Virus record (IMG/VR): IMGVR_UViG_3300020000_000010
Coordinates: 1 to 64,000 of that record
Reading direction: 5' to 3' (one strand)
Origin: a virus
DNA length: 64,000 bases
Part shown: one piece after another, positions 1 through 64,000 of the stretch
How positions within the stretch are numbered: the stretch's first letter is position 1
Layout: the number at the start of each line of letters is the position of its first letter
Program-made: the position numbers and the translations under genes
The notes under the pieces: model-generated
Databases searched by the model: none
The model's input: the letters and a program-made list of their open reading frames with translations, nothing else
What the model was told of the DNA's origin: nothing

Positions 1-1
1 A

Positions 2-628
2 CCCAAAGGAGATTTATCCTTTTATGATAAAGATAAAGGATTCTGGGCTACAAATAAGAAGGCTAGAGTGTCTTTAGGCAAGGAAGGATTAGTATTAAAT
101 CTAATGGATCTTATGGATCTTATTAAATATAAGATACTTAAAGAGAATAAAACTATAGCTCCTTCTTGGGCTGAGAGATTTAATTCAGGTAGTTATAAAT
201 TTGCTTTGGTAGATGAAGATGAAAAATCTAAAGAAAGCAATACAAAATATGAGTTAATGAAAGAAGTTTATGTTAACTTCGGAAAGATGGAATCTTCTGC
301 TAGAAAAATGCAAAATGTTCTTAAATTATACGGTAAAAAAACTACTAATATGGATCTTGATTTCTTAAGAGGAGAGGTTCAAAAGCTTATTGATAAAGAT
401 GCTAAAGAATTTGTAAAAATCGTATCTGATAAGCATTTTAATATGAAAGTATTAATTGAGGAAGGGTTGGCAGTAAGAGCAATAGAAAGAAACTCTAGTA
501 AAGCTTATGTGCTTGCAGGAGGAGATCTAATTGGTAGAACTTTACAAGAAACTATTGAATGGATGGAAAATCCTAGTAATTCAGATATCGTATTAAAAAT
601 CAAGGCACAAATTGAAAATAATGTATAA
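2..628 (+). CDS. Partial structural-block protein, C-terminal part
   Basis: The reading frame is open from base 2, so the gene begins left of the window. A GTG at 68 is unlikely to be the start because the same frame continues upstream without a stop (PKGDLSFYDKD...). About 208 residues are visible. They are charged and mostly helical, with a C-terminal stretch reading AGGDLIGRTLQETIEWM. I do not recognise the family. It lies two bases before the neck-type gene in the virion block, so a structural or assembly role is likely by position only. Confidence 0.8.
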   Translation, partial: PKGDLSFYDKDKGFWATNKKARVSLGKEGLVLNLMDLMDLIKYKILKENKTIAPSWAERFNSGSYKFALVDEDEKSKESNTKYELMKEVYVNFGKMESSARKMQNVLKLYGKKTTNMDLDFLRGEVQKLIDKDAKEFVKIVSDKHFNMKVLIEEGLAVRAIERNSSKAYVLAGGDLIGRTLQETIEWMENPSNSDIVLKIKAQIENNV

Positions 629-630
629 TA

Positions 631-1350
631 ATGACTAATCAGGCCTTTTTAGACTATTTCTATAATCAACTAAATAAAGTAAGAACTCTACAAGGGCCAG
701 GATACGACCCTTTAGAGATCTCTTTATTTGCTTCAGAAGCTCAAGAACTTCTTGTTTTAACTAAATATAATCCTAGTTCTAATACAACTAAAGAAGGATT
801 TGAAGAAACAGAAAAGAGACTTCAGGATATAGGAAATTTAGTTCAGAATGCTTTAATTATTCCTGGAGCTAATATTCCTGAAAATATGCCTAACGGAGTA
901 TTCGTAGATCTTCCTAATACCTTATTAATAGATCCTACAGATTATTCTAATGTGTTCTGGTTAACTATATTTGAACAAGCAGTAACCTCACAATTAGATT
1001 GTACTAATAACCCTTTAAGGGTTAATATCTATGAGATTAATCATGGAGAATATGCAGAACTATTAAAAGATCCTTTCAATAAACCTTCTAAAGAGAGGAT
1101 TTGGAGAATGAGAGTGGGTAATAATAGGCATGAGTTAATAACAGATGGTACTTATAGTATTAGTGGTTATCATGTAAGGTATATAAGAAAACCAAGACCT
1201 ATAGATTTAACAGGATTGGCTACTACTAGTGTATCAGAATTAGCAGATATTACTCATAGAGAGTTAGTTAGAAAAACAGTAGAGTTAGTATTAGACGATA
1301 CTGAAAATAGAACAAGGATAGCAATAGAGGCTTCTAAAAGGAAAGAATAA
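631..1350 (+). CDS. Neck/adaptor-type structural protein (239 aa)
   Basis: The N-terminus (FLDYFYNQLNKV, then DPLEISLFASEAQELLV) matches my memory of a protein family that recurs in Bacteroidetes phages next to virion structural genes and is usually labelled structural or neck protein. The C-terminus is helical and basic (ELVRKTVELVLDD...ASKRKE). The start follows the previous stop after two bases (TAATAATG). After its TAA comes a 116-base gap with a dyad and a promoter-like site, so this gene probably ends a transcription unit. The neck assignment comes from family resemblance and position. A ring-protein identity (R3/R4 of crAss001) is possible but unproven. Confidence 0.75.
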   Translation: MTNQAFLDYFYNQLNKVRTLQGPGYDPLEISLFASEAQELLVLTKYNPSSNTTKEGFEETEKRLQDIGNLVQNALIIPGANIPENMPNGVFVDLPNTLLIDPTDYSNVFWLTIFEQAVTSQLDCTNNPLRVNIYEINHGEYAELLKDPFNKPSKERIWRMRVGNNRHELITDGTYSISGYHVRYIRKPRPIDLTGLATTSVSELADITHRELVRKTVELVLDDTENRTRIAIEASKRKE

Positions 1351-1381
1351 GCTATAATAACAAAAAATTGAGTAAAAAACA

Positions 1382-1418
1382 AATATAAAGGTATCAAATA
1401 TATATATACCTTTGTATT
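1382..1418 (+). promoter_or_regulatory. Dyad with promoter-like TACCTTTG box
   Basis: Two 13-base arms at 1382-1394 and 1406-1418 are reverse complements except at one position (which would be a U-G pair in RNA), around an 11-base AT loop. The right arm contains TACCTTTG (1407-1414), identical to the -7 box at 21111. No TTTG lies 19-21 bases upstream, so this is either a -33-less promoter under an operator or a 5' hairpin for the 528-residue gene that starts at 1467. Confidence 0.45.
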
Positions 1419-1466
1419 ATAATTAAGATAATTAACAAAAATTATAAATTAAATTAAAACAAACAA

Positions 1467-3053
1467 ATGAATTCAGTAAACAATCACACACAATTATTGA
1501 TTGGAAAGAACATTGCTAGAACTGGTGGGACAACAGGTTTAGCTGCAACAGTAGTAACTCCTTCAGTCCTAGCAGTAGGTGAGGTTGTAGTAACAGATGT
1601 TGATGGAACTATTCTTGATGAAAGTACAGTAGCTAGTAAAACAGCAGTAGTTTTAGTTCAAGGACAAGGGCCAACCCTTCCTCTTATTAAGTCTGGACAA
1701 ATTCAAAAAGCAACTGTACAAAGTTATAGAGCTAAAGCCTTTTCTAATGGTTTAGAACAAGTAGAATTTATTGGTTATAATCCAGTAGCTGCTTCAGGAG
1801 CTATTGATGTAATTAACTCAAACCCTTATATTCTAAGGTCTTCTTTGAGGTCTAACTTTGTTGAATTTGCAGATAAAGAAATGTTTGTAAATGCTGATTA
1901 TGTATCAGACAGTTCTGCTACTCAATCAGAAATTGCAAAAGGTCTTTGTCTATCTTTAATTAGAAATTCAGAAAGATTCCCTAATATTCCTTTTACTATA
2001 TCTAGAGTAAATGATGCTACAACTGTAACAGCTTTTACTGGAACTAGCGTAATGACTAAATTTACTAAAGGATCTAAAACAGTTTCCTTCTTTGATGCTG
2101 CTGGTGTAGCTTCAACAGGTTCTGTAACAGCAGGAGATGTAATTAATGTACCTACCTCTGGTGGGCAATCTTTTACATATAGTACCGCTGTAGATGCTTT
2201 TGATATTTTCTTAGGCACTACTTTATATTCTGTAGCAGATGCTGGTTCAGCAGATCAAAATGGAGTAGCTCAGGCTGCTGCTATTAATGCAGGAACTCAA
2301 GCATGTGCTGAATATAATTCTTCTACAGATGTAATGACTATTACCTATAATAATGGGATATTCTTACCGCCTCCTGTAGTTTATAATACTATTTCAACAA
2401 GTTATGTAACAGTAACTATAGCTACTGGTGATGCAGTACCAACTAAATATATTGCTTCTGCAACAGTTTCTGCTGCTGCAAGCTTTGAATTAGATGTTGC
2501 TTATCAGGGAGAAACAGGTTTTGTTGCCGATGGTACAGTATTAGCTACAAATACAGGTGTTGCTACAGTAATTACTGCTTGGGGTATTAAGTTACTAGGT
2601 AAAGCTAAAACTTTCCTTACCAATAGACTAAGATATGATAAAAATAAGTGGTTTTCAACTATTCAAAGTGGTGGAACTACTCCTATAGCTGTTACTACTA
2701 CTCCTAATGAAGGAACAGGTAGGTATGAACAAATTGCAGATGAGGAGTATTTTAGTGCTTTAGGAGAAGGAATGCATGATAGTGTTACTATTCAGATTCC
2801 TCCTGTAGTTGATAGGACTAATGTAGAATCTACTGGTAAATATTCTATTGTAGATCTTCGTTGGTCAGATAAACCAGGAACTTCTATTGTAGCAAATTCT
2901 ACTGCATATAAGCAAGTAAGATTAGCATGTAATAAGAATTGTGGGTTTGTAACTTCTAGCCAGTTTAATGGTAATGGTGGTACAGATACTACAGTATTAA
3001 GAGTATTAGATGCTTGGTTAACAACTTTCTCTGCTCAGGTAGGAAATATTTAA
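1467..3053 (+). CDS. Abundant structural protein (528 aa)
   Basis: The protein is rich in Ala, Thr, Val and Ser and looks mostly beta-stranded. An N-terminal region of about 190 residues ends in a helical part (EIAKGLCLSLIRNSERFP). A low-complexity, Ig-like Thr/Ala-rich middle follows (about 190-350), then a C-terminal domain with paired Cys (LACNKNCGF). It sits alone between a dyad/promoter-like site and a strong intrinsic terminator, an arrangement typical of a very highly expressed virion gene. Major capsid, tail or fibre subunit are all possible. I cannot choose between them by eye, and the distance from any visible terminase or portal gene does not help. Confidence 0.75.
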   Translation: MNSVNNHTQLLIGKNIARTGGTTGLAATVVTPSVLAVGEVVVTDVDGTILDESTVASKTAVVLVQGQGPTLPLIKSGQIQKATVQSYRAKAFSNGLEQVEFIGYNPVAASGAIDVINSNPYILRSSLRSNFVEFADKEMFVNADYVSDSSATQSEIAKGLCLSLIRNSERFPNIPFTISRVNDATTVTAFTGTSVMTKFTKGSKTVSFFDAAGVASTGSVTAGDVINVPTSGGQSFTYSTAVDAFDIFLGTTLYSVADAGSADQNGVAQAAAINAGTQACAEYNSSTDVMTITYNNGIFLPPPVVYNTISTSYVTVTIATGDAVPTKYIASATVSAAASFELDVAYQGETGFVADGTVLATNTGVATVITAWGIKLLGKAKTFLTNRLRYDKNKWFSTIQSGGTTPIAVTTTPNEGTGRYEQIADEEYFSALGEGMHDSVTIQIPPVVDRTNVESTGKYSIVDLRWSDKPGTSIVANSTAYKQVRLACNKNCGFVTSSQFNGNGGTDTTVLRVLDAWLTTFSAQVGNI

Positions 3054-3072
3054 TTAAGACTAAAAACTATTT

Positions 3073-3110
3073 AAGAGTAGATAGTCTAAAACTGTCTACT
3101 CTTATTTTTT
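3073..3110 (+). terminator. Strong intrinsic terminator after the 528-aa gene
   Basis: A 13-base stem (3073-3085 with 3091-3103, one wobble) closes a CTAAA loop and is followed by ATTTTTT. It lies 20 bases after the stop of the structural gene and directly before the fibre block. Confidence 0.9.
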
Positions 3111-3121
3111 AACACAATAAA

Positions 3122-3748
3122 ATGGCTTTAAGACTTGATTTTGATATTTGTACAGGTAGTTCTAAATCTCTAATATTTACAGAGAAAACAGGATTATATT
3201 CACCAGGAAATCTACTTGGTTGGGAAACCCCAAATGCTACTATAGCTTCTGCTACTAGTGCTACTTTACAAATATTTGATGGTAATAATGCTTCTTTAGG
3301 AATATTAGATCTATTTAATGATGGATTAGTAGATCCTACAGATTTAACAACAATAAATACCTGGCCTAATAGTTCTTTTGTAGAAACTGCTTTTAGCACC
3401 TATCAAGGTAAAATAGGAAATACTGATTTGGGGTTTTTATCTTCAGTAGTAATTCCTGATGGTGTTTATACGGGATTATATACAGTAGTGGCTAATGGAA
3501 TTACTTATGTAAGAACTAAGTATTTTTATCATTTTCCAACAGTTTCTTGCTGCGTAGATAAACAATTTGCTAAAATACCAGATGATACTTTTTGTTGTGA
3601 TAATTCTACAGTTACTAAAGCGCTAAAGATGAAGGCTTTATTAGATGGAATTAAACAAGCATCTGAATGCTTTAAAAAAGAGAGATTTTCAAGATTATTA
3701 ACAATATTACAAACTATCTGTTCAGGTAGCCAATGTGATTGTAATTAA
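3122..3748 (+). CDS. Cys-rich appendage protein with C-terminal helical module (208 aa)
   Basis: The first 140 residues are beta-rich and the protein opens with LRLDFDICTGSSKSLIF. The last 70 hold cysteine clusters (SCCVDKQF, TFCCDN, SQCDCN) around a helical segment (ALKMKALLDGIKQASECF). It is the first gene of a nine-gene block whose members look like virion appendage or fibre parts. The Cys-rich tail may be an attachment or trimerisation module. The family is not recognised. The start is 11 bases after the terminator run. Confidence 0.8.
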   Translation: MALRLDFDICTGSSKSLIFTEKTGLYSPGNLLGWETPNATIASATSATLQIFDGNNASLGILDLFNDGLVDPTDLTTINTWPNSSFVETAFSTYQGKIGNTDLGFLSSVVIPDGVYTGLYTVVANGITYVRTKYFYHFPTVSCCVDKQFAKIPDDTFCCDNSTVTKALKMKALLDGIKQASECFKKERFSRLLTILQTICSGSQCDCN

Positions 3749-3757
3749 AGATATAAA

Positions 3758-4546
3758 ATGAGTTGTTTAGGTTGTCAAGATTGTATAGATTTATCTCAAG
3801 GAGATCCAGGATATAATGGTTGGATGATAATTCCTGCTAACGTTATAGATGCTGTAAATTTAGACTCTAATGGAGATACAAGAGTAGTAGAACAAGTTAT
3901 TGGTTGGGTTGGAGGAACAGGCCCTACACCCACTCTATATTTAGGGCAATATTTAACAACTACAGGATTTACTACAGATATTTCCTTAGCAGTAAATAAA
4001 AGAGGTTCTTCTGGTAGTTTTAATACTACAACTTGGACTGAAACAACACCTTCTACATATTCTAATGGAACACCTCCTGTAAATACCATAGTAGCTGATG
4101 AATCTACTGGAACTTTTGATCTAACAAGTGTAACCAACACTAGTAGAATAAGATATAAGCAATTGGGTAAAACTATGCTTTTACAATATAATATAAACGG
4201 AACTATGGATATAGTAGATGCTATGGAAGTAATTTCAGTTAGATTTTTCATTAAAATACCTAATTCTAAGACTGCTAATTCTGTAAATGATAGTGGGACA
4301 TGTTTTCTTATTCCTAGTGCGGGAGATGCGTTAAATAAGAATATCTTACAAGTAGCAGGAGTAGGAGTATCTATAGCAGGATCTGGAACTACTACTGAAG
4401 ATGTGGTATATCCTAGTATGGTTAAGCCTTATGTAACAAATCCTACTTATTTAGTATCTAACTATTTTGTATTAGCAAATGCTTCAGGAGAAACTTCTGG
4501 AACATTTAATATAAGAGGAGAAATAACTTTTGAAACAACAACTTAA
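3758..4546 (+). CDS. Putative fibre/appendage protein (262 aa)
   Basis: It begins MSCLGCQDCIDLSQGDPG, a short Cys-rich head, and continues as a Thr/Ser/Val-rich beta protein with an RGEITFE ending typical of phage surface domains. Its stop overlaps the next start by one base (TAATG), which suggests translational coupling. It probably decorates the virion or forms part of the host-binding apparatus. This is inferred from composition and neighbours only. Confidence 0.75.
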   Translation: MSCLGCQDCIDLSQGDPGYNGWMIIPANVIDAVNLDSNGDTRVVEQVIGWVGGTGPTPTLYLGQYLTTTGFTTDISLAVNKRGSSGSFNTTTWTETTPSTYSNGTPPVNTIVADESTGTFDLTSVTNTSRIRYKQLGKTMLLQYNINGTMDIVDAMEVISVRFFIKIPNSKTANSVNDSGTCFLIPSAGDALNKNILQVAGVGVSIAGSGTTTEDVVYPSMVKPYVTNPTYLVSNYFVLANASGETSGTFNIRGEITFETTT

Positions 4547-5814
4547 TGAGTTTAAAGTATAATAGTAGAGAATCTTTAGAAAGCAAACTATCAATATTAA
4601 AATGTTGTATAGGTAGTAAAGCTATTGATGTATCTAATGCTATTGCTTTAGCTTTAGGAGATGTTGATTGTAAAATACAAGAATTAGAGATATTACAACA
4701 ATATTATGATACTTTACAATGCTACTATCCTTTTGATTGTTGGACACAAACCAATTGTACAGAAGAAAAATCTTTAGAATTACAAGGATATACTATAAAC
4801 ACCTCAAATTCATTAACTTTAGCAAGTTGGGTATTAGCGGGAAATACAATAACAATAAGAATGTATAATATTCTTACTAATCAAGTAGTTAATGTAAATT
4901 GGCCTTATAATTCTTTTGATAAGATGCTAGAAGTTTTACAATTTTTTGCAAATTATATAAGACCTATTTCAAGTACTTTCGGATATACCGTTGTTAGTTA
5001 TAGATTAGATCCTCCTGGAGTACCCCCTTTTACATACTCTTATGCTTTACAGGTAGAAGATTGTAATATAGTCAACTCTCTTTGGGGATTTGATTTATAT
5101 AATGAAACAATAGATGCTTTATTACAACTAAGACAATTAACACAAGGAACTTCAACATGTGCTTGTGAAGAAACTTGTTGTAATATTAAGTTAATTCCTG
5201 AGATATTGGGTTATACTTTAGTTACTCCTCAAAGTTTAGAAACTAAAACTATTACATTAACTAATGATCAATGTTTAGATATTGGATCTGCTGAAATTGC
5301 AGGAGATGTATTAAATTTTAAAATTTATAACTTATTAAGCGGATCTTTAATAGTTCTTCCTTATATATATACTGCTCCTAGTCCCTCTGCATCAGCTGTA
5401 TTTAATGCTGGAAAACTAGCATTAGAATATATTAGAGATTATATAAATATCAATACTCAAGTTTTAGGTTATACATGCGCAGTTACTTCAGTATTTGTTA
5501 GTTCAAGTAATTGCAGCAATACTATAGTATTAACTATGAATAATTGTACTCAAGATATAGGAACTAATTTGTGGGGATTTATAGTGTATGATGTAACTAC
5601 AGATCAAAACCTAGAAACCACTAGACTAAAAGGATATACTCCTATAGGTTCTACAACTTGTCCAATATATTCTACTCAAGTAATAAGACCAGAATCTATA
5701 GAATGTATAGAAAACTGTATAACAGATATAGAAGCTGAAAAAATTGTAAGACATGCGCTATCTTTATGTGAGTGTTGTCTAGATATTGAAATTAATAATG
5801 AACCTTTTAATTAA
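4546..5814 (+). CDS. Duplicated Cys-rich virion protein (422 aa)
   Basis: Two related halves are visible. The first (about 78-200) runs from LQGYTINTSNSL through an RMYNILTNQVV-type strand to SLWGFDLYNE. The second (about 225-365) runs from ILGYTLVTPQSL through FKIYNLLSGSL to NLWGFIVYDV. Cysteine clusters (CACEETCCN, CECC) lie at the domain boundary and at the C-terminus. The architecture fits a tandem beta-domain appendage protein. Disulphides or a metal site could stabilise it outside the cell. The family is not recognised. Confidence 0.75.
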   Translation: MSLKYNSRESLESKLSILKCCIGSKAIDVSNAIALALGDVDCKIQELEILQQYYDTLQCYYPFDCWTQTNCTEEKSLELQGYTINTSNSLTLASWVLAGNTITIRMYNILTNQVVNVNWPYNSFDKMLEVLQFFANYIRPISSTFGYTVVSYRLDPPGVPPFTYSYALQVEDCNIVNSLWGFDLYNETIDALLQLRQLTQGTSTCACEETCCNIKLIPEILGYTLVTPQSLETKTITLTNDQCLDIGSAEIAGDVLNFKIYNLLSGSLIVLPYIYTAPSPSASAVFNAGKLALEYIRDYININTQVLGYTCAVTSVFVSSSNCSNTIVLTMNNCTQDIGTNLWGFIVYDVTTDQNLETTRLKGYTPIGSTTCPIYSTQVIRPESIECIENCITDIEAEKIVRHALSLCECCLDIEINNEPFN

Positions 5815-5820
5815 AAGAAA

Positions 5821-6156
5821 ATGATAGGAAAAGAGAGTGTACAGAGAGATATATTAAAAGCTTTAATAAATGATTATAGAGCTTGTGGTAACCAAACATT
5901 ATCTATAACATCTTCTGTAAAAAGTTTAACTATACCAGAAAACGCAAGATACGCATTTATTCAGGTAGAATCTACAAATACCTCAGATGCTCTTAGGTAC
6001 TGGGTAGATGGTAGCTATCCTACAGCAAGTACCGGGATAGTTAGGGGGAACTTAGATTGCTTTGACATAGTAGAAGCACAAAATCTAGTTGGATTTAAGG
6101 TAATTGCTGGTACTGGTGGAGGAACTACTCACATTAATGTACAATATTATAAATAA
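5821..6156 (+). CDS. Small beta-sandwich virion protein (111 aa)
   Basis: It starts with a helix (GKESVQRDILKAL) and then shows a strand pattern ending HINVQYYK. The segment SLTIPENARYAFIQVE with ALRYWVDG resembles the small surface-exposed sandwich domains common near phage fibre genes. It may be a decoration or fibre-tip domain. Function is inferred from context. Confidence 0.7.
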   Translation: MIGKESVQRDILKALINDYRACGNQTLSITSSVKSLTIPENARYAFIQVESTNTSDALRYWVDGSYPTASTGIVRGNLDCFDIVEAQNLVGFKVIAGTGGGTTHINVQYYK

Positions 6157-6192
6157 TTAACTAAATATAAACAATTAAATAAATATAAAAAA

Positions 6193-7458
6193 ATGAGTAT
6201 AGTAAAACCAAAAGAAAAAAACCGACAGGGCTTAGGAAATTTACCAGAATATTTACCAGCATACTGTGGTGATTTTGATGATATAGTAGATCAACTAAAT
6301 AGCATAGTAGATGGTACTGGAAATCTAGAAGTAAATAATTTAGTAGTAGATGGGACATTTACAGCTAATGGAGAAATAGTATTAGGAAGTAGTGCAGCAG
6401 ATACTTTAACAGTAAATGCAACAGTAGTTAACTTCTCTGGAGCTAATGCTCTTATCTTTGAAGGAGCTACAGCAGATGGATTTGAAGCAATTCTATCATT
6501 TACTGATCCTACGGCAGATAGTACATATACAGTTCCTAATGTAGGAACTAGTTCTTTTGTTATGACAGTAGGAACACAATCTATAGCAGGAGTAAAAACA
6601 TTCTCTGATACTACAGATGCTTCTTCAAGCACAGCAGGAGGTACAATATTATCTGGTGGATTAGCAGTAGCTAAGAAACTATATGTTGGAACAGATACAA
6701 ATTTAGCAACAGTTTCTGGAATAACTACAGTAGGTAGTACAACTCCTACAACAACTTCTGCTTTAGGAGTATTTACAGTAGCTAATGCAACAGATTCTTC
6801 TTCCTCAACCACAGGTTCTACTATTGTAACAGGGGGTTTAGGAGTTGCTAAAAAGCTTTATGTAGGAACAGATACAAATCTTGCTACAGTAAGTGGTACA
6901 ACAACTATTGGAGCTACTACAGCTGCTACAATATCTACAACTGGACTAGTAACTATTCCAAATGCTACAGATGCAACGGCTTCTAGTGCTACAGCTTCTA
7001 TTCAGACTTCAGGAGGTCTAGCAGTAGCTAAAAAAGCTTATATTGGAACTCAATTGAATACTCAATCTTTAGTTAAAAGACCTGTAACTACTACAACTGT
7101 AGCAGCAGGATCTTTAATTACAGGAGCAATGATGGTAACAGGTTATATAGAAGTAACTGGTACTACTAACTCTAGTGCTTTAGATTCAGCGGCTAATATT
7201 ACTACTGCTTTAGGAACATCTCCTATAGGAACTACTTTTGATTTCTATTTAAATACTATGGGAGCTACTCCTATGACAGCAGGTAATGTGCTTACTATAA
7301 CAGCAGGAGCTAATATGCAATTTATGAAACAAATAAGTTCTGGAGATTCTGCTACTGCCTTCTTAGCAACAGTAACAGCAACTGCTGGAGTACATTCAGG
7401 ATGGTTTAAAGTAACTTTTGATACAGAAACTACTTGTTCAGTACAAAGAATAGGATAA
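6193..7458 (+). CDS. Tail/head fibre protein with tandem repeats (421 aa)
   Basis: A short N-terminal region leads into Thr/Ala-rich fibre sequence. The segment GTQSIAGVKTF is a typical phage fibre motif. It is followed by three in-phase copies of a repeat of about 59 residues (core GLAVAKKLYVGTDTN). The last 110 residues form a non-repeat C-terminal domain (TTVAAGSLITGAMMVTGYIE...) that resembles receptor-binding or fibre-tip domains. It probably forms a trimeric fibre. Repeat number may vary between relatives. Confidence 0.8.
   Translation: MSIVKPKEKNRQGLGNLPEYLPAYCGDFDDIVDQLNSIVDGTGNLEVNNLVVDGTFTANGEIVLGSSAADTLTVNATVVNFSGANALIFEGATADGFEAILSFTDPTADSTYTVPNVGTSSFVMTVGTQSIAGVKTFSDTTDASSSTAGGTILSGGLAVAKKLYVGTDTNLATVSGITTVGSTTPTTTSALGVFTVANATDSSSSTTGSTIVTGGLGVAKKLYVGTDTNLATVSGTTTIGATTAATISTTGLVTIPNATDATASSATASIQTSGGLAVAKKAYIGTQLNTQSLVKRPVTTTTVAAGSLITGAMMVTGYIEVTGTTNSSALDSAANITTALGTSPIGTTFDFYLNTMGATPMTAGNVLTITAGANMQFMKQISSGDSATAFLATVTATAGVHSGWFKVTFDTETTCSVQRIG
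6613..7047 (+). repeat. Three in-frame tandem repeats in a fibre gene
   Basis: Units begin at 6613, 6790 and 6967 (177 bases each; the third is partial). Each encodes TD-Ser/Thr-rich sequence, then a GGL-VAKK-Y-GT core. The DNA copies have diverged at third positions, so the duplication is not recent. Confidence 0.85.
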
Positions 7459-7470
7459 TAATTTATAAAT

Positions 7471-8310
7471 ATGAGTTTACAATATCCAAATCCATCAACT
7501 AGAAATCTAAATTCGACTAATGCTATTAATAAAGTATTAGCGAATTTAGATGATTTAAAACCTGTTATAGATGAAATTAATTTACAAGGTACAATAGCGT
7601 ATATTGAAAGAGTTAATATGAAAGATATAGCTACTAATAGTTTAACATGGAAAGAAGGATGTTCTGCAAGTAATACAGTATCCGAATCAGTTATTGTAAA
7701 AGTTTTATCTGGAATATATCAGACAAAAAGTATTCCTGGAATTCCTGCTAGCACTATAATAGTTTTTGATCCAACAAAATTTCCAGATATTAATGGCAAT
7801 TCTCCAGATAATACTCCTTTCTTAATAAGAATAGCTTTGGGGGATGTTGATTTATATAATGAAGGAAATGCTGGATTTGCTTCTAATGTTTTATGGATGG
7901 ATTTTGTAAAAACAATTTACGAGGGTAATAGTTTTACAGTATCTATTAATGGACTCAATATGACAATTTCTGGTGGAGATGGAAGTCTTAATGGAACTAT
8001 AAATACAATAGAGACTAGAGGCGCAGATGCTGGAGGATTTACTAATTCATTAAGCTCAAGTCCTGCTTTTTCAGGAGGAATAGATCCTCTTTCAACAGAT
8101 TTTGGTTTAAAAATGAATGGAGTAACTATTTTAGATGCTTCTGGTTCTACTGTTTCTTCTAGCATTATAGGATTAGATATAACAAAGATATTTTCTTCTA
8201 TTATAAGACCTTTTATTTTAGATAGATCTGGAGATTGGACTTTTCCTATTACAACAGGAACAGAAGAGGATTTTATATTAAGTATTTACATTAAAGGAAA
8301 ATCTATATAA
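7471..8310 (+). CDS. Putative fibre/appendage protein (279 aa)
   Basis: It begins SLQYPNPSTRNLNSTNAINK and has a Gly/Ser-rich centre with a RGADAGGF segment. The C-terminus reads DRSGDWTFPITTGTEEDF, a pattern often seen in fibre-tip sandwich domains. The stop overlaps the next start (TAATG). It belongs to the fibre block. Specific role unknown. Confidence 0.75.
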   Translation: MSLQYPNPSTRNLNSTNAINKVLANLDDLKPVIDEINLQGTIAYIERVNMKDIATNSLTWKEGCSASNTVSESVIVKVLSGIYQTKSIPGIPASTIIVFDPTKFPDINGNSPDNTPFLIRIALGDVDLYNEGNAGFASNVLWMDFVKTIYEGNSFTVSINGLNMTISGGDGSLNGTINTIETRGADAGGFTNSLSSSPAFSGGIDPLSTDFGLKMNGVTILDASGSTVSSSIIGLDITKIFSSIIRPFILDRSGDWTFPITTGTEEDFILSIYIKGKSI

Positions 8311-9179
8311 TGAGCAATATAGCAAGAAATAAAAGAATATTTACAGAGTTTACTGATCTATCAGGATTAGGAGTTGTTGGAATACCAGGAACAGAGAATA
8401 GAATAGCAAAATTCTCTTTAATAGGATTAACTTCTTCTTCTTTATTTGATAATGGTTCTACTATTACTTTAGACTCTGGAAAACAAGTTACTAGTGAATC
8501 AGGAGTAGCAGTACTTGATTTTGGAACTACAGGTTCTGAAATTTGGAGTTTAGATGCTGATTCTAATTCTTATGGAAAAGCCTGGGTTTATGGTGATGCT
8601 AATTCTGCACAACTAGGGTATAGTAATATAAGTCTTGTATCAGTAGATAATAGTCAAGTAGCTTTAAGTTCAACAGATGGAGTAACTATTTCTTCTTTTG
8701 CTATAACTAAAAGCGGTCAATTAGGACTATCCCTTACAAATGGAGTAAAAGGAATATCTATGGATTGTGATTTAGATAGTCTAATAACAGGGAATGCTTC
8801 TCATACTCAATTAGAATTACTTAATAATAGTGCAGGAAATAAAACAACAGGAAATACTACCAAATATGCTAGTTCCTTAGGTTCTCAAAACTCTACTTTA
8901 GCTTCTGGAGTAATAAATTCTGTAATATTAGGAGGTACTGGATTATACGGTAAAACTAATAATACAGCTTATGTAAATCAAATAGGTTATGCTAATGGGG
9001 CTACAAATGAAACTTTATTAGCTTTTACAGCTCCTACAGGAAATAGAACTATTACTTTTGAAAATGCTTCTGGTAGAGTTCTAACAGGAAATGCAGTAAC
9101 TACTGAAGTAGTTATTTCAGATACTACTATAAGTATAGTATATAATGGTATTTCATATAAATTACTAGCACGTGCATAA
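8310..9179 (+). CDS. Putative fibre protein (289 aa)
   Basis: The N-terminus contains GIPGTENRIAKFSLIGLTSSS and the middle is a Ser/Thr/Gly-rich beta-helix-like sequence. The ending (ISIVYNGISYKLLARA) is a compact strand pair. These are usual marks of phage fibre or collar proteins. It follows the previous gene with a one-base overlap and precedes another fibre gene by two bases. Confidence 0.75.
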   Translation: MSNIARNKRIFTEFTDLSGLGVVGIPGTENRIAKFSLIGLTSSSLFDNGSTITLDSGKQVTSESGVAVLDFGTTGSEIWSLDADSNSYGKAWVYGDANSAQLGYSNISLVSVDNSQVALSSTDGVTISSFAITKSGQLGLSLTNGVKGISMDCDLDSLITGNASHTQLELLNNSAGNKTTGNTTKYASSLGSQNSTLASGVINSVILGGTGLYGKTNNTAYVNQIGYANGATNETLLAFTAPTGNRTITFENASGRVLTGNAVTTEVVISDTTISIVYNGISYKLLARA

Positions 9180-9181
9180 TA

Positions 9182-10720
9182 ATGTTAGCAACTTATGGTA
9201 CTAGATTTCCTAATCTATATTCTGCTCTAGGATTATCTAGTGATACAAAACCTATATCTTTAGTTGATTATTCCTCTTTTAGAGAAATAGATACTGATAA
9301 ACTTTTCATAAGTCTTTCTGGAATCTGGACTTTAGTAAATAATCCAGGTTATGTTAATTCTGTTTCTGGTACATTAAATAGAATATTAATAACAGGTACT
9401 ATTGCTAATCCAATAGTTGATATATCTCCAAACTACGTAGGACAATCTAGTATTACAACATTAGGTACAATAGGATCTGGTACTTGGCAAGGAACGGCTA
9501 TTACTGATACATATATCTCTTCTGCAAGTACTTGGAATGCTAAAGAATCAGCTTTAACTTTCTCTACAGGACTAACAAGAACCACTAATACTATAACTAA
9601 TACTTTATCTATAGGAATATCTGGAGGACAATCGGTTATAGGTGGGACAGCAGTTGGAGATATTTTAACTATTAAAGGTACTACGGCTAATGGTACTTCT
9701 ACAGTTGGAGCTTTATCTTTTGCTGTAGGTAATAATGGTACAACTATTGCTGCAACTATGTATAATAGTGGAAATATAAATATAGGAAATGCTAGTAATA
9801 CAAATGCTAGATTATTTAGAGTTGGTCAGGATACAGCTATAGTAGATATAGGAAGTAATCAAGGCAGCACAGGGAGTGGTGCAATATATTTTAATGCAAC
9901 AACTCCTAGTTCAACTAATTATGCAATACAAGGAACTTCTACTACAACTAGTGTAAATGGCCCTACAACTAGTATTGATTATAGAATTGCTGGTACAGTT
10001 AGGTATTTAATGACAAATTTCGCTCATACATTTACTGTTGCTGGGTCAGGTAGTGTTGTAACTCAATATAGTTTTACTGGTATTGCAGCTAATGCACTTA
10101 CAGCTTCTACAGAAACGGTAGGAGCTAATTTTAATTTTGCTCAAAATCTTCAACATGCAACTGGTGCATTAGCTTTGAATAGAGATGTGCTTATTCAAGC
10201 TAGAACACATGCTGCTATAGCTGCTAGTACTATTACAGATGCTGCAACATTAGGTATAACTAGTTCGCCATTTAGTAATACCAATGTTACTATAACAAAT
10301 TCTCATGGAATATTAGTTCAAACAGCTAATGTTCAAACAGCAGGAGCGGTTACTAATTCTTATGGAATCACTGTTAACGCAATGACTGGAGGAACAAATA
10401 ATTACTCTGCTCAATTTTTAGGTGGTTCTCTCTTAACTAATTCAGATTTCAAATTAACTACTGCTGGTAATGGAATATACGTTAAACAAGGAACTAATGC
10501 TACATGTGGAAGAGCAACCTTAACAGCAGGTACAGTAACTGTAAGTACCACTAAAGCTACTTCTACTTGTGAGATTTTTTTAACAGATAGAGGAGGAACA
10601 GTTACAAACTTAGGAACAGTATATATTTCAGCAGTTAGTTCTGGAACTAGTTTTACTATAACAAGTACAAATATATTAGATGCTAGCACTATTAGCTGGC
10701 TAATAATTGAAGCAGCATAA
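9182..10720 (+). CDS. Long fibre protein (512 aa)
   Basis: The segment SITTLGTIGSGTWQGTAI is a widespread phage-fibre motif. The body is Asn/Thr/Gly-rich with regular short strands, and the last 90 residues (LTTAGNGIYVKQGTNATCGR...) form a separate C-terminal domain with two Cys, probably the tip. The gene is read by motif and composition. The host receptor cannot be told from the sequence. The next gene begins two bases after its stop. Confidence 0.8.
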   Translation: MLATYGTRFPNLYSALGLSSDTKPISLVDYSSFREIDTDKLFISLSGIWTLVNNPGYVNSVSGTLNRILITGTIANPIVDISPNYVGQSSITTLGTIGSGTWQGTAITDTYISSASTWNAKESALTFSTGLTRTTNTITNTLSIGISGGQSVIGGTAVGDILTIKGTTANGTSTVGALSFAVGNNGTTIAATMYNSGNINIGNASNTNARLFRVGQDTAIVDIGSNQGSTGSGAIYFNATTPSSTNYAIQGTSTTTSVNGPTTSIDYRIAGTVRYLMTNFAHTFTVAGSGSVVTQYSFTGIAANALTASTETVGANFNFAQNLQHATGALALNRDVLIQARTHAAIAASTITDAATLGITSSPFSNTNVTITNSHGILVQTANVQTAGAVTNSYGITVNAMTGGTNNYSAQFLGGSLLTNSDFKLTTAGNGIYVKQGTNATCGRATLTAGTVTVSTTKATSTCEIFLTDRGGTVTNLGTVYISAVSSGTSFTITSTNILDASTISWLIIEAA

Positions 10721-10722
10721 AT

Positions 10723-11397
10723 ATGATTATCACTCAACCTCAACCTTATTTTATATCTGATACTTTAGCAGAAATTACTCCTGCTAATTATCCAAATCAT
10801 TCTCTATTTTATGTTACAGATGTAGATAAATTCTTTAAAGTAGATGGTTATGTTTTAAAAGCATTAGGAGGATTGGGTTTTATAAATACAATTACTCCAA
10901 ATTCCACATATAGAACAATTTTAGACAGTTCTGGAAGTATAACAGCAGCAAAAGTAGCAGGAACTTATGCTCTTGCTCAAGGAGATCCTTTAGCAGTTAG
11001 TGGTACTGGAACTTTATATCCAATAAATACAATATATATAGCAGCCGCAGATTTTCCAACATTAAATACTATTGCTCCTAAATTGAGAATAAGAGCACAA
11101 TTATATACAAATGATGTTTCTCCAACAGGTAATTTTACTATAGGATTATATCCAATAACAAGACCTGGAACTTCTGGAGGAGCAGGATTGTGTATATTTA
11201 CATTGGGAACAGTAGTTCCTGGAAGTAATGGTGCTACTTTTACAACACCTGCTGCTGATGGTTTATTAAATGCAGTAAGTTCAGACTTTTCTTTACCTTC
11301 TGATGGTCATTATGTATTGGGAATAGTAACAACAAGCACTATAGCAGTAAGTTCACATATTCAAATAAGTGCTTGTTTACAAATGAGAAACAACTAA
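10723..11397 (+). CDS. Fibre-tip/receptor-binding-type protein (224 aa)
   Basis: The N-terminus (LAEITPANYPNHSLFYVTDVDKFF) matches a short adaptor seen in phage proteins that cap fibres. The rest is a single beta domain ending HIQISACLQMRNN. As the last gene of the fibre block it is a reasonable candidate for a tip or receptor-binding subunit. That is an inference from position. Confidence 0.7.
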   Translation: MIITQPQPYFISDTLAEITPANYPNHSLFYVTDVDKFFKVDGYVLKALGGLGFINTITPNSTYRTILDSSGSITAAKVAGTYALAQGDPLAVSGTGTLYPINTIYIAAADFPTLNTIAPKLRIRAQLYTNDVSPTGNFTIGLYPITRPGTSGGAGLCIFTLGTVVPGSNGATFTTPAADGLLNAVSSDFSLPSDGHYVLGIVTTSTIAVSSHIQISACLQMRNN

Positions 11398-11426
11398 ACT
11401 ATAATAATAAATATTATAGTTTTAAT

Positions 11427-11457
11427 ATTGTTATAATAAAAATTATACGTATTTTTG
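11427..11457 (+). promoter_or_regulatory. Promoter for the lysis cassette
   Basis: ATTG at 11427-11430 is followed after 19 bases by TATTTTTG at 11450-11457, close to the Bacteroidetes consensus TTTG-N19-TAnnTTTG. The upstream 15 bases (AATATTATAGTTTTA) are shared with the promoter at 21.1 kb, so the two are related phage promoters. Confidence 0.6.
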
Positions 11458-11478
11458 TAAATTATTAAAACTATAAAA

Positions 11479-11640
11479 ATGAACGAAATAACCACACAAA
11501 AAGCATTAGAAATTATAGGAAGGGCTTTATCTCACGACGAACTTAAATTGTCTCAAAAGGATCATTTATTACTTATACAGTGTTTTAAAGTACTTAAAGA
11601 CTTTATTGAACCAAAAGTATCTCCAGAGATAGAAAACTAG
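11479..11640 (+). CDS. Small helical protein of the lysis cassette (53 aa)
   Basis: An ATG shortly after the promoter opens a 53-residue reading frame ending in TAG. The product begins MNEITTQKALEIIGRALSH and ends VSPEIEN. It looks like two soluble helices with no membrane segment. The family is not recognised. The promoter placement and tight packing favour a real gene. Confidence 0.65.
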   Translation: MNEITTQKALEIIGRALSHDELKLSQKDHLLLIQCFKVLKDFIEPKVSPEIEN

Positions 11641-11657
11641 TTAAAACTAACAAAAAG

Positions 11658-11858
11658 ATGATAAATTTCCACTTTCCAGTATTAATAGATAAATCTGTAG
11701 AAGTTTTTAGTTCTCCAACATTTGTTGGTTCTTCTGTATTAGCTTTTATAACAGTAACAGATTTAGAAAATATCTTAAAAGTATTACTATTAATAATAAC
11801 AATAGGATATTCTTCTTGGAAATGGAATACTGAGAGAAATGAGAAAAAGAAAAAATAA
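11658..11858 (+). CDS. Small membrane protein, holin-like (66 aa)
   Basis: A hydrophobic stretch at about 20-52, including ILKVLLLIITIGYSSW, is followed by a Lys/Arg-rich tail (RNEKKKK). One or two membrane spans with a basic cytoplasmic end fit a holin, antiholin or spanin-like part. Its stop overlaps the endolysin start (TAATG), which ties it to lysis. Confidence 0.7.
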   Translation: MINFHFPVLIDKSVEVFSSPTFVGSSVLAFITVTDLENILKVLLLIITIGYSSWKWNTERNEKKKK

Positions 11859-12322
11859 TGGAAAATATATCAGAACATATTTCTTATAAAGAAGCTACTT
11901 TTTCAGAAATAGCAGTAAGGTTAAATATTGAAAACATACCTTCTGGAGAGATTATAGAAAATATGATTTTAGTTTCTAAATTTGGATTTGAACCTCTTAG
12001 AAAAGAGTTTAATGAACCACTACATATAAATTCCTTTTATAGATGTCCAGAGTTAAATAAACAAATAGGGGGAGCCTCAACTTCTCAACACCAAGAAGGT
12101 AAAGCTATAGATATTAGCACTTTGCCAGGAAGTAAACATAATAATGTAGATCTTTTTAATTGGTTAAAAGTAAATGTAGAATTTGATCAATTAATTGGAG
12201 AAGGGGTTACCCAAGATGATGATTTTCAATGGGTTCACATAAGTTATAATAAAGGAAATAATAGAAAAGAAAAGTTAATAGCAGATTTTAGATCTGGAAA
12301 AGCAGTTTATACAAAGATATAA
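11858..12322 (+). CDS. Endolysin, M15-type D-Ala peptidase (154 aa)
   Basis: Zinc-peptidase motifs of the M15/DD-carboxypeptidase group are visible: SFYRCPELN, then SQHQEGKAIDI with His78 and Asp85, and WVHISY with His127 as the third metal ligand. The enzyme would cut peptide stems of peptidoglycan at the end of infection. There is no signal peptide, so it needs the neighbouring holin to reach the wall. It overlaps both flanking genes by one base. Confidence 0.88.
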   Translation: MENISEHISYKEATFSEIAVRLNIENIPSGEIIENMILVSKFGFEPLRKEFNEPLHINSFYRCPELNKQIGGASTSQHQEGKAIDISTLPGSKHNNVDLFNWLKVNVEFDQLIGEGVTQDDDFQWVHISYNKGNNRKEKLIADFRSGKAVYTKI

Positions 12323-12813
12323 TGGGAGGAATAGCAACAATTTTAGGCAAAATAACAGGCAATGCTTCAGGATCTTTAATAAAAGATATTGGAGATACTG
12401 TAGATAGATTTGTAGATACCAAAGGTGAAAAAGCAGAAAGAGATATTAAAATTCAAGAATTAGTAGATAAACATTCTGAATTTATAGTTTCTCAAGCTAA
12501 TGAAATAGAAAAAGCCTATATTGCCGATACTGAAAATGCTAGGAATTCTAATGTTAAAATACAAGAAAGTATTAATGCTTCTTGGTTGGCTAAAAATGTA
12601 GGTTATCTTTTGGACTTAATCTTTACTATTTCCTTTTTAATAATGTTAGTTGTTATTATATATAAACAAGTACCTACTGATAATAAAGAATTATTTTATA
12701 CAGGATTTGGTGCTTTAGCTAGTTATGTAGGCACTATCCTCGGATTTCATAGAGGGTCTTCAAAATCTAGTGAAGACAAAAGCAAATTTATACATGAAAC
12801 TTTAAGTAAATAA
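12322..12813 (+). CDS. Holin (163 aa)
   Basis: An N-terminal soluble helical half (DRFVDTKGEKAERDIK...) is followed by two membrane spans at about 94-114 and 124-142. The C-terminus (ILGFHRGSSKSSEDKS) is the typical end of the three-TM holin group found beside phage endolysins. It should form the pore that releases the endolysin. The gene is coupled to the endolysin gene by TAATG. Confidence 0.8.
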   Translation: MGGIATILGKITGNASGSLIKDIGDTVDRFVDTKGEKAERDIKIQELVDKHSEFIVSQANEIEKAYIADTENARNSNVKIQESINASWLAKNVGYLLDLIFTISFLIMLVVIIYKQVPTDNKELFYTGFGALASYVGTILGFHRGSSKSSEDKSKFIHETLSK

Positions 12814-13535
12814 TGGCCTCAACTCCAACATTACCTGAATTAGAATTTAGTGTTCTAAACTCCGTAAGATCTAGAACAACTATTTCTGAACCTATAACTT
12901 CAGAAATAATTAGGTTTTATATTAAATTAGTAAGAGCCCAATTAATAAAACAGGATTCTAATAAGGGCTATAGTGCTGATTCTTATATAATTCAGGAACT
13001 TAGTTGTGTAGATGTTATACAAGTAGATAGAGGAGAATGTTGCGAAGTTACTGGATGTACGATATATAGAACAGTACAAAAAATACCTTCTCCTATAGAA
13101 CTACATTATAAACAATTAATAACAAGAATAGGAAGTATAGATAAAACCCAAATACCTTTTGATTTTATTGATTATGCTATGGTTCCTTATATATCTTTTA
13201 GTAGATGGACTAAAAATAGACCTAAAGTATTCACAATGAATAATAATGGTTATTTTTATTTTATATTACCCGAAGGAGGAAATTTAGAAGGATTACAAAA
13301 GATAAGTATTCAAGGAGTATTTGAAGATCCTACTTTAGCTTCTACTTTTAGTAACTGTGAAGGATTATCTTGCTATGATGAACAAACAACACCATATCCT
13401 ATTAAATCATGGATGGTTCCTACTTTAATAGATATGATAATTAAGTTATTTATAAAACAACAAGCAACAGCCTTTAGTGACCAGAATAATGATGGTCAGT
13501 TTAAAATAGAAAGTCCAATAGAAACAAAAGAATAA
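12813..13535 (+). CDS. Ring/tail-stub protein, R2-like (240 aa)
   Basis: The length, the N-terminal helix (ITSEIIRFYIKLVRAQLIKQD), the Cys-containing middle (GECCEVTGC) and the position before the R1-like protein fit the ring proteins that stack below the portal in crAss001. The C-terminal WMVPTLIDMIIKLFIKQQ helix is also consistent. Known rings in that phage lie in the order R4, R3, R2, R1, muzzle. I assign R2 by order and general features, not by alignment. Confidence 0.65.
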   Translation: MASTPTLPELEFSVLNSVRSRTTISEPITSEIIRFYIKLVRAQLIKQDSNKGYSADSYIIQELSCVDVIQVDRGECCEVTGCTIYRTVQKIPSPIELHYKQLITRIGSIDKTQIPFDFIDYAMVPYISFSRWTKNRPKVFTMNNNGYFYFILPEGGNLEGLQKISIQGVFEDPTLASTFSNCEGLSCYDEQTTPYPIKSWMVPTLIDMIIKLFIKQQATAFSDQNNDGQFKIESPIETKE

Positions 13536-14086
13536 TGAATAAAACAAGATCAAAAGGTAAATTTAAATCTTCAGTAGCAACTAACGATTTCTATAAATAT
13601 TATAAAACAAATATAGAAAAAGATAGTGTTTATGATATATCTAAAAAAGAGTATACAGCTATTCTAAAGGATATAAATAAAGAGATAATGCAACTTATCA
13701 TAACTACTAACTTTGAGTTTCAGATGATCCCTAATATGGGTAATTTAAGTATTAGAAAAGCTAAAAGCAAACTAAAACTAGATAAAGAAGGAAACCTTAT
13801 TAAATCTAAGATTCCTGTAGATTATGGTAAAACTAATGCTTTATGGAGAGCTGATCCTGAAGCTAAGAAAAAGAAGAAACTAGTATACTTTTTAAACGAT
13901 CATACAGAAGGATTTAGATTTAAGTTCTTTTGGGATAAGAATAACTGTAAGGTAACAAATAAGGCTTACTATAATTTTAGAGCCTCTAGAGATAATAATA
14001 GAGCTATAAATGTAGCAATTAACACAATAGATCATTTGGACTATTTTGAATTTAGAAAAAACCTAATTATAAGAAAAGAGAAATAA
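13535..14086 (+). CDS. Conserved phage structural-block protein, basic (183 aa)
   Basis: The protein is Lys/Arg-rich. A helix (EYTAILKDINKEIMQLIITT) is followed by IPNMGNLSIRKAK, which has a weak look of the HU/IHF beta-arm, and then by NDHTEGFRFKFFWDK. A DNA-binding or scaffolding role is possible, and an IHF-like gene is known near the tail genes of crAss-like phages. The resemblance is too weak to name it. One-base overlaps join it to both neighbours. Confidence 0.7.
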   Translation: MNKTRSKGKFKSSVATNDFYKYYKTNIEKDSVYDISKKEYTAILKDINKEIMQLIITTNFEFQMIPNMGNLSIRKAKSKLKLDKEGNLIKSKIPVDYGKTNALWRADPEAKKKKKLVYFLNDHTEGFRFKFFWDKNNCKVTNKAYYNFRASRDNNRAINVAINTIDHLDYFEFRKNLIIRKEK

Positions 14087-14397
14087 TGTCAGAAATTTAC
14101 GGAGGAAAATCAGGAACTAAAGAATATAAAAGAGAAGAATATTCATATTCTAAAGACGGAGTATCATATAGAGTTTCTTGTAAGGAAATAGAGAATGGAC
14201 ATATTGTTTGCATCTATAAATCTTGGGAAGAAGGAGAAGGTTCTAAAAAAGAATATAAATCAGAAAATACTGAAACTTATTATAAAGAAAATCCTTTTGG
14301 AGAAGACTTTGAAAAGGATGAAGAAAAAGATGAAATTCATACTATGAAAGGCTTAAAAGAATTTATGCAGAAACTAAATCCTTTAATTGGAAAATAA
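14086..14397 (+). CDS. Acidic hypothetical protein (103 aa)
   Basis: A short beta-like N-terminus (EYSYSKDGVSYRVSCKEIE) leads to a very charged, Glu-rich second half ending KEFMQKLNPLIGK. No family is recognised. TAATG overlaps on both sides place it in the same translation chain as the ring gene and the SET gene. Confidence 0.7.
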   Translation: MSEIYGGKSGTKEYKREEYSYSKDGVSYRVSCKEIENGHIVCIYKSWEEGEGSKKEYKSENTETYYKENPFGEDFEKDEEKDEIHTMKGLKEFMQKLNPLIGK

Positions 14398-14777
14398 TGC
14401 TTATTATAGATACTATATTAAAAGAAACCAAACTTAAAGGTATTGGATTATTTGCTAATCAGAATATAAAGAAATGGCAGATAATCTGGAAAGATAATAA
14501 TCATGCTTATACTTTTTCTAAGTTTGATTATAGTAAAATGAATAGTATTCAAAAGGCTTTTGTAGATAAATATAGTATTCCTAAAGATTCTAAATATATT
14601 TTAGATCTTGATAATACAAGGTTTATGAATCATAGTGAAAACCCAAATATCTTATTTTTAGAAGATCATGGAATAGCTACAAAAAATATAAAAATTGGAG
14701 AAGAATTAACTTGTAATTATGATGAATTATCTTCAGAAAATAAGAATGAAGGATTAGGATTTGAAAATTTAGAATAA
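14397..14777 (+). CDS. SET-domain protein, putative lysine methyltransferase (126 aa)
   Basis: The short SET fold is recognisable. The N-terminal G-x-G part reads TKLKGIGLFANQNIKKW. The cofactor motif is FMNHSENPN (Asn78-His79-Ser80), followed by ATKNIKIGEELTCNY with the catalytic-type Tyr108. SET enzymes transfer methyl groups from S-adenosylmethionine to lysines. No pre-SET or post-SET cysteines are visible. Set between ring-protein genes, it could modify a virion protein or a host factor, which is inference. The length is near the minimum for the domain. Confidence 0.8.
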   Translation: MLIIDTILKETKLKGIGLFANQNIKKWQIIWKDNNHAYTFSKFDYSKMNSIQKAFVDKYSIPKDSKYILDLDNTRFMNHSENPNILFLEDHGIATKNIKIGEELTCNYDELSSENKNEGLGFENLE

Positions 14778-14778
14778 T

Positions 14779-15516
14779 ATGATGAATGGTAAAATTTACG
14801 GACTAAGTTCGAGTGAAAATCCAGAAGATATTAAATATATTGGTTATACAAAACTTTCTTTAAAAGAAAGATTACGAGGGCATAGGGATGATGCTATAAG
14901 AAAAAAATATAAAAAAGCAACTTGGATAAAAAGTTTACAAAATAAAGGATTTAACGTTATTATAAGTTTAATAGAAGATAATATTCCAACACTAGAGGAA
15001 ATGCAAGAAAAAGAAATACAATATATTAAAATATTCAAATCTCTTGGTGCTAAATTAAAAAACACAACCGATGGAGGAGCTAAAGTATGTTCTTTTGAAA
15101 ATAGTGTAAGATCTGGAAAATTAAATACAAAAGCAGTGATACAATATGATTTATTTGGTAATAAAATAAAAGAATATAATAGCGTAGGCGAAGCAGCAAA
15201 AGATAATAATATTGTTGATACAGCAATAACTAAATCTGTAAAAAGAGGACAAGTAGTCTTAAAGAAATATCTATTTAGATATAAAGATGAAATTTTTAAA
15301 GATATTAAAAATTTTAGAACTAAAACTAGGAAAGTATTACCTGTAAAATTAATAAATATAGAAACACGAGAAGTTAAAAATTATGAAAATACTAAATTTT
15401 TAGTAAAGGGGTTATTTGGCGAAACTTGGAATATGAATGATTATAATTCAGCTCTTATTTGTTTGAAAAATAATAAAATATATAAAGGAAAATTTAAAAT
15501 AGAATATTATGCTTAA
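14779..15516 (+). CDS. Free-standing GIY-YIG homing endonuclease (245 aa)
   Basis: KIYGLSS near residue 4 and IKYIGYT near 18-24 are the GIY and YIG strands. A conserved basic helix (SLKERLRGHRDDA) follows. After the nuclease come DNA-binding modules of NUMOD1 type (AVIQYDLFGNKIKEYNSVGE). Its last eight bases overlap the start of the R1-like gene. No intron signs were seen at its edges, so it looks like an intergenic homing gene that inserted between two virion genes and kept translation coupled. Confidence 0.88.
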   Translation: MMNGKIYGLSSSENPEDIKYIGYTKLSLKERLRGHRDDAIRKKYKKATWIKSLQNKGFNVIISLIEDNIPTLEEMQEKEIQYIKIFKSLGAKLKNTTDGGAKVCSFENSVRSGKLNTKAVIQYDLFGNKIKEYNSVGEAAKDNNIVDTAITKSVKRGQVVLKKYLFRYKDEIFKDIKNFRTKTRKVLPVKLINIETREVKNYENTKFLVKGLFGETWNMNDYNSALICLKNNKIYKGKFKIEYYA

Positions 15517-16360
15517 CGGCAAACTTTGTAGTTCAAAGGAAATAATCCTTAAGATAATCAGAGATAATGGTTATCAAGTACAAGATTTTACCTATTCTGA
15601 TATTATAGAATGGTTAGGAGAATGTTTAGACCTTATAGGATGTGCTTATTCCTTAAGAAAGAATATAGCCTGTATTAAGATAAAAGACCATAGAGGAATA
15701 CTTCCTTGTGATTTTCATACTCCTATACAAGCATCTGCTTTTAACTGTCAGACAGGAATACAGATTCCTATGAGAACTGCCACTAGTTCTTTTCATCCTT
15801 TATTCTTTCAAAACCCTAATAATGTAGGTATAGTAGATCCTAATCAACCAATATCTTTTGATGGACAAGGAAATCCTATATTTAACTTCATGAATTTTGA
15901 TGAAGCAGTAAGTAAACAGATAGTTTCTAGTTTTGGTTCCTCAGATAAAGATGTTACTTATGAGCTTAATGATAATTATATATTTACTACTTTTAAGGAT
16001 GGAGCAAGTGTTTTATTTGCTTATTATGGATTTCCTGTAGATTCTGAAGGTTTTCCTATGATCCCCGATAATAGCAAGTTTAAAGAAGCTTGTGCTGCTT
16101 TTGTAAGATCAAAGATTGATTATAAACTATATAGAACAGGTAAATTATCTAAACCTTTATTTGATTGGGCAGAACAACAAAGAGATTGGTATATTGGAGC
16201 TGCTACTATAGCAGGAATGATGCCTAGTGTTGACACAATGGAAAGTTACAAGAACCAATTGTGTAGACTTATTCCGAGATATACGGAACACTCAAAGAAT
16301 TTTGAAACTCTTGGAGACCAGGAGGAGCTTACCTTTTCAAATATGTTTTTTAGATTTTAA
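15509..16360 (+). CDS. Ring/tail-stub protein, R1-like (283 aa)
   Basis: It starts LNGKLCSSKEIILKIIRDNGY and has a DFTYSDIIEWLGECLDLIGC helix, a beta-rich middle (GASVLFAYYGFPVD) and a helical C-terminal half (FKEACAAFVRSKIDYKLY). It lies directly before the muzzle-like gene, as the ring-1 protein gp43 does before gp44 in crAss001. It should connect neck and tail tube. The assignment rests on order plus the general pattern. Confidence 0.75.
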   Translation: MLNGKLCSSKEIILKIIRDNGYQVQDFTYSDIIEWLGECLDLIGCAYSLRKNIACIKIKDHRGILPCDFHTPIQASAFNCQTGIQIPMRTATSSFHPLFFQNPNNVGIVDPNQPISFDGQGNPIFNFMNFDEAVSKQIVSSFGSSDKDVTYELNDNYIFTTFKDGASVLFAYYGFPVDSEGFPMIPDNSKFKEACAAFVRSKIDYKLYRTGKLSKPLFDWAEQQRDWYIGAATIAGMMPSVDTMESYKNQLCRLIPRYTEHSKNFETLGDQEELTFSNMFFRF

Positions 16361-16366
16361 TAAGTC

Positions 16367-19300
16367 ATGTCTGATACTACAAACACTTTTTATAAAGGGA
16401 TAGACAAAAACATTTCCAAGCAAAAGTACAATAATCAATCATATTTTCACGCAGATAACATCCAGATAGTTACCTCTGATAACCTGTCTACTGGTGCTGT
16501 GGTGACTACAAAGGGCACTAGGTTAGAATTTAATATACCTTCTATACTTCAAACCCAATACGAGAATGGTTCTGAAGAAGGAACAGTTACTATTCCTTTA
16601 CAACAAAATCTAGAGGTAATTGGAGGTGTAGGTTATGATAACTTTGTAATTCTATTTACTTGTAATGATTCTGGTTATGGGCAAGTATGGAAAGTAGAAT
16701 ATGATGAGTCTACAGGAAATCCTATAGGTTTAGTAGCTAATTCTTTAGTAGTTTCTACTCATCTTATATATAATAGATTCTTAAACTTTAGAAGAACTAA
16801 TAGAATTAAAGCTTTTATTAGAAAAGAAGATAGTAAATTTATAAGACTTTACTGGAATGATATGAATTTAAATCCTATGAGATCTTTAAATCTTATAGGA
16901 ACTCCTGCACAAATTATAGAAACTAGAGTTAGGACTATAGATCTTAATCCTAGAATAAACTTTCAACTACCTATATTAAAGGAATTTTTAGTTGGAGACC
17001 TTCCTAATGGAAGAATTGGATACTTCTATAGGTTAATATCTAAAGATGGTTCTATTACAACATTTTCCCCTATTTCTAACCTATTAGATCTTAATAATGG
17101 AAATGAGAATGGATTATATCAGTTTTATCCTGAAGATAATATTAAATTTAAGAATGATAAAGCAGCCAATGATGCTGAACAAAGAAGATTAGAATTTAGT
17201 TCAGACAAAGCTGTTAGATGTATTATCCCAAGTATAGATAAGGATTATGATTATATACAAGTAGGATATGTTTTATACAAGATAAAGAATGTCCCTTTGT
17301 TATATTTAATGCCTTTTGATATTATACAATCTTCAGATGATAGTTTAACTAAGAAATATGAATTTATACATTCTGGAGAAGAAGAAGGAATATTTCCTAT
17401 TACAGTAGAAGAATTTAATATATTAAACAATACTTTTGATAGTTTCTTAGATTTTACTCCTAAGCATAATGATTTATATATTGCTAATATTAAAAACTCT
17501 CAATTTGATGTAGATTATGATGCTAGAGCATATAGATTTAATAACTCTAGACAATCTTATATATATAAAGGAGATGGTTCTCAAGAATTCTTTATTGATG
17601 GAACTAATCCTATATATCCTAATACTACTACACAAGCAACTTTTGATGCTATAAATCCTTATAATGATGAGAATCCTGCTACCAATGGTAATTGGGATGT
17701 TACTGATCAATATAAATTTCAAGCAGATGGCATAACTATAGGAGGAGAAGGATTAAATGTAAAATATAGTTTTATAACAGATGAGCATAAGGTAGATACA
17801 GATATTATTAATCCTTCATTATTTAGTAGTTATTTAGATGTACAAGATGCTGCTCCCTTTAATAAAGTCCCAAAAGGTACTAGTTTACCTATAGATTTTG
17901 GAATAAGCACTCAAACTTATACTGGATTAGAAAAATCCTTTGATGATCTAAAATCTCCTTATAAATCAAGTTTATATGAAGGATATGCAAGATTTGAGGT
18001 ATATAGATTTTCTTTAGTATTTGTATCTTTACAAGGAAAAAGATCTTTTGTTAAATGGATAGGAGATATTAAAATGCCTTCCTTTATGGATACTGGGTTT
18101 AAACTAGATAGATTTGATAATGCAAGTAATACTTATTATATAAGAAGTTGTGGTATAAAATTTGAAATTAATAATATTCCTCAAAATATATTAGATAATA
18201 TATCTGGTATTGAGATACGTAGAGTATTAAGAGATGATCATAATCAATCTAAATTAGGTACAGGAATTACAGGAGGATTTGTTAAAAATCAAACAGATCC
18301 TTTAACAATAGATGATTTATTTAGTTTTGTAGATGATACTATAGCTACTCTTATTAGAAATATAATAGGAAGTAGTGGGTTCTTTTCTTGGGTTCCTGGA
18401 TCAGATACAGTATTTAATCAAATATCCAATAGTATAGCAGATGCTATTACCTCTGGTATTAAAGCTACTTTATCTACAGAAGGACTCTTTGAGAATATTT
18501 CTAAAGGAGATTTTAGCACTCTTTTTACTAATTCCATAGGTAAACTAGGAGGTGGTGGAGGATTATTTACAGGAATTGTAGGTATTTTTACTGGACATTT
18601 TGGTAGACAAATAGGAGAATGGCTACATGAAAAACTAGGAGATTTATTTAACCACAAGAAAGTAGGAGGTATAGATAATATAGTTTATTCTCTAGATAAT
18701 GCTATTATTCCTTCTGGAGGAACTCTTCCTATATCAAATGAGGGTACAATAGCTAATAAGAATTATGGATACATTATATCTCCTATAAATCAATTTAATA
18801 AATATAAATTTAGAACAGATGATTATTTAGTTCCTATAGCAAGTTATGAATATAATAATGCTACAGGAGAATATCCTAAATATGTAGGAGTATACCACAG
18901 AGATACAAATGTAGGATTATTTAATAGAACACATTCTACAGCTAAATATAAGAAATGGTATAAAGGATTATACCTTTCTTCTATACATAGGTTACCAATA
19001 GATTTGGAAAATACACTAGATATAGGAGAAATATTAGTTCCACAACAACTTTTAGGATTACCTGAGGGTACTTTTGTTAATGCTTATTTTGGAAGAATAG
19101 AAAGACTTAATGATGCTGGAACTTTTATAGGAGGTTTAGAAAAACTATCTGTAAGAACCCTAGTACAAGGAATAGGAGATAAAAAACATTTTATAAAAAC
19201 TTCTGTTAGTTTTCCTAATTTAATAGATTCCACTAATGGAATATATAAAAACTATGATCAACAGAGTTTATCAGGAGTTACTAATAAAGATGCTAATAAT

Positions 19301-21070
19301 ATATGGTATGGGTTAGTTACTATAACAGGTAATAAATGGGTAGGAGGAATAGATTTTCCTTCAGAACCAGGATTAATAAAGCCTGTAACTTTGACAAGAC
19401 CTAATGTAGTAGATTCCTCTGGTAATTTCTTAGTATCCTATGAAAGATATTTATCTGAACAATATGGAGGTGCTACATATACTGCAAGATCTTTAAACAA
19501 ATATATACCTGTAACTTTTATACCAAAGAGTGCTATAGGTGTTAGTATAATTGATGGTAGTGGGAGTGTAGAAAATATAAGATGCTATGGTGGAGATACT
19601 TATGTAGGACTATATGATAGTGTAAACTATTCATATTATATGGAACCTGTACCTGGTTATGATAAAGCAGGACAGACTAAGAAAGCCTCTGGAGAATTAT
19701 TTCCAGCAGAAGCTCCTTTTAATTTTAATGTAAGAGAAGGACAACATTTTAATGTATCTGCTTCTACAGATGATTTAGATCATACAGAAAGAAGAATTAA
19801 AAGAGCTTTAAGAAGAGCTAAAAGAAGAGCTAAAAGACAAGGACTTGATTTTCAACAAGTAGCAGATATAATTATACCTAAAAGATTCTTATATGATGAA
19901 CATGAGTATGAGGAGATATATCATCAGAATAATAATGTTCAATTATCTTTTCCTACTCCTTTAATAAATCTATTTACAGATACTAATACTAATAGGATCT
20001 ATAAATCTGAACCTAAGATAGATGGAGAATTAATAGATTCTTGGAAACAGTTTAAACCTACTTCCCACATAGATGTAGAAGGAATATATGGGCCTATAAC
20101 AAGTATTCATGTTAATTCTGATAGGTTATATTTCTATCAGAACAATGCTTTTGGTATAGCAACCACTAATGAGAGAGAGTCTGTACAAACAGGTTCTGGA
20201 GTAATGGCTATAGCAAATTCTAAACCTCTTTCTAGATATGATTATATATCTGTAGAAACAGGATGTTTTCATACTTTTGGAGTAGTTAATACTCAAGCAG
20301 GATTATTCCACTTTGATATTAATAAAAAGAAGTTATTTCAGTTTTCAAATGGACTAAATCCAATATCTGATTTAGAAGGACTATCTGGATACTTTAAAAC
20401 TACCCTTTTAAATGGTGATATTAATCTATTAGATACTACTTTAGATACTTTACCTATAGGAATACATGGAGTTTATGATAGTACAAATAATAGAATATAT
20501 TACACTTTTTTAAATAATAATGGAAATTATACTTTAAATTATAATCTCCTTAGTAAATGTTTTGAAAGTTTCCATAGTTTTACTCCAGGATTATATATAA
20601 AAACTTCTAATAGATTATTATCAATAGACCCTTTAAATAAAGATATTTGTTACCAACATAATATTGGAAATTATAATTCTTTTTACGGAGTATTATATCC
20701 TAGTACTATATCCATATTAATTAATGAAAATCCAAGTTCTATTAAAACTTTTGATAATCATTTAATTTTCACAGAAGTAACAGATAATTTAGGAAATAAT
20801 TTAGTTAATGAAACAATAGATCAAATAGAATGCTCTAATGATTATCAAACTTCAGGAGTAGTTAATCTATTGAATAACAATACTATAAGAAGGAAAGATA
20901 GAAAATGGCATTTACAAATACCCAGAGATATTAATCCTTCTGCTTATACTATATTAAAATCCAGATTATCAGATACTTACCTTTTATCTAAATTAATCTA
21001 TAATAATCTTAATGATAGAAGATTAGTTTTACATGATGTTCACACAGACTTTAGAGAAAGTATAACGTAG
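16367..21070 (+). CDS. Muzzle/nozzle-like tail protein (1567 aa)
   Basis: The opening (TFYKGIDKNISKQ ... YFHADNIQIVTSDNLSTGAV) recalls the start of T7-type nozzle proteins, and size and position fit the crAss001 muzzle protein gp44. The body is beta-rich. Two odd inserts stand out: a Gly-rich hydrophobic stretch near residues 722-750 (KLGGGGGLFTGIVGIF) and a very basic run near 1141-1160 (RIKRALRRAKRRAKRQG). These could be membrane-contacting and nucleic-acid-contacting parts. It ends in TAG just before a promoter, so it closes the structural unit. Confidence 0.75.
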   Translation: MSDTTNTFYKGIDKNISKQKYNNQSYFHADNIQIVTSDNLSTGAVVTTKGTRLEFNIPSILQTQYENGSEEGTVTIPLQQNLEVIGGVGYDNFVILFTCNDSGYGQVWKVEYDESTGNPIGLVANSLVVSTHLIYNRFLNFRRTNRIKAFIRKEDSKFIRLYWNDMNLNPMRSLNLIGTPAQIIETRVRTIDLNPRINFQLPILKEFLVGDLPNGRIGYFYRLISKDGSITTFSPISNLLDLNNGNENGLYQFYPEDNIKFKNDKAANDAEQRRLEFSSDKAVRCIIPSIDKDYDYIQVGYVLYKIKNVPLLYLMPFDIIQSSDDSLTKKYEFIHSGEEEGIFPITVEEFNILNNTFDSFLDFTPKHNDLYIANIKNSQFDVDYDARAYRFNNSRQSYIYKGDGSQEFFIDGTNPIYPNTTTQATFDAINPYNDENPATNGNWDVTDQYKFQADGITIGGEGLNVKYSFITDEHKVDTDIINPSLFSSYLDVQDAAPFNKVPKGTSLPIDFGISTQTYTGLEKSFDDLKSPYKSSLYEGYARFEVYRFSLVFVSLQGKRSFVKWIGDIKMPSFMDTGFKLDRFDNASNTYYIRSCGIKFEINNIPQNILDNISGIEIRRVLRDDHNQSKLGTGITGGFVKNQTDPLTIDDLFSFVDDTIATLIRNIIGSSGFFSWVPGSDTVFNQISNSIADAITSGIKATLSTEGLFENISKGDFSTLFTNSIGKLGGGGGLFTGIVGIFTGHFGRQIGEWLHEKLGDLFNHKKVGGIDNIVYSLDNAIIPSGGTLPISNEGTIANKNYGYIISPINQFNKYKFRTDDYLVPIASYEYNNATGEYPKYVGVYHRDTNVGLFNRTHSTAKYKKWYKGLYLSSIHRLPIDLENTLDIGEILVPQQLLGLPEGTFVNAYFGRIERLNDAGTFIGGLEKLSVRTLVQGIGDKKHFIKTSVSFPNLIDSTNGIYKNYDQQSLSGVTNKDANNIWYGLVTITGNKWVGGIDFPSEPGLIKPVTLTRPNVVDSSGNFLVSYERYLSEQYGGATYTARSLNKYIPVTFIPKSAIGVSIIDGSGSVENIRCYGGDTYVGLYDSVNYSYYMEPVPGYDKAGQTKKASGELFPAEAPFNFNVREGQHFNVSASTDDLDHTERRIKRALRRAKRRAKRQGLDFQQVADIIIPKRFLYDEHEYEEIYHQNNNVQLSFPTPLINLFTDTNTNRIYKSEPKIDGELIDSWKQFKPTSHIDVEGIYGPITSIHVNSDRLYFYQNNAFGIATTNERESVQTGSGVMAIANSKPLSRYDYISVETGCFHTFGVVNTQAGLFHFDINKKKLFQFSNGLNPISDLEGLSGYFKTTLLNGDINLLDTTLDTLPIGIHGVYDSTNNRIYYTFLNNNGNYTLNYNLLSKCFESFHSFTPGLYIKTSNRLLSIDPLNKDICYQHNIGNYNSFYGVLYPSTISILINENPSSIKTFDNHLIFTEVTDNLGNNLVNETIDQIECSNDYQTSGVVNLLNNNTIRRKDRKWHLQIPRDINPSAYTILKSRLSDTYLLSKLIYNNLNDRRLVLHDVHTDFRESIT

Positions 21071-21086
21071 AATATTATAGTTTTAT

Positions 21087-21118
21087 TTTGTATATAATAA
21101 TAAATATTAATACCTTTG
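21087..21118 (+). promoter_or_regulatory. Consensus promoter of the cargo/RNA-polymerase operon
   Basis: TTTG (21087-21090), a 20-base spacer and TACCTTTG (21111-21118) match the Bacteroidetes consensus. The ATG lies at 21125, only six bases after the -7 box, so the transcript would be leaderless or nearly so. The stretch upstream (AATATTATAGTTTTA) is shared with the lysis promoter at 11.4 kb. Confidence 0.78.
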
Positions 21119-21124
21119 TAGTGT

Positions 21125-23410
21125 ATGCCTGAAGATAAATTTAAACAATACTTACTAGATAAAAAGAAGTGGGAATCTCATTATAATAAAGATCTTGCTC
21201 CTATAGAAGATTGGAAAACAAATTTCTTAAAAGAAAATCCAGATAGTTCTTTTGTAGGACAGAAAGATATTCCTTTATCTTCGGGTTTAATAAATAGAGG
21301 ATTATATATTAATCAAGGAGGAATACCTACTCAGGTTAAACAATTTAATATTAATCCTGTTTCAAGACCTAAACTAGAAGCAGATACTTTAAATCCTATT
21401 ATTCCTAGTATTAATAACCAGGAAAGAGGATTAAGAACTCCAAGTAACTTAAACCCTATTGAAAATAAACCAGATAGTATTCCTTTTACAAAGTTTACTA
21501 CAGGACAGTATAATACTCCTAATGCTCCTTATGGAGAATATATGGATGAAGGAAAAAGAGTTAATGTAACTAAAGATGAAGCCTCTAAAATGGGTTTTAT
21601 TAGAAAGAATGGAGGTTTTATGAGTGGTTATTCTAAAAGTAAAAAATATTATTCTCCTGATCAAAAGGATTATGAATACTTAAAAGGAGTAGGAAGTTCT
21701 GGTATTCAAGGATATTATGATCAAGGAGGAGACCTTAAAGACTACTATAATACTCAATTAACCAAAGATGAAAACCTGGCTAAAGGATTATTATCTACAG
21801 GTTTAGGAGCAGTAGGATCTATCTTTGGAGGCCCAGTAGGAGGAGCAATAGGTTCAACCTTAGGCACAGGAATAGGAAGTTTCTTTAATAGAGGAGGAGG
21901 AATGACTACTGAAAGAAATCCTTATATAGATATAGATTATAAGAGACAACATGATGGTAGTAATAACTTAATTACAGAAATCCCTAAGACTGCTGGAACT
22001 CATGAATCTAATCCTAATAATGGAGTTAATATTTCAAACTATGATAGTTCTGTAGAGGGAAATGAAACAATAGATAATAAAAATAAATTTGTATTTTCAG
22101 ATAGATTATCTCCTAACGGAAGTAAAAGAACTTATGCAAGTTTAACTAAACCTTTAAATAAGAAATTAGATTTTAGAAAAGGAGATAAATTAACCCAAGA
22201 ATATGTACAAATAGAAATGGATAAACTAGCAGAAGATCAAGAGGCTCAAAAGCATCTTATGGATATTATGGATCAAGCTCATAAGTTATATGGAGGGATA
22301 ATGTCTATGGGAGGAGAAATGAAAGATGGAGGTTGGATTAAAGGAGCTATTAATCCCGAACATAAAGGATATTGTACTCCTATGACTAAAGAAACATGTA
22401 CTCCTCATAGAAAGGCTTTTGCTATGAGAGCAAAGGCTCATTTTAAAGACTTAGGAGGTTCTTTATATCCTGATGGAGGTAAACTAGGTAGTAAGAAAAA
22501 AGATCCTTATCAAGAAGAATTAGATGCTTATAGACAAAAACATCCCTGGGAATTTAATCCAGATGGTACTACTAAAATAGCTGAAGATCAAACTTTAAAT
22601 AGAGGTACTAATCCTGCTGGAAATTTTAATGAACCTCTTCCTAAAGGATCTGAAATTCAAAGAAGAGAGCCTATGGAATTAATGAAACCTATTTCTATGG
22701 CAGGAACTAGTGCTAATACTAAATTAAGAACAGATACTAAACCTTTACAGAAAATAGAAGAATCAGGATTAACTAATCCTACTAGTTCTAAATCTTTTAA
22801 AGGTTCTAAAGCTATTCCTTTTGCTCAATTATTAGGCCCAGCTTCTCAAATGTTAACTTCTTTAACCCAAAGAAATAATGATTTATCTAGGTTAAACTAT
22901 AGAACTCCAGAATTTACTCCTATAGATGAAACTTATGCTGCTAATTTAGCACAACAAGGACAAGACAGAATAGCAGCTACTACAGCTAATGCTATTAGAG
23001 GAACAGCAAATGATCAAGGAACTTATTTAGCTGCTTTATTAGCTTCTAATTCAGCAATGTTAGGAAGTCCAAATCAACCTTCTAATCTAGCTTATGATGC
23101 TATGAAAACAAATGTAGCAGGAAGAAATACTAATTCTATGCAAGTAGCAGGAATTAAAAATCAGAATATAGATGAAAGAGAAAAACTTTTAGATAATTCT
23201 AGAGAAGAATTTACAAATGCTTTATATAATGCTGGTGCTACTAGCGGAGGTATTTATAGAGATATTAATCAACCTAAACAAGATAAGGTAAATAATGATA
23301 TATTTACTAAGAATTTTGGTAATGTATTTAGTAACCTAGAACTTAATCCTGATGGAACTATTAAGGTTAAGAAAGTTTCTAAATATGGTGGTAAAATGAA
23401 AAAATGTTAA
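21125..23410 (+). CDS. Virion cargo/ejection-type protein (761 aa)
   Basis: It is the first gene after the promoter and precedes the polymerase gene, like cargo protein gp45 of crAss001. A Gly-zipper segment (GAVGSIFGGPVGGAIGSTL) near residues 222-250 could insert in membranes. The segment GYCTPMTKETCTPHRKA near 417 is a short motif I recall from other phage internal proteins. Gly-rich repeats such as GGEMKDGG and YGGKMKKC at the C-terminus are basic. It is probably packaged and ejected with the DNA. The family name is not certain. Confidence 0.7.
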   Translation: MPEDKFKQYLLDKKKWESHYNKDLAPIEDWKTNFLKENPDSSFVGQKDIPLSSGLINRGLYINQGGIPTQVKQFNINPVSRPKLEADTLNPIIPSINNQERGLRTPSNLNPIENKPDSIPFTKFTTGQYNTPNAPYGEYMDEGKRVNVTKDEASKMGFIRKNGGFMSGYSKSKKYYSPDQKDYEYLKGVGSSGIQGYYDQGGDLKDYYNTQLTKDENLAKGLLSTGLGAVGSIFGGPVGGAIGSTLGTGIGSFFNRGGGMTTERNPYIDIDYKRQHDGSNNLITEIPKTAGTHESNPNNGVNISNYDSSVEGNETIDNKNKFVFSDRLSPNGSKRTYASLTKPLNKKLDFRKGDKLTQEYVQIEMDKLAEDQEAQKHLMDIMDQAHKLYGGIMSMGGEMKDGGWIKGAINPEHKGYCTPMTKETCTPHRKAFAMRAKAHFKDLGGSLYPDGGKLGSKKKDPYQEELDAYRQKHPWEFNPDGTTKIAEDQTLNRGTNPAGNFNEPLPKGSEIQRREPMELMKPISMAGTSANTKLRTDTKPLQKIEESGLTNPTSSKSFKGSKAIPFAQLLGPASQMLTSLTQRNNDLSRLNYRTPEFTPIDETYAANLAQQGQDRIAATTANAIRGTANDQGTYLAALLASNSAMLGSPNQPSNLAYDAMKTNVAGRNTNSMQVAGIKNQNIDEREKLLDNSREEFTNALYNAGATSGGIYRDINQPKQDKVNNDIFTKNFGNVFSNLELNPDGTIKVKKVSKYGGKMKKC

Positions 23411-23411
23411 T

Positions 23412-25295
23412 ATGAGATTTTATAATCCTACTCCTAGACAATATGAGTCTACTTATATAGATCAGAAGTTACCTTATGATTATTTATTAAAAGCTGGACA
23501 ACAGAAACAAAATAAATATGATGAGAATTTAGCAAAAGTTCAAGGACTTAAAAAAGAAATTATAGGACTTCCTATTGATCAAAGAGAAATTGCTGAAAAA
23601 CAGAAACTTATAGATAGTAAAATTAATGATTTTATAGGTTCTATTCCTAATCAAGATTATACTGAACCTGGTTTTCAAAGAAAATTATTACAAACACAAC
23701 AAGAGTTATCTACTATTCAAAGAGAATCTGCTAAAGCTTATTCTCAAAGACTGAAAGATGTTGAAGGATTAAAAGAACAAATATCTAAAACAACTGATCC
23801 TAACTATAAACAACATCTTGCTACTCAGTTAAAAGAATACTATAATCCTAATGGAGATCCTAATCTTGCTGCTAACTATAATGAACAAACAGGTACTTAT
23901 AATCCTGCTAACCAATTATCTCATTTTGATTATAGAAAAAGACCAGAGATAGATAAAGATTTAATAGATATTACCAAGAGTATTAATGAAGATAAAAAGT
24001 CTTGGTTAAGTAATACAGGGCAGACTATAGATCAATTTCATACTTCTTTAGCTAAAGGCTCTACTGAATTTATTAGTAGAAGCAAAGGAATTCAAAGTTT
24101 ATTAGCAAAATCTGGAGATGAGGATATGATTAAATCTTTATTAATACAAAAGAATCCAGATATATCTCCAAAAGAGTTAGATGCTTTATCTTCTTTAGAA
24201 TTACAACATAATAAAGTAGTAGATAAAAACGGTAATTTTATAGGATTTAATACTAGTACTTTTTCAGGTAAAGAATTACAATCTGCTTTAGATGCTGCTG
24301 TATATACTAAAAAGGATATTGATAGAAATATAATACAAGATCCTTTAGCTAATGCTAAACATCAAGAAGAATTGGCTAGTAAAACTACTTCTAGTCAATC
24401 AGAATCTTTAGCAAATACTGGATTAGCAGATATTACAAAAGATTTAGAATTTGATTCTAAAGGTAATTTAAAAGCAGATACTAAGAAAACTACTGTTAAA
24501 AGAGGTGGTTATGATGAATTTGGAGTTTATGATCCTAATAGAATAGATTATAAAGATACTGGAGAGATGGATCTTAATAAACTAGCAGAACATGTTAAAA
24601 TAGTTAAATCTATACAAGATAATCATCCAGAATTACAAGGATTAACGCCTAAGAAAACTGTAGAGGCTTATAGAAAAGCACAAACATCCTTAGCACAAGA
24701 ATCTATTCCTTTAAAATCAGTAAGTAATCAATTTGCTTTAGGTAAAGGAGATGCTATTGCTAGAAATAAAACACAAAGAAACTTCTATTTATATGATGGA
24801 AAAGAAAAAACCTTAGATGGTCAATTATCTACTGTTTTAGATAAACTAGGAATAGAAGAAAAAGATTTTGATAAAGCTCTTGAAAAAGGTATATCAGGAT
24901 ATACTCAAGCCGGGCCTAGCGCAGGTTCTTATTATTTAGAAGTCAAAGATTCTGATGGTAACTCAAGAAGGGTTATGATTTCTCCAGATAATGAAATGAA
25001 GAAAATATTTACTGCTTCTCAAGTAATTAATGATGCTAGAAAAACTCTTTCTAAACAAGTAGTTACACCTTATGAAGATCATCCAGATATTAAGATATTA
25101 GTAAACCCAACTATTCAAAAAGATGGTACTACTAAATGGCAATATGTAAAATTAAGATTAGATAATAATGGAAATCCTATAGAATTAGAACCTACTACTT
25201 TAGAAGAAATTAGAAAAGAAGAAAATGAGGCTTTAAAAGAGTCTGGTTATCTTGGAACAGAAGTAGGAATTTTAAAACCACATCAAGCAGAATAA
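23412..25295 (+). CDS. Internal virion protein, helical (627 aa)
   Basis: The N-terminus (MRFYNPTPRQYESTYIDQKL) matches a short signature often found on cargo proteins next to crAss-type polymerases. The first 250 residues are strongly helical and coiled-coil-like (KQKLIDSKINDFI, LQTQQELSTIQRES). The C-terminus holds a compact domain with a beta-strand pattern. It overlaps the polymerase start by one base (TAATG). It is probably packaged with the polymerase. No enzymatic motif is visible. Confidence 0.7.
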   Translation: MRFYNPTPRQYESTYIDQKLPYDYLLKAGQQKQNKYDENLAKVQGLKKEIIGLPIDQREIAEKQKLIDSKINDFIGSIPNQDYTEPGFQRKLLQTQQELSTIQRESAKAYSQRLKDVEGLKEQISKTTDPNYKQHLATQLKEYYNPNGDPNLAANYNEQTGTYNPANQLSHFDYRKRPEIDKDLIDITKSINEDKKSWLSNTGQTIDQFHTSLAKGSTEFISRSKGIQSLLAKSGDEDMIKSLLIQKNPDISPKELDALSSLELQHNKVVDKNGNFIGFNTSTFSGKELQSALDAAVYTKKDIDRNIIQDPLANAKHQEELASKTTSSQSESLANTGLADITKDLEFDSKGNLKADTKKTTVKRGGYDEFGVYDPNRIDYKDTGEMDLNKLAEHVKIVKSIQDNHPELQGLTPKKTVEAYRKAQTSLAQESIPLKSVSNQFALGKGDAIARNKTQRNFYLYDGKEKTLDGQLSTVLDKLGIEEKDFDKALEKGISGYTQAGPSAGSYYLEVKDSDGNSRRVMISPDNEMKKIFTASQVINDARKTLSKQVVTPYEDHPDIKILVNPTIQKDGTTKWQYVKLRLDNNGNPIELEPTTLEEIRKEENEALKESGYLGTEVGILKPHQAE

Positions 25296-28200
25296 TGCCT
25301 ATAAATTTAAAAGATATTATAATTGGTGAGAAAAAACCAATAGAATCTAATTTATCCTTTACCAAGATACTTAGAGAAAGTCCTGATAAAGGAGAATCTA
25401 CAGATATTCAATTAGGACAATATGGAGTAAGTAACTCACAATATGATACTAATGTTACTCCTGAAAATGTTAAGAATCTTGAGGAGATTAGAGCAAATAA
25501 ACAATCTACTTGGGATAAAGCAGGAAATGGTTTAGCAAATCTTGCAGGAAGAACTATTACCTCTGGAGCAGAAGGAATATTAAATCCCTTTATAGGTACT
25601 TTTAATGCTATTAAAGATGGTCAACTAAGTTCATACTATGATAATCCTTTTACTAGAACTTTAGAGGAAGTAGATAAGCAAATTAAAGAACAAGTTCCTT
25701 TCTATTCTAGTAATCAAGAGAAGGAAGCACATGGTTTTGAGAAACTACTTTATGGAAATACTCTATGGAGAGATGTTCTTGATGGAGTAGGATATTCTTT
25801 AGGAGCTATTGCAGGAGGAGGAGTATATAGTAAAGTCTTTCAAGGATTGGCTAAAATGTCTGCTGTAGGAAAAGCAGGAGAGTTTATAGATAAACTACAC
25901 AATATAGAAAATGCTTCTGATAAACTTAAATATATTGAAGGAGTAAATACTACTAATAAGATTAAAGATGGTGCTCAGAATGGAATTATAGCAGGATTAG
26001 GAGCTATGGCAGAATCTGGGGCTAATGCTAGAGGAGATAAAGATGAATTCATTAGAAATATGACTAATGAAATTACTAAAGGCACTAGAGAATTAACAGA
26101 AGAAGAATCTAAACATGTTCAAGATTTAGCAGATGAAGTAGGAAATACTTCTTTTGCTTTGAATATGCCTATAATTATGTTAGACAACTGGATTACTTTT
26201 GGTAAATCAGTATTTGGTAATAAGTTAACAGATAAGCTAAACCTTAAGGAACTAGGAGAAGGATTAGTAAAAAAAGATGGTAAATATGAGGCTATTAAAG
26301 GAATAGTAGATAAATCTTATGGTACTAGAAAATTTATAGAACCAATTATTTCTGAAGGATTCTTTCAAGAGCAATCTCAATATGGTATTACTAAAGGTAC
26401 TAATGATTACTATAAGAAGAAATATTATAATCCAGAAGCAGCAGATTTTATAGATTCTTTTGGAGAAGGAGTATATCAGGCTTATGGAACTAAAGAAGGA
26501 TGGGATCAAGGAATTATAGGAGCTTTATCTGGTGGATTAATGGGTAATGCTACTACTTTAATAACTGAAGGTACTAAAGCTTATGTAGATCCTAATAACT
26601 ACCAAGCAGCAGCTAATTCGTTAAACAATCTACCTACTAAAAAGATATACACAGATCTTATAGATAAGGCTATGAGACATGGTAATCTAGTAAAAGAACA
26701 GAAAGAATCTCTAGATAATAATGATACTTTTAGTTATGAAAATGCTAAAAATGATGATTTTATAAATTATGCTTTTACTAAGATTTCTTATGGTAAAACT
26801 GATGATCTTATAAAACAATTAGAAGAATATAAAGGAATGTCTGAAGAAGAGTTTAAATCAAACTTTGGAACTACTATAGACTATAATGAGTTTACTAAAA
26901 ATAAACAATCTATAACTCAATTTATTGAAGATAAGATTAATAAGGTTAAAGATGTACAAAGAGCTTATAGTATTATAGATGAGAGATTTCCAGATGCTTC
27001 AGAAGGAAATAAAGAAAGATTAGCTTATGCTTCTCTAACAATAGATAATTCTAGACAAAGAAAAAATAAGTTAGGCCAGGAGGTTAATCAAGTATTATCT
27101 GGCTATCATCCTAGTTTAGGTTTTGTAGAACAAGATCCTATTTTAGCTTCTAACTATAGTACTTTAAATACTAATGAAAAGAAGAAATATGTAAAAGCTT
27201 TAGATAAATCAGGAGTTCTAAATCCTATGGATAAAGATACTATATTAGAGAAGTTAGATGATATAGATAAACTAGAAGAAAGGGAATTACAGTTTGTTAA
27301 AGAATATAAGGAACTATCTAAAGATCATGTACAAAAAGCCAATGATATAGTAGATAATGAAGTTAAAAAAAAAGTTAATAAAGCAGTAAATAATCCAGAA
27401 GAAAAACCACCTATAGATACAAAAAAGGGAAAGGTAGAAAAACCTAAACCAGTTTCTTCTAATACAGTAATTACTGAAAAACCAGAACTTAATATAGATA
27501 ATTTTGTTTATGATATTATTAATGGAAATATAGACAAATCTCCAGAAGCAATAGAATTTTATCAGAATAATAAAGAAGAAATAGAAAAAAGATTAGTAGA
27601 AGAAAGAGCTAAACCAGTAGAAGTAACACAGAGTTTAGATGATTTATTAAAAACTATTAAAAAATCTATTCCTGAAGAAACTAAAGGTATTTTTCCTACT
27701 ATAAGTAATAGTAATGAAATAAGAATAGAAAAGGGATTATCTACTGAAAAAGAGATTCTAGATGTACTTCTTCCTATGATTAAAAAAGGAGAAGACTTTA
27801 ACAAATATATAAAGTTAAAAAAGGTTAAATCAAGATATGATAAAACTATAAATATTGTATTAGTTAATCTTAAAACTCCTGAAGGAATAGAGCTTAAATT
27901 AGGAAATATACAAAGTCCTGATAAAATAAAAGATGAACAAATAAAGAAGTTATATGATTCTTTAACTCCAGAAAAAGAATATTCTCAAGAAGATTTACAA
28001 AAGATGGGAGTTTCTTTTACTTTAAGTAAAGGAGAGTTTGATTATTTAACTGAAGAAAATATAGAAGGTACTTTAGTAAAAGATATTACTTATCCTATGA
28101 AAGGGGAGTATATTATAGATACTGAAGGAGAAAAAGCTATTGTAGGTTCTGCTTTTAAGCCTAAAGATTTTTTAGAAACTGTAAAAAATATTCCAAAAAA

Positions 28201-31200
28201 TAAAGATGGTTCTAGTTTAGGAAGATATATATTAGTTATACCAGAAGAAACTGGAAATAGATTTGTTGCTGTTTATCCTACTAAATTAAAAGCAATTAAA
28301 GAGATAGAACCTTTATTTAAAGAATTTCAGAATAAAGCCTTACAACTTAAAAAAGAACCTAATGAAAGTAAAAGAAAGGAACTTGCTTCTGAATTTAATA
28401 GTTCTATAAAATCTAAATATTATATTGGTTTAAAAGGACAACCTGGAACTTTATTTAGTTTAGAGGTTTCTCCTGATGGAAGTATAAGATTAGTTACTGA
28501 AATTAAAGTAGGTGAGAACCTAGTAAAAGCAGATAAACCAATATATGTAGATAATATAAATAAAGAGGATTATACTTTTGATAATCTATTAAGAGATCTT
28601 AATAAGAAACTAAAAAATGTTACTTTAACTACAGATTCTTTCAAAGTTTATTTAGCTAAAGATGCTACTACTATTCCAAAGAATAAGATAGGAGAGAATT
28701 TTACAACTTTCTTAACTCCAGAATTGGTTAAAAATAGAAATCTTAAAGTTCTATTTGATCAAGAGTTTAAACAAGAATCTGAAGTTCCTAAAGAAGAACC
28801 TAAAGTTAAAACCTTAGTTTCTAAGGAAGTAAAAGAACAACCTATAGAAAGTAGAATAAAAGAATTAGAAGAAAAAAGAAAAACTGCTAAAGGAGTTGAA
28901 AAAGCTAAACTAACTAAAGAATTAAATAAGTTAAAGAAAGATATTGGTTTTCAGGACTTTGAAGAAGCTGCTGAGAAAATAGGAACTAAAACTGAAGAAG
29001 TTTTATCTCAAGAAGAAATTTCTTGGTTAAAAGATAATTTACCAGACTTTATTAAGATAGATGATATTAGTAATATTAAACTAAGACTTAATAAGTTAGG
29101 AACTACTTGGGGAGCTTTTAAAGATAATATAATTTATCTAAATCAAAATGCAGGTAAAGGAACAGGATACCATGAAGGATTCCATGCTATCTTTAGAAGC
29201 CTTCTAACAGAGGATCAGATATCTTTATATACTAAACTAGCCAAGAAAGAAATGAATCTTTCTAAAGCAGAATTAAACACTAAAATTAATGATATTAAAG
29301 AAAGACATCCTTCTCTTAATAATCAACAATTAGAAGATTTGGTTTATGAGGAATATTTAGCAGATAAATTTGCAGATTGGAAAGTTAATAAAGGAACTTC
29401 TACTAATTCTATATTTAAATCATTCTTTAAGAAAATACAAGATTTCTTTAAGTGGTTGTTTAACATTGATGAATCTTTAGAATCCTTATTTGATAATATA
29501 GATAGAGGAGTATTTAAATCTAGTATTCAACAAGAAAATAAATTTACTTCTATTAACAAACCTGTATATAAAGCTTTACCTGCTAGTCCTAAAACAGAAA
29601 TAGATCCTATTACTGGAAAAGAATTTAATACCAGAAGATTTCTACCTAGTACTAGAAGTACAGAGATTATAAATACATTTGCTGCTAAACTAAAGAGAGC
29701 TAGTGAGATAAAGGAAAATAAGGGAAGACCTATGCCTGAAGTTTTATTAGAATTGATTGATAGTAGGATTCAGAGAATGTTTTCAGAAGAAACAGATAAT
29801 TATTTAGAAAGTTTACCAGAAGTTCAAAAAACTCTTTTGGAAGAAAAGAGAGATGATGAATTTTGGGCTATTACAGAAGGTGTAGAAATCCTTAAAGAAC
29901 AAATCTTTAAAAAGATTAATTCTATTAAACCTACTGAAGAAATGGATGCTAACCATGATGATCAGGGAACACAATTAATGATTTGTGATTCTTGGACTAT
30001 AGGAGGTGAAGAATCTTTATCTGTAATAGTAAGAGATTGGATGGAATTTAGTACCTATAAAAAACTTGATGAAATTACAGGATCTTTAGAAGATTTTGCT
30101 ATAGATTCTAAGTTTGCTTATAATGGATTAACTAGAGGTTTAGCAGGATTAGAAGAATCTGATATTCTTCCAAGAATGATTGCTTTATCAGAAGATAATG
30201 ATAATATTAATGGAGTATTACAATTATTACTTCAAGATACAGGAATGACTATTGATGAAGTTGGTAAATTAACAGAACCTACTAAAAATCACAATTTAGT
30301 AAGGATGTTAATAGTATCTTTTAAGAAATATAAAGCTAACCAATTATTTAGTGAATTAGAACCTATATTTGGAAAAGATGGATTTTTAGATGGTTTTGAA
30401 ACAAAAGTATATAATGCCAATACTAATGATCCTAAGAAAATACAAATTTCTAGTTGGTCGGAAGAATTTGAAAAAGTAAAAGATAAAAAGGAATTTTTAA
30501 AAGATACTACTTCTGAAATATCTCAATTATTTAGATCAGAAGATACTTTTAAATCAGAAGAAAGTATTAAAGAAAATACTAAAAAAATACAATCTTTATT
30601 TAAACAATTAGGAATTGATTTAAGTTCTGGATATATTAGATATTCTCTATACAAAATTATAGAAAATGAAAATATATTAACAGAAAAACAAAAGACTTTT
30701 ATGGATTCTTTTATAGAAGTTGTTCCAATTAATCCTAATGAAGTTTTTGGAGTTATTAAAAACCTAATAGACAAAGAGATAGATTGGTATTCTGATGAAG
30801 GTATCTTAGGAAGATTGTCAGATCTAGCAGAAAATAATGCAGTATTTGATGAAACTATAGGAAACTCTTCTTTCAAAAATGCAGATGGAGAAACTGTTTG
30901 GGATATTATTCACGGAAGTTATGTTCTAGAAGAAATAACTAGAATAAATAATGAAGCTTATAGAAGCTCTCTAAAGGATGATAATTTCATTAAGCATAAC
31001 TTACTACTAACAAAGTATGATAAGTTCTTAAACACTCTTAAAATTAATATTACAGATGGTCTAAGAGATACTTCTAAAGATGGTACTTCAGAATCTAAAG
31101 AAGGTAAGGTATTTGGAGATTTTACAGAAAGAGAATATTTATTAAATGTTCTTGCTTATTTTGCTGAACAGAAGCAACTTAAGGGAGAAACTCATCCTTC

Positions 31201-34200
31201 TACTTACTATGTGTTTAGACAGAATGAGGCTTCTAATACTGCTTATGTAGCTAAAATGCCTGTACAAGAATTAAGTAAAAATGGTAAAGCTAATCAATCA
31301 GCAATAGAACAAGTATTTGATAGTTTGTTTAAACCAGAATATGAAAGAATATCAAGAGAATGGAAAGAAACTAATAAAACAGGTTCTTTTATTCCAGGAA
31401 ATATTAAAGGATTTAATGACAGTTCTATAGGTAGAGCTTTTAGCTTTACAGAATTTAACTACTTAGAGCAATATCTTGGAAAAGATGTTTATGAAACTCT
31501 TATAGAAAGTGCTAAAAATGAGGAAAATATAAAAGATAGAGAAGAACTTGTTAAGAAAGCTATTGAGAATTATCTTAATGATAGTATATCTGATTTTAAA
31601 AAGAAACTTGAAGAGAATGATCTTATAGAAATTGATGAGAATAATAATATTAAATATAATAAGTTATTACCTTCTAAATTAGTTACTCCTTATAAAAACC
31701 ATGATGAGGCTTTAGCAGAGGTATTTTTAAATGATTATATAATGTCTAGTAATCTTAATCAACTAATGGATGGAGATTATGGTAAAACTAGAAAAGATAA
31801 AGTAGATATTACTAAGAGACATAAAGGAGCTATGGGTTCTGGTATTAACTATGGTTCTGGTAATCACAGTATTTCCTTTATTAAAGATATTGATGTTTAT
31901 GTGGTTACTACACCAGAAGATAGTTCTTTAATAGATATAGTAGAAGTTAGAGAAGATAAATATATAGGAAGTAATGGTAAGGAATATACTAAAGATCAAG
32001 TATCTAAGATTACAACTAATGATGCTCAATCTTATAGTAGTATCTATCATAAGATCTTTAGTTTAACAAGATTGGGTAAACTATCTGATAGACATAGAGC
32101 AATCTATAAAGATATTCTACAATTTACTAAACTAGATAAAAACGGCAAAGTAGTTAGAAATTGGAATATAAATAAGAAAGATCAAAGATATTTAGAATTA
32201 ACTAATTCTTCTTCTAATCCAGATAAGACTGTAACCTTTGGTAGAGATATTTATATTAAAACATCTGAAACTCATTTGCTTAGAGGATTTATATCTTATG
32301 TAAAAGACCAAGATGTTCCTAAATTTATTAAATTAACAGATCAATTATTTGATTTAAGAGATACTAATGGCTCTAAACAAAGTAAAGAACTTATTAAAGA
32401 GATTGTTACCCTCTATAATCCATTACCAGGGAAAGAATATTGGCATAATCTGGCTCAACAGATGGATTTACATGGTATAGACCAAGTAGTTACAGAATCT
32501 GCTTCTAAAGGAGCTACCCTAACTCCAATAGATAGTGAACAAGAAGGATTTGATCTTTCTAAATCTATGATGGAAGTTCCTAATGTTTATAAAAGAGAAC
32601 AAATGGAAACTCCTACTGGTAAAAGTGTTATTACAGATTCTACTCAGTTAATGCAGTTAATTGATACAGAGCAAGATGATAATACAGAAGTTAGTTTTAA
32701 AGGAGAAACTATAACTGTAGGAAAACTTAGAGAGATTTATAGGAATCTTATGAGTAGGTCTAGAGGTAATGCTTTTAAAACAGCTTTAACTTATATTATA
32801 GAAAAAGATTCTAATGGTAAAGAAATTTTTGGAAAAAGCAAATTAGATAAAAAAGTAGAAAGAACTATTAATGAATCTGGAAGTGATGATTTCTTAATGG
32901 AATTATTTAGTACAAACGATATAGGAATTACTAAATTTAACTGGAATATGCTTCCTTTAATTGATAAAGCAGAAGCAATAGTTCTTGCACATTTTAGTAA
33001 AGGAGTATTATCACAGAAAGTTAATGGTACTAAGGTATCTTTGGTTTCCTCTAAAGGAGTTAAAATAGTTAGAGATGATTCTGGTAAAGTTGTATTATCT
33101 AACACTATCTCTAAAAATCCAGAAAAATATAAAGATTATGAATCTTCTGAATTAAAATATAATGTTAAAGATCCTGAAACAGGGGAAATATATTCTGAAT
33201 GTATTCTTTCAGAAAGAGTATTAACTAAAGCAGGATTAAAGATAGGAGATACTATTCCTAAAGAATTAGCATTTATGTTGGGTGTTAGGATTCCTACTGA
33301 CGATAAACACTCTATGATAGCTCTTAGAGTAGTAGATATTCTTCCTAATTATATGGAAGGTACTGGATTATTCCCAGATAAGATTGTACATCTCTCAGGA
33401 GCAGATTTTGATATTGATAGTTTATATATTCAAACTCCTAGTTATTATCTACAATATGAAAATAACAAATCTACAGAAAAGACTAAACCTATTAAACATG
33501 GTTCAGAAACTAATTCTATAGATAGGTTTGAAGGGTTTAAAGAATATCTATTAACAGATAAAGAGTTTAAAGCAGTATTTAGTGAATTATTAGAGAATGA
33601 TTCTAGATATAAAGTAATGAAGTTAGAAGATAGATCTGAGTTAGAAAAACTAGATTTTGAATCTAATGAAAGTTATAATGAGGCTTTAGAACTATATACT
33701 AAAGAATTAGAGGATATTAAAGATAAAATAGTTTTACAAACTATGGAATACTTTGGTTATCCTTTAAATCATAAAGACTATCAAAAATATATAGATAATC
33801 CTAAAAAAGGGGAATTAAATAAGTTAGTTATTGATAATGAGATACTTGAAGCAAGATTAGGATTATTAACTAATTCTCATATTCAGAAAGAGATAGCACA
33901 TGAAAAAACAAGTACTGATCCTTTTTCAGAAGAAGCAGACTTTATAGATGGTATTAAACCTATTCAGGAGGGCTTAAATGTTAAATATAGGAGTACTTCA
34001 GACTTAGTTGGTAAGTTTATAGCTTTCTTAAAAAATGCTGCTGGAAAGAAAGGAATTGGGCCTGTTGCTAATTCTTTACAATTATTTACTTTATTATCTA
34101 AAGCTAAAGCAAGATTAAATACTGATGCTTATAAACTAACAATAACTAGTAAAGATGATACAGTATATACTACTCAAAAGTTTAGAAACCTAAATACAGC

Positions 34201-36613
34201 AGGAGAGAGAATAGTAGGTTTATTAGGAAGTCTATTAAATACAATGACTGATAATGCTAAAGATCCTATAGCAGGTAGAATGAATTTAAAGTTAAACCTT
34301 TTAAATACTTATTCTATGCTATTAATGCAAGGATTAAGTAAAAGAAATTCTACTTTAATATTAAATGCTCCTATTATACAAGAGTATTCTAAAAAGAAAG
34401 AAACTGCTACTTTTGGAGTTAAAACAGCTTTTGAGGCTAGTGAGAAATCTTGGCAAATTAAAAATAGTTTATATTCTAAATATTTAGGTAAAGAACTTAC
34501 GGAAGAAGAAATAGAAGCAGAATTTAAAGATGTTACTTTTAATGCTAACCAAATAGAAGAACTTATTAAAGGAAATCTATCTAAAGAAGAATCAGATCTA
34601 TTAAATGCTCAACTATTTTATGCTTGGTTAAAGATTGAAGATCAAGCAGATACTTTATCTAATGTTAACTTTTTATTAAAATCTAATAAAGGTCTGCCTT
34701 CTAGCTTCAATGAATTAGAAAATGGTTTTAGTGAAGCTATAGGAGAATTAGGATTATCTGAATTAATAGGTTATCCTACTAAATTTGAGAATAAATCTCC
34801 TATAGATATGGTAGATATTATAAAAGGAGATAAACATACTTTAACTAATATGAAAATTATTAAGAAAGTATTAGAAGAAGCTCCTAATTTATTTATATCT
34901 CAATCTAAGGGTTTTAAAGAAGAATTTAATAAATTACTTACAAACCTTAAACCAGGTTCTATTCTTAAATCAGAAGTAAAGAAATCAATAGAAAGAGACT
35001 TCTTAGGATTCTTATCTACTAGAGCTTATAGAAATAAAATTAAAGAGATTATAGATAGTAAAGATACTAACGAAAATATGAAAGCTAGATTTACTAGAAA
35101 ACTAGCTAGTTTAAATGATTCTTTAGTTTTTCCTGAGTTAGATTCTACTAAACAAACATTGGCTAGAAGACTTTCAGAACTTAAAGGTTCTAATAATGAA
35201 TCTATTAGAACAAATGCTGCTATTAGACATCTTAATTATGAGTTTAAGTTTAGTAAGACTCCTGAAGGAATATTAGTTGAAAATAAAGATAATAAAAAGA
35301 AAAGAGATATAGTTACTACTAGAACTTGGGCTAAACCTTCTAAGACTTTAGTTAATGATATTATAGATGGTTTTAAACAATTATATTTAGTTCCAGAAAC
35401 TCATGATTTTGCTGTAGATATGTTTAACTATCTTATGGTTACTGATAATATGAGTTTTAGGTCTGGTAGTTTTGTTAAGTTTCTAGCCCCTTTTATGTTT
35501 AAAGAATTATCTGGAGGATTAGAAAGTCTTACTCAAGAATTGGCTAAAGAGAAACCTGATTATAAGAAAGTATTAGGAGAAGATATAAAACCTTTAGCTA
35601 AAGAGTTTAGGGAGATTTTTAATAGATATAAACCTAATTCTGATAAATTAATATATATAAATCCTAAAACAGTAACTAATATTATTAAAGAAGATAAATT
35701 AGTTTTTACTGAAATAAAGGATTCTGAAAAAGAATATTTAGGAAAGGTGTTAAAACAAGTAAAAGATAGTAAAGCTTTACAGTTTCCTGAATATATTAAA
35801 TATGGTAAAGAATATTATAAATTAGATCAATCTTTGAATGAAGAAGGAGAAAATACCATAGGTTATAGTTCTACTTATACTAAGACTTTTCCTTTTGGTT
35901 ATAGAGGATTAAGCCCTTATTATCAGAGTTTAGAGAATAATTTGAATACTTATGAGAGGACTTTTGGTAAAACTGAAGGTAAGAGTAAGGTAGATGAAAT
36001 TAAACTCCCTATAACTAATAAAATATTATTTGAAGAAGAACAGTCTTCAGGATATAGAGAAAGAACTATAAAAAATGCTTCAGCAGATGCTACTATTGCA
36101 TTGGCAGTAGATTTTAACAGTGCTGGAGAAAAATTAACAAAGTCTTCTGTAAAAGGACAAGATAAAAAATATATTCCTATAGACGCTAGTAGTTTGGAAA
36201 TAACTCAAGAAAGAGTAGGTAAAATTGTTGAATCTTTAAATTCTGTAAATGCTAAGTCTTTAAATATTGCAGGAAATGGTATATATACTATGAAAGGTAA
36301 ATATACTCAAGAAGAAGTTGACAAATTTACTTATGATTTATTAAAAGAGGTATTAGAGTCTTCTAATTTAAAGAATAAAATAGAATCTATAAGAACAGGA
36401 GGACAAACAGGATTTGATGAAGCTGGAGCTAAAGCAGGTATAAAATTAGGAATAAAGACTTTGGTTCTTGCTCCTAAAGGATGGAAATTTAGAAATGTAG
36501 AAGGAATTGATATTTCTAGTGAAGAACTGTTTAAAGAAAGATTTGAAGAAAATAATAATGATATAACACAATCAGATGTAGATAATCTACCTGATGTAAC
36601 AGAACCTTGTTAA
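25295..36613 (+). CDS. Giant virion RNA polymerase with zincin and SLOG-like domains (3772 aa)
   Basis: The central part has the two-barrel RNA polymerase signature of crAss-like phages. A Lys-containing block lies near 2400 (ESASKGATL, then YKREQMETPTGKS), and the metal-binding DFDID is at 2704-2708 (SGADFDIDSLYIQ). An N-terminal region has Gly/Ala hydrophobic segments near 165-190. A zinc-protease motif HEGFH lies at 1293-1297 with a downstream EEYLADKFA (likely third ligand). The C-terminus (about 3580-3745) holds RTGGQTGFDEAGAKAG, typical of the circularly permuted YpsA/SLOG group. In known crAss-like phages such polymerases enter the cell with the DNA and transcribe early genes. The protease may self-process the polyprotein. 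That last point is inference. Confidence 0.88.
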   Translation: MPINLKDIIIGEKKPIESNLSFTKILRESPDKGESTDIQLGQYGVSNSQYDTNVTPENVKNLEEIRANKQSTWDKAGNGLANLAGRTITSGAEGILNPFIGTFNAIKDGQLSSYYDNPFTRTLEEVDKQIKEQVPFYSSNQEKEAHGFEKLLYGNTLWRDVLDGVGYSLGAIAGGGVYSKVFQGLAKMSAVGKAGEFIDKLHNIENASDKLKYIEGVNTTNKIKDGAQNGIIAGLGAMAESGANARGDKDEFIRNMTNEITKGTRELTEEESKHVQDLADEVGNTSFALNMPIIMLDNWITFGKSVFGNKLTDKLNLKELGEGLVKKDGKYEAIKGIVDKSYGTRKFIEPIISEGFFQEQSQYGITKGTNDYYKKKYYNPEAADFIDSFGEGVYQAYGTKEGWDQGIIGALSGGLMGNATTLITEGTKAYVDPNNYQAAANSLNNLPTKKIYTDLIDKAMRHGNLVKEQKESLDNNDTFSYENAKNDDFINYAFTKISYGKTDDLIKQLEEYKGMSEEEFKSNFGTTIDYNEFTKNKQSITQFIEDKINKVKDVQRAYSIIDERFPDASEGNKERLAYASLTIDNSRQRKNKLGQEVNQVLSGYHPSLGFVEQDPILASNYSTLNTNEKKKYVKALDKSGVLNPMDKDTILEKLDDIDKLEERELQFVKEYKELSKDHVQKANDIVDNEVKKKVNKAVNNPEEKPPIDTKKGKVEKPKPVSSNTVITEKPELNIDNFVYDIINGNIDKSPEAIEFYQNNKEEIEKRLVEERAKPVEVTQSLDDLLKTIKKSIPEETKGIFPTISNSNEIRIEKGLSTEKEILDVLLPMIKKGEDFNKYIKLKKVKSRYDKTINIVLVNLKTPEGIELKLGNIQSPDKIKDEQIKKLYDSLTPEKEYSQEDLQKMGVSFTLSKGEFDYLTEENIEGTLVKDITYPMKGEYIIDTEGEKAIVGSAFKPKDFLETVKNIPKNKDGSSLGRYILVIPEETGNRFVAVYPTKLKAIKEIEPLFKEFQNKALQLKKEPNESKRKELASEFNSSIKSKYYIGLKGQPGTLFSLEVSPDGSIRLVTEIKVGENLVKADKPIYVDNINKEDYTFDNLLRDLNKKLKNVTLTTDSFKVYLAKDATTIPKNKIGENFTTFLTPELVKNRNLKVLFDQEFKQESEVPKEEPKVKTLVSKEVKEQPIESRIKELEEKRKTAKGVEKAKLTKELNKLKKDIGFQDFEEAAEKIGTKTEEVLSQEEISWLKDNLPDFIKIDDISNIKLRLNKLGTTWGAFKDNIIYLNQNAGKGTGYHEGFHAIFRSLLTEDQISLYTKLAKKEMNLSKAELNTKINDIKERHPSLNNQQLEDLVYEEYLADKFADWKVNKGTSTNSIFKSFFKKIQDFFKWLFNIDESLESLFDNIDRGVFKSSIQQENKFTSINKPVYKALPASPKTEIDPITGKEFNTRRFLPSTRSTEIINTFAAKLKRASEIKENKGRPMPEVLLELIDSRIQRMFSEETDNYLESLPEVQKTLLEEKRDDEFWAITEGVEILKEQIFKKINSIKPTEEMDANHDDQGTQLMICDSWTIGGEESLSVIVRDWMEFSTYKKLDEITGSLEDFAIDSKFAYNGLTRGLAGLEESDILPRMIALSEDNDNINGVLQLLLQDTGMTIDEVGKLTEPTKNHNLVRMLIVSFKKYKANQLFSELEPIFGKDGFLDGFETKVYNANTNDPKKIQISSWSEEFEKVKDKKEFLKDTTSEISQLFRSEDTFKSEESIKENTKKIQSLFKQLGIDLSSGYIRYSLYKIIENENILTEKQKTFMDSFIEVVPINPNEVFGVIKNLIDKEIDWYSDEGILGRLSDLAENNAVFDETIGNSSFKNADGETVWDIIHGSYVLEEITRINNEAYRSSLKDDNFIKHNLLLTKYDKFLNTLKINITDGLRDTSKDGTSESKEGKVFGDFTEREYLLNVLAYFAEQKQLKGETHPSTYYVFRQNEASNTAYVAKMPVQELSKNGKANQSAIEQVFDSLFKPEYERISREWKETNKTGSFIPGNIKGFNDSSIGRAFSFTEFNYLEQYLGKDVYETLIESAKNEENIKDREELVKKAIENYLNDSISDFKKKLEENDLIEIDENNNIKYNKLLPSKLVTPYKNHDEALAEVFLNDYIMSSNLNQLMDGDYGKTRKDKVDITKRHKGAMGSGINYGSGNHSISFIKDIDVYVVTTPEDSSLIDIVEVREDKYIGSNGKEYTKDQVSKITTNDAQSYSSIYHKIFSLTRLGKLSDRHRAIYKDILQFTKLDKNGKVVRNWNINKKDQRYLELTNSSSNPDKTVTFGRDIYIKTSETHLLRGFISYVKDQDVPKFIKLTDQLFDLRDTNGSKQSKELIKEIVTLYNPLPGKEYWHNLAQQMDLHGIDQVVTESASKGATLTPIDSEQEGFDLSKSMMEVPNVYKREQMETPTGKSVITDSTQLMQLIDTEQDDNTEVSFKGETITVGKLREIYRNLMSRSRGNAFKTALTYIIEKDSNGKEIFGKSKLDKKVERTINESGSDDFLMELFSTNDIGITKFNWNMLPLIDKAEAIVLAHFSKGVLSQKVNGTKVSLVSSKGVKIVRDDSGKVVLSNTISKNPEKYKDYESSELKYNVKDPETGEIYSECILSERVLTKAGLKIGDTIPKELAFMLGVRIPTDDKHSMIALRVVDILPNYMEGTGLFPDKIVHLSGADFDIDSLYIQTPSYYLQYENNKSTEKTKPIKHGSETNSIDRFEGFKEYLLTDKEFKAVFSELLENDSRYKVMKLEDRSELEKLDFESNESYNEALELYTKELEDIKDKIVLQTMEYFGYPLNHKDYQKYIDNPKKGELNKLVIDNEILEARLGLLTNSHIQKEIAHEKTSTDPFSEEADFIDGIKPIQEGLNVKYRSTSDLVGKFIAFLKNAAGKKGIGPVANSLQLFTLLSKAKARLNTDAYKLTITSKDDTVYTTQKFRNLNTAGERIVGLLGSLLNTMTDNAKDPIAGRMNLKLNLLNTYSMLLMQGLSKRNSTLILNAPIIQEYSKKKETATFGVKTAFEASEKSWQIKNSLYSKYLGKELTEEEIEAEFKDVTFNANQIEELIKGNLSKEESDLLNAQLFYAWLKIEDQADTLSNVNFLLKSNKGLPSSFNELENGFSEAIGELGLSELIGYPTKFENKSPIDMVDIIKGDKHTLTNMKIIKKVLEEAPNLFISQSKGFKEEFNKLLTNLKPGSILKSEVKKSIERDFLGFLSTRAYRNKIKEIIDSKDTNENMKARFTRKLASLNDSLVFPELDSTKQTLARRLSELKGSNNESIRTNAAIRHLNYEFKFSKTPEGILVENKDNKKKRDIVTTRTWAKPSKTLVNDIIDGFKQLYLVPETHDFAVDMFNYLMVTDNMSFRSGSFVKFLAPFMFKELSGGLESLTQELAKEKPDYKKVLGEDIKPLAKEFREIFNRYKPNSDKLIYINPKTVTNIIKEDKLVFTEIKDSEKEYLGKVLKQVKDSKALQFPEYIKYGKEYYKLDQSLNEEGENTIGYSSTYTKTFPFGYRGLSPYYQSLENNLNTYERTFGKTEGKSKVDEIKLPITNKILFEEEQSSGYRERTIKNASADATIALAVDFNSAGEKLTKSSVKGQDKKYIPIDASSLEITQERVGKIVESLNSVNAKSLNIAGNGIYTMKGKYTQEEVDKFTYDLLKEVLESSNLKNKIESIRTGGQTGFDEAGAKAGIKLGIKTLVLAPKGWKFRNVEGIDISSEELFKERFEENNNDITQSDVDNLPDVTEPC

Positions 36614-36614
36614 T

Positions 36615-39422
36615 ATGGCAGATAAAAGTAAATGTAGAGTAAAGTATAAAAAGAATATTGACGAAGATATTAAGAAATCTATAGTTAAAAATGCTACTTC
36701 GTATAAAGTTGAAGAAGATAAAATTACTATACCTATTGGGGAAAATATAAAAACATTAGAGGCTACTAAATCTGTTGCTCAAAAACTTTCAGAAGAAGTT
36801 AATAATAAATATAATGCTGAAAAATATGGAGAAGTTACCTCTATAGAACCACATGAAGAAGGAACAGATATTAATATTCATATTCCAGATCTTCTATTAG
36901 ATGCTTATGAAGTTAAGTTTAATGAAAGAACTTTACAAGAACTAAGAGAAGCTAGAGAATCTAGTCCTTATAAGAAACAATATGTGTTCTTTACTAGGAG
37001 GTTAAAAGCATTAGAAAAAGATCTAAATAAATTGGATAAAGAATCTATAGAATATGAACAAAAATCTGTAGAAATAGATAATCTTTTAACCCAATTTGAA
37101 AGTGCTGTAGAATCTCAAGAACATGAACAATTTAGAGTTCTAGGAGCAGAAACATTAGATAGAGTAGAAGATTATATAACTAGAGTAGAAAAAGGAGAAC
37201 TTAAACTAACAAGTAAGAGTCTTGAATATTCTGAAGATGTAGCAGATACTTTTTCTGATTTTGAAGATTTATCAGATAGAGTTATTAAACTAAGAAAGAG
37301 ATTATATCCTTATATTAAAGAATTTACCTTAGATAGGATTAATAAATATAAAACAGAGAAAGAGGAGATTACTCAAGAAAAGGTAGATAATCAGAATAAA
37401 GATATAAATACTTTTACTAAAGGAACGGGTACTTTATCTGATTTAGCAAATTATATAGGAAGAACAATAGGACAGATTATTAAAGCTGCTCAAAATAGAG
37501 TTTCTACTAAAAATAAAAAGTTAACAGAAAAGATACAAAAAGAGATAGATCTTCTTTATGAGTATTCTAAGAAGAATAATATTCCTATACAGAATATGTA
37601 TGATATATTTATTCAAGAACATAAAGATACTTTGGTATTAACTAAACCTTTTTTAGATAAAGAAACAGAGAATCCTAATTATAAGAAAATTATAGAAACT
37701 CCTGAATTAAAGAGATTCTATAAATTCTACCAAGATACTATAGAAGAACATGAAAAATCTTTACCTATAAAAATGGGTAGATTCTTTATACCCAATATAA
37801 AGAAAAAGACTACTTTTGGTGTTATTAAATCTCTTATTCCTGTTAAAACTAATAAAGAAGGACAATTTGTGGGAGATGAAAATTTAATGGCTGATATATT
37901 AAATACTCAATATATCAAAAAGATTCCTTCAGATCAAAAATCAAGAGATTTAGGAGCTTCTTTATTACAGTTTGGAGCTTTTGCTAATAACTACGAAGAT
38001 ATGAGCAATATACTTCCTGAAACAAGATTATTACAGAAACAGTTAGAATATAAATATAATTCTGATGGTAAGCAAGTAGAAAGAACTTTTGTTAAATCAG
38101 CTGATCCTAGTAAAAGAGTTAATGGAAAAGAAAGTAATATATATAAGATGGTTGAAGGCTTTATAGAGATGCAGGTCAAAAATAATATGAAGCTTACGGA
38201 AGGTAAAATAAAAGTTGGAAATTTATATGATGAGGAGGGGAATCCTATAGGTGAAAAGTATATAAATGCATCAGATATTGCAGATACTGCCTTAAAATGG
38301 AACTCTTTATTAAGAATTGGATTTTCTCCAATTACAGCATTAAGCAACTGGTTATTTGGAGATGTGTCAAATATAATAGAAGCTGTAGGAGGAAGATTCT
38401 TTAATATAACACAATTACAACAAGCAACTAATATATTTTTTAATCAAAATTTTAATAAAGATTCTACCCTATATAAATGGTTAGAAAAACTTAATCCTTT
38501 AATGGAACTTGAAGATTTTGACCAAGTAGAAAAAGTTAAGTTAAAAACTTTAGAAAATAAAATGTCTCTTGAGAAATTTAAAGAATATTCTTATAGCATG
38601 CAAAAGAGTGGTGAAAAATTCTTACAATCAAGAACTATGCTTGCTGTATTAATAAAAGAAGGATATATTACGCCTAAAGGAGAAACTACTAAAGAAGGAG
38701 ATAATCTATCACAGAAAGAAATAGAGTTGTTAGCGGATAAAATTCAGAGGTTAAACCAAAGTATTCATGGTAGATATTCTAGCCGAGAATCAGCAGTTTT
38801 ACAACAATATACTTTATATAGACTTGTGTCACAATTTCGTAAATGGGTTCCAAGTGCTTTAGAATCAAGGTTTTCCAGTAAACATTTTGACGTGAGATTA
38901 GGTACAGAAATAGAGGGTAGATATGTTACTATGAAAAATCTTATAGTTAATTTATCTGATACTAGAAAAAGACTTTCTGAAGGTAAATTAACAGAATTAG
39001 AAATATATAATCTTAGGAAAACATTAACTGAAATTATATTAATGAGTGCTACATTCTTCTTATATGCTGGAATAAAAGGTTGGGATGATGATGAGAAAAA
39101 GAAAAGACTTAAAAATCCTTATGTTAAAGCAGGACTCTCATTACTAGGAAGAGTTAGTGGAGATATTGAATTCTTTTATAGTCCGGGAGAAGTAGTTAAA
39201 ATAACTTCTAATGCTATCCCTTTATCTAAAACAGTAGGTGATTTATTACAAGCTATTAAGTATTTGCCTGGAGCTTTAGGAGAAAAAGCATACTATAAAA
39301 CAGGAAGTAATAAAGGAAAACATAAATTTATTCATAAACTAGGAAGTGTAGTTCCTTTGGTAAAACCAGTACAAGATATTTTTAGAATAACCTCTGATAA
39401 TATACTTGAAGAACAACGCTAA
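36615..39422 (+). CDS. Ejection/inner virion protein linked to the polymerase (935 aa)
   Basis: The first 400 residues are charged and helical. A Trp-containing hydrophobic stretch (LLRIGFSPITALSNWLFGD) near 563 and another near 800-822 (ILMSATFFLYAGIKGW) could contact membranes. The block RYSSRESAVLQQYTLYRLVSQFRKW recalls the C-terminal parts of large internal proteins in polymerase-carrying phages. It starts two bases after the polymerase stop, so it is probably translated with it and packaged as cargo. Family uncertain. Confidence 0.7.
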   Translation: MADKSKCRVKYKKNIDEDIKKSIVKNATSYKVEEDKITIPIGENIKTLEATKSVAQKLSEEVNNKYNAEKYGEVTSIEPHEEGTDINIHIPDLLLDAYEVKFNERTLQELREARESSPYKKQYVFFTRRLKALEKDLNKLDKESIEYEQKSVEIDNLLTQFESAVESQEHEQFRVLGAETLDRVEDYITRVEKGELKLTSKSLEYSEDVADTFSDFEDLSDRVIKLRKRLYPYIKEFTLDRINKYKTEKEEITQEKVDNQNKDINTFTKGTGTLSDLANYIGRTIGQIIKAAQNRVSTKNKKLTEKIQKEIDLLYEYSKKNNIPIQNMYDIFIQEHKDTLVLTKPFLDKETENPNYKKIIETPELKRFYKFYQDTIEEHEKSLPIKMGRFFIPNIKKKTTFGVIKSLIPVKTNKEGQFVGDENLMADILNTQYIKKIPSDQKSRDLGASLLQFGAFANNYEDMSNILPETRLLQKQLEYKYNSDGKQVERTFVKSADPSKRVNGKESNIYKMVEGFIEMQVKNNMKLTEGKIKVGNLYDEEGNPIGEKYINASDIADTALKWNSLLRIGFSPITALSNWLFGDVSNIIEAVGGRFFNITQLQQATNIFFNQNFNKDSTLYKWLEKLNPLMELEDFDQVEKVKLKTLENKMSLEKFKEYSYSMQKSGEKFLQSRTMLAVLIKEGYITPKGETTKEGDNLSQKEIELLADKIQRLNQSIHGRYSSRESAVLQQYTLYRLVSQFRKWVPSALESRFSSKHFDVRLGTEIEGRYVTMKNLIVNLSDTRKRLSEGKLTELEIYNLRKTLTEIILMSATFFLYAGIKGWDDDEKKKRLKNPYVKAGLSLLGRVSGDIEFFYSPGEVVKITSNAIPLSKTVGDLLQAIKYLPGALGEKAYYKTGSNKGKHKFIHKLGSVVPLVKPVQDIFRITSDNILEEQR

Positions 39423-39440
39423 TCCAAAGAAATAAAAAGT

Positions 39441-39473
39441 TATGAAAGGAGGATTTTTAGTTCTCCTTTCATA
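39441..39473. terminator. Hairpin between the two convergent gene blocks
   Basis: Arms of 11 bases (39441-39451 and 39463-39473) are perfect reverse complements. On the minus strand the stem is followed by ACTTTTTATTT, so it works best for leftward transcripts, but it sits 18 bases after the rightward stop as well. It probably terminates both blocks. Confidence 0.8.
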
Positions 39474-39478
39474 AATCT

Positions 39479-40966
39479 CTAAATAATTTTCTTCAATCTT
39501 TCTCTAATTTCACTTAAAGAAGTTTGGTTATAAAATTTACCATCTTCAAAGATTGTTTGTAACAATCCCCCAGATTCTTCTTCTTGAGTACATTCTTGTT
39601 TTACATAGATCTGTTTTTTATCTTCAGATATATTAACCGCTAGTAATCCTTTTAACGATTTCTTAGTACCATCATCTGTTATAGGATCTTTATAAATATT
39701 AATTCCTTTACCATTATTTTCAAACCAAGCCCCTTTAGCCGCAAAACCAAAAGTATCTCTAGTATTATATTGATAAGTAAAAGAACCTACTCCTAATACA
39801 ATATTAGTAGCAGCAAAACCTTTAGTTGCTAATCTTTCATAGATTTGTACTTGTCTTTCTGTAGTAATAGAATCACCATAGATAGCTCCAATATGTGGAT
39901 CAAGAACTTTATATCCTTGCTCATTTACAGTTCCACCAAAAATATCCCAAAGAAGTTCTATTACTCCTTTAACTTCAGAGGTTCTTGGATTATCTAAATT
40001 ATGTGGAGAATCTGTACCACAAATAATATCTACAGGATCTCCAGAATCAGGTCTGATTACCAATTTACCATCTCTGGCTAAGATAAGTTTCTTAACTTTA
40101 GGATCAGCAATATACTCAGTAAGCAATTTCCATAGATCAAAAGTATCTGCTACAATTGAAAGAATTCCTTTTGGAAATTCTATTAACCAATCAATAATCA
40201 TTTGCTTTTCTCCAACTGTAAAAATTTTAGTTGTAGAAACAGAATGTTCAGAAGCATTTACTGAGTAAATACAAACTTTATCTTTTGGTTCATTATAAAA
40301 ATATCTTGCTCCTGGAATAACAATTAAAGTATCAGATCCACTATGGCTTGTAGCATGACCTAAACCACTAGATAACATATCCCAAGGAGATAGTCCTCTA
40401 GCAGAAAAATCATGGCACATATAATCAACTAACCAAAGATTAGCAGGATCTGTTTTCATTACCCACTCTATAGCATTTCTTTTATATTTTAAAGCTATAG
40501 TGGCAGAAGTACTTGGTTTCCATGCTAAACTACTAATTATTGTTTCAAGATATAAAGTTAACCATGCAAATCCATCAACGGTATTAATGAAAGTCATATG
40601 AGGAATATTAGGATCTGTTTCAATACCTTCAGGAAGAGCCTTAATTCTTATTGGCAAATATCCTAATGAATGTAAAGTATCAAAGTGTTTAGCATCATAA
40701 TCCATCATAAGATACATACTCATATCTTTTCCAAATTGTTGAGCTTCTTCTAAAGGTAATTTAAAGAAATTTTCTTCAAATTCATCCTTTAACCATATCA
40801 TAGTAAGTTGCTGACCACAAGAAACTATTTTAGTTACTCCTTTTGGAGCATATTTAGTACTTCTTGGAATCCAACTACCATATAGTTTAGTAGTTCCAGG
40901 AGCTAACATTTTTTTATGGCCCACTTTGTAACCATCAGTATAAAAAAGAGTGTTTGGTTTAAACAT
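39479..40966 (-). CDS. nadV: Nicotinamide phosphoribosyltransferase-like enzyme (495 aa)
   Basis: Hallmarks of the NAMPT/NadV family are all present: YTDGYKVGH at the start, ASEHS (238-242, catalytic-type His241), VADTFD (272-277), RPDSGDP (305-311) and GDSI (364-367). The family joins nicotinamide to PRPP to make NMN. Length is normal. It is the last gene of the leftward block, downstream of a HAD-type phosphatase and a PRPP-synthetase-like gene. In the reported phage NARP1 pathway, homologues annotated this way instead join nicotinamide to ADP-ribose pyrophosphate and remake NAD+. Which substrate is used here cannot be read from the sequence. Confidence 0.9.
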   Translation of the reverse strand: MFKPNTLFYTDGYKVGHKKMLAPGTTKLYGSWIPRSTKYAPKGVTKIVSCGQQLTMIWLKDEFEENFFKLPLEEAQQFGKDMSMYLMMDYDAKHFDTLHSLGYLPIRIKALPEGIETDPNIPHMTFINTVDGFAWLTLYLETIISSLAWKPSTSATIALKYKRNAIEWVMKTDPANLWLVDYMCHDFSARGLSPWDMLSSGLGHATSHSGSDTLIVIPGARYFYNEPKDKVCIYSVNASEHSVSTTKIFTVGEKQMIIDWLIEFPKGILSIVADTFDLWKLLTEYIADPKVKKLILARDGKLVIRPDSGDPVDIICGTDSPHNLDNPRTSEVKGVIELLWDIFGGTVNEQGYKVLDPHIGAIYGDSITTERQVQIYERLATKGFAATNIVLGVGSFTYQYNTRDTFGFAAKGAWFENNGKGINIYKDPITDDGTKKSLKGLLAVNISEDKKQIYVKQECTQEEESGGLLQTIFEDGKFYNQTSLSEIRERLKKII

Positions 40967-40983
40967 ATTAATATTTTTTAATT

Positions 40984-41412
40984 TTAAGCAACATCTGCTA
41001 AGTTTTTATTTTCTTGTAAATAAGCTCTATATTTATACATACTTGTTTCAAGTATTGTACAAGCTTCATTTAATCCTCCTCTATCGTCTAAGAAGATATT
41101 TGCATAAATTTTTCCATTCTTCCCATAAGGAACATCTATAGGATTAATATTTATAGCATCTATTGGAAGTCTTAATTTTTCACAATATTCTTGTATTTCA
41201 GGATATCTTTCCTGATTACAGGCAGTAAATATTACAATATAAGCTCCTGTTTCTCTTGCTATTTTAATAAGATTAATAGTCCTATCTAATTCTTCTAAAT
41301 CTTGTTTGCTTTTAAATTTCCACGGAGAAATTGTATCATCAAAATCTACAGCAACTATAATTTTACCATGTAATTGCCATTCTTGGAATAATCTATCTAT
41401 ATATTTATTCAT
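40984..41412 (-). CDS. HAD-superfamily phosphatase (142 aa)
   Basis: The three HAD motifs are clear: DFDDT at 23-27 (nucleophile Asp23, acid/base Asp25), Thr63 in FTAC, and the acidic pair Asp109-Asp110 (FLDDR). There is no large cap domain. The substrate is unknown. Being set between a PRPP-synthetase-like and a NAMPT-like gene suggests a phosphorylated nucleotide or sugar intermediate, or removal of a signalling phosphate. That is inference from neighbours. Confidence 0.85.
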   Translation of the reverse strand: MNKYIDRLFQEWQLHGKIIVAVDFDDTISPWKFKSKQDLEELDRTINLIKIARETGAYIVIFTACNQERYPEIQEYCEKLRLPIDAININPIDVPYGKNGKIYANIFLDDRGGLNEACTILETSMYKYRAYLQENKNLADVA

Positions 41413-42303
41413 TTAAAATATGTTTAATTGTTTTAATATTTTTGATCCTATAGAAATACCATCATATTCATTATATTTTGGAATATCATTATAACTATTT
41501 GTACAATAAATACCATCAAAATATTTGGATAATTCTTCATAACCCTTACTAAAAATACCATGAGTTACTATAAGATAGATTTTAGGACAACTGTTTCCAA
41601 TATAATGATCTTTTATCTCCTTTGCTATATTAATAAAGGTAGCACCACCATCACAAATATCATCTATTATAATAAGATCTTTATTTCCTAAATTGCTTAG
41701 AGGAACTACACATTTAGTTAATTTGCCATCTTTATCTCTTTCCTTAGAACAAATAATAATATCTCCTTCAAATTCAAAAGATTCAGCAACTTTATATATT
41801 TTCTTAGAAGCTCCTGCGTCAGGAGATATTAAAACCATTCTAGAATTACCTTCATTGGAATCATAATCATAAATTTCACTTAAAGCAAACTTAACTACTT
41901 CTTCATTAGATATTCTTAGAAAATTAGATTTAATACAAGCTTCTAATACATCTGAATGAGGGTCTAAACAAGTTATTGAATAAAAATTAAGACTATTTAA
42001 AATAGGACAAATAACATCTTTTAAATAGTTATTAGACCCTTCTTCAAACTTTCTATCACTCCTAGAACCTAATATATACGGAGAATATAAATTAATTCCC
42101 CTAACATTTAATCCTTTTAGTGATTTTACAGCACAAATTAATATTTCTAGATCAATAAAATTATTAATTCTTGTTTTAATTTCTATATATTCGTTTAAAA
42201 GAGTTTTATCTAAAATTGTTAATTGATTTTGACCATCTGGAAATTTAGAAATTTTATATTTAATATCTGATTTTTCTGGATAAACCAGATTTAATATTTT
42301 CAT
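41413..42303 (-). CDS. Ribose-phosphate pyrophosphokinase-like enzyme (296 aa)
   Basis: Family motifs are visible: GSRSDRKFEEGS (79-90, ATP-site loop), LDPHSD (113-118, metal-binding), PDAGASKKI (161-169) and the PRPP loop IIDDICDGGAT (212-222). The classical enzyme transfers pyrophosphate from ATP to ribose-5-phosphate. The phage Adps enzyme of the NARP1 pathway belongs to the same fold and uses ADP-ribose. The stop directly abuts the HAD gene start. Pairing with a NAMPT-like gene suggests NAD+ supply. Confidence 0.88.
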   Translation of the reverse strand: MKILNLVYPEKSDIKYKISKFPDGQNQLTILDKTLLNEYIEIKTRINNFIDLEILICAVKSLKGLNVRGINLYSPYILGSRSDRKFEEGSNNYLKDVICPILNSLNFYSITCLDPHSDVLEACIKSNFLRISNEEVVKFALSEIYDYDSNEGNSRMVLISPDAGASKKIYKVAESFEFEGDIIICSKERDKDGKLTKCVVPLSNLGNKDLIIIDDICDGGATFINIAKEIKDHYIGNSCPKIYLIVTHGIFSKGYEELSKYFDGIYCTNSYNDIPKYNEYDGISIGSKILKQLNIF

Positions 42304-42304
42304 T

Positions 42305-42823
42305 TTATTTTAGTTCTAATTTTAATTGTTCTTTAAGGTAATTATATTCCTTACTTTTATGTCCTTTAACATATTCTTCTAATTCTTTTTGATTATTAAT
42401 TCCCAATAACTGAAATAAAGAATACCAATTATATTCTGAATTAAACATTTTATTTTCAATATCTTCTTCAAATATCTTAAAAATATCATTTTTATTAAAA
42501 GATATATAATAATTTAAAGTAGGTTTATAAATATCTGTACAATTTACAAACCAGGGAAATCTAGGAGAGCCTTCTACTTCTATATTTATTACTAATAATA
42601 AATGCATTAACTCTTTCTCTTCTACTTTATAATAAGTATTTATAAGTTCTAATAGATCATCAAAACTTCTATATTTCTTCTTAGGACATTGTTCTTCTGT
42701 ACATTCTTTATCTTTATAGGTTTCTATAGAATAAACAGTATCTCCTGTTTCAGAATAAGAGAATAACCTTTCTAGAAAGTCTTTAGGACTATCGGGTATT
42801 TCAAAATTAACGTATATTGCCAT
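42305..42823 (-). CDS. Hypothetical protein (172 aa)
   Basis: An acidic protein beginning MAIYVNFEIPDSPKDFLERLF. The C-terminal third contains WYSLFQLLGINNQKELEEYV, a short helical segment similar in pattern to part of the 69-residue gene at 44769 (LQILGINKQEELMGLV), so the two may share a small domain. No known family. It lies one base before the PRPP-synthetase-like gene. Confidence 0.75.
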   Translation of the reverse strand: MAIYVNFEIPDSPKDFLERLFSYSETGDTVYSIETYKDKECTEEQCPKKKYRSFDDLLELINTYYKVEEKELMHLLLVINIEVEGSPRFPWFVNCTDIYKPTLNYYISFNKNDIFKIFEEDIENKMFNSEYNWYSLFQLLGINNQKELEEYVKGHKSKEYNYLKEQLKLELK

Positions 42824-42837
42824 ATTTTATATTATTT

Positions 42838-43092
42838 TTACCAATCACTACCTGCTCCTCCTCCACCAAAAGATCCTCCTCCAAATCCATCAAAATCACT
42901 ATTACTTGAGAAACCTGAGGAAGAACTGCTAGAAGAATCTGAATCAAATAAACTACTTATAGCAGATCCTACTGCTAATCCTATTCCAATATCTATTAAA
43001 TCATCAATAATATCTGAATCTTCACAGTTAGAACAAGTATCGTATTTACTAGATACTTTTCTTCCACATTTGTTGCATTTATATTTATTCAT
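42838..43092 (-). CDS. Zinc-ribbon protein with Ser/Gly-rich tail (84 aa)
   Basis: CNKCGR and CSNCED form a four-Cys zinc ribbon in the first 24 residues. A short hydrophobic segment (LIDIGIGLAVGSAISSLF) follows, then a Ser run and a tail FGGGSFGGGGAGSDW. Tails of this kind also end the TPM/YgcG-type membrane proteins of bacteria. It may be a membrane-linked or assembly-prone adaptor. Function unknown. Confidence 0.75.
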   Translation of the reverse strand: MNKYKCNKCGRKVSSKYDTCSNCEDSDIIDDLIDIGIGLAVGSAISSLFDSDSSSSSSSGFSSNSDFDGFGGGSFGGGGAGSDW

Positions 43093-43279
43093 TTTTAACC
43101 TTTTTAATCATTTTTGTTCTAACTAGGGGAATAAAATTCTTTAGTTTAACTAATCCCAAACCCAAACCTATTTTTTCAATAACATATGTTCTACCACATA
43201 ATTCTCTTTCAATATCTAATTCATTATATTTATTCCAAGATTTTTTTGCAATTACTTTGTCTCCAATTTTTAAAATCAT
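43085..43279 (-). CDS. Small beta-rich protein (64 aa)
   Basis: Begins MILKIGDKVIAKKSWNKY and continues with short strands (TYVIEKIGLGLGLVKLKNF), similar in style to small SH3-like/KOW-type barrels. It overlaps the zinc-ribbon gene by eight bases. No family named. Confidence 0.7.
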   Translation of the reverse strand: MILKIGDKVIAKKSWNKYNELDIERELCGRTYVIEKIGLGLGLVKLKNFIPLVRTKMIKKVKNE

Positions 43280-43503
43280 ATAATTTTTTGTAAATATTGT
43301 GCTAAATAATAACCTGTATAAGTACCCAAACTAGCACCTAAACAATAAGCTATTTTCTCTTTAAAACGACTAAAAGCAATCTTTTGAACATTGTTAGTCC
43401 AAGTATAAGCTACTCCAAAACTTGATAGTAGTAATAAGGATAGTTTTCCATTAAATAGGAATATCATATTACATGCTACTAAACAGGTTTGGATAAAAGC
43501 CAT
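43276..43503 (-). CDS. Small membrane protein (about 75 aa)
   Basis: Two or three hydrophobic spans (FIQTCLVACNMIFLF, LSLLLLSSFGVAYTW, YCLGASLGTYTGYYLA) define a small integral membrane protein. A longer frame back to 43572 would overlap the previous gene by 59 bases with unlike sequence. I prefer the ATG at 43503, which follows that gene's stop by ten bases. It could alter the membrane during infection. Unknown family. Confidence 0.65.
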   Translation of the reverse strand: MAFIQTCLVACNMIFLFNGKLSLLLLSSFGVAYTWTNNVQKIAFSRFKEKIAYCLGASLGTYTGYYLAQYLQKII

Positions 43504-43513
43504 TAAAAAGAGT

Positions 43514-43975
43514 TTAAACAATTTCTTTATTTCTATATTGTCCAGGTTTTCTTCCAAATTCATCTTTTTCATCTATGTGCATAATTTCATCATTATCTGC
43601 AAAACTAAATACTCTCTTATTAATAGCTCTACACATTTGAGATTTAATTCTTTCCCCTTCTTCTATACTATCTAACTCTATTAACACTTCTTCAAAAGTA
43701 CAATTAGGGTAATAGTATTTACATATTCTAAAGATATCTCCTGCTGATCTTCTTTTTCCTTCAGGAGTTTGCTCTTCTTCAGAATCTACATATACTGTAG
43801 CAATTCTTTCATTAAAATCTCTTATAAATTTCCATATAAAATCCTTTAAAGAATGATCTTTTATATTCTTTTTCATAAAGGGTTTTAACCTTAATTTAGG
43901 CTCTTTTAAGAGATCTTTTTCAAATTCTCTTAAAGAAGTTCTATTTCCTCTATTTTCTGTTGTAAAATCTGCCAT
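43514..43975 (-). CDS. Hypothetical protein (153 aa)
   Basis: A charged protein with an N-terminal basic helix (EFEKDLLKEPKLRLKPFM) and a C-terminal helical part (FEEVLIELDSIEEGERIKSQ). No known motif was found. It is part of the run of small leftward genes between the phosphoesterase and the NAD-type genes. Confidence 0.75.
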   Translation of the reverse strand: MADFTTENRGNRTSLREFEKDLLKEPKLRLKPFMKKNIKDHSLKDFIWKFIRDFNERIATVYVDSEEEQTPEGKRRSAGDIFRICKYYYPNCTFEEVLIELDSIEEGERIKSQMCRAINKRVFSFADNDEIMHIDEKDEFGRKPGQYRNKEIV

Positions 43976-43976
43976 T

Positions 43977-44372
43977 TTAGAGTTTTAATATATATAATTT
44001 TTGTTTTTCTAATCCATCTTCATTATGTCGGTAGTTTGAATATTCTGCTATTGTTTCAAATCCTAATTCAAAGAGGATAGGTTCATGTTTTTTTCTATAA
44101 TTATGCCCTAAAGTACATATAATAGCTCCAGCATCTTTAAATAAATTTTCTTTAATCTTCTCTAAAACCTCTTTAGCTTCATCTATATATTTCTTTTGTA
44201 TATTAATTACTCCAGACATTTGTACTATCCCACAACCAGTAATCATCCCACAAACGGTTAAATATCCACAACTTTGGTCTAAAGGATAAGTATTTTTATC
44301 ATTCCATCCTCCATAATGATAATATTCTTCTGGTTCAACATCAGGACTTTTCTTAATTTCTTCTTTTATCAT
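43977..44372 (-). CDS. Hypothetical protein, possibly GNAT-like fold (131 aa)
   Basis: Central segments (CGYLTVCGMITGCGIVQMSG, then EVLEKIKENLFKDAGAIICT) and the ending (FELGFETIAEYSNYRH...KLYIL) follow the strand-helix order of an acetyltransferase-like fold, but no clear acetyl-CoA loop is seen. It overlaps the next upstream gene by one base. Function not assigned. Confidence 0.65.
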   Translation of the reverse strand: MIKEEIKKSPDVEPEEYYHYGGWNDKNTYPLDQSCGYLTVCGMITGCGIVQMSGVINIQKKYIDEAKEVLEKIKENLFKDAGAIICTLGHNYRKKHEPILFELGFETIAEYSNYRHNEDGLEKQKLYILKL

Positions 44373-44788
44373 TAAACTAAAATATTTAAAGAATTCTTAA
44401 CTATTTCTATATAATCATCTGTTTCTACTATAAACCTATGTATACCATAATGTTTATCAGATACAGGATCTATATAAACACTATAACAAACAAAACTTAG
44501 ATTTACTAGTTTAGAAAAATCATTAGGATCACTTTCTAAAAATATATTTAAATCAAAAGTATCTATAGCTATTGCTTTATCTCCAAAACTATCATATCTA
44601 TAATACCTAGATTCTGGTATTTTTAGTCTTTTTAGAGTGTGATCTATAAATCTAGAATTAGGTTCATTAGAAATAAGATATAACTCTATTTCAGGCATTT
44701 GTTGTAGTTTCTCTATATAGTTTCTAAATATATCTATCTTCCAAGAATCTACTATTTCAAATCCTATTTTAATTTTCTTTTCTTCCAT
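44372..44788 (-). CDS. Hypothetical protein, possible degenerate HAD fold (138 aa)
   Basis: The order of FEIVDSWKIDIF, IELYLISNEPNSRFID and LNIFLESDPNDF resembles the strands of a HAD protein, but the catalytic DxD is absent, so it would be inactive if the fold is right. Small leftward gene of unknown role. Confidence 0.6.
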   Translation of the reverse strand: MEEKKIKIGFEIVDSWKIDIFRNYIEKLQQMPEIELYLISNEPNSRFIDHTLKRLKIPESRYYRYDSFGDKAIAIDTFDLNIFLESDPNDFSKLVNLSFVCYSVYIDPVSDKHYGIHRFIVETDDYIEIVKNSLNILV

Positions 44789-44978
44789 TTATTCTATTTA
44801 ATGTATCTTCAGATTTCTCATTAAAATTATCTACTAATCCCATAAGTTCTTCTTGTTTATTTATTCCAAGTATTTGTAATGCTTGACAAAATCTTATATC
44901 TAGATTATTATATAGAAATTCTTCAAGAACTTCTAAAATCTTAAAATTTGATTTTTGAGGATCTTTTACTTCTTCCAT
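44769..44978 (-). CDS. Small helical hypothetical protein (69 aa)
   Basis: Fully helical and acidic; contains ALQILGINKQEELMGLVDNF, which resembles part of the 172-residue protein at 42.3-42.8 kb. It overlaps the next gene by 20 bases. No known family. Confidence 0.65.
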   Translation of the reverse strand: MEEVKDPQKSNFKILEVLEEFLYNNLDIRFCQALQILGINKQEELMGLVDNFNEKSEDTLNRINGRKEN

Positions 44979-44989
44979 TTTATTTATTG

Positions 44990-45178
44990 TTATTCTGAAT
45001 ATTTACTTAATTCTTCACAATCTTCAATATCTCCCATTCTTTTTAGATAATCTAAACCTCCATCAACACTATATTCTTTTCCGTTTTTATCTATATGAAT
45101 TTTAAAATCATGTCTATGTTTAGATTCTATAATAGTTCCATCAGGAGTTTTTATAGCATTATATATTATTTTACTCAT
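44990..45178 (-). CDS. Small hypothetical protein (62 aa)
   Basis: Begins [20 protein letters not shown] and has [16 protein letters not shown], a short beta pattern. No family recognised. It belongs to the small leftward genes downstream of the intergenic hairpin at 45.44 kb. Confidence 0.65.
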
Positions 45179-45181
45179 TAT

Positions 45182-45427
45182 TTAATTTATATATTCAATT
45201 TGATAAGTACTATAAGTTGTTTTAAATATATTCTTTTTATTTAACTTTTTAGTTACAATACTTGTATAAAGATAAGGATGTAATTTAGATAGATATAATA
45301 TAAACTCTTCTCCCTCTTTAGGTTTATGTATCATATATCCATCTCTAGTATAACCTTTGTTTATTCCATTAGGATGATTTCCACCAAAGATATCATCTGA
45401 TATTTTTGTTAATCTTATTTTTTTCAT
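45182..45427 (-). CDS. Small hypothetical protein (81 aa)
   Basis: Basic beta-type protein (KKIRLTKISDDIFGG, then GEEFILYLSKLHPYLYTS). Its ATG lies only about ten bases after the T-run of the hairpin at 45437-45472, so expression needs readthrough or an unseen start site. Unknown family. Confidence 0.65.
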   Translation of the reverse strand: MKKIRLTKISDDIFGGNHPNGINKGYTRDGYMIHKPKEGEEFILYLSKLHPYLYTSIVTKKLNKKNIFKTTYSTYQIEYIN

Positions 45428-45436
45428 TTTATATAA

Positions 45437-45472
45437 TAAAAAAGAAGCACCAGAAAATCTCTAGTGCTTCTT
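45437..45472 (-). terminator. Intrinsic terminator after the structured RNA
   Basis: A 13-base stem (45460-45472 with 45442-45454, one U-G) and five-base loop end in six T residues on the minus strand. On the plus strand no T-run follows, so it acts leftward. Confidence 0.88.
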
Positions 45473-45483
45473 GTGTTTATAAT

Positions 45484-45575
45484 TAGGTACTTAAATAGTA
45501 GTTAAAGACGATCTAAATGGGTATCTCAAGGTTTCTTATCTACTATATTACTATAAACCTTTTTTCATGTACCTA
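45484..45575 (-). ncRNA. Possible structured small RNA with a pseudoknot
   Basis: Three perfect 7-base helices can form in this 92-base stretch: S1 45484-45490 with 45569-45575 (closing helix), S2 45495-45501 with 45540-45546, and S3 45528-45534 with 45555-45561. S2 and S3 interleave, which gives a pseudoknot. There is no long reading frame, and a strong leftward terminator follows 12 bases later. It does not have a T-loop, so it is not a normal tRNA. It could be a free small RNA, or a leader attenuator for the gene at 45427. Confidence 0.5.
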
Positions 45576-45589
45576 GAACAAAATCCTAT

Positions 45590-45754
45590 TTAATAAGGAT
45601 TATTATAATATTCTTTAGCAGCTTTTATACTAGTAACAGTAGTATCATAGTAATTACCATTAATACATCTCCTTACTCTATAATTACCACTAGGAATTCT
45701 TTGAATACCTTTACTAATTTTTGTATAATTACCTGATTTTTTGTTATTTTTCAT
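45590..45754 (-). CDS. Small AP2/integrase-arm-like DNA-binding protein (54 aa)
   Basis: Reading frame of 54 residues: KGIQRIPSGNYRVRRCINGN, then YYDTTVTSIKAAKEYY. The strand-strand-strand-helix order with basic first strands resembles the AP2 and integrase arm-binding domains. The gene lies directly before the structured RNA. Two copies of a 10-base motif (AAGAGTGATA) lie 30-55 bases before the start. Confidence 0.65.
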   Translation of the reverse strand: MKNNKKSGNYTKISKGIQRIPSGNYRVRRCINGNYYDTTVTSIKAAKEYYNNPY

Positions 45755-45783
45755 TTTTACTTTTTTATTTATTAATTATTATT

Positions 45784-45806
45784 TATCACTCTTTATTATC
45801 ACTCTT
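45784..45806 (-). repeat. Direct repeats before the 54-aa gene
   Basis: The 10-mer AAGAGTGATA (minus strand) occurs at 45797-45806 and 45784-45793, 13 bases apart. A near copy (AAAAGTGATA) is at 46971-46980, just after the promoter at 47.0 kb. These could be operators, or they may be chance similarity in AT-rich DNA. Confidence 0.4.
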
Positions 45807-45818
45807 GCACTATCTTAA

Positions 45819-46838
45819 TTAATATTCTTTCCCATTAACTATTAGTCGGTTGTTTATATAAAATAAGGGCTCCACATGATAGAAACCATCTTTATCTAAT
45901 GTAACTAAACAACAAGCATTTAACCAACTATTCTTCATAGCTTTAGTAGCATAATTAAATATTGGAGCATTTATATCTCCTCCAAAACCCATATTAAACC
46001 CTCCTACTAATCCTTCAATATATATTTGAAATCTATGTGTATGAAAATACAATACTGATTTTCTATAAGTATCTATAGTCTTTTTAGCACTATGAGTATT
46101 TAAGAATTCTCCATGACAGATCTCTAAATGTTCCCCTAATTTAATAGAATCATTCTTCCAATCTTTATACACACAATAACCTCTTTCTAATAGCCTTAAT
46201 CCTTCTTCTGGAGACTTTAAAGCCTCACCATACTTAGATTCATCAGAATTAGAAAGTAATCTATTATATCTATCACAGTGATTGCCAAAGAGATAGTCTT
46301 TTGTTCCTTTTATATCTAACTCATCAAAGAGATCTAATAGTTTATTAGCCTCTCTATATTCCCAATCTAAGGTAACTCCTTTTAGTGGAATTTTACCTCT
46401 ATCGTGAGAACTTAATGAATTTAAATCTAAAAAATCTCCTGCTAGTATAATTCCTTGTAGTTTAACTTTTTCTGTTAAATACTTTAATACAGAATCATAC
46501 ATTTTCTTATTATGCCAGGGAGCATGTGTGCAACCTGTAATAAAATAAGTACCTGGAGTATTTCTTAAATTATCTTTTTTAATAGTATCTTTTTCAATAA
46601 ATTTTACATTTTCTATATAACAACCTAAGGAAAAACCTATTTTTTTGTTATTATACAAAGATAAAATCTCTTTTTCAGCACTATTTTGGAAAGGCTCCTT
46701 AATATTTTTATTAAGAAGATATATATAATCGCTTACATATTTCCTATGTTTACCAAACTTAGTACAAGCTATACTTAAAGCAACTCTATTATCAATAGAA
46801 TACTTTAATATGCTCTTTATCAACCCCTCTTTATTCAT
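45819..46838 (-). CDS. Calcineurin-like phosphoesterase with N-terminal helical region (339 aa)
   Basis: Metallophosphoesterase motifs are present: GDFLD (134-138), GNHCD (185-189), a CHGEF block and the final HTHR. The first motif, usually D-x-H, reads GCTHAP (102-107), with Cys in place of Asp, so one metal ligand is altered. The first 50 residues look like a small helix-turn-helix (ALSIACTKFGKHRKYVSDY). Substrate unknown; a nuclease or cyclic nucleotide enzyme is possible. Transcribed from the promoter at 47.0 kb. Confidence 0.85.
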   Translation of the reverse strand: MNKEGLIKSILKYSIDNRVALSIACTKFGKHRKYVSDYIYLLNKNIKEPFQNSAEKEILSLYNNKKIGFSLGCYIENVKFIEKDTIKKDNLRNTPGTYFITGCTHAPWHNKKMYDSVLKYLTEKVKLQGIILAGDFLDLNSLSSHDRGKIPLKGVTLDWEYREANKLLDLFDELDIKGTKDYLFGNHCDRYNRLLSNSDESKYGEALKSPEEGLRLLERGYCVYKDWKNDSIKLGEHLEICHGEFLNTHSAKKTIDTYRKSVLYFHTHRFQIYIEGLVGGFNMGFGGDINAPIFNYATKAMKNSWLNACCLVTLDKDGFYHVEPLFYINNRLIVNGKEY

Positions 46839-46976
46839 CTATCTATTTTTAGTTAATATTGAATTAATCTCATTAACAACAGATTTAGGTAGTCCTCTAT
46901 CATCAATTTCATAATACTTATTCTTCTTTCTCTTTCTTTTAAATATTTTGAATATTTTACAACTTTTTATTATCAC
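46839..46976 (-). CDS. Possible small basic protein (45 aa)
   Basis: A GTG at 46976, ten bases after the expected transcript start, opens 45 codons with a basic N-terminus (KIFKIFKRKRKKNKYYEID) and a helical end (PKSVVNEINSILTKNR), and ends beside the phosphoesterase ATG. The non-ATG start and the short length make it tentative. Confidence 0.45.
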   Translation of the reverse strand: MIIKSCKIFKIFKRKRKKNKYYEIDDRGLPKSVVNEINSILTKNR

Positions 46977-46992
46977 TTTTTCTAATTTTCTA

Positions 46993-47024
46993 CAAATATA
47001 TAACCTTTTTTAGATATATCCAAA
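46993..47024 (-). promoter_or_regulatory. Consensus leftward promoter
   Basis: On the minus strand TTTG (47024-47021), exactly 20 bases and TATATTTG (47000-46993) match the Bacteroidetes consensus. It drives the phosphoesterase, the 54-residue gene and the structured RNA, up to the terminator at 45.44 kb. Confidence 0.78.
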
Positions 47025-47039
47025 TAAATACGATAATAT

Positions 47040-47852
47040 TTATAAAGGTATATCTTTAAGACTATAGACACGCCTATATCCTACGTTATATCTCTGATTA
47101 TGCTTAGCATCAAATAAATAGGTTAATATACCTGCTTTATTTAGATCTCTAAAGTTTTCAAATTTATCATCCACCATAAGGTCTAAGCCCAATAATTGTG
47201 CTGCTTCTACCTTACTTTCATTAAATCCTAAACTAAAAACAGGAACTTCTGGAAATCCATGTTTACTTAACCATTCTTCTGTCCATTCTTTACAAATAGG
47301 TCTAGAAGTTATATAACAAGCAGGTTCAAAAGGAATATCTTTTGGATTAGTCTTTACTGGAATAGACATCCAAAATTCCTTATTATCCTTTAATTCTTCA
47401 AATTTTAATCTAATATCTCTATCAAAAGTCCAAAACTCTGGAATAGGTTTATTAAAGTATTTACACCAATAAGGTACAAAATCTGCTAATACATCATCAA
47501 TATCTAGTCCTATCCTCTTATTTTTTAGATAAGAGTGATCTCTATCATCAAGATGAGGAGCATGTTTATAGTAAGAAACTATTGCTAAACAATTCCATGC
47601 AGCATTAGCCATGTGATAAGTTCCTAGTTCAGGATCTATATCCTCTCCATTCTCAAAAGCAGCAATATGTCTTTTTAAACTAGCTAAACATTTACTCCAT
47701 TCCATTCCTTTTAACCAGTTCTTATCTCCATATTTTTCAGCACCTTTAGAAAAAATTTTAACTAATTGTTCCATAGCAAAAGGTTCTAGAAGGTCATATC
47801 TTAACTTTCCCTTATTAAACCTAGCTGCTAATTGTGGTTCTCTTTCTATCAT
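47040..47852 (-). CDS. dATP/dGTP diphosphohydrolase fused to a HAD deoxyribonucleotidase (270 aa)
   Basis: Residues 10-100 fit the small all-helical dNTP pyrophosphohydrolase family of phages (FNKGKLRYDLL, EKYGDKNW at 39-46, RHIAAFENG at 61-69, then DPELGTYHMANAAWN). Residues 114-270 are a HAD 5'(3')-deoxyribonucleotidase (GLDIDDVLADF with Asp117 and Asp119, CYITSRP, MVDDKFENF). Together they would take a dNTP to dNMP and then to a nucleoside. These are usually separate genes, so the fusion is notable. It is located with the replication genes and probably tunes the nucleotide pool. Confidence 0.82.
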   Translation of the reverse strand: MIEREPQLAARFNKGKLRYDLLEPFAMEQLVKIFSKGAEKYGDKNWLKGMEWSKCLASLKRHIAAFENGEDIDPELGTYHMANAAWNCLAIVSYYKHAPHLDDRDHSYLKNKRIGLDIDDVLADFVPYWCKYFNKPIPEFWTFDRDIRLKFEELKDNKEFWMSIPVKTNPKDIPFEPACYITSRPICKEWTEEWLSKHGFPEVPVFSLGFNESKVEAAQLLGLDLMVDDKFENFRDLNKAGILTYLFDAKHNQRYNVGYRRVYSLKDIPL

Positions 47853-47982
47853 TTATAAAACTATTACAATAATCATAAATTTCTTTTTCTAACCAATCTT
47901 TATGTTCTTTATCTCCATGTTTTACTTTCTGAAAAAGAGATATGGCAAACTCTTTTAATAAAAATTCTTCATTTTCACTCAT
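47821..47982 (-). CDS. Small hypothetical protein (53 aa)
   Basis: Frame MSENEEFLLKEFAISLFQKV continuing to YDYCNSFINDRKRTTISS. Its ATG overlaps the previous stop by eight bases and its end overlaps the next start by 32 bases. Two helices with KHGDKEHKDWLEKEI; unknown function. Confidence 0.65.
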   Translation of the reverse strand: MSENEEFLLKEFAISLFQKVKHGDKEHKDWLEKEIYDYCNSFINDRKRTTISS

Positions 47983-48526
47983 CTTTCTTAAATCTATCTA
48001 TATTAAATAACTCTTCTTTCATTATAGGTTTATCAAAAACCTCACTATAATCAGGTAACTTAAAATCTAGCTGTAAAATCTCTTCTAAAGCATCTAAATC
48101 CTTTCTAGTAGGATATAGTATCTTTTTAATATTTAAGTACTTCTCGTGATTATAATCCTTATATAATTCTAATAAATACTTCTTATATTCATCTCCAAAT
48201 TGTGTATATTTTCCTTCTACAAAACAGAAAAAGTTATCTGATTGATTATAAGGAACATCAAACCTATATATTTCATATAGATCTTTATATATTTTTTCAA
48301 TAAATTCAATATTATTTATTAGTTCTTTCTCTATTAAAAGATCTCTTACTTCTTTTAATTCTTCTTCTTTAAATTTAAATACTAAATATATACTTCTAGG
48401 ATCAGTAGAAATATAGGTATTATAGTAGTTAAGTGTAAATATTCTAGGATGAAAACCTAACATATCTCTAATAAAAGTAGTAGATTTTGTTAGTTTTCTT
48501 TCCTGATTAATATTTCTATCTCCCAC
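47975..48526 (-). CDS. Hypothetical protein (183 aa)
   Basis: Mostly helical with many Tyr and Lys (KYLLELYKDYNHEKYLNIKK). The C-terminus has repeated acidic positions (YSEVFDKPIMKEELFNID). No motif recognised. It sits between the 5' nuclease and the dNTP enzyme, so it may belong to replication. Confidence 0.72.
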   Translation of the reverse strand: MGDRNINQERKLTKSTTFIRDMLGFHPRIFTLNYYNTYISTDPRSIYLVFKFKEEELKEVRDLLIEKELINNIEFIEKIYKDLYEIYRFDVPYNQSDNFFCFVEGKYTQFGDEYKKYLLELYKDYNHEKYLNIKKILYPTRKDLDALEEILQLDFKLPDYSEVFDKPIMKEELFNIDRFKKDE

Positions 48527-48550
48527 ACATATCCTCCTTCTTTTTAATCA

Positions 48551-49348
48551 TTATTCTGGTAGTTCTATACTCTCTTTTTTATAATATCCTCTATATTTAA
48601 TAGGTTCTGGAACAACAAATCCTTCATAATCTTCTAAAATATATAAAGAATTGTAGTTTTTGTAAAATTCTTGAATTCCTTTATATTCTCCAAATTCTTG
48701 TATATATTCATTAAAGATTAAGGATTCTATAGGAACTCCTAAGTTTTCTTCTAAGAGTTTTTCTACATATTTAATTCCTTTACCTTTAATACCAACTATT
48801 CCGTCAGATTTATCTCCACAAATTACTGATTTCCAGAAGTATACCCTAGCATCTTCTTCTGAAATATTATAAAACTCTTTTTTTCTCCAATTATAAGATA
48901 AACCTTCTAAATTTAAAAGGTCTTTGTCTACACAAATTAGGAAAGAACCTGGAACCTTTTTCCTAGTAATCCTACAAGCATCATCTACCTCAATATCATT
49001 AACTTCTATAGCATTCCAATTATCTATTAAATATTGCTTAGTAAATTCCCAAAATTTTGGCTGTTCCTTACTACGGTTTTGCTTATAGTCTGGATTTATA
49101 GCCAATCTAGATTTAATAGTATTCTTACCTTTTACATAAGCTATATAATATTCTGATTTAGAACTAGTTAGAATTTCATTCATTATTTGATTAGCAGAAT
49201 TCTCTATTTCAAGTTCTGTTTTATCAAAATACTGATATAAACCCTCTTTTTTTATTGGTTGACCAAAGGTATCCAAAACTTTATTTGGATGCATAATTGA
49301 ATAGATAACCGAATCTAAATCTATGACTCCAACCCTCTTACTCTCCAT
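48551..49348 (-). CDS. 5'-3' exonuclease/flap endonuclease (265 aa)
   Basis: Signatures of the phage 5' nuclease family (T4 RNase H, T5 exonuclease) are clear: GVIDLDS with Asp10 and Asp12, YKQNRSK, IEVDDACR, VDKDLLNL and GDKSDGIVGIKGKG (helix-hairpin-helix). It removes RNA primers and flaps during phage DNA replication. Length is normal. Confidence 0.9.
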   Translation of the reverse strand: MESKRVGVIDLDSVIYSIMHPNKVLDTFGQPIKKEGLYQYFDKTELEIENSANQIMNEILTSSKSEYYIAYVKGKNTIKSRLAINPDYKQNRSKEQPKFWEFTKQYLIDNWNAIEVNDIEVDDACRITRKKVPGSFLICVDKDLLNLEGLSYNWRKKEFYNISEEDARVYFWKSVICGDKSDGIVGIKGKGIKYVEKLLEENLGVPIESLIFNEYIQEFGEYKGIQEFYKNYNSLYILEDYEGFVVPEPIKYRGYYKKESIELPE

Positions 49349-49508
49349 CTAAAAGATAATTATCTTTAATTAGTTTTACTATTTTGTTATTTTCTTGATA
49401 GTCTTCCCTCATATCGGAAGATATATGTTCTTGTATCATTAAGGAGGTTGTTGATCTATCTAATGCTTTAACTATTCTTTCTAATAATTCTGAACTTACT
49501 TTATACAT
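49338..49508 (-). CDS. Small hypothetical protein (56 aa)
   Basis: A frame starting MYKVSSELLERIVKALDRST and ending IKDNYLLDGE overlaps the nuclease start by 11 bases. Two helices, acidic; family unknown. It fills an otherwise empty 164-base gap. Confidence 0.65.
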   Translation of the reverse strand: MYKVSSELLERIVKALDRSTTSLMIQEHISSDMREDYQENNKIVKLIKDNYLLDGE

Positions 49509-49512
49509 ATTA

Positions 49513-49848
49513 TTACCCTCCTAAAGCATCATTATCAAAAGAATCAAAAGCTTCTTTATCAAATTCCTCTTCTTCATTAATTTTAGTTGTTTCTAATAAA
49601 TTCTGTCCGTCCATTTGTTTTTCTACAATCATAATCCATTGATCATATAGAACATCTATCAGTTTTTCTTCATCTCTTGTTAATCCTCCTTCAAAATTAT
49701 CTAGGAGCTCAGATAAATAAGATCCTAAGAAATAATCATTCTTTCTTGCAAAAAGATTCATTTTCTTATCATTAGGAAAATTATCTTTAATAGTTTGAAT
49801 AAATTCTTCTGGATATTGTAGAATTAATTTTTGTTTTTGATCACTCAT
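49513..49848 (-). CDS. Acidic hypothetical protein (111 aa)
   Basis: A basic/helical first half (LQYPEEFIQTIKDNFPND) is followed by an acidic tail (EEEEFDKEAFDSFDND). Possibly a protein-interaction partner in replication. No known family. Confidence 0.7.
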   Translation of the reverse strand: MSDQKQKLILQYPEEFIQTIKDNFPNDKKMNLFARKNDYFLGSYLSELLDNFEGGLTRDEEKLIDVLYDQWIMIVEKQMDGQNLLETTKINEEEEFDKEAFDSFDNDALGG

Positions 49849-49851
49849 ATT

Positions 49852-50061
49852 TTATTTTAAATTGTAATTATTACCATCAAATATAAACCTATTGTTATTT
49901 TTAATAGCATTTGATAATTCTAATTTTGTTTTAATTTGTTGATATTCTCCTTCGTAATTAATAAAATATTCAAAATTTTTTTCATCTAAATAATTTCTTC
50001 CAAACAAAGGGCCATCCTCATCTATTGGTTCATCTAGCCAATTACTTCCAAATAGTGCCAT
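49852..50061 (-). CDS. Small hypothetical protein with a short repeat (69 aa)
   Basis: Two similar pieces, LFGSNWLDEP and LFGRNYLDEK, lie in the first 30 residues. The rest reads YFINYEGEYQQIKTKLE. No family recognised. Confidence 0.65.
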   Translation of the reverse strand: MALFGSNWLDEPIDEDGPLFGRNYLDEKNFEYFINYEGEYQQIKTKLELSNAIKNNNRFIFDGNNYNLK

Positions 50062-50073
50062 TATTTTAATAAA

Positions 50074-50658
50074 TTATATTTTATATATTGTAATTACTAA
50101 CTTATTATTCCTAGTATCGTCTATAGGTATAAAAGAACATGGTATTTCCTGTAAATATATAGGTTTATCATCTTCTATAATCCCTTTAAGAGCATCTAAA
50201 GAACATTTCCTATAGATTAATGAAAGATTATCAATATCTTGAGTTTCTTCATTAATTATATCATAAAATTCTAATAATACTCCTATAGGATAATCATCTC
50301 TTTTTAAAGGTTTTAGATTATTTTCCTTATAAATATCCTTAAAATAATTCTTTAAATCTCTAGCTATTTTTGCTCTAAGAAAGTGATCCATACCTGACCA
50401 AATATCATTTCCTCTAATCTTCTTAAATCTAGGAGTACCTGCCACTCTAGGATTTGCTATAATTTTAGAATCATCTTGTACATTTACAAGTATTCCTTTA
50501 CTATTAAAGTTAAAGAATTCCTCATTATGAAGATATTTTTTAGGTATTTTCTGTCCTTTCTTAAAGAACTTAGCTCTTCTTTGTTTACTCAACTGCACAT
50601 ATTTTATATAGTTTGGTATTTCTACCTTATATAAGATATTTCCTTCCTCTATTTTCAA
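50074..50658 (-). CDS. RusA-like Holliday-junction resolvase (194 aa)
   Basis: The C-terminal half has the RusA core: the acidic DIDN (141-144) and SLDALKGIIEDD (153-164), which matches the family pattern D-DN...DALKG-I-DD. RusA enzymes cut recombination and replication junctions. The first 100 residues are an extra, basic region not typical of the short family members. It fits the neighbouring recombination genes. Confidence 0.75.
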   Translation of the reverse strand: MKIEEGNILYKVEIPNYIKYVQLSKQRRAKFFKKGQKIPKKYLHNEEFFNFNSKGILVNVQDDSKIIANPRVAGTPRFKKIRGNDIWSGMDHFLRAKIARDLKNYFKDIYKENNLKPLKRDDYPIGVLLEFYDIINEETQDIDNLSLIYRKCSLDALKGIIEDDKPIYLQEIPCSFIPIDDTRNNKLVITIYKI

Positions 50659-50670
50659 ATTGCTTATTTA

Positions 50671-50847
50671 TTAAGGCATTATTTCATCTAATGCATTTTC
50701 TACATCTTTTCCAGCAGATTTTATTAATTTTTTTGTATTTTCAGGATCTTCTCCTAAAACCACATCTATAGTATCTTTTACTATTACCACAGGAGTTAGT
50801 GCTAATTTAACTCCAGAACTTATTATATTTCCTATAAATCCAAACAT
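50671..50847 (-). CDS. Small hypothetical protein (58 aa)
   Basis: Frame MFGFIGNIISSGVKLALTPV, then VVIVKDTIDVVLGEDP and a helical end. One amphipathic or hydrophobic segment may associate with the membrane. It overlaps nothing and fills the gap between its neighbours. Confidence 0.65.
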   Translation of the reverse strand: MFGFIGNIISSGVKLALTPVVIVKDTIDVVLGEDPENTKKLIKSAGKDVENALDEIMP

Positions 50848-50861
50848 ATTTAATTTATTTA

Positions 50862-51083
50862 TTATAATTCTTCTTCATTAACTAAAGATTTATAGTTTTC
50901 TAAAGCTTGTTTATGAATATTAGATCCTTCAAAAGTTTCTACAGATCCTGTACAATCTTCTCCCCAACCTTCTTCTTGTAAGTCTTCTTGTTTACTAGCA
51001 TCTTCTTGAGACAAATACCAATCTAAGGAAACAGATCCATCTCCTCCATTAAAACAAGCATAATATAGTGTTATTTTTTTCAT
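50862..51083 (-). CDS. Small hypothetical protein (73 aa)
   Basis: The pattern LYYACFNGGDGSVSLDWYLS followed by DLQEEGWGEDCTGSVETF is one I recall from small proteins of other phages of Bacteroidetes. Function unknown. Acidic and compact. Confidence 0.7.
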   Translation of the reverse strand: MKKITLYYACFNGGDGSVSLDWYLSQEDASKQEDLQEEGWGEDCTGSVETFEGSNIHKQALENYKSLVNEEEL

Positions 51084-51088
51084 ATTAT

Positions 51089-51154
51089 TTATTTTATTCC
51101 TTTTTCAAACTCTATAAAATCTTGAGTTACTTTTACTACTTTTAATTTTTCCAT
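51089..51154 (-). CDS. Possible micro-protein (21 aa)
   Basis: A 21-codon frame (MEKLKVVKVTQDFIEFEKGI) lies in the 83-base gap between two genes. Too short to be sure. Confidence 0.3.
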   Translation of the reverse strand: MEKLKVVKVTQDFIEFEKGIK

Positions 51155-51166
51155 TATATCAAACTA

Positions 51167-51442
51167 TTAATTAACTATAAATAATTCATTAAACTCTTCT
51201 AAAGTATATTCTTTCCTTTTTTGATCTTTTCTATATTTTGCCCAAAAAGAAATATCTTCCTTATTAGACTCTGCTATTTTAAGATCTTCTTCTAAAGGCA
51301 TATAAGAATGCCAATTTCCTTGAATATTGCTAAATTCAACAATTATTTTATCCCTTTCTGATTTAGTAAAACATGTAGTTATTAATAAAGAATAAGGAAT
51401 ATTATTATATTTAGAACTATCTTTAAAAAATAAATATTTCAT
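51167..51442 (-). CDS. Hypothetical protein (91 aa)
   Basis: A mixed helix/strand protein (MKYLFFKDSSKYNNIPYSLL, with FWAKYRKDQKRKEYTLEEF at the end). It overlaps the primase stop by four bases. No family. Confidence 0.68.
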   Translation of the reverse strand: MKYLFFKDSSKYNNIPYSLLITTCFTKSERDKIIVEFSNIQGNWHSYMPLEEDLKIAESNKEDISFWAKYRKDQKRKEYTLEEFNELFIVN

Positions 51443-52470
51443 ATTAAACTATTAATTAAATCTTTAGCATATTCTAAACTATACTTTTTTACTACTTCTG
51501 ATATATCTTTACATCCCAGTTCTATAGGTATAAAGATTTCTTGTATATTATACATATTTGCTATTTTGTGTGATATTTCTATTCCTGTTACATCATTATC
51601 ATAAAAGAGTATTATATCCTTAAATCTATATTTAAGTTCATTATATTGAAGATTTTCAAGTAAAACACCCTCATTCATCAAAGATATAGAATCAAATCCT
51701 AACTTTTTCAAATAAAGTCTATCTTTTCTTGATTTGGTAATAAATAATAAATTTCCTTTTATAGGAAGTTTATTATATCCATCAATTATAGATTTATTTC
51801 CTGAATATAACCATTTCCATTGCTTTTTAGCAAAAGGACAATATATCTTATAAAATACTTCTTCGTGTACTATATACTTATAAGCATATATAGGATTATC
51901 ATTTGTATAAAATTTTATTAGTTTATCATTTAAATATACTAATTTACAGGAGATTACATCTTCTATAATATCAGATAACTCTAAAGGATTCCAATAATCT
52001 ATATCAACCTTGGTAAAAGGTTGTTCTTGTATAGTTATTTTACTTTCTTTTCTTGTACTATCAACATATCCCATAGGGCTACTCCCCAAAAGGAACTCAG
52101 AAGTAATATTCCTACTACTATATACCATATTTCCTGTGGATTTATTCCTAACATCTTTATATAGATTAAAATCATTAACTATTACTTTTATTGCTTCAGG
52201 TAAACTTAAATTATATTTCTTTTGAATAAATTGAAAACAATTAAATATCTCTCCTGTAGCCCAATCTTTACCTAATATTTTTCCTTTATATTCATTAAAT
52301 TTAAAAGAAGGATTATTTTCTTTTCTAAAAGGAGATAGAATATAAGAATTAAATTTAATAGATTGGTTTAAATAATATTCATATATTGTTTTTTGATCTA
52401 CTAAAGATAATACTTCTTCCATAGAAAAAGTTTTCTTTTTTTCTTCTACTTTTGAAAAGTTTAATATCAT
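51439..52470 (-). CDS. DnaG-type primase with TOPRIM domain (343 aa)
   Basis: An N-terminal module resembles the primase zinc-binding region (SPFRKENNPSFKF, GKDWATGEIFNCFQFIQ), but the zinc ligands are largely missing. A TOPRIM domain follows at about 240-310 (LLFITKSRKDRLYLKKLG, SLMNEG, IILFYDNDVTGIE). It should lay RNA primers for replication. There is no fused helicase; the helicase is a separate gene upstream. It overlaps the small gene at 52470 by one base. Confidence 0.82.
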   Translation of the reverse strand: MILNFSKVEEKKKTFSMEEVLSLVDQKTIYEYYLNQSIKFNSYILSPFRKENNPSFKFNEYKGKILGKDWATGEIFNCFQFIQKKYNLSLPEAIKVIVNDFNLYKDVRNKSTGNMVYSSRNITSEFLLGSSPMGYVDSTRKESKITIQEQPFTKVDIDYWNPLELSDIIEDVISCKLVYLNDKLIKFYTNDNPIYAYKYIVHEEVFYKIYCPFAKKQWKWLYSGNKSIIDGYNKLPIKGNLLFITKSRKDRLYLKKLGFDSISLMNEGVLLENLQYNELKYRFKDIILFYDNDVTGIEISHKIANMYNIQEIFIPIELGCKDISEVVKKYSLEYAKDLINSLI

Positions 52471-52649
52471 TATCTTATTTCAACTAAAAGAACTTCACAT
52501 TCTTCTATTTTATTTTTTATTAAATCACAAATTACAAAAGTTTTATCATTATTTTCTTTCTTCTGAAGTTTTAAGTAAGTATCTTTAATTGCTTTTAAGA
52601 ATACTTTTAAATGATTTTTATAATCGTCTTTTCTTGCTAATATAGGCAT
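52470..52649 (-). CDS. Small helical protein (59 aa)
   Basis: Frame MPILARKDDYKNHLKVFLKA, then KLQKKENNDKTFVICDLI. It lies between the tRNA and the primase and overlaps the primase start by one base (TAATG). Function unknown. Confidence 0.65.
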   Translation of the reverse strand: MPILARKDDYKNHLKVFLKAIKDTYLKLQKKENNDKTFVICDLIKNKIEECEVLLVEIR

Positions 52650-52665
52650 TATATTTATTATATAA

Positions 52666-52760
52666 AAGAGTAGGCAGATAGTATAGGAGTCGAACCTATA
52701 TCTTCTAACCCGTGAGATCTAATGCTTTATCCTAATTAAGCTAACTACCCACCTACTCTT
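52666..52760 (-). tRNA. tRNA or tRNA-like RNA with an irregular anticodon arm
   Basis: The core is 52675-52750 on the minus strand: acceptor helix GGGTAGT/ACTATCT, D arm GCTT...AAGC with an AATTAGGATA loop, T arm ATAGG-TTCGACT-CCTAT. The anticodon arm has one extra base and poor pairing, so the anticodon is uncertain (CAC, valine, is the best reading with a U before it). Nine more bases on each side (AAGAGTAGG/CCTACTCTT) extend the acceptor helix. The CCA end is not encoded. Confidence 0.72.
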
Positions 52761-52784
52761 ATTTCTTTATATTATTCTAAAAAT

Positions 52785-53330
52785 TTAGAAAGGTAGATCA
52801 TCTACCATAGCACTAGCACTCTTTGGAGGAGTAGTAGTTGTAGTAGAACCTTCTAAAGGTTTATAATCATATCTACTTTCTTTATCTAATTTCAATTTTG
52901 TTTCATTTCTAGGTACAGAAATCTCTTCTGCAAAATCCCATAAACCAATAACAGCTCTTGTATAGATATTATCATCAGTTCCTCGGAATTCTTCAGCAGA
53001 GAACTTAATCCTTACCTTTTTACCTGTTAATAACTTATTAAACAGATCTAAACTCATATCTTTACTAACATCTTCTGGAGAAATACACCTAGAAGCTAAA
53101 GTATGTAGTTTTTGTAAAGTATATTTCATAGCACCACTTGAAAGACTCATTCTTTCTGTATGCTCTAATCCTCCTGTAGAAATAAATCCTACTTCAATTT
53201 GATCTTTTCCTCCTTGAGTTTTACTAGCTATAATACCAGTAATTGTACAATCTTCAATACTAAATCCTTTAATTTTTGTACTTTTTTTAACTTCTTTTTG
53301 TTCTACCTCACTAAAATTCAAATTTACCAT
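52785..53330 (-). CDS. Single-strand DNA-binding protein-like (181 aa)
   Basis: The protein ends in the acidic SSB-type tail MVDDLPF (residues 175-181) after a Thr/Pro/Ser linker. The N-terminal 130 residues form a beta domain with several basic strands. A protein of this type beside a Sak4-like ATPase and a helicase fits the replication fork and strand annealing. The OB fold itself cannot be confirmed by eye. Confidence 0.75.
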   Translation of the reverse strand: MVNLNFSEVEQKEVKKSTKIKGFSIEDCTITGIIASKTQGGKDQIEVGFISTGGLEHTERMSLSSGAMKYTLQKLHTLASRCISPEDVSKDMSLDLFNKLLTGKKVRIKFSAEEFRGTDDNIYTRAVIGLWDFAEEISVPRNETKLKLDKESRYDYKPLEGSTTTTTPPKSASAMVDDLPF

Positions 53331-53346
53331 TTTTCTTTCTTTTTTT

Positions 53347-54027
53347 TTAATTATTATATTTATTTATCTCACTTAGTACAAATACTAAATCATTAGGGAT
53401 TATTTTATCTGCAAACATTCCTCTTGGTGATTTACCAGTATTTGATCCATTATTTTGGGTTATAAAAACATAAGAAACCCCTTCATCATTCTTAATCACA
53501 TCTGTATATAAAACAATAGCAAACATTCCTTCAAATGTTATTACTGAATTTAACATTTTGCCAATTGTTTTAGCTCTTGTGATTTTATTACCATCAGCAT
53601 CTAAATCAGTTTCTGAATGGCACATAAATACTACTACTAAATCTTCCCTTAGATCTTTAACAGCATTTACTATACTCCAAGCATTTTGACCAATATCATT
53701 GAATTTTTTAAATCCAGTTTCATTAGTTCTACGCATATATTCATTACACATAACATATTGATAATCATCAATAATTATGGTTTTTATATCATCTCTTTTT
53801 TGTGATATATATTCTAATACTTTTAAAATATCTCCAGTATTATCTGTAGCTAAATAGTTTCCTCGAGGATTATCTTTACCAAAAGTACTATAATTAGCTT
53901 TCCATCCCTTAAAAGGTAATGGTTTCTTTGCTACATTAATTATAAATGTAGTCTTTGGATCTAACTTCTCCATTGAGGTACTTTTTCCTGTACCTGAGCC
54001 TCCCACAATTAGCAAGTCCTGCGCCAT
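53347..54027 (-). CDS. Sak4-like RecA-fold ATPase (226 aa)
   Basis: Walker A GGSGTGKST (9-17) and Walker B TIIIDDYQY (83-91) are clear, followed by CHSETDLDADGNK and the glutamine-type motif FITQNNGSNTG. This matches the phage AAA_24/Sak4 group, which acts in single-strand annealing together with an SSB. The neighbour is an SSB-like gene. Confidence 0.8.
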   Translation of the reverse strand: MAQDLLIVGGSGTGKSTSMEKLDPKTTFIINVAKKPLPFKGWKANYSTFGKDNPRGNYLATDNTGDILKVLEYISQKRDDIKTIIIDDYQYVMCNEYMRRTNETGFKKFNDIGQNAWSIVNAVKDLREDLVVVFMCHSETDLDADGNKITRAKTIGKMLNSVITFEGMFAIVLYTDVIKNDEGVSYVFITQNNGSNTGKSPRGMFADKIIPNDLVFVLSEINKYNN

Positions 54028-54057
54028 ATTCTCTCTCCTCTATCTTTCTTTTAATTA

Positions 54058-55155
54058 TTATTTATTATTTATTTTATCATATATTTCATTCGTCATATTC
54101 TCTTTTTTAGGTAATTCTTTGAAAAACCCAGTAGCTCCATCAAAATATAAAGGAACATAAGCATTTGCTAATCCATAATGTCTATCTTTAAGAAACTTAA
54201 TAAATCTTACTTTATCCCCTAATTTTCTTATATCATAACCTCTATATTCTTCAATATTATATCTATTTGGTGCAAATATACCTAAAACTAAGTCTGCCTC
54301 TCTCTGAATTTCCTTATTATTTGCTAATCCATCTAAACTAGGTTCTATCTTTTCTTCATTTATTTCTCCTTTATAAAAGTCCTTTCTTTCTTTAGCAGCC
54401 TCTTGTTGTTGTAAAATTACTGTTACACAATTATATCTTTTACAAAAACCTTTTAAAGCATACTCTTTACTAAAATGTCCCATACTATTCCAAAGATCCA
54501 TTTTGATCCCATCTCTAGATTCTGGAGATAATAAATTTATAGAATCTACTACAACAAAATAGTAAGTATCTGGAAAATTATGTTTATAACCTATAACTAT
54601 ATCTCTTCCTTCTTTATCCTTTTTTGTTATATTTTCTCCTATTTCTGGATTTTCAAAATATTCTCTAACATTCTTATATATTCCAAATCCATTATGAATA
54701 TAATACATTACTTCTACATAGTTAGAAAGCTCATCTACAACTTTTTCACATTCTTTTACTCTAAGTAAATGTTCATCTGATATAATATAGTTTCCTAAAG
54801 ACTTTAATTGAGCTGTAGATAATATTATATTAAATTCTTCATATAACATTGAAGAAATAAAAGATAACCAGAATTCATCTTCTGTTTCCTCTAGAGCAAA
54901 ATATTTAATCCTAGCTTTTATATCAGGATTTACCTTTATAAAATTATATATATGGATAATAGTAAGATATTTACATAGTTTGGTTTTACCAATTCCAGAA
55001 TTAGCAGTTATAATTGTAAATTTACCTTTTTCCCAACCTGGATATTTTTCAGCTAATCTAGGAAAAGGAGGACTAATTGTTGTAGATTTACCTTCTTTCT
55101 TTAATTGCTGATTATTCTTAATCTTTTCATATAATATATCAAATGTCTTCCCCAT
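54058..55155 (-). CDS. DnaB-type replicative helicase, C-terminal ATPase type (365 aa)
   Basis: Walker A ANSGIGKT (51-58), Walker B YFVVVDSINLL (199-209) and the Gln-rich sensor VILQQQEAA mark a RecA-fold helicase of the DnaB group. The N-terminal primase-binding domain is absent. It would unwind DNA for phage replication. It overlaps the upstream gene by 17 bases. Confidence 0.85.
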   Translation of the reverse strand: MGKTFDILYEKIKNNQQLKKEGKSTTISPPFPRLAEKYPGWEKGKFTIITANSGIGKTKLCKYLTIIHIYNFIKVNPDIKARIKYFALEETEDEFWLSFISSMLYEEFNIILSTAQLKSLGNYIISDEHLLRVKECEKVVDELSNYVEVMYYIHNGFGIYKNVREYFENPEIGENITKKDKEGRDIVIGYKHNFPDTYYFVVVDSINLLSPESRDGIKMDLWNSMGHFSKEYALKGFCKRYNCVTVILQQQEAAKERKDFYKGEINEEKIEPSLDGLANNKEIQREADLVLGIFAPNRYNIEEYRGYDIRKLGDKVRFIKFLKDRHYGLANAYVPLYFDGATGFFKELPKKENMTNEIYDKINNK

Positions 55156-55744
55156 AATTTACAGCCTTCTCCTCTGCCTTTCCATTATTTATATTCTCCA
55201 TTCTATTAACAATATTTTCACACTCTCCAGAAAGCATTGAAATACCATCTTTTTCTATGAAATAAGGAGCTAATTTCATATATTGATAATCATTCTGCCT
55301 AGCAGTATTAATATAGTATTCTGTAGCCTTAAAAATGATTTCTTTATCATATTCAGGATGATCTTTACAGAACTTTATTAATTTCTTTAAACAACCATTC
55401 TTATCACACCTTATTGGATAACCTCCACTTCTAACTCTTTTTGGAAATAGATTATACCAATCATCTATCCAATTATGTACTTTTTCTTGTGGAGGAGATC
55501 CTCTTATTCCTTCTTTATAGTCTTGGAATAGACTTTTAAGCTTTTCTGTTATAATAAAACCATTTTTACCACCAGTTATAAATCCTTTTTTAACTAATGT
55601 ATTACAATCTTCTTCTGTAAAGAGTTCTATATTAGTTTCATATTCTTTTATAAAATCCTGTTTATTAGTATATAACAAAAAAGCAAGTAAATACTCCCTT
55701 GCTGTGAGAGTATTTACTATTAACTTTTCTATTAATTTATTCAT
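55139..55744 (-). CDS. Replication initiator/helicase-loader-like protein (201 aa)
   Basis: A winged-helix-like N-terminal half (REYLLAFLLYTNKQDFIKEY, LVKKGFITGGKNGFIITEKL) precedes a helical C-terminal region with IRCDKNGCLKKLIKFCKDHP. Position next to the DnaB-type gene suggests a loader or initiator. No catalytic motif. The assignment is by context. Confidence 0.6.
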   Translation of the reverse strand: MNKLIEKLIVNTLTAREYLLAFLLYTNKQDFIKEYETNIELFTEEDCNTLVKKGFITGGKNGFIITEKLKSLFQDYKEGIRGSPPQEKVHNWIDDWYNLFPKRVRSGGYPIRCDKNGCLKKLIKFCKDHPEYDKEIIFKATEYYINTARQNDYQYMKLAPYFIEKDGISMLSGECENIVNRMENINNGKAEEKAVNYGEDI

Positions 55745-55815
55745 TTATTTTCCCAGGGTTGTGTTAGTTTATATAGCCAATATAATAACCAAATAAATAC
55801 AATTATTTCAATCAT
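55741..55815 (-). CDS. Tiny membrane protein (24 aa)
   Basis: MIEIIVFIWLLYWLYKLTQP: a single short hydrophobic helix. Its stop overlaps the initiator-like start as ATGA, and its start overlaps the end of the previous tiny gene, which argues for real translation. Confidence 0.5.
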   Translation of the reverse strand: MIEIIVFIWLLYWLYKLTQPWENK

Positions 55816-55903
55816 TTATCTTATCTTTATAATAATTAACTATTTCTACTGCTATAAGTAATCCTACAATTACTCCAACTAAGAATATAATAATACTAAA
55901 CAT
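55808..55903 (-). CDS. Tiny membrane protein (31 aa)
   Basis: MFSIIIFLVGVIVGLLIAVE then a polar end (NYYKDKIND). One membrane helix. It overlaps the stop of the upstream gene and the start of the 24-residue gene, so the three are coupled. Confidence 0.55.
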   Translation of the reverse strand: MFSIIIFLVGVIVGLLIAVEIVNYYKDKIND

Positions 55904-56138
55904 TTTCTTCTAATTTTTGTTCATAATACTTAATAATCTTATTTGATTCTTCCTCAATCTTTTTAGAGATTATACCATTAATATATTCTATAATCATCTT
56001 TTTTCCTGTATTCTTATCAATATCCTCATCTAGATCCTTTATAAAGTTCTCTAAATCAATAACTTCTTCTTCTGTTAGCATAGGTATTAAATCTTTTATA
56101 AAAGTTAATATTTTATTATATTCTTCTCCTTCTAGCAT
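55896..56138 (-). CDS. Acidic helical protein (80 aa)
   Basis: Helical and Glu/Asp-rich (LIPMLTEEEVIDLENFIKDL). No known family. Overlaps of a few bases on both sides. Confidence 0.65.
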   Translation of the reverse strand: MLEGEEYNKILTFIKDLIPMLTEEEVIDLENFIKDLDEDIDKNTGKKMIIEYINGIISKKIEEESNKIIKYYEQKLEENV

Positions 56139-56353
56139 TAATAACGAATATTAAGTAATTTATAATAATCCATTAAAGCAGAAGTCTCAGATCCAAAATC
56201 AGGTTCAAAATAATCATCTATCTCTTCATCAGAAATACTAATTTGAAGATTTTCATCTCTTATTTTTCTTACTAACTTTTTATAATCTTTAACCAAAGGA
56301 GTATCTTCCTTTTTAGGCTTTACTTCTTTTGTTGCATAAGATATATTAGACAT
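56138..56353 (-). CDS. Small acidic hypothetical protein (71 aa)
   Basis: Starts MSNISYATKEVKPKKEDTPL; the middle has EIDDYFEPDFGSETSALMDY. No family. It overlaps the 80-residue gene by one base and lies 11 bases from the amidotransferase gene. Confidence 0.65.
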   Translation of the reverse strand: MSNISYATKEVKPKKEDTPLVKDYKKLVRKIRDENLQISISDEEIDDYFEPDFGSETSALMDYYKLLNIRY

Positions 56354-56364
56354 ATTTTAATAGA

Positions 56365-57651
56365 TTAGGTTACTAAATCTTCTTTTACCTTAATAAAGCT
56401 AATTCCAGCTTCTGTTTGATGTTTATATTCAATAATAGCATCCCTATCAAAGAAACCAAAAGGAACAAGTTCCATTCTATTTTTTTTACATCTAGCAGAT
56501 TTCTTTTCTATTTTCTTTAGAAAGCTTTTAGTAGGATTAGGTATTTCTGTTACCATTCTCTTATATTCAGAAAATTTTCTAGCATAAGTTTCCTTAGCAA
56601 AAATATCAAAGTTAGTCCTAATATCATATTCAGATAATAAGATTAAATCAACATTTTCTTTAATTTTCTTAACATAGATCTCAAACCTAGTTTTAAAACT
56701 CATAACCTCTACAATATCTCCCTTTTTAAACTTATTAAAGGCTATATTAGTCACTAAAAGTATTTGGTTATAGTTATACTCAGTAATTGCTATTTTTAAT
56801 GGTAGAGCTACAGAATTCTCTTTTTTATTAAAGAATCTTCCTAAAGCATTTTTCATCCCATCTAATAATCCTTTACCTTCTTCTTCATCTTCAGAATCAT
56901 CTTCTATTTCATTATTTGGTAAAATAAGATTAGAATTATTAGTTTCTTCTTTTTTAGCTTTATGCTCTTCCTCTTTAGGAACTATTGGATTAAAAGTAGA
57001 TAATACAACCTTATCTTCAACTCCTCCTACATTCCTTATAGAAGAATTACAATATCCTTTATTAGAAAAGAAATATCCAGAATCTTCAATAAATCCTTGA
57101 GAACAAACTAAACCTTTATCTGGAAATAGAATAACAATCTTATTCCATCCTAAAAATCCTATATTATCAAATACCATATCAAACTCTTCAGTATCCTCTT
57201 TAAAGAACTCTAAAAGATGTTTATTATTCATAAATTCATGAACAAAATGATAAGTATCTGAATATACTGAATTTTTATAAGCATATTCTCCAAATATTCC
57301 ATTATGAGCTAAAGTAGGTTTACTTACCCAGCCTTCTAATGTTAATATCTCATCTTGCTTAGTAGAAATAACAAAAGGATGGCAATTTAAATCATCTGTT
57401 TTACCACTAGTTCCTATTCTCATATGAACCATTAATTCATCATCTAATTGTAAATCAGCCTCTTCTAAAGAATTTAATAGATTTTTAATACTAAAATATC
57501 CTTTAGATATAAAAACTTCTTTATCATTTCCTGCTTTTTTATAGGAATATCCCATTCCTTGTGTATTACTAATAGCACCAGATCTAATAGAATCTATAAA
57601 AAACTTACTATATTTTTCTGTTCCCTTAGGAGCAACACATATTAAACACAT
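56365..57651 (-). CDS. Class II glutamine amidotransferase (428 aa)
   Basis: The N-terminal Cys nucleophile is at position 2 (MCLICV). Class II motifs follow: HMRIGTSG and PTLAHNGIFGE. The enzyme would free ammonia from glutamine for a partner ligase. The C-terminal 200 residues (Lys/Glu linker, then ALPLKIAITEYNYNQILLV) are not part of the core fold. It overlaps the amidoligase gene by ten bases, which strongly links the two. Confidence 0.82.
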   Translation of the reverse strand: MCLICVAPKGTEKYSKFFIDSIRSGAISNTQGMGYSYKKAGNDKEVFISKGYFSIKNLLNSLEEADLQLDDELMVHMRIGTSGKTDDLNCHPFVISTKQDEILTLEGWVSKPTLAHNGIFGEYAYKNSVYSDTYHFVHEFMNNKHLLEFFKEDTEEFDMVFDNIGFLGWNKIVILFPDKGLVCSQGFIEDSGYFFSNKGYCNSSIRNVGGVEDKVVLSTFNPIVPKEEEHKAKKEETNNSNLILPNNEIEDDSEDEEEGKGLLDGMKNALGRFFNKKENSVALPLKIAITEYNYNQILLVTNIAFNKFKKGDIVEVMSFKTRFEIYVKKIKENVDLILLSEYDIRTNFDIFAKETYARKFSEYKRMVTEIPNPTKSFLKKIEKKSARCKKNRMELVPFGFFDRDAIIEYKHQTEAGISFIKVKEDLVT

Positions 57652-59057
57652 AATATTTCTTTTACTGTTAATTGTTTTATACTTGATAATTTTTGTTTAC
57701 CATATTCTTTAGCTTCTTCTTTCTGAGCCTCTAAAGAAGTAAATAGTTCCTTTCTTTTTTCAAAGTATTCAATTAGTTTATGTGTTCTTTCATTATCTCC
57801 AAAACAACATTCTAAAATTAAAGGAATAGTAATCTTTTGTATACCTTTTTCAGATTCAAAATATTCATTTTCTATCTCTTTTTGATAGTTTTCAACAAAT
57901 GATACAAAGGCTATACAAAATAATAACCAATTTTTAACTTTAACAAAGTTTGTAGTACCAGAATGGCATCTAAACTCTAAAGTATATGATTCATTTTCTC
58001 TAGTGTTAAATAAACATGGTATAAAATTTAACCAAGCATATCTAATATTAGAATGATCATAACCTACTTTAGCTCCTTTAGGATGATTAGTCTTTTTATT
58101 TAACTTATCATCAGGATTATATTTACATGCTTTTTTAAATATTTCATTGTAAATATCTGATAACCAGATATTATACTCTATTTTATTAGTTGTTTTACCT
58201 AAATACTTCTTTTCATATAAATTAGGTAACATCTGGCAATAGGTTGATCTAGACCTACTTGGAGGTAAATATTGAAATAAATCCTTTTGAATAGCCAATC
58301 CTAGTTTATAGGCAAAGACTATAAAAGTCTTATTAAAATCTATATTTCCTAGATGAATATGAATACTCGTTTTCTTGTCTACAGTACATCTTTTTGATAG
58401 TTCCATACATATCTTCTGAAGATGTAATAAACCATTATTACCTGAAAGAATTCCAGTAATATATTCTCCTGAAATAGGATCTCCTCCGCCTTCAGGTCTC
58501 AAAGATCCATCATATTCACAAGATATATTTAAATCATTCTCTAGGTATTCTGGAATATATCCAGAAGCTGTTTCTAGCTCTACTCCAAAAGTATACTTTT
58601 TATTTCCTGTTAATAGAAAATTATTATTTTTCTCAGGAAGGTTTGGATATGTATTATTAAAAGTTCTATATTTAGCAGATCCAGCATAATAGTTTGAAAT
58701 ATATTTTAAATACTCTTCCTCAAGAGGTATAGGATAGAAAAATCCCCATTTTAAATCCTCTCTAATATTTTCATCTTTAAAAACATCTCTAGAAATATAA
58801 GCAAAACTATTATTTCCAATATATAATAAAGGATACTTTTTAGCCTTACTACTATAAAACTCATCAAGAATCTTAATAGCGTTTTTTTCTAAAGTATAAG
58901 AATGTACTATAGGATTTAATTTATATTTTTTTGTTAATACTCCTGTTTCAACATCTAGAACTTCTGTATCATCTAAACCTTTATAAAGGGCTTTTTCATT
59001 CATTTCTTTCTTATTAAATATTTTTAAAAAATAATTGAAAAACTTAAATATCAACAT
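57642..59057 (-). CDS. Amidoligase of the COOH-NH2 ligase superfamily (about 471 aa)
   Basis: Core motifs of the glutamine-synthetase-like amidoligase family are clear: FGVELE (169-174), EYDGSLRPEG (193-202), HIHLG (245-249) and a final LEFRCHSGTTNFVK (numbered from the longest frame at 59093). I set the start at 59057 to reduce overlap with the previous gene; 59003 is also possible. The enzyme would use ATP to form an amide bond, such as joining an amino acid or ammonia to a carboxylate. Neighbours are two amidotransferases and a second ligase type. Confidence 0.82.
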   Translation of the reverse strand: MLIFKFFNYFLKIFNKKEMNEKALYKGLDDTEVLDVETGVLTKKYKLNPIVHSYTLEKNAIKILDEFYSSKAKKYPLLYIGNNSFAYISRDVFKDENIREDLKWGFFYPIPLEEEYLKYISNYYAGSAKYRTFNNTYPNLPEKNNNFLLTGNKKYTFGVELETASGYIPEYLENDLNISCEYDGSLRPEGGGDPISGEYITGILSGNNGLLHLQKICMELSKRCTVDKKTSIHIHLGNIDFNKTFIVFAYKLGLAIQKDLFQYLPPSRSRSTYCQMLPNLYEKKYLGKTTNKIEYNIWLSDIYNEIFKKACKYNPDDKLNKKTNHPKGAKVGYDHSNIRYAWLNFIPCLFNTRENESYTLEFRCHSGTTNFVKVKNWLLFCIAFVSFVENYQKEIENEYFESEKGIQKITIPLILECCFGDNERTHKLIEYFEKRKELFTSLEAQKEEAKEYGKQKLSSIKQLTVKEILCV

Positions 59058-60654
59058 GTTCTTCTTGTTGAGAAGCTTCTGTAATAATTTCATTAAATTC
59101 TAGTTTAATAGTATCTCTTAAAGCCTCTATTCCTTCTTTAACCATTAGAATTTCAGCAGAACTCATAATATAGTTTTCTGTTCCTATCTTTGAGGATTCT
59201 ATAACCTTAAGAATATTATCTAAACTAATAATAGCAGCTTCTTCAACTTCTTTTACTTTTTCCACATTTATTTTTTTTGTTTTATTATTCTTTTTTTTTT
59301 CTATCTTTTCTAGATAATCTTTTATTTCATCTTTAGAAGCAGGTCTTAGATAAGTATCATTAACAACAACACTTCTTCCTGTTAATTCATTTCTAATATC
59401 TCTTCTATTATCATGATTATGAACCATGATTTTACAAATATCTCCTTTATTTACAGCAGGTTTATCCTTATCTTCACCATCAACATATACTAGACTACTT
59501 GTTACAAACACATATATAATATCATTAAGATTATACATTTCATTATAATAAAACCAGAAGGGATTTACTTTAACTCTATCTAATTTCTCATCAATAATAT
59601 AGACTTCTTCTAAATTTTTATCATTATTAAGTTTAGCTACTCCAGTACAGAAATACCAGTTATCTCTTATTAAAGAAATATCTTGTCCTCCAGCTCTAGT
59701 AGTTGTTGCTTGACACTTTAACCATCTATTAACTACTTCTTTTCCTCTATAAGTATATTGTAGATTAAAAGTTTTTATAGGAGTAGAAATAATAGGTTTC
59801 TGTTCTACAAAAGAGTTATTATTATGATTTTCTCCTTGTAGTTCTTCTAACCATTCATCATAATGATTATTTCTATTTCTCCAATTATTATTAGTATTAG
59901 TTTTTGGTAAAATTCCAGGAAAAGGCTTTTTAGCTATTTTAAACTGGTTTTTTACTTTACCATTCTTAATAATATATAAATAGTCTTCTTTAAACTCTAT
60001 AATATTCTTACAGTTTATTGATTTTAAAGATTTCTCTATAGAAGAAATATACATTCCTTCGTCTCCTATACCTCTATATAAAGGTCTTTCTTTGTTTCTA
60101 TATACATAAAGAGTATCGGGAGTATTTGTATCTGTAAAAATTAATGCTGCTGCTCCTTCAAATTTACTTAAACAGTATAAATTCTGTTCTTTATTTAAAG
60201 ATGCTGCTAGTATCATACTATCTACATCATAATCTCTACTAGATAAACCTAGGTTGCCACAAAGTATCCAGGGATTATCTAAAGTTCCATTATGTGCTAA
60301 AACAATATTACCATATTGAAAAGGATGAGCATTATTAAGGCTATTAACACCATAAGTTGCTTGTCTAACATGTCCTATTAATACACTATCTTGTTGTATT
60401 TCATTATAGAAGTCTGAAGTAATATATTCGCTAGATTTCTTTAATGATTTCTTTATTCCTGTTTTAGGAGTATAAATGCCTGTAGCATCTTTACCTCTTT
60501 CTTCATTCCAGAATAATAATTGAGCTATTTTACTTTTATCAAAGAGATAATCTATAGCTGAAAACCCAACTAGACCACAGCCTAATTGGGATTGAAGTTT
60601 TTTAGATCCAAAGATAAATTGAATAAAATAACTTATTGTTATTAATAATAACAT
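59044..60654 (-). CDS. Class II glutamine amidotransferase with N-terminal extension (536 aa)
   Basis: CGLVGFSAID starts the domain, but its Cys is at residue 26 after a hydrophobic segment and a short linker (FGSKKLQSQLG). No start codon lies next to the Cys, so the domain needs processing to expose it, as in PurF-type propeptides, or the N-terminus is a membrane anchor. Further motifs are GHVRQATYG and LAHNGTLDN. The C-terminal 280 residues are charged and of unknown fold. It is coupled to the amidoligase gene by overlap. Confidence 0.8.
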   Translation of the reverse strand: MLLLITISYFIQFIFGSKKLQSQLGCGLVGFSAIDYLFDKSKIAQLLFWNEERGKDATGIYTPKTGIKKSLKKSSEYITSDFYNEIQQDSVLIGHVRQATYGVNSLNNAHPFQYGNIVLAHNGTLDNPWILCGNLGLSSRDYDVDSMILAASLNKEQNLYCLSKFEGAAALIFTDTNTPDTLYVYRNKERPLYRGIGDEGMYISSIEKSLKSINCKNIIEFKEDYLYIIKNGKVKNQFKIAKKPFPGILPKTNTNNNWRNRNNHYDEWLEELQGENHNNNSFVEQKPIISTPIKTFNLQYTYRGKEVVNRWLKCQATTTRAGGQDISLIRDNWYFCTGVAKLNNDKNLEEVYIIDEKLDRVKVNPFWFYYNEMYNLNDIIYVFVTSSLVYVDGEDKDKPAVNKGDICKIMVHNHDNRRDIRNELTGRSVVVNDTYLRPASKDEIKDYLEKIEKKKNNKTKKINVEKVKEVEEAAIISLDNILKVIESSKIGTENYIMSSAEILMVKEGIEALRDTIKLEFNEIITEASQQEEHVDI

Positions 60655-60674
60655 ATTTTTATTTGTTTTATAGA

Positions 60675-61594
60675 TTATAAATCTTCAAGATCTCTCATTC
60701 TTGCTCTATGATGTTCTAAGATATTTTGCATTGCTTCTTGTTGCCTTCTTTCTATTTCATTTGCTTCTCTAAATTCTACATCATTATTGATTACAAGAGG
60801 TTCTACTGGTGGTACAACTCCATCAAAAAATCTAACAGGATTATAAATTCTAGCCTCAGGTTCTAGGTAAATATCTTGCATTAAATCTTTAATATAACTT
60901 TCATTAAATTTCGCAAAAGCACTATTCTTATCCTTTTTCTTATTTAAATCAGGAACAGGAATCTTATATTTCTTAATTAGTTTTTCTGCTAATTCTTTAT
61001 CTTGAGTGTTAATACAAGAAACTATATTTTCTTTTTCTTTTTCTATTAATTTATCAAAATTCTTATTGTTATTAATAAAATCAATAGCATTATGGACATT
61101 GTTGAATACCCATTCTATTAGGTTATCATTAAAGATCCAGAAGTTGCTTAATACCCTAAATTCTAAGCCAAACTTTGGGAATCTTATTTCTCCAGCTTTA
61201 CCATACATTTTCCTTCTTTCTTTATCTTCATCATAAAGAATAGAAGGTACTCCTAAAAATAAATCAAAAGCTTTTGCAATTCTTAAACTATCATCTAAAT
61301 TAGGATTATCATATCCACAGTGCAAATGTCCGCCCGAACATCTGTAGTTACCATTAGGTTTTGGAGATCTGTTTTCACAACATTCCCAAGCATTAATAGA
61401 TCCTTCACAACCAAAAATTTTTGCTTGTTTATGCTCTAAATATTTAGGATCAAATTCAGCACTAGGAGAAGGATCAATAACCAAAGTATTTGGTAGTTTA
61501 TTCTTTCTTACATAATCTAAAACATAATTTATAGAGGCTATTAACTCTTCACTACTCCTACTTGGAGGTATATTAACAACTAGTTTCTTTCTAG
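60675..61594 (-). CDS. COOH-NH2 ligase type 2, exon 2
   Basis: The downstream exon runs in frame from about 61594 (RKKLVVNIPPSRSSEELIAS) to the stop. It continues with SINAWECCENRSPKPNGN and the histidine-rich GGHLHCGYDNP, typical of the phiEco32-like COOH-NH2 ligase type 2 family. An apparent TTG start at 61484 is not needed. With exon 1 it would give about 368 residues. The enzyme forms amide bonds using ATP. Confidence 0.78.
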
Positions 61595-61731
61595 CCAGAC
61601 TATCCCTTCATCCCTAAGGATGGATCTATTATAGTCGTTGCACGTCTCTTTATTTAATATATCATCAAATAAACAATCACATTTTTTCCTTGTTTATTTT
61701 CAATATTAAAATAGATTTCGCTCAGGATTCC

Positions 61732-62568
61732 TTACGCTGGTTCCCTGAATTTAAGATCTTTTTTTAATTTATAATTACTTATAAACTGAGCTTTAAGATA
61801 TTTTCTTTCTAGATAAATATCTGCGTTTTTATATAAAAATTCGATTAACATTTTACAATTTACAAAATTTATAATATGTATTCGATATAAATTTTTATAT
61901 AAATATAGTCTGTTTTTAATTAAATTATCATCAAAAAATTTTTTAATTTTATCAATAAATAATTTACTTGCAGAAACTATACTTATACAACAATTATACT
62001 CTTTTTTGTTTTTGTTTTTAAAAAAAGAAATACAACCATCTCCGTCTATTACTCCTCTTAAAAAATCCCAAGTTATTGGTATTTTTATATCAAGAGTTTT
62101 AGATTTATTTCTGGTTATTCCTAAATTTATAAGAAAATTAGTAACACTTATAGAAGAAAAACTAAAATTAGACATAAAGTGTCCTTTATATTTAGAATGT
62201 TCTGTTTTATAAATAGGCAAATTACTATTTATAAAAATTTTATATTTTTCAATATGTTCTAAATCTTTGGAATTTAATCCTAAAGTTATTCTATTTCTAT
62301 AAATTCCGCCATCTGTTGCTAATAATCCTAACCAATATTGAGTTTCTCTATCCTCTAAATTAATGAATGGATTATGTTTTACATTTCTTATTTTATCCAT
62401 TCCTCTTCTTCTATTAGAATCGGCTCTTTCTTTTATATTATTCCAAACATTATATTTAATACAAATATCTTTAAGTGTCTCATATGCAACCTTATATTTA
62501 TATTTAATATCCTGAATGTTTACTTTATCATTATAATCTTTAATTAAATCTTCCTCTCTTCCAACCAT
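61732..62568 (-). CDS. LAGLIDADG homing endonuclease (278 aa)
   Basis: Two copies of the family motif are present: WLGLLATDGG (79-88) and LRGVIDGDGC (170-179), each followed by a strand pattern. A short N-terminal helix-turn-helix (YKVAYETLKDICIKYNV) may help DNA contact. The gene lies in the 5' part of the intron and its last codons run into the intron core. It has its own promoter. Confidence 0.88.
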   Translation of the reverse strand: MVGREEDLIKDYNDKVNIQDIKYKYKVAYETLKDICIKYNVWNNIKERADSNRRRGMDKIRNVKHNPFINLEDRETQYWLGLLATDGGIYRNRITLGLNSKDLEHIEKYKIFINSNLPIYKTEHSKYKGHFMSNFSFSSISVTNFLINLGITRNKSKTLDIKIPITWDFLRGVIDGDGCISFFKNKNKKEYNCCISIVSASKLFIDKIKKFFDDNLIKNRLYLYKNLYRIHIINFVNCKMLIEFLYKNADIYLERKYLKAQFISNYKLKKDLKFREPA

Positions 62569-62587
62569 TTTTTATTAATTTTGACCA

Positions 62588-62619
62588 CAAAGATAACTAT
62601 AATTTTTCACAAAAACAAA
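62588..62619 (-). promoter_or_regulatory. Consensus promoter inside the intron
   Basis: On the minus strand TTTG (62619-62616), exactly 20 bases and TATCTTTG (62595-62588) match the Bacteroidetes consensus. The endonuclease ATG is 20 bases downstream, so the gene can be expressed without the host gene's transcript. Confidence 0.75.
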
Positions 62620-62645
62620 TTTTTATATAGTTATTTAATTAGTTT

Positions 62646-62832
62646 ACTCTCCTGCTACCCCATCTTCCTGTAAAGCATATCCTGTTTTTCCTTCAGGACT
62701 TATATCAATTGGTTCTTTTTTAGTACCTCCTATTAATCCAATTGCAGGGATAAATTCCCCGGTATTCTTATTCTTTAAAAAAAACTCAGGATCTCCTCCT
62801 ATAGTTATATTTTCAATTTTATTTCTACTCAT
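62646..62832 (-). CDS. COOH-NH2 ligase type 2, exon 1
   Basis: Contains the family's N-terminal signature ITIGGDPEFFLKNKNTGEF (Asp14, Glu16) and PAIGLIGGTKKEP, then ALQEDGVAGE just before the intron. Alone it stops at 62644, but the frame joins the downstream exon. It lies five bases after the class I amidotransferase stop. Confidence 0.78.
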
Positions 62833-62837
62833 ATTAA

Positions 62838-63470
62838 TTATTCTTTATTTAATAATTCTAACACTAATCCTTGCATATATTTTACTGTATCACAGTTTAG
62901 ATCCATCCATTCAGGATGAGATTGTATTCCTAAACATTTAGTTTTAGGAAAGAATATAATCTCTACTTCTTTCTTATCTTTCATATCTATTTCTTCATCC
63001 TTACCATTTAAATAAGTATGAGAGAAGTTTGGTGCCCAACCAAGTATTTGAAAGTCTTCTTCTGGAAGATTATAAGGATAGGCCATCTGATGATGAGAAC
63101 TTGTTACAGGTAATATTTTACCATCAAAAGTAAGAATATTATGTGAGGAGTTATGAGACATATGCTGGATTAACTTGCCAGAATTCATAACTACTAAAAA
63201 TTGATTTCCTCTACAAGCCCCTAGGCATGGGATTTTCAACTCTAAAGCCTTATTAAAACATATTTGTTCAAAATCATCTCTCCTTTTATTAAAAGAAGTA
63301 TATTTTCCTTTCTGTTCTCCATAAAGTTCTGGACATATATCTTCTCCTCCTGTAAATAGTACAAGATCTGCTTCTTCTAGCTTACTAGCAAAGATATAAC
63401 CTATTGGATGTAACCAATTAGCATAATCTAAAGAATTTCCTACTACATATACTTTTTTTTTATTGCTCAT
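62838..63470 (-). CDS. Class I glutamine amidotransferase/gamma-glutamyl hydrolase-like (210 aa)
   Basis: The triad is visible: Cys86 in LGACRGNQFL, His185 and Glu187 in IQSHPEW. The FTGGEDICPELYG segment fits the gamma-glutamyl-GABA hydrolase (PuuD-like) branch. It would hydrolyse a gamma-glutamyl bond or supply ammonia. Its place at the head of the ligase cluster suggests trimming or building of a glutamyl-type modification. Confidence 0.85.
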   Translation of the reverse strand: MSNKKKVYVVGNSLDYANWLHPIGYIFASKLEEADLVLFTGGEDICPELYGEQKGKYTSFNKRRDDFEQICFNKALELKIPCLGACRGNQFLVVMNSGKLIQHMSHNSSHNILTFDGKILPVTSSHHQMAYPYNLPEEDFQILGWAPNFSHTYLNGKDEEIDMKDKKEVEIIFFPKTKCLGIQSHPEWMDLNCDTVKYMQGLVLELLNKE

Positions 63471-64000
63471 TTATTCCTTCCATTATTTTTTTATATTTAC
63501 CTTGTTTATATAGTTCTCTAAGTTCATTAAAGTTTTGTTCTTCTTTATTATTAAAAAAACTATGAATATTTGTATGATTTGCTTTTAATAGTAAATCAAA
63601 TAAATCTTCAGGTTTATCATAGAATTTAGCTTCTCCACTAACCAAAGCATGATTACTATTATAAATACTAAAAGAAGTACTATAATGAGCTAATATCAAA
63701 AGATTTAATTTATTTATATCTTCTATTTCTTCTATTAACCTAAACCATTCTTCAATTATAGGTTTTGAAGTATTTTCATATAAATATCTAAGTAAAGTTA
63801 AAGTTATCTTTAAAATTATAGGATTTTTATCATTAATAACTTTAATTCCAAAATATTTTTTATTATTATGAATAATATCTCCTAATATTTCAGATTCAAA
63901 TCCTAATTCTTTTAATAAATTTATATACTTTTCTGTATCTTCTAAAGAATATTCACAATATTTATCTTGGATATGATTTTTATACCTATCTATTAGTAAA
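63460..64000 (-). CDS. Hypothetical protein, partial at the right edge
   Basis: The frame is open to the window end (about 179 residues). A TTG at 63699 is internal. Sequence is helical (EEWFRLIEEIEDINKLNLLI) with a central LVSGEAKFYDKPEDLFDLLL and a Lys-rich end. No family recognised. It overlaps the class I amidotransferase start by 11 bases. Confidence 0.75.
   Translation of the reverse strand, partial: LLIDRYKNHIQDKYCEYSLEDTEKYINLLKELGFESEILGDIIHNNKKYFGIKVINDKNPIILKITLTLLRYLYENTSKPIIEEWFRLIEEIEDINKLNLLILAHYSTSFSIYNSNHALVSGEAKFYDKPEDLFDLLLKANHTNIHSFFNNKEEQNFNELRELYKQGKYKKIMEGINEQ

Follow-up and report, generated by a model that had tools for sequence, protein, structure and literature searches.

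The cassette in a crAss-like phage

A "peptidoglycan modification" cassette or module has been described in the phages phiEco32, LUZ24, PA11, Salmonella 7-11, RIO-1 and PSA-HP1, where modification of the wall is a prediction from gene content (PMC5498523 and PMC11945000, both citing Hardies 2013). This podovirus cassette clusters a PF14395 COOH-NH2 ligase, a PF12224 amidoligase, a class II glutamine amidotransferase (GATase) and an ATP-grasp ligase among early genes, often together with GGCT and a C26 enzyme. We found the same four genes in one run in a 97,600-base (97.6-kb) IMG/VR record, of which the window analyzed here is a 64-kb stretch, whereas a profile search for GGCT gave no match in the window or the remaining record. 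The record is a crAss-like phage, placed in the Crassvirales through capsid and terminase relatedness (MCP 34% identical to that of cr108_1, TerL 36% identical to that of phi14:2).

Five of the cassette genes lie on the minus strand at 56365-63470, as a first-pass annotation of this DNA had placed them, and their identities were borne out, the families by Pfam and PHROGs and the second class II enzyme (GAT2b) by predicted structure. The HMM searches which that annotation had suggested put its two ligases in PF14395 and PF12224 (by Pfam, and by PHROG for exon 1 of the former). It described most of the genes as overlapping, which is true of two junctions out of four (56365-57651 with 57642-59093, and 57642-59093 with 59044-60654), whereas 20 bases separate the PF14395 ligase from the class II GATase and 5 bases separate it from the class I gene. 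All five genes are present, but the cassette is larger than they are, with the run going on past the window edge into a 221-aa protein and a RimK-like ATP-grasp ligase; also overlooked was that the set already carries a name, "peptidoglycan modification cassette" (PMC5498523; PMC11945000). When the profile of each component was run against the whole window, it recovered the cassette genes alone, plus the expected cross-match of the two class II enzymes, and PADLOC returned no match.

Catalytic residues are intact in the cassette enzymes. The class I glutamine amidotransferase or gamma-glutamyl hydrolase (62838-63470, minus strand, 210 aa) is a PuuD-like Peptidase_C26 member (PF07722, E 1.5e-17; phrog_7218; PDB PuuD, E 4e-6) with a C86-H185-E187 triad that is 99% conserved across 100 homologues; its top NCBIfam match, far under the cut-off, is gamma-glutamyl-CDP-amidate hydrolase. 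The Amidoligase_2 gene (57642-59093, minus strand, 483 aa; PF12224, E 1.2e-9) encodes a glutamine-synthetase-like ligase in which E172, E174, D195, E210, H245, H247, E373 and R375 are invariant or nearly so. GAT2b (56365-57651, minus strand, 428 aa, N-terminus Met-Cys) has no Pfam match, and its AlphaFold model (mean pLDDT 73, residues 1-200 mostly above 90) matches the GlmS glutaminase domain by Foldseek (E 4.6e-6), with C2, R78, N117, G118 and D132 invariant in 21 homologues; the predicted glutaminase domain is N-terminal, and the C-terminal part has no assigned role. Beyond the class I gene lie the 221-aa protein (minus strand, 63460-64000 in the window and to 64125 in the record), which has no family match and has relatives in two of the phage loci that we fetched (L034 and L103), and the ATP-grasp ligase (record positions 64109-64969), which matches phrog_2599 (E 6e-23), annotated "ribosomal protein S6 glutaminyl transferase", and the RimK family (E 3.5e-6). 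Searches of PDB sequences with the amidoligase and the ATP-grasp protein gave nothing convincing.

Elsewhere in the phage, a nicotinamide/nicotinate phosphoribosyltransferase gene (39479-40966; NF006629 above cut-off) lies close to a PRPP synthetase-like gene (41413-42303), both on the minus strand, a pair that resembles the NAD-restoring pathway of phages against NAD-depleting defences. Leptolyngbya phage Lbo-JY46 has the same cassette, and a similar phosphoribosyltransferase/PRPP synthetase pair stands just upstream of it in the Leptolyngbya phage. Among the late genes are a SET-domain protein (PF00856, E 8e-11; 14397-14777, plus strand), possibly a protein methyltransferase, and a GIY-YIG/NUMOD1 homing endonuclease gene (14779-15516, plus strand), while the early region carries a single tRNA-Val (CAC) gene (52673-52750, minus strand).

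Conservation of the four-enzyme core

Two IMG/VR scans yielded 114 loci, of which 50 distinct ones were complete, that is, with at least 6 kb on either side of the ligase. The PF14395 ligase, amidoligase, class II GATase and ATP-grasp ligase occur together in every one of these (50/50), accompanied by a C26-type class I GATase in 42, GGCT in 34 and a second class II enzyme in 12; GGCT is thus missing from 16 of the 50 and is not strictly defining. This co-occurrence rules out a chance grouping of unrelated enzymes, and the outcome that the first-pass annotation named as refuting, a lack of the cluster in all relatives, clearly did not occur. Given the constant company of the four core enzymes and their nearly invariant catalytic residues, they are best read, from sequence comparison, as one pathway under selection. 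In three phage contigs (L087, L088 and L090) the only recognized core enzymes were a class II GATase and an adjacent amidoligase, possibly a minimal version of the system.

A supply of nitrogen or glutamate to the infected cell, as auxiliary metabolism, has been proposed for phage ZRK32, which has the same enzymes (PMC10945688). A gene core fixed at four members, with two dedicated ligases whose active sites are invariant, speaks for a defined product and against nitrogen scavenging, and we regard such a general role as highly improbable here.

Clustering of the genes that neighbour the cassettes for a recurrent target protein returned mostly replication genes and clade-specific proteins without an assigned family; some neighbour slots looked GNAT-like by eye. 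For cellular homologues of the cassette, one genome scan produced two contigs, both phage-like in content. The searched collection has 316 phage records with relatives of the PF14395 ligase, and some of these carriers, including Pseudomonas and E. coli phages, are easy to grow.

The ligase itself is split in this phage by a 1069-bp group I intron (61577-62645, minus strand), with exon 1 (62646-62832, residues 1-62 and base 1 of codon 63; phrog_3815) and exon 2 (60675-61576; PF14395, E 5e-8, 32.9 bits against a cut-off of 25) on the same strand, joined at a junction placed by homologue alignment. Both exons match phrog_3815, and splicing restores the motif EDGxxxEFNIPP, the rebuilt sequence being EDGVAGEFNIPP, in line with homologues. 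The spliced protein has 362 aa, with invariant or nearly invariant D14, E16, D57, E62, H147, R184 and R204 (past residue 63 the refined splice gives numbers lower by one), and the insertion point is immediately 3' of the invariant Glu62 codon. Four group I core elements were recognized by eye (P 61751-61739, Q 61729-61715, R 61643-61630, S 61608-61595), and the intron encodes a 278-aa LAGLIDADG homing endonuclease (61732-62568, minus strand; PF14528, E 5e-9; phrog_4645, E 5e-41). An Rfam search of the intron gave no match, probably because the ORF splits the fold, just as a PF14395 profile search of the phage's own record returned nothing despite the gene's presence, probably because the gene is split. 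Another crAss-like contig (L121) has two endonuclease ORFs within its PF14395 ligase, at a different place; this contig, one of the two from the genome scan for cellular homologues, is labelled "uncultured archaeon", carries a crAss-like cassette and is probably mis-binned phage DNA.

The membrane extension of the class II glutaminase

The first class II glutamine amidotransferase (59044-60654, minus strand, 536 aa; GATase_6, E 3.2e-15) is modelled by AlphaFold with a GlmS-type glutaminase domain at about residues 26-240, beginning at the catalytic Cys26 (Foldseek match 1xff, TMt 0.75). Both class II enzymes have the Ntn catalytic residues (Cys, Arg, Asn-Gly, Asp), and in this one C26, R97, N122, G123 and D145 are nearly invariant. 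In GAT2b the encoded Cys is residue 2, whereas here it is preceded by MLLLITISYFIQFIFGSKKLQSQLG, a membrane helix followed by a basic linker and QLG, of which AlphaFold predicts residues 2-14 to be helical. Class II amidotransferases require a free N-terminal Cys, so that extended forms would have to be cleaved to work, and with no start codon close to Cys26, translation cannot bypass the extension.

Evaluating 88 distinct homologues of this enzyme, we found 36 with an extension and 52 with Met-Cys. All 36 extended forms fall inside a 70-member clade that holds the crAss-like phages, the other 34 members of which are Met-Cys. The extensions share a layout of a hydrophobic helix, a mostly basic linker and a typical end, [IVT]L[SGN], with Leu at -2 in 30 of 35 and commonly Ser, Gly or Asn at -1. 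Positive charge is greater after the helix than before it in 30 of 39 rows (these include four spurious upstream ORFs, which were set aside in the extension counts), a pattern that predicts a cytoplasmic location for the catalytic domain. Counting well-supported branches of the tree, at least 13 changes between the two forms took place (parsimony gives 21); L033 and L039, which are near-identical, differ in this way, as do L076 and L081. In the remaining cassette proteins membrane helices are almost never present. A signal peptide or lipoprotein is unlikely, given that Asn, Tyr or Phe often stands at -1 and that basic residues lie mostly after the helix. A separate small membrane protein compensating in the Met-Cys relatives was not found either, with candidates at 2 of 22 such loci against 5 of 25 loci with the extension.

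Comparing close pairs, pN/pS is about 0.4 in the extension and 0.22 in the first 60 core codons, values that come from few sites and are only suggestive of constraint on the extension. Within pairs among L050, L066, L049 and L058 the extension DNA is almost identical while the following core codons differ, and the extension may have been exchanged by recombination or be under another constraint.

Putting these features together, we tentatively read the glutaminase of many crAss-like phages as a membrane-tethered proenzyme with a cytoplasmic domain, whose helix would be removed to expose the Cys, probably through self-cleavage, and whose anchor has been repeatedly gained and lost; we would put this at somewhat under even odds. 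If true, it would put the whole cassette on lipid-linked wall precursors.

Candidate products and comparison with known cassettes

We favour the reading, at a probability of roughly 45%, that the cassette encodes enzymes that work at the inner membrane to amidate and glutamylate peptidoglycan precursors, with the glutaminase made as a membrane-tethered proenzyme. Earlier authors predicted the wall from gene content, a prediction with which the wall-peptide option of the first-pass annotation agrees (PMC5498523; PMC11945000), and a tethered glutaminase fits a lipid-linked substrate. The class II glutaminase, in this phage starting out membrane-tethered and activated by cleavage ahead of the Cys, would free ammonia from glutamine; with this ammonia, or with an amino acid, the amidoligase encoded by the overlapping gene would amidate a carboxyl group. 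Isopeptide attachment of glutamate or another amino acid would fall to the PF14395 and ATP-grasp ligases, and trimming of gamma-glutamyl groups to the C26 enzyme. We infer that the substrate is most likely a peptidoglycan precursor, lipid-linked and on the membrane's inner face, and that altering the wall would shut out competing phages or adjust it for lysis by the phage itself. The same phage carries an M15-family peptidase (PF08291; 11858-12322, plus strand), a likely endolysin that probably targets the wall stem peptide, on which the cassette is proposed to act.

About half of the relatives have a membrane-anchored glutaminase, which points to the envelope, and the half without the anchor indicates that a membrane location is not essential. 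With the cassette lying among replication genes, a cytoplasmic target would fit as well, such as a host or phage protein (RNA polymerase, ribosomal or virion protein) modified with glutamate or amide groups. Protein glutamylation is known for RimK-like ligases, and the ATP-grasp enzyme resembles both that family and the PHROG for ribosomal protein S6 glutaminyl transferase, within a cassette in an early-gene position that has a primase/helicase on one side and nucleases on the other. We nevertheless consider a protein target unlikely, because the cassettes have no conserved small tag or partner protein in common, two glutamine-synthetase-like ligases and gamma-glutamyl trimming enzymes exceed what it would need, and the membrane anchor is left unexplained. 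Slightly more doubtful is a soluble gamma-glutamyl peptide or amide metabolite serving as an anti-rival, redox or counter-defence compound: gamma-glutamyl enzymes (GGCT and C26) do accompany the cassette and the class I enzyme has its distant likeness to gamma-glutamyl-CDP-amidate hydrolase, yet this phage is without GGCT and we noticed no export or resistance gene beside the cassette. Amidation or glutamylation of virion DNA bases, which the first-pass annotation had raised and which the setting among DNA replication genes would suit, we set aside as exceedingly improbable, since a general look at related neighbourhoods brought up no modified-base pathway gene, none was noticed beside the cassette here, no cassette family is a known nucleobase enzyme, and a membrane-tethered glutaminase would be odd in that role and points to the envelope. 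Returning to the wall-precursor reading, the constant four-enzyme core and the repeated membrane anchoring make the inner face of the host envelope the place to look for a product.

Our literature search, which covered open-access journal papers, returned neither a report of the extension nor a discussion of the cassette in crAss-like phages; in two of these, phi14:2 and cr108_1, its individual genes are already annotated. The membrane extension looks new, and extension and GAT2b together look new relative to the known cassette. The podovirus cassette shares the four core genes, whereas the present one lacks GGCT and adds GAT2b, the group I intron in the ligase and the membrane extension on the first class II GATase; its gene order is also unlike the ligase-amidoligase-GATase-ATP-grasp type found in 11 other loci. 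With the glutaminase domain of GlmS and PurF the class II enzyme has in common the fold (1xff, TMt 0.75) and the catalytic Cys, Arg, Asn, Gly and Asp, but no sugar isomerase or phosphoribosyltransferase domain was recognized in it, and a membrane extension precedes the Cys in place of Met or a short propeptide.

Closer comparisons come from within the Crassvirales. Cellulophaga phage phi14:2 (Steigviridae) has, at g037-g041, the ATP-grasp ligase, PF14395 ligase, class II GATase and amidoligase in the common order, and its class II GATase likewise bears a membrane extension; it differs in having GGCT upstream and a uracil-DNA glycosylase (UDG) downstream, and its cluster is without the C26 enzyme, GAT2b and the intron. 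The cassette of cr108_1 is collinear with that of this phage, running from the ATP-grasp ligase through the C26 enzyme, ligase and class II GATase to the amidoligase, but its class II GATase is Met-Cys, two unknown proteins occupy the slot of the 221-aa protein, and a UDG replaces GAT2b.
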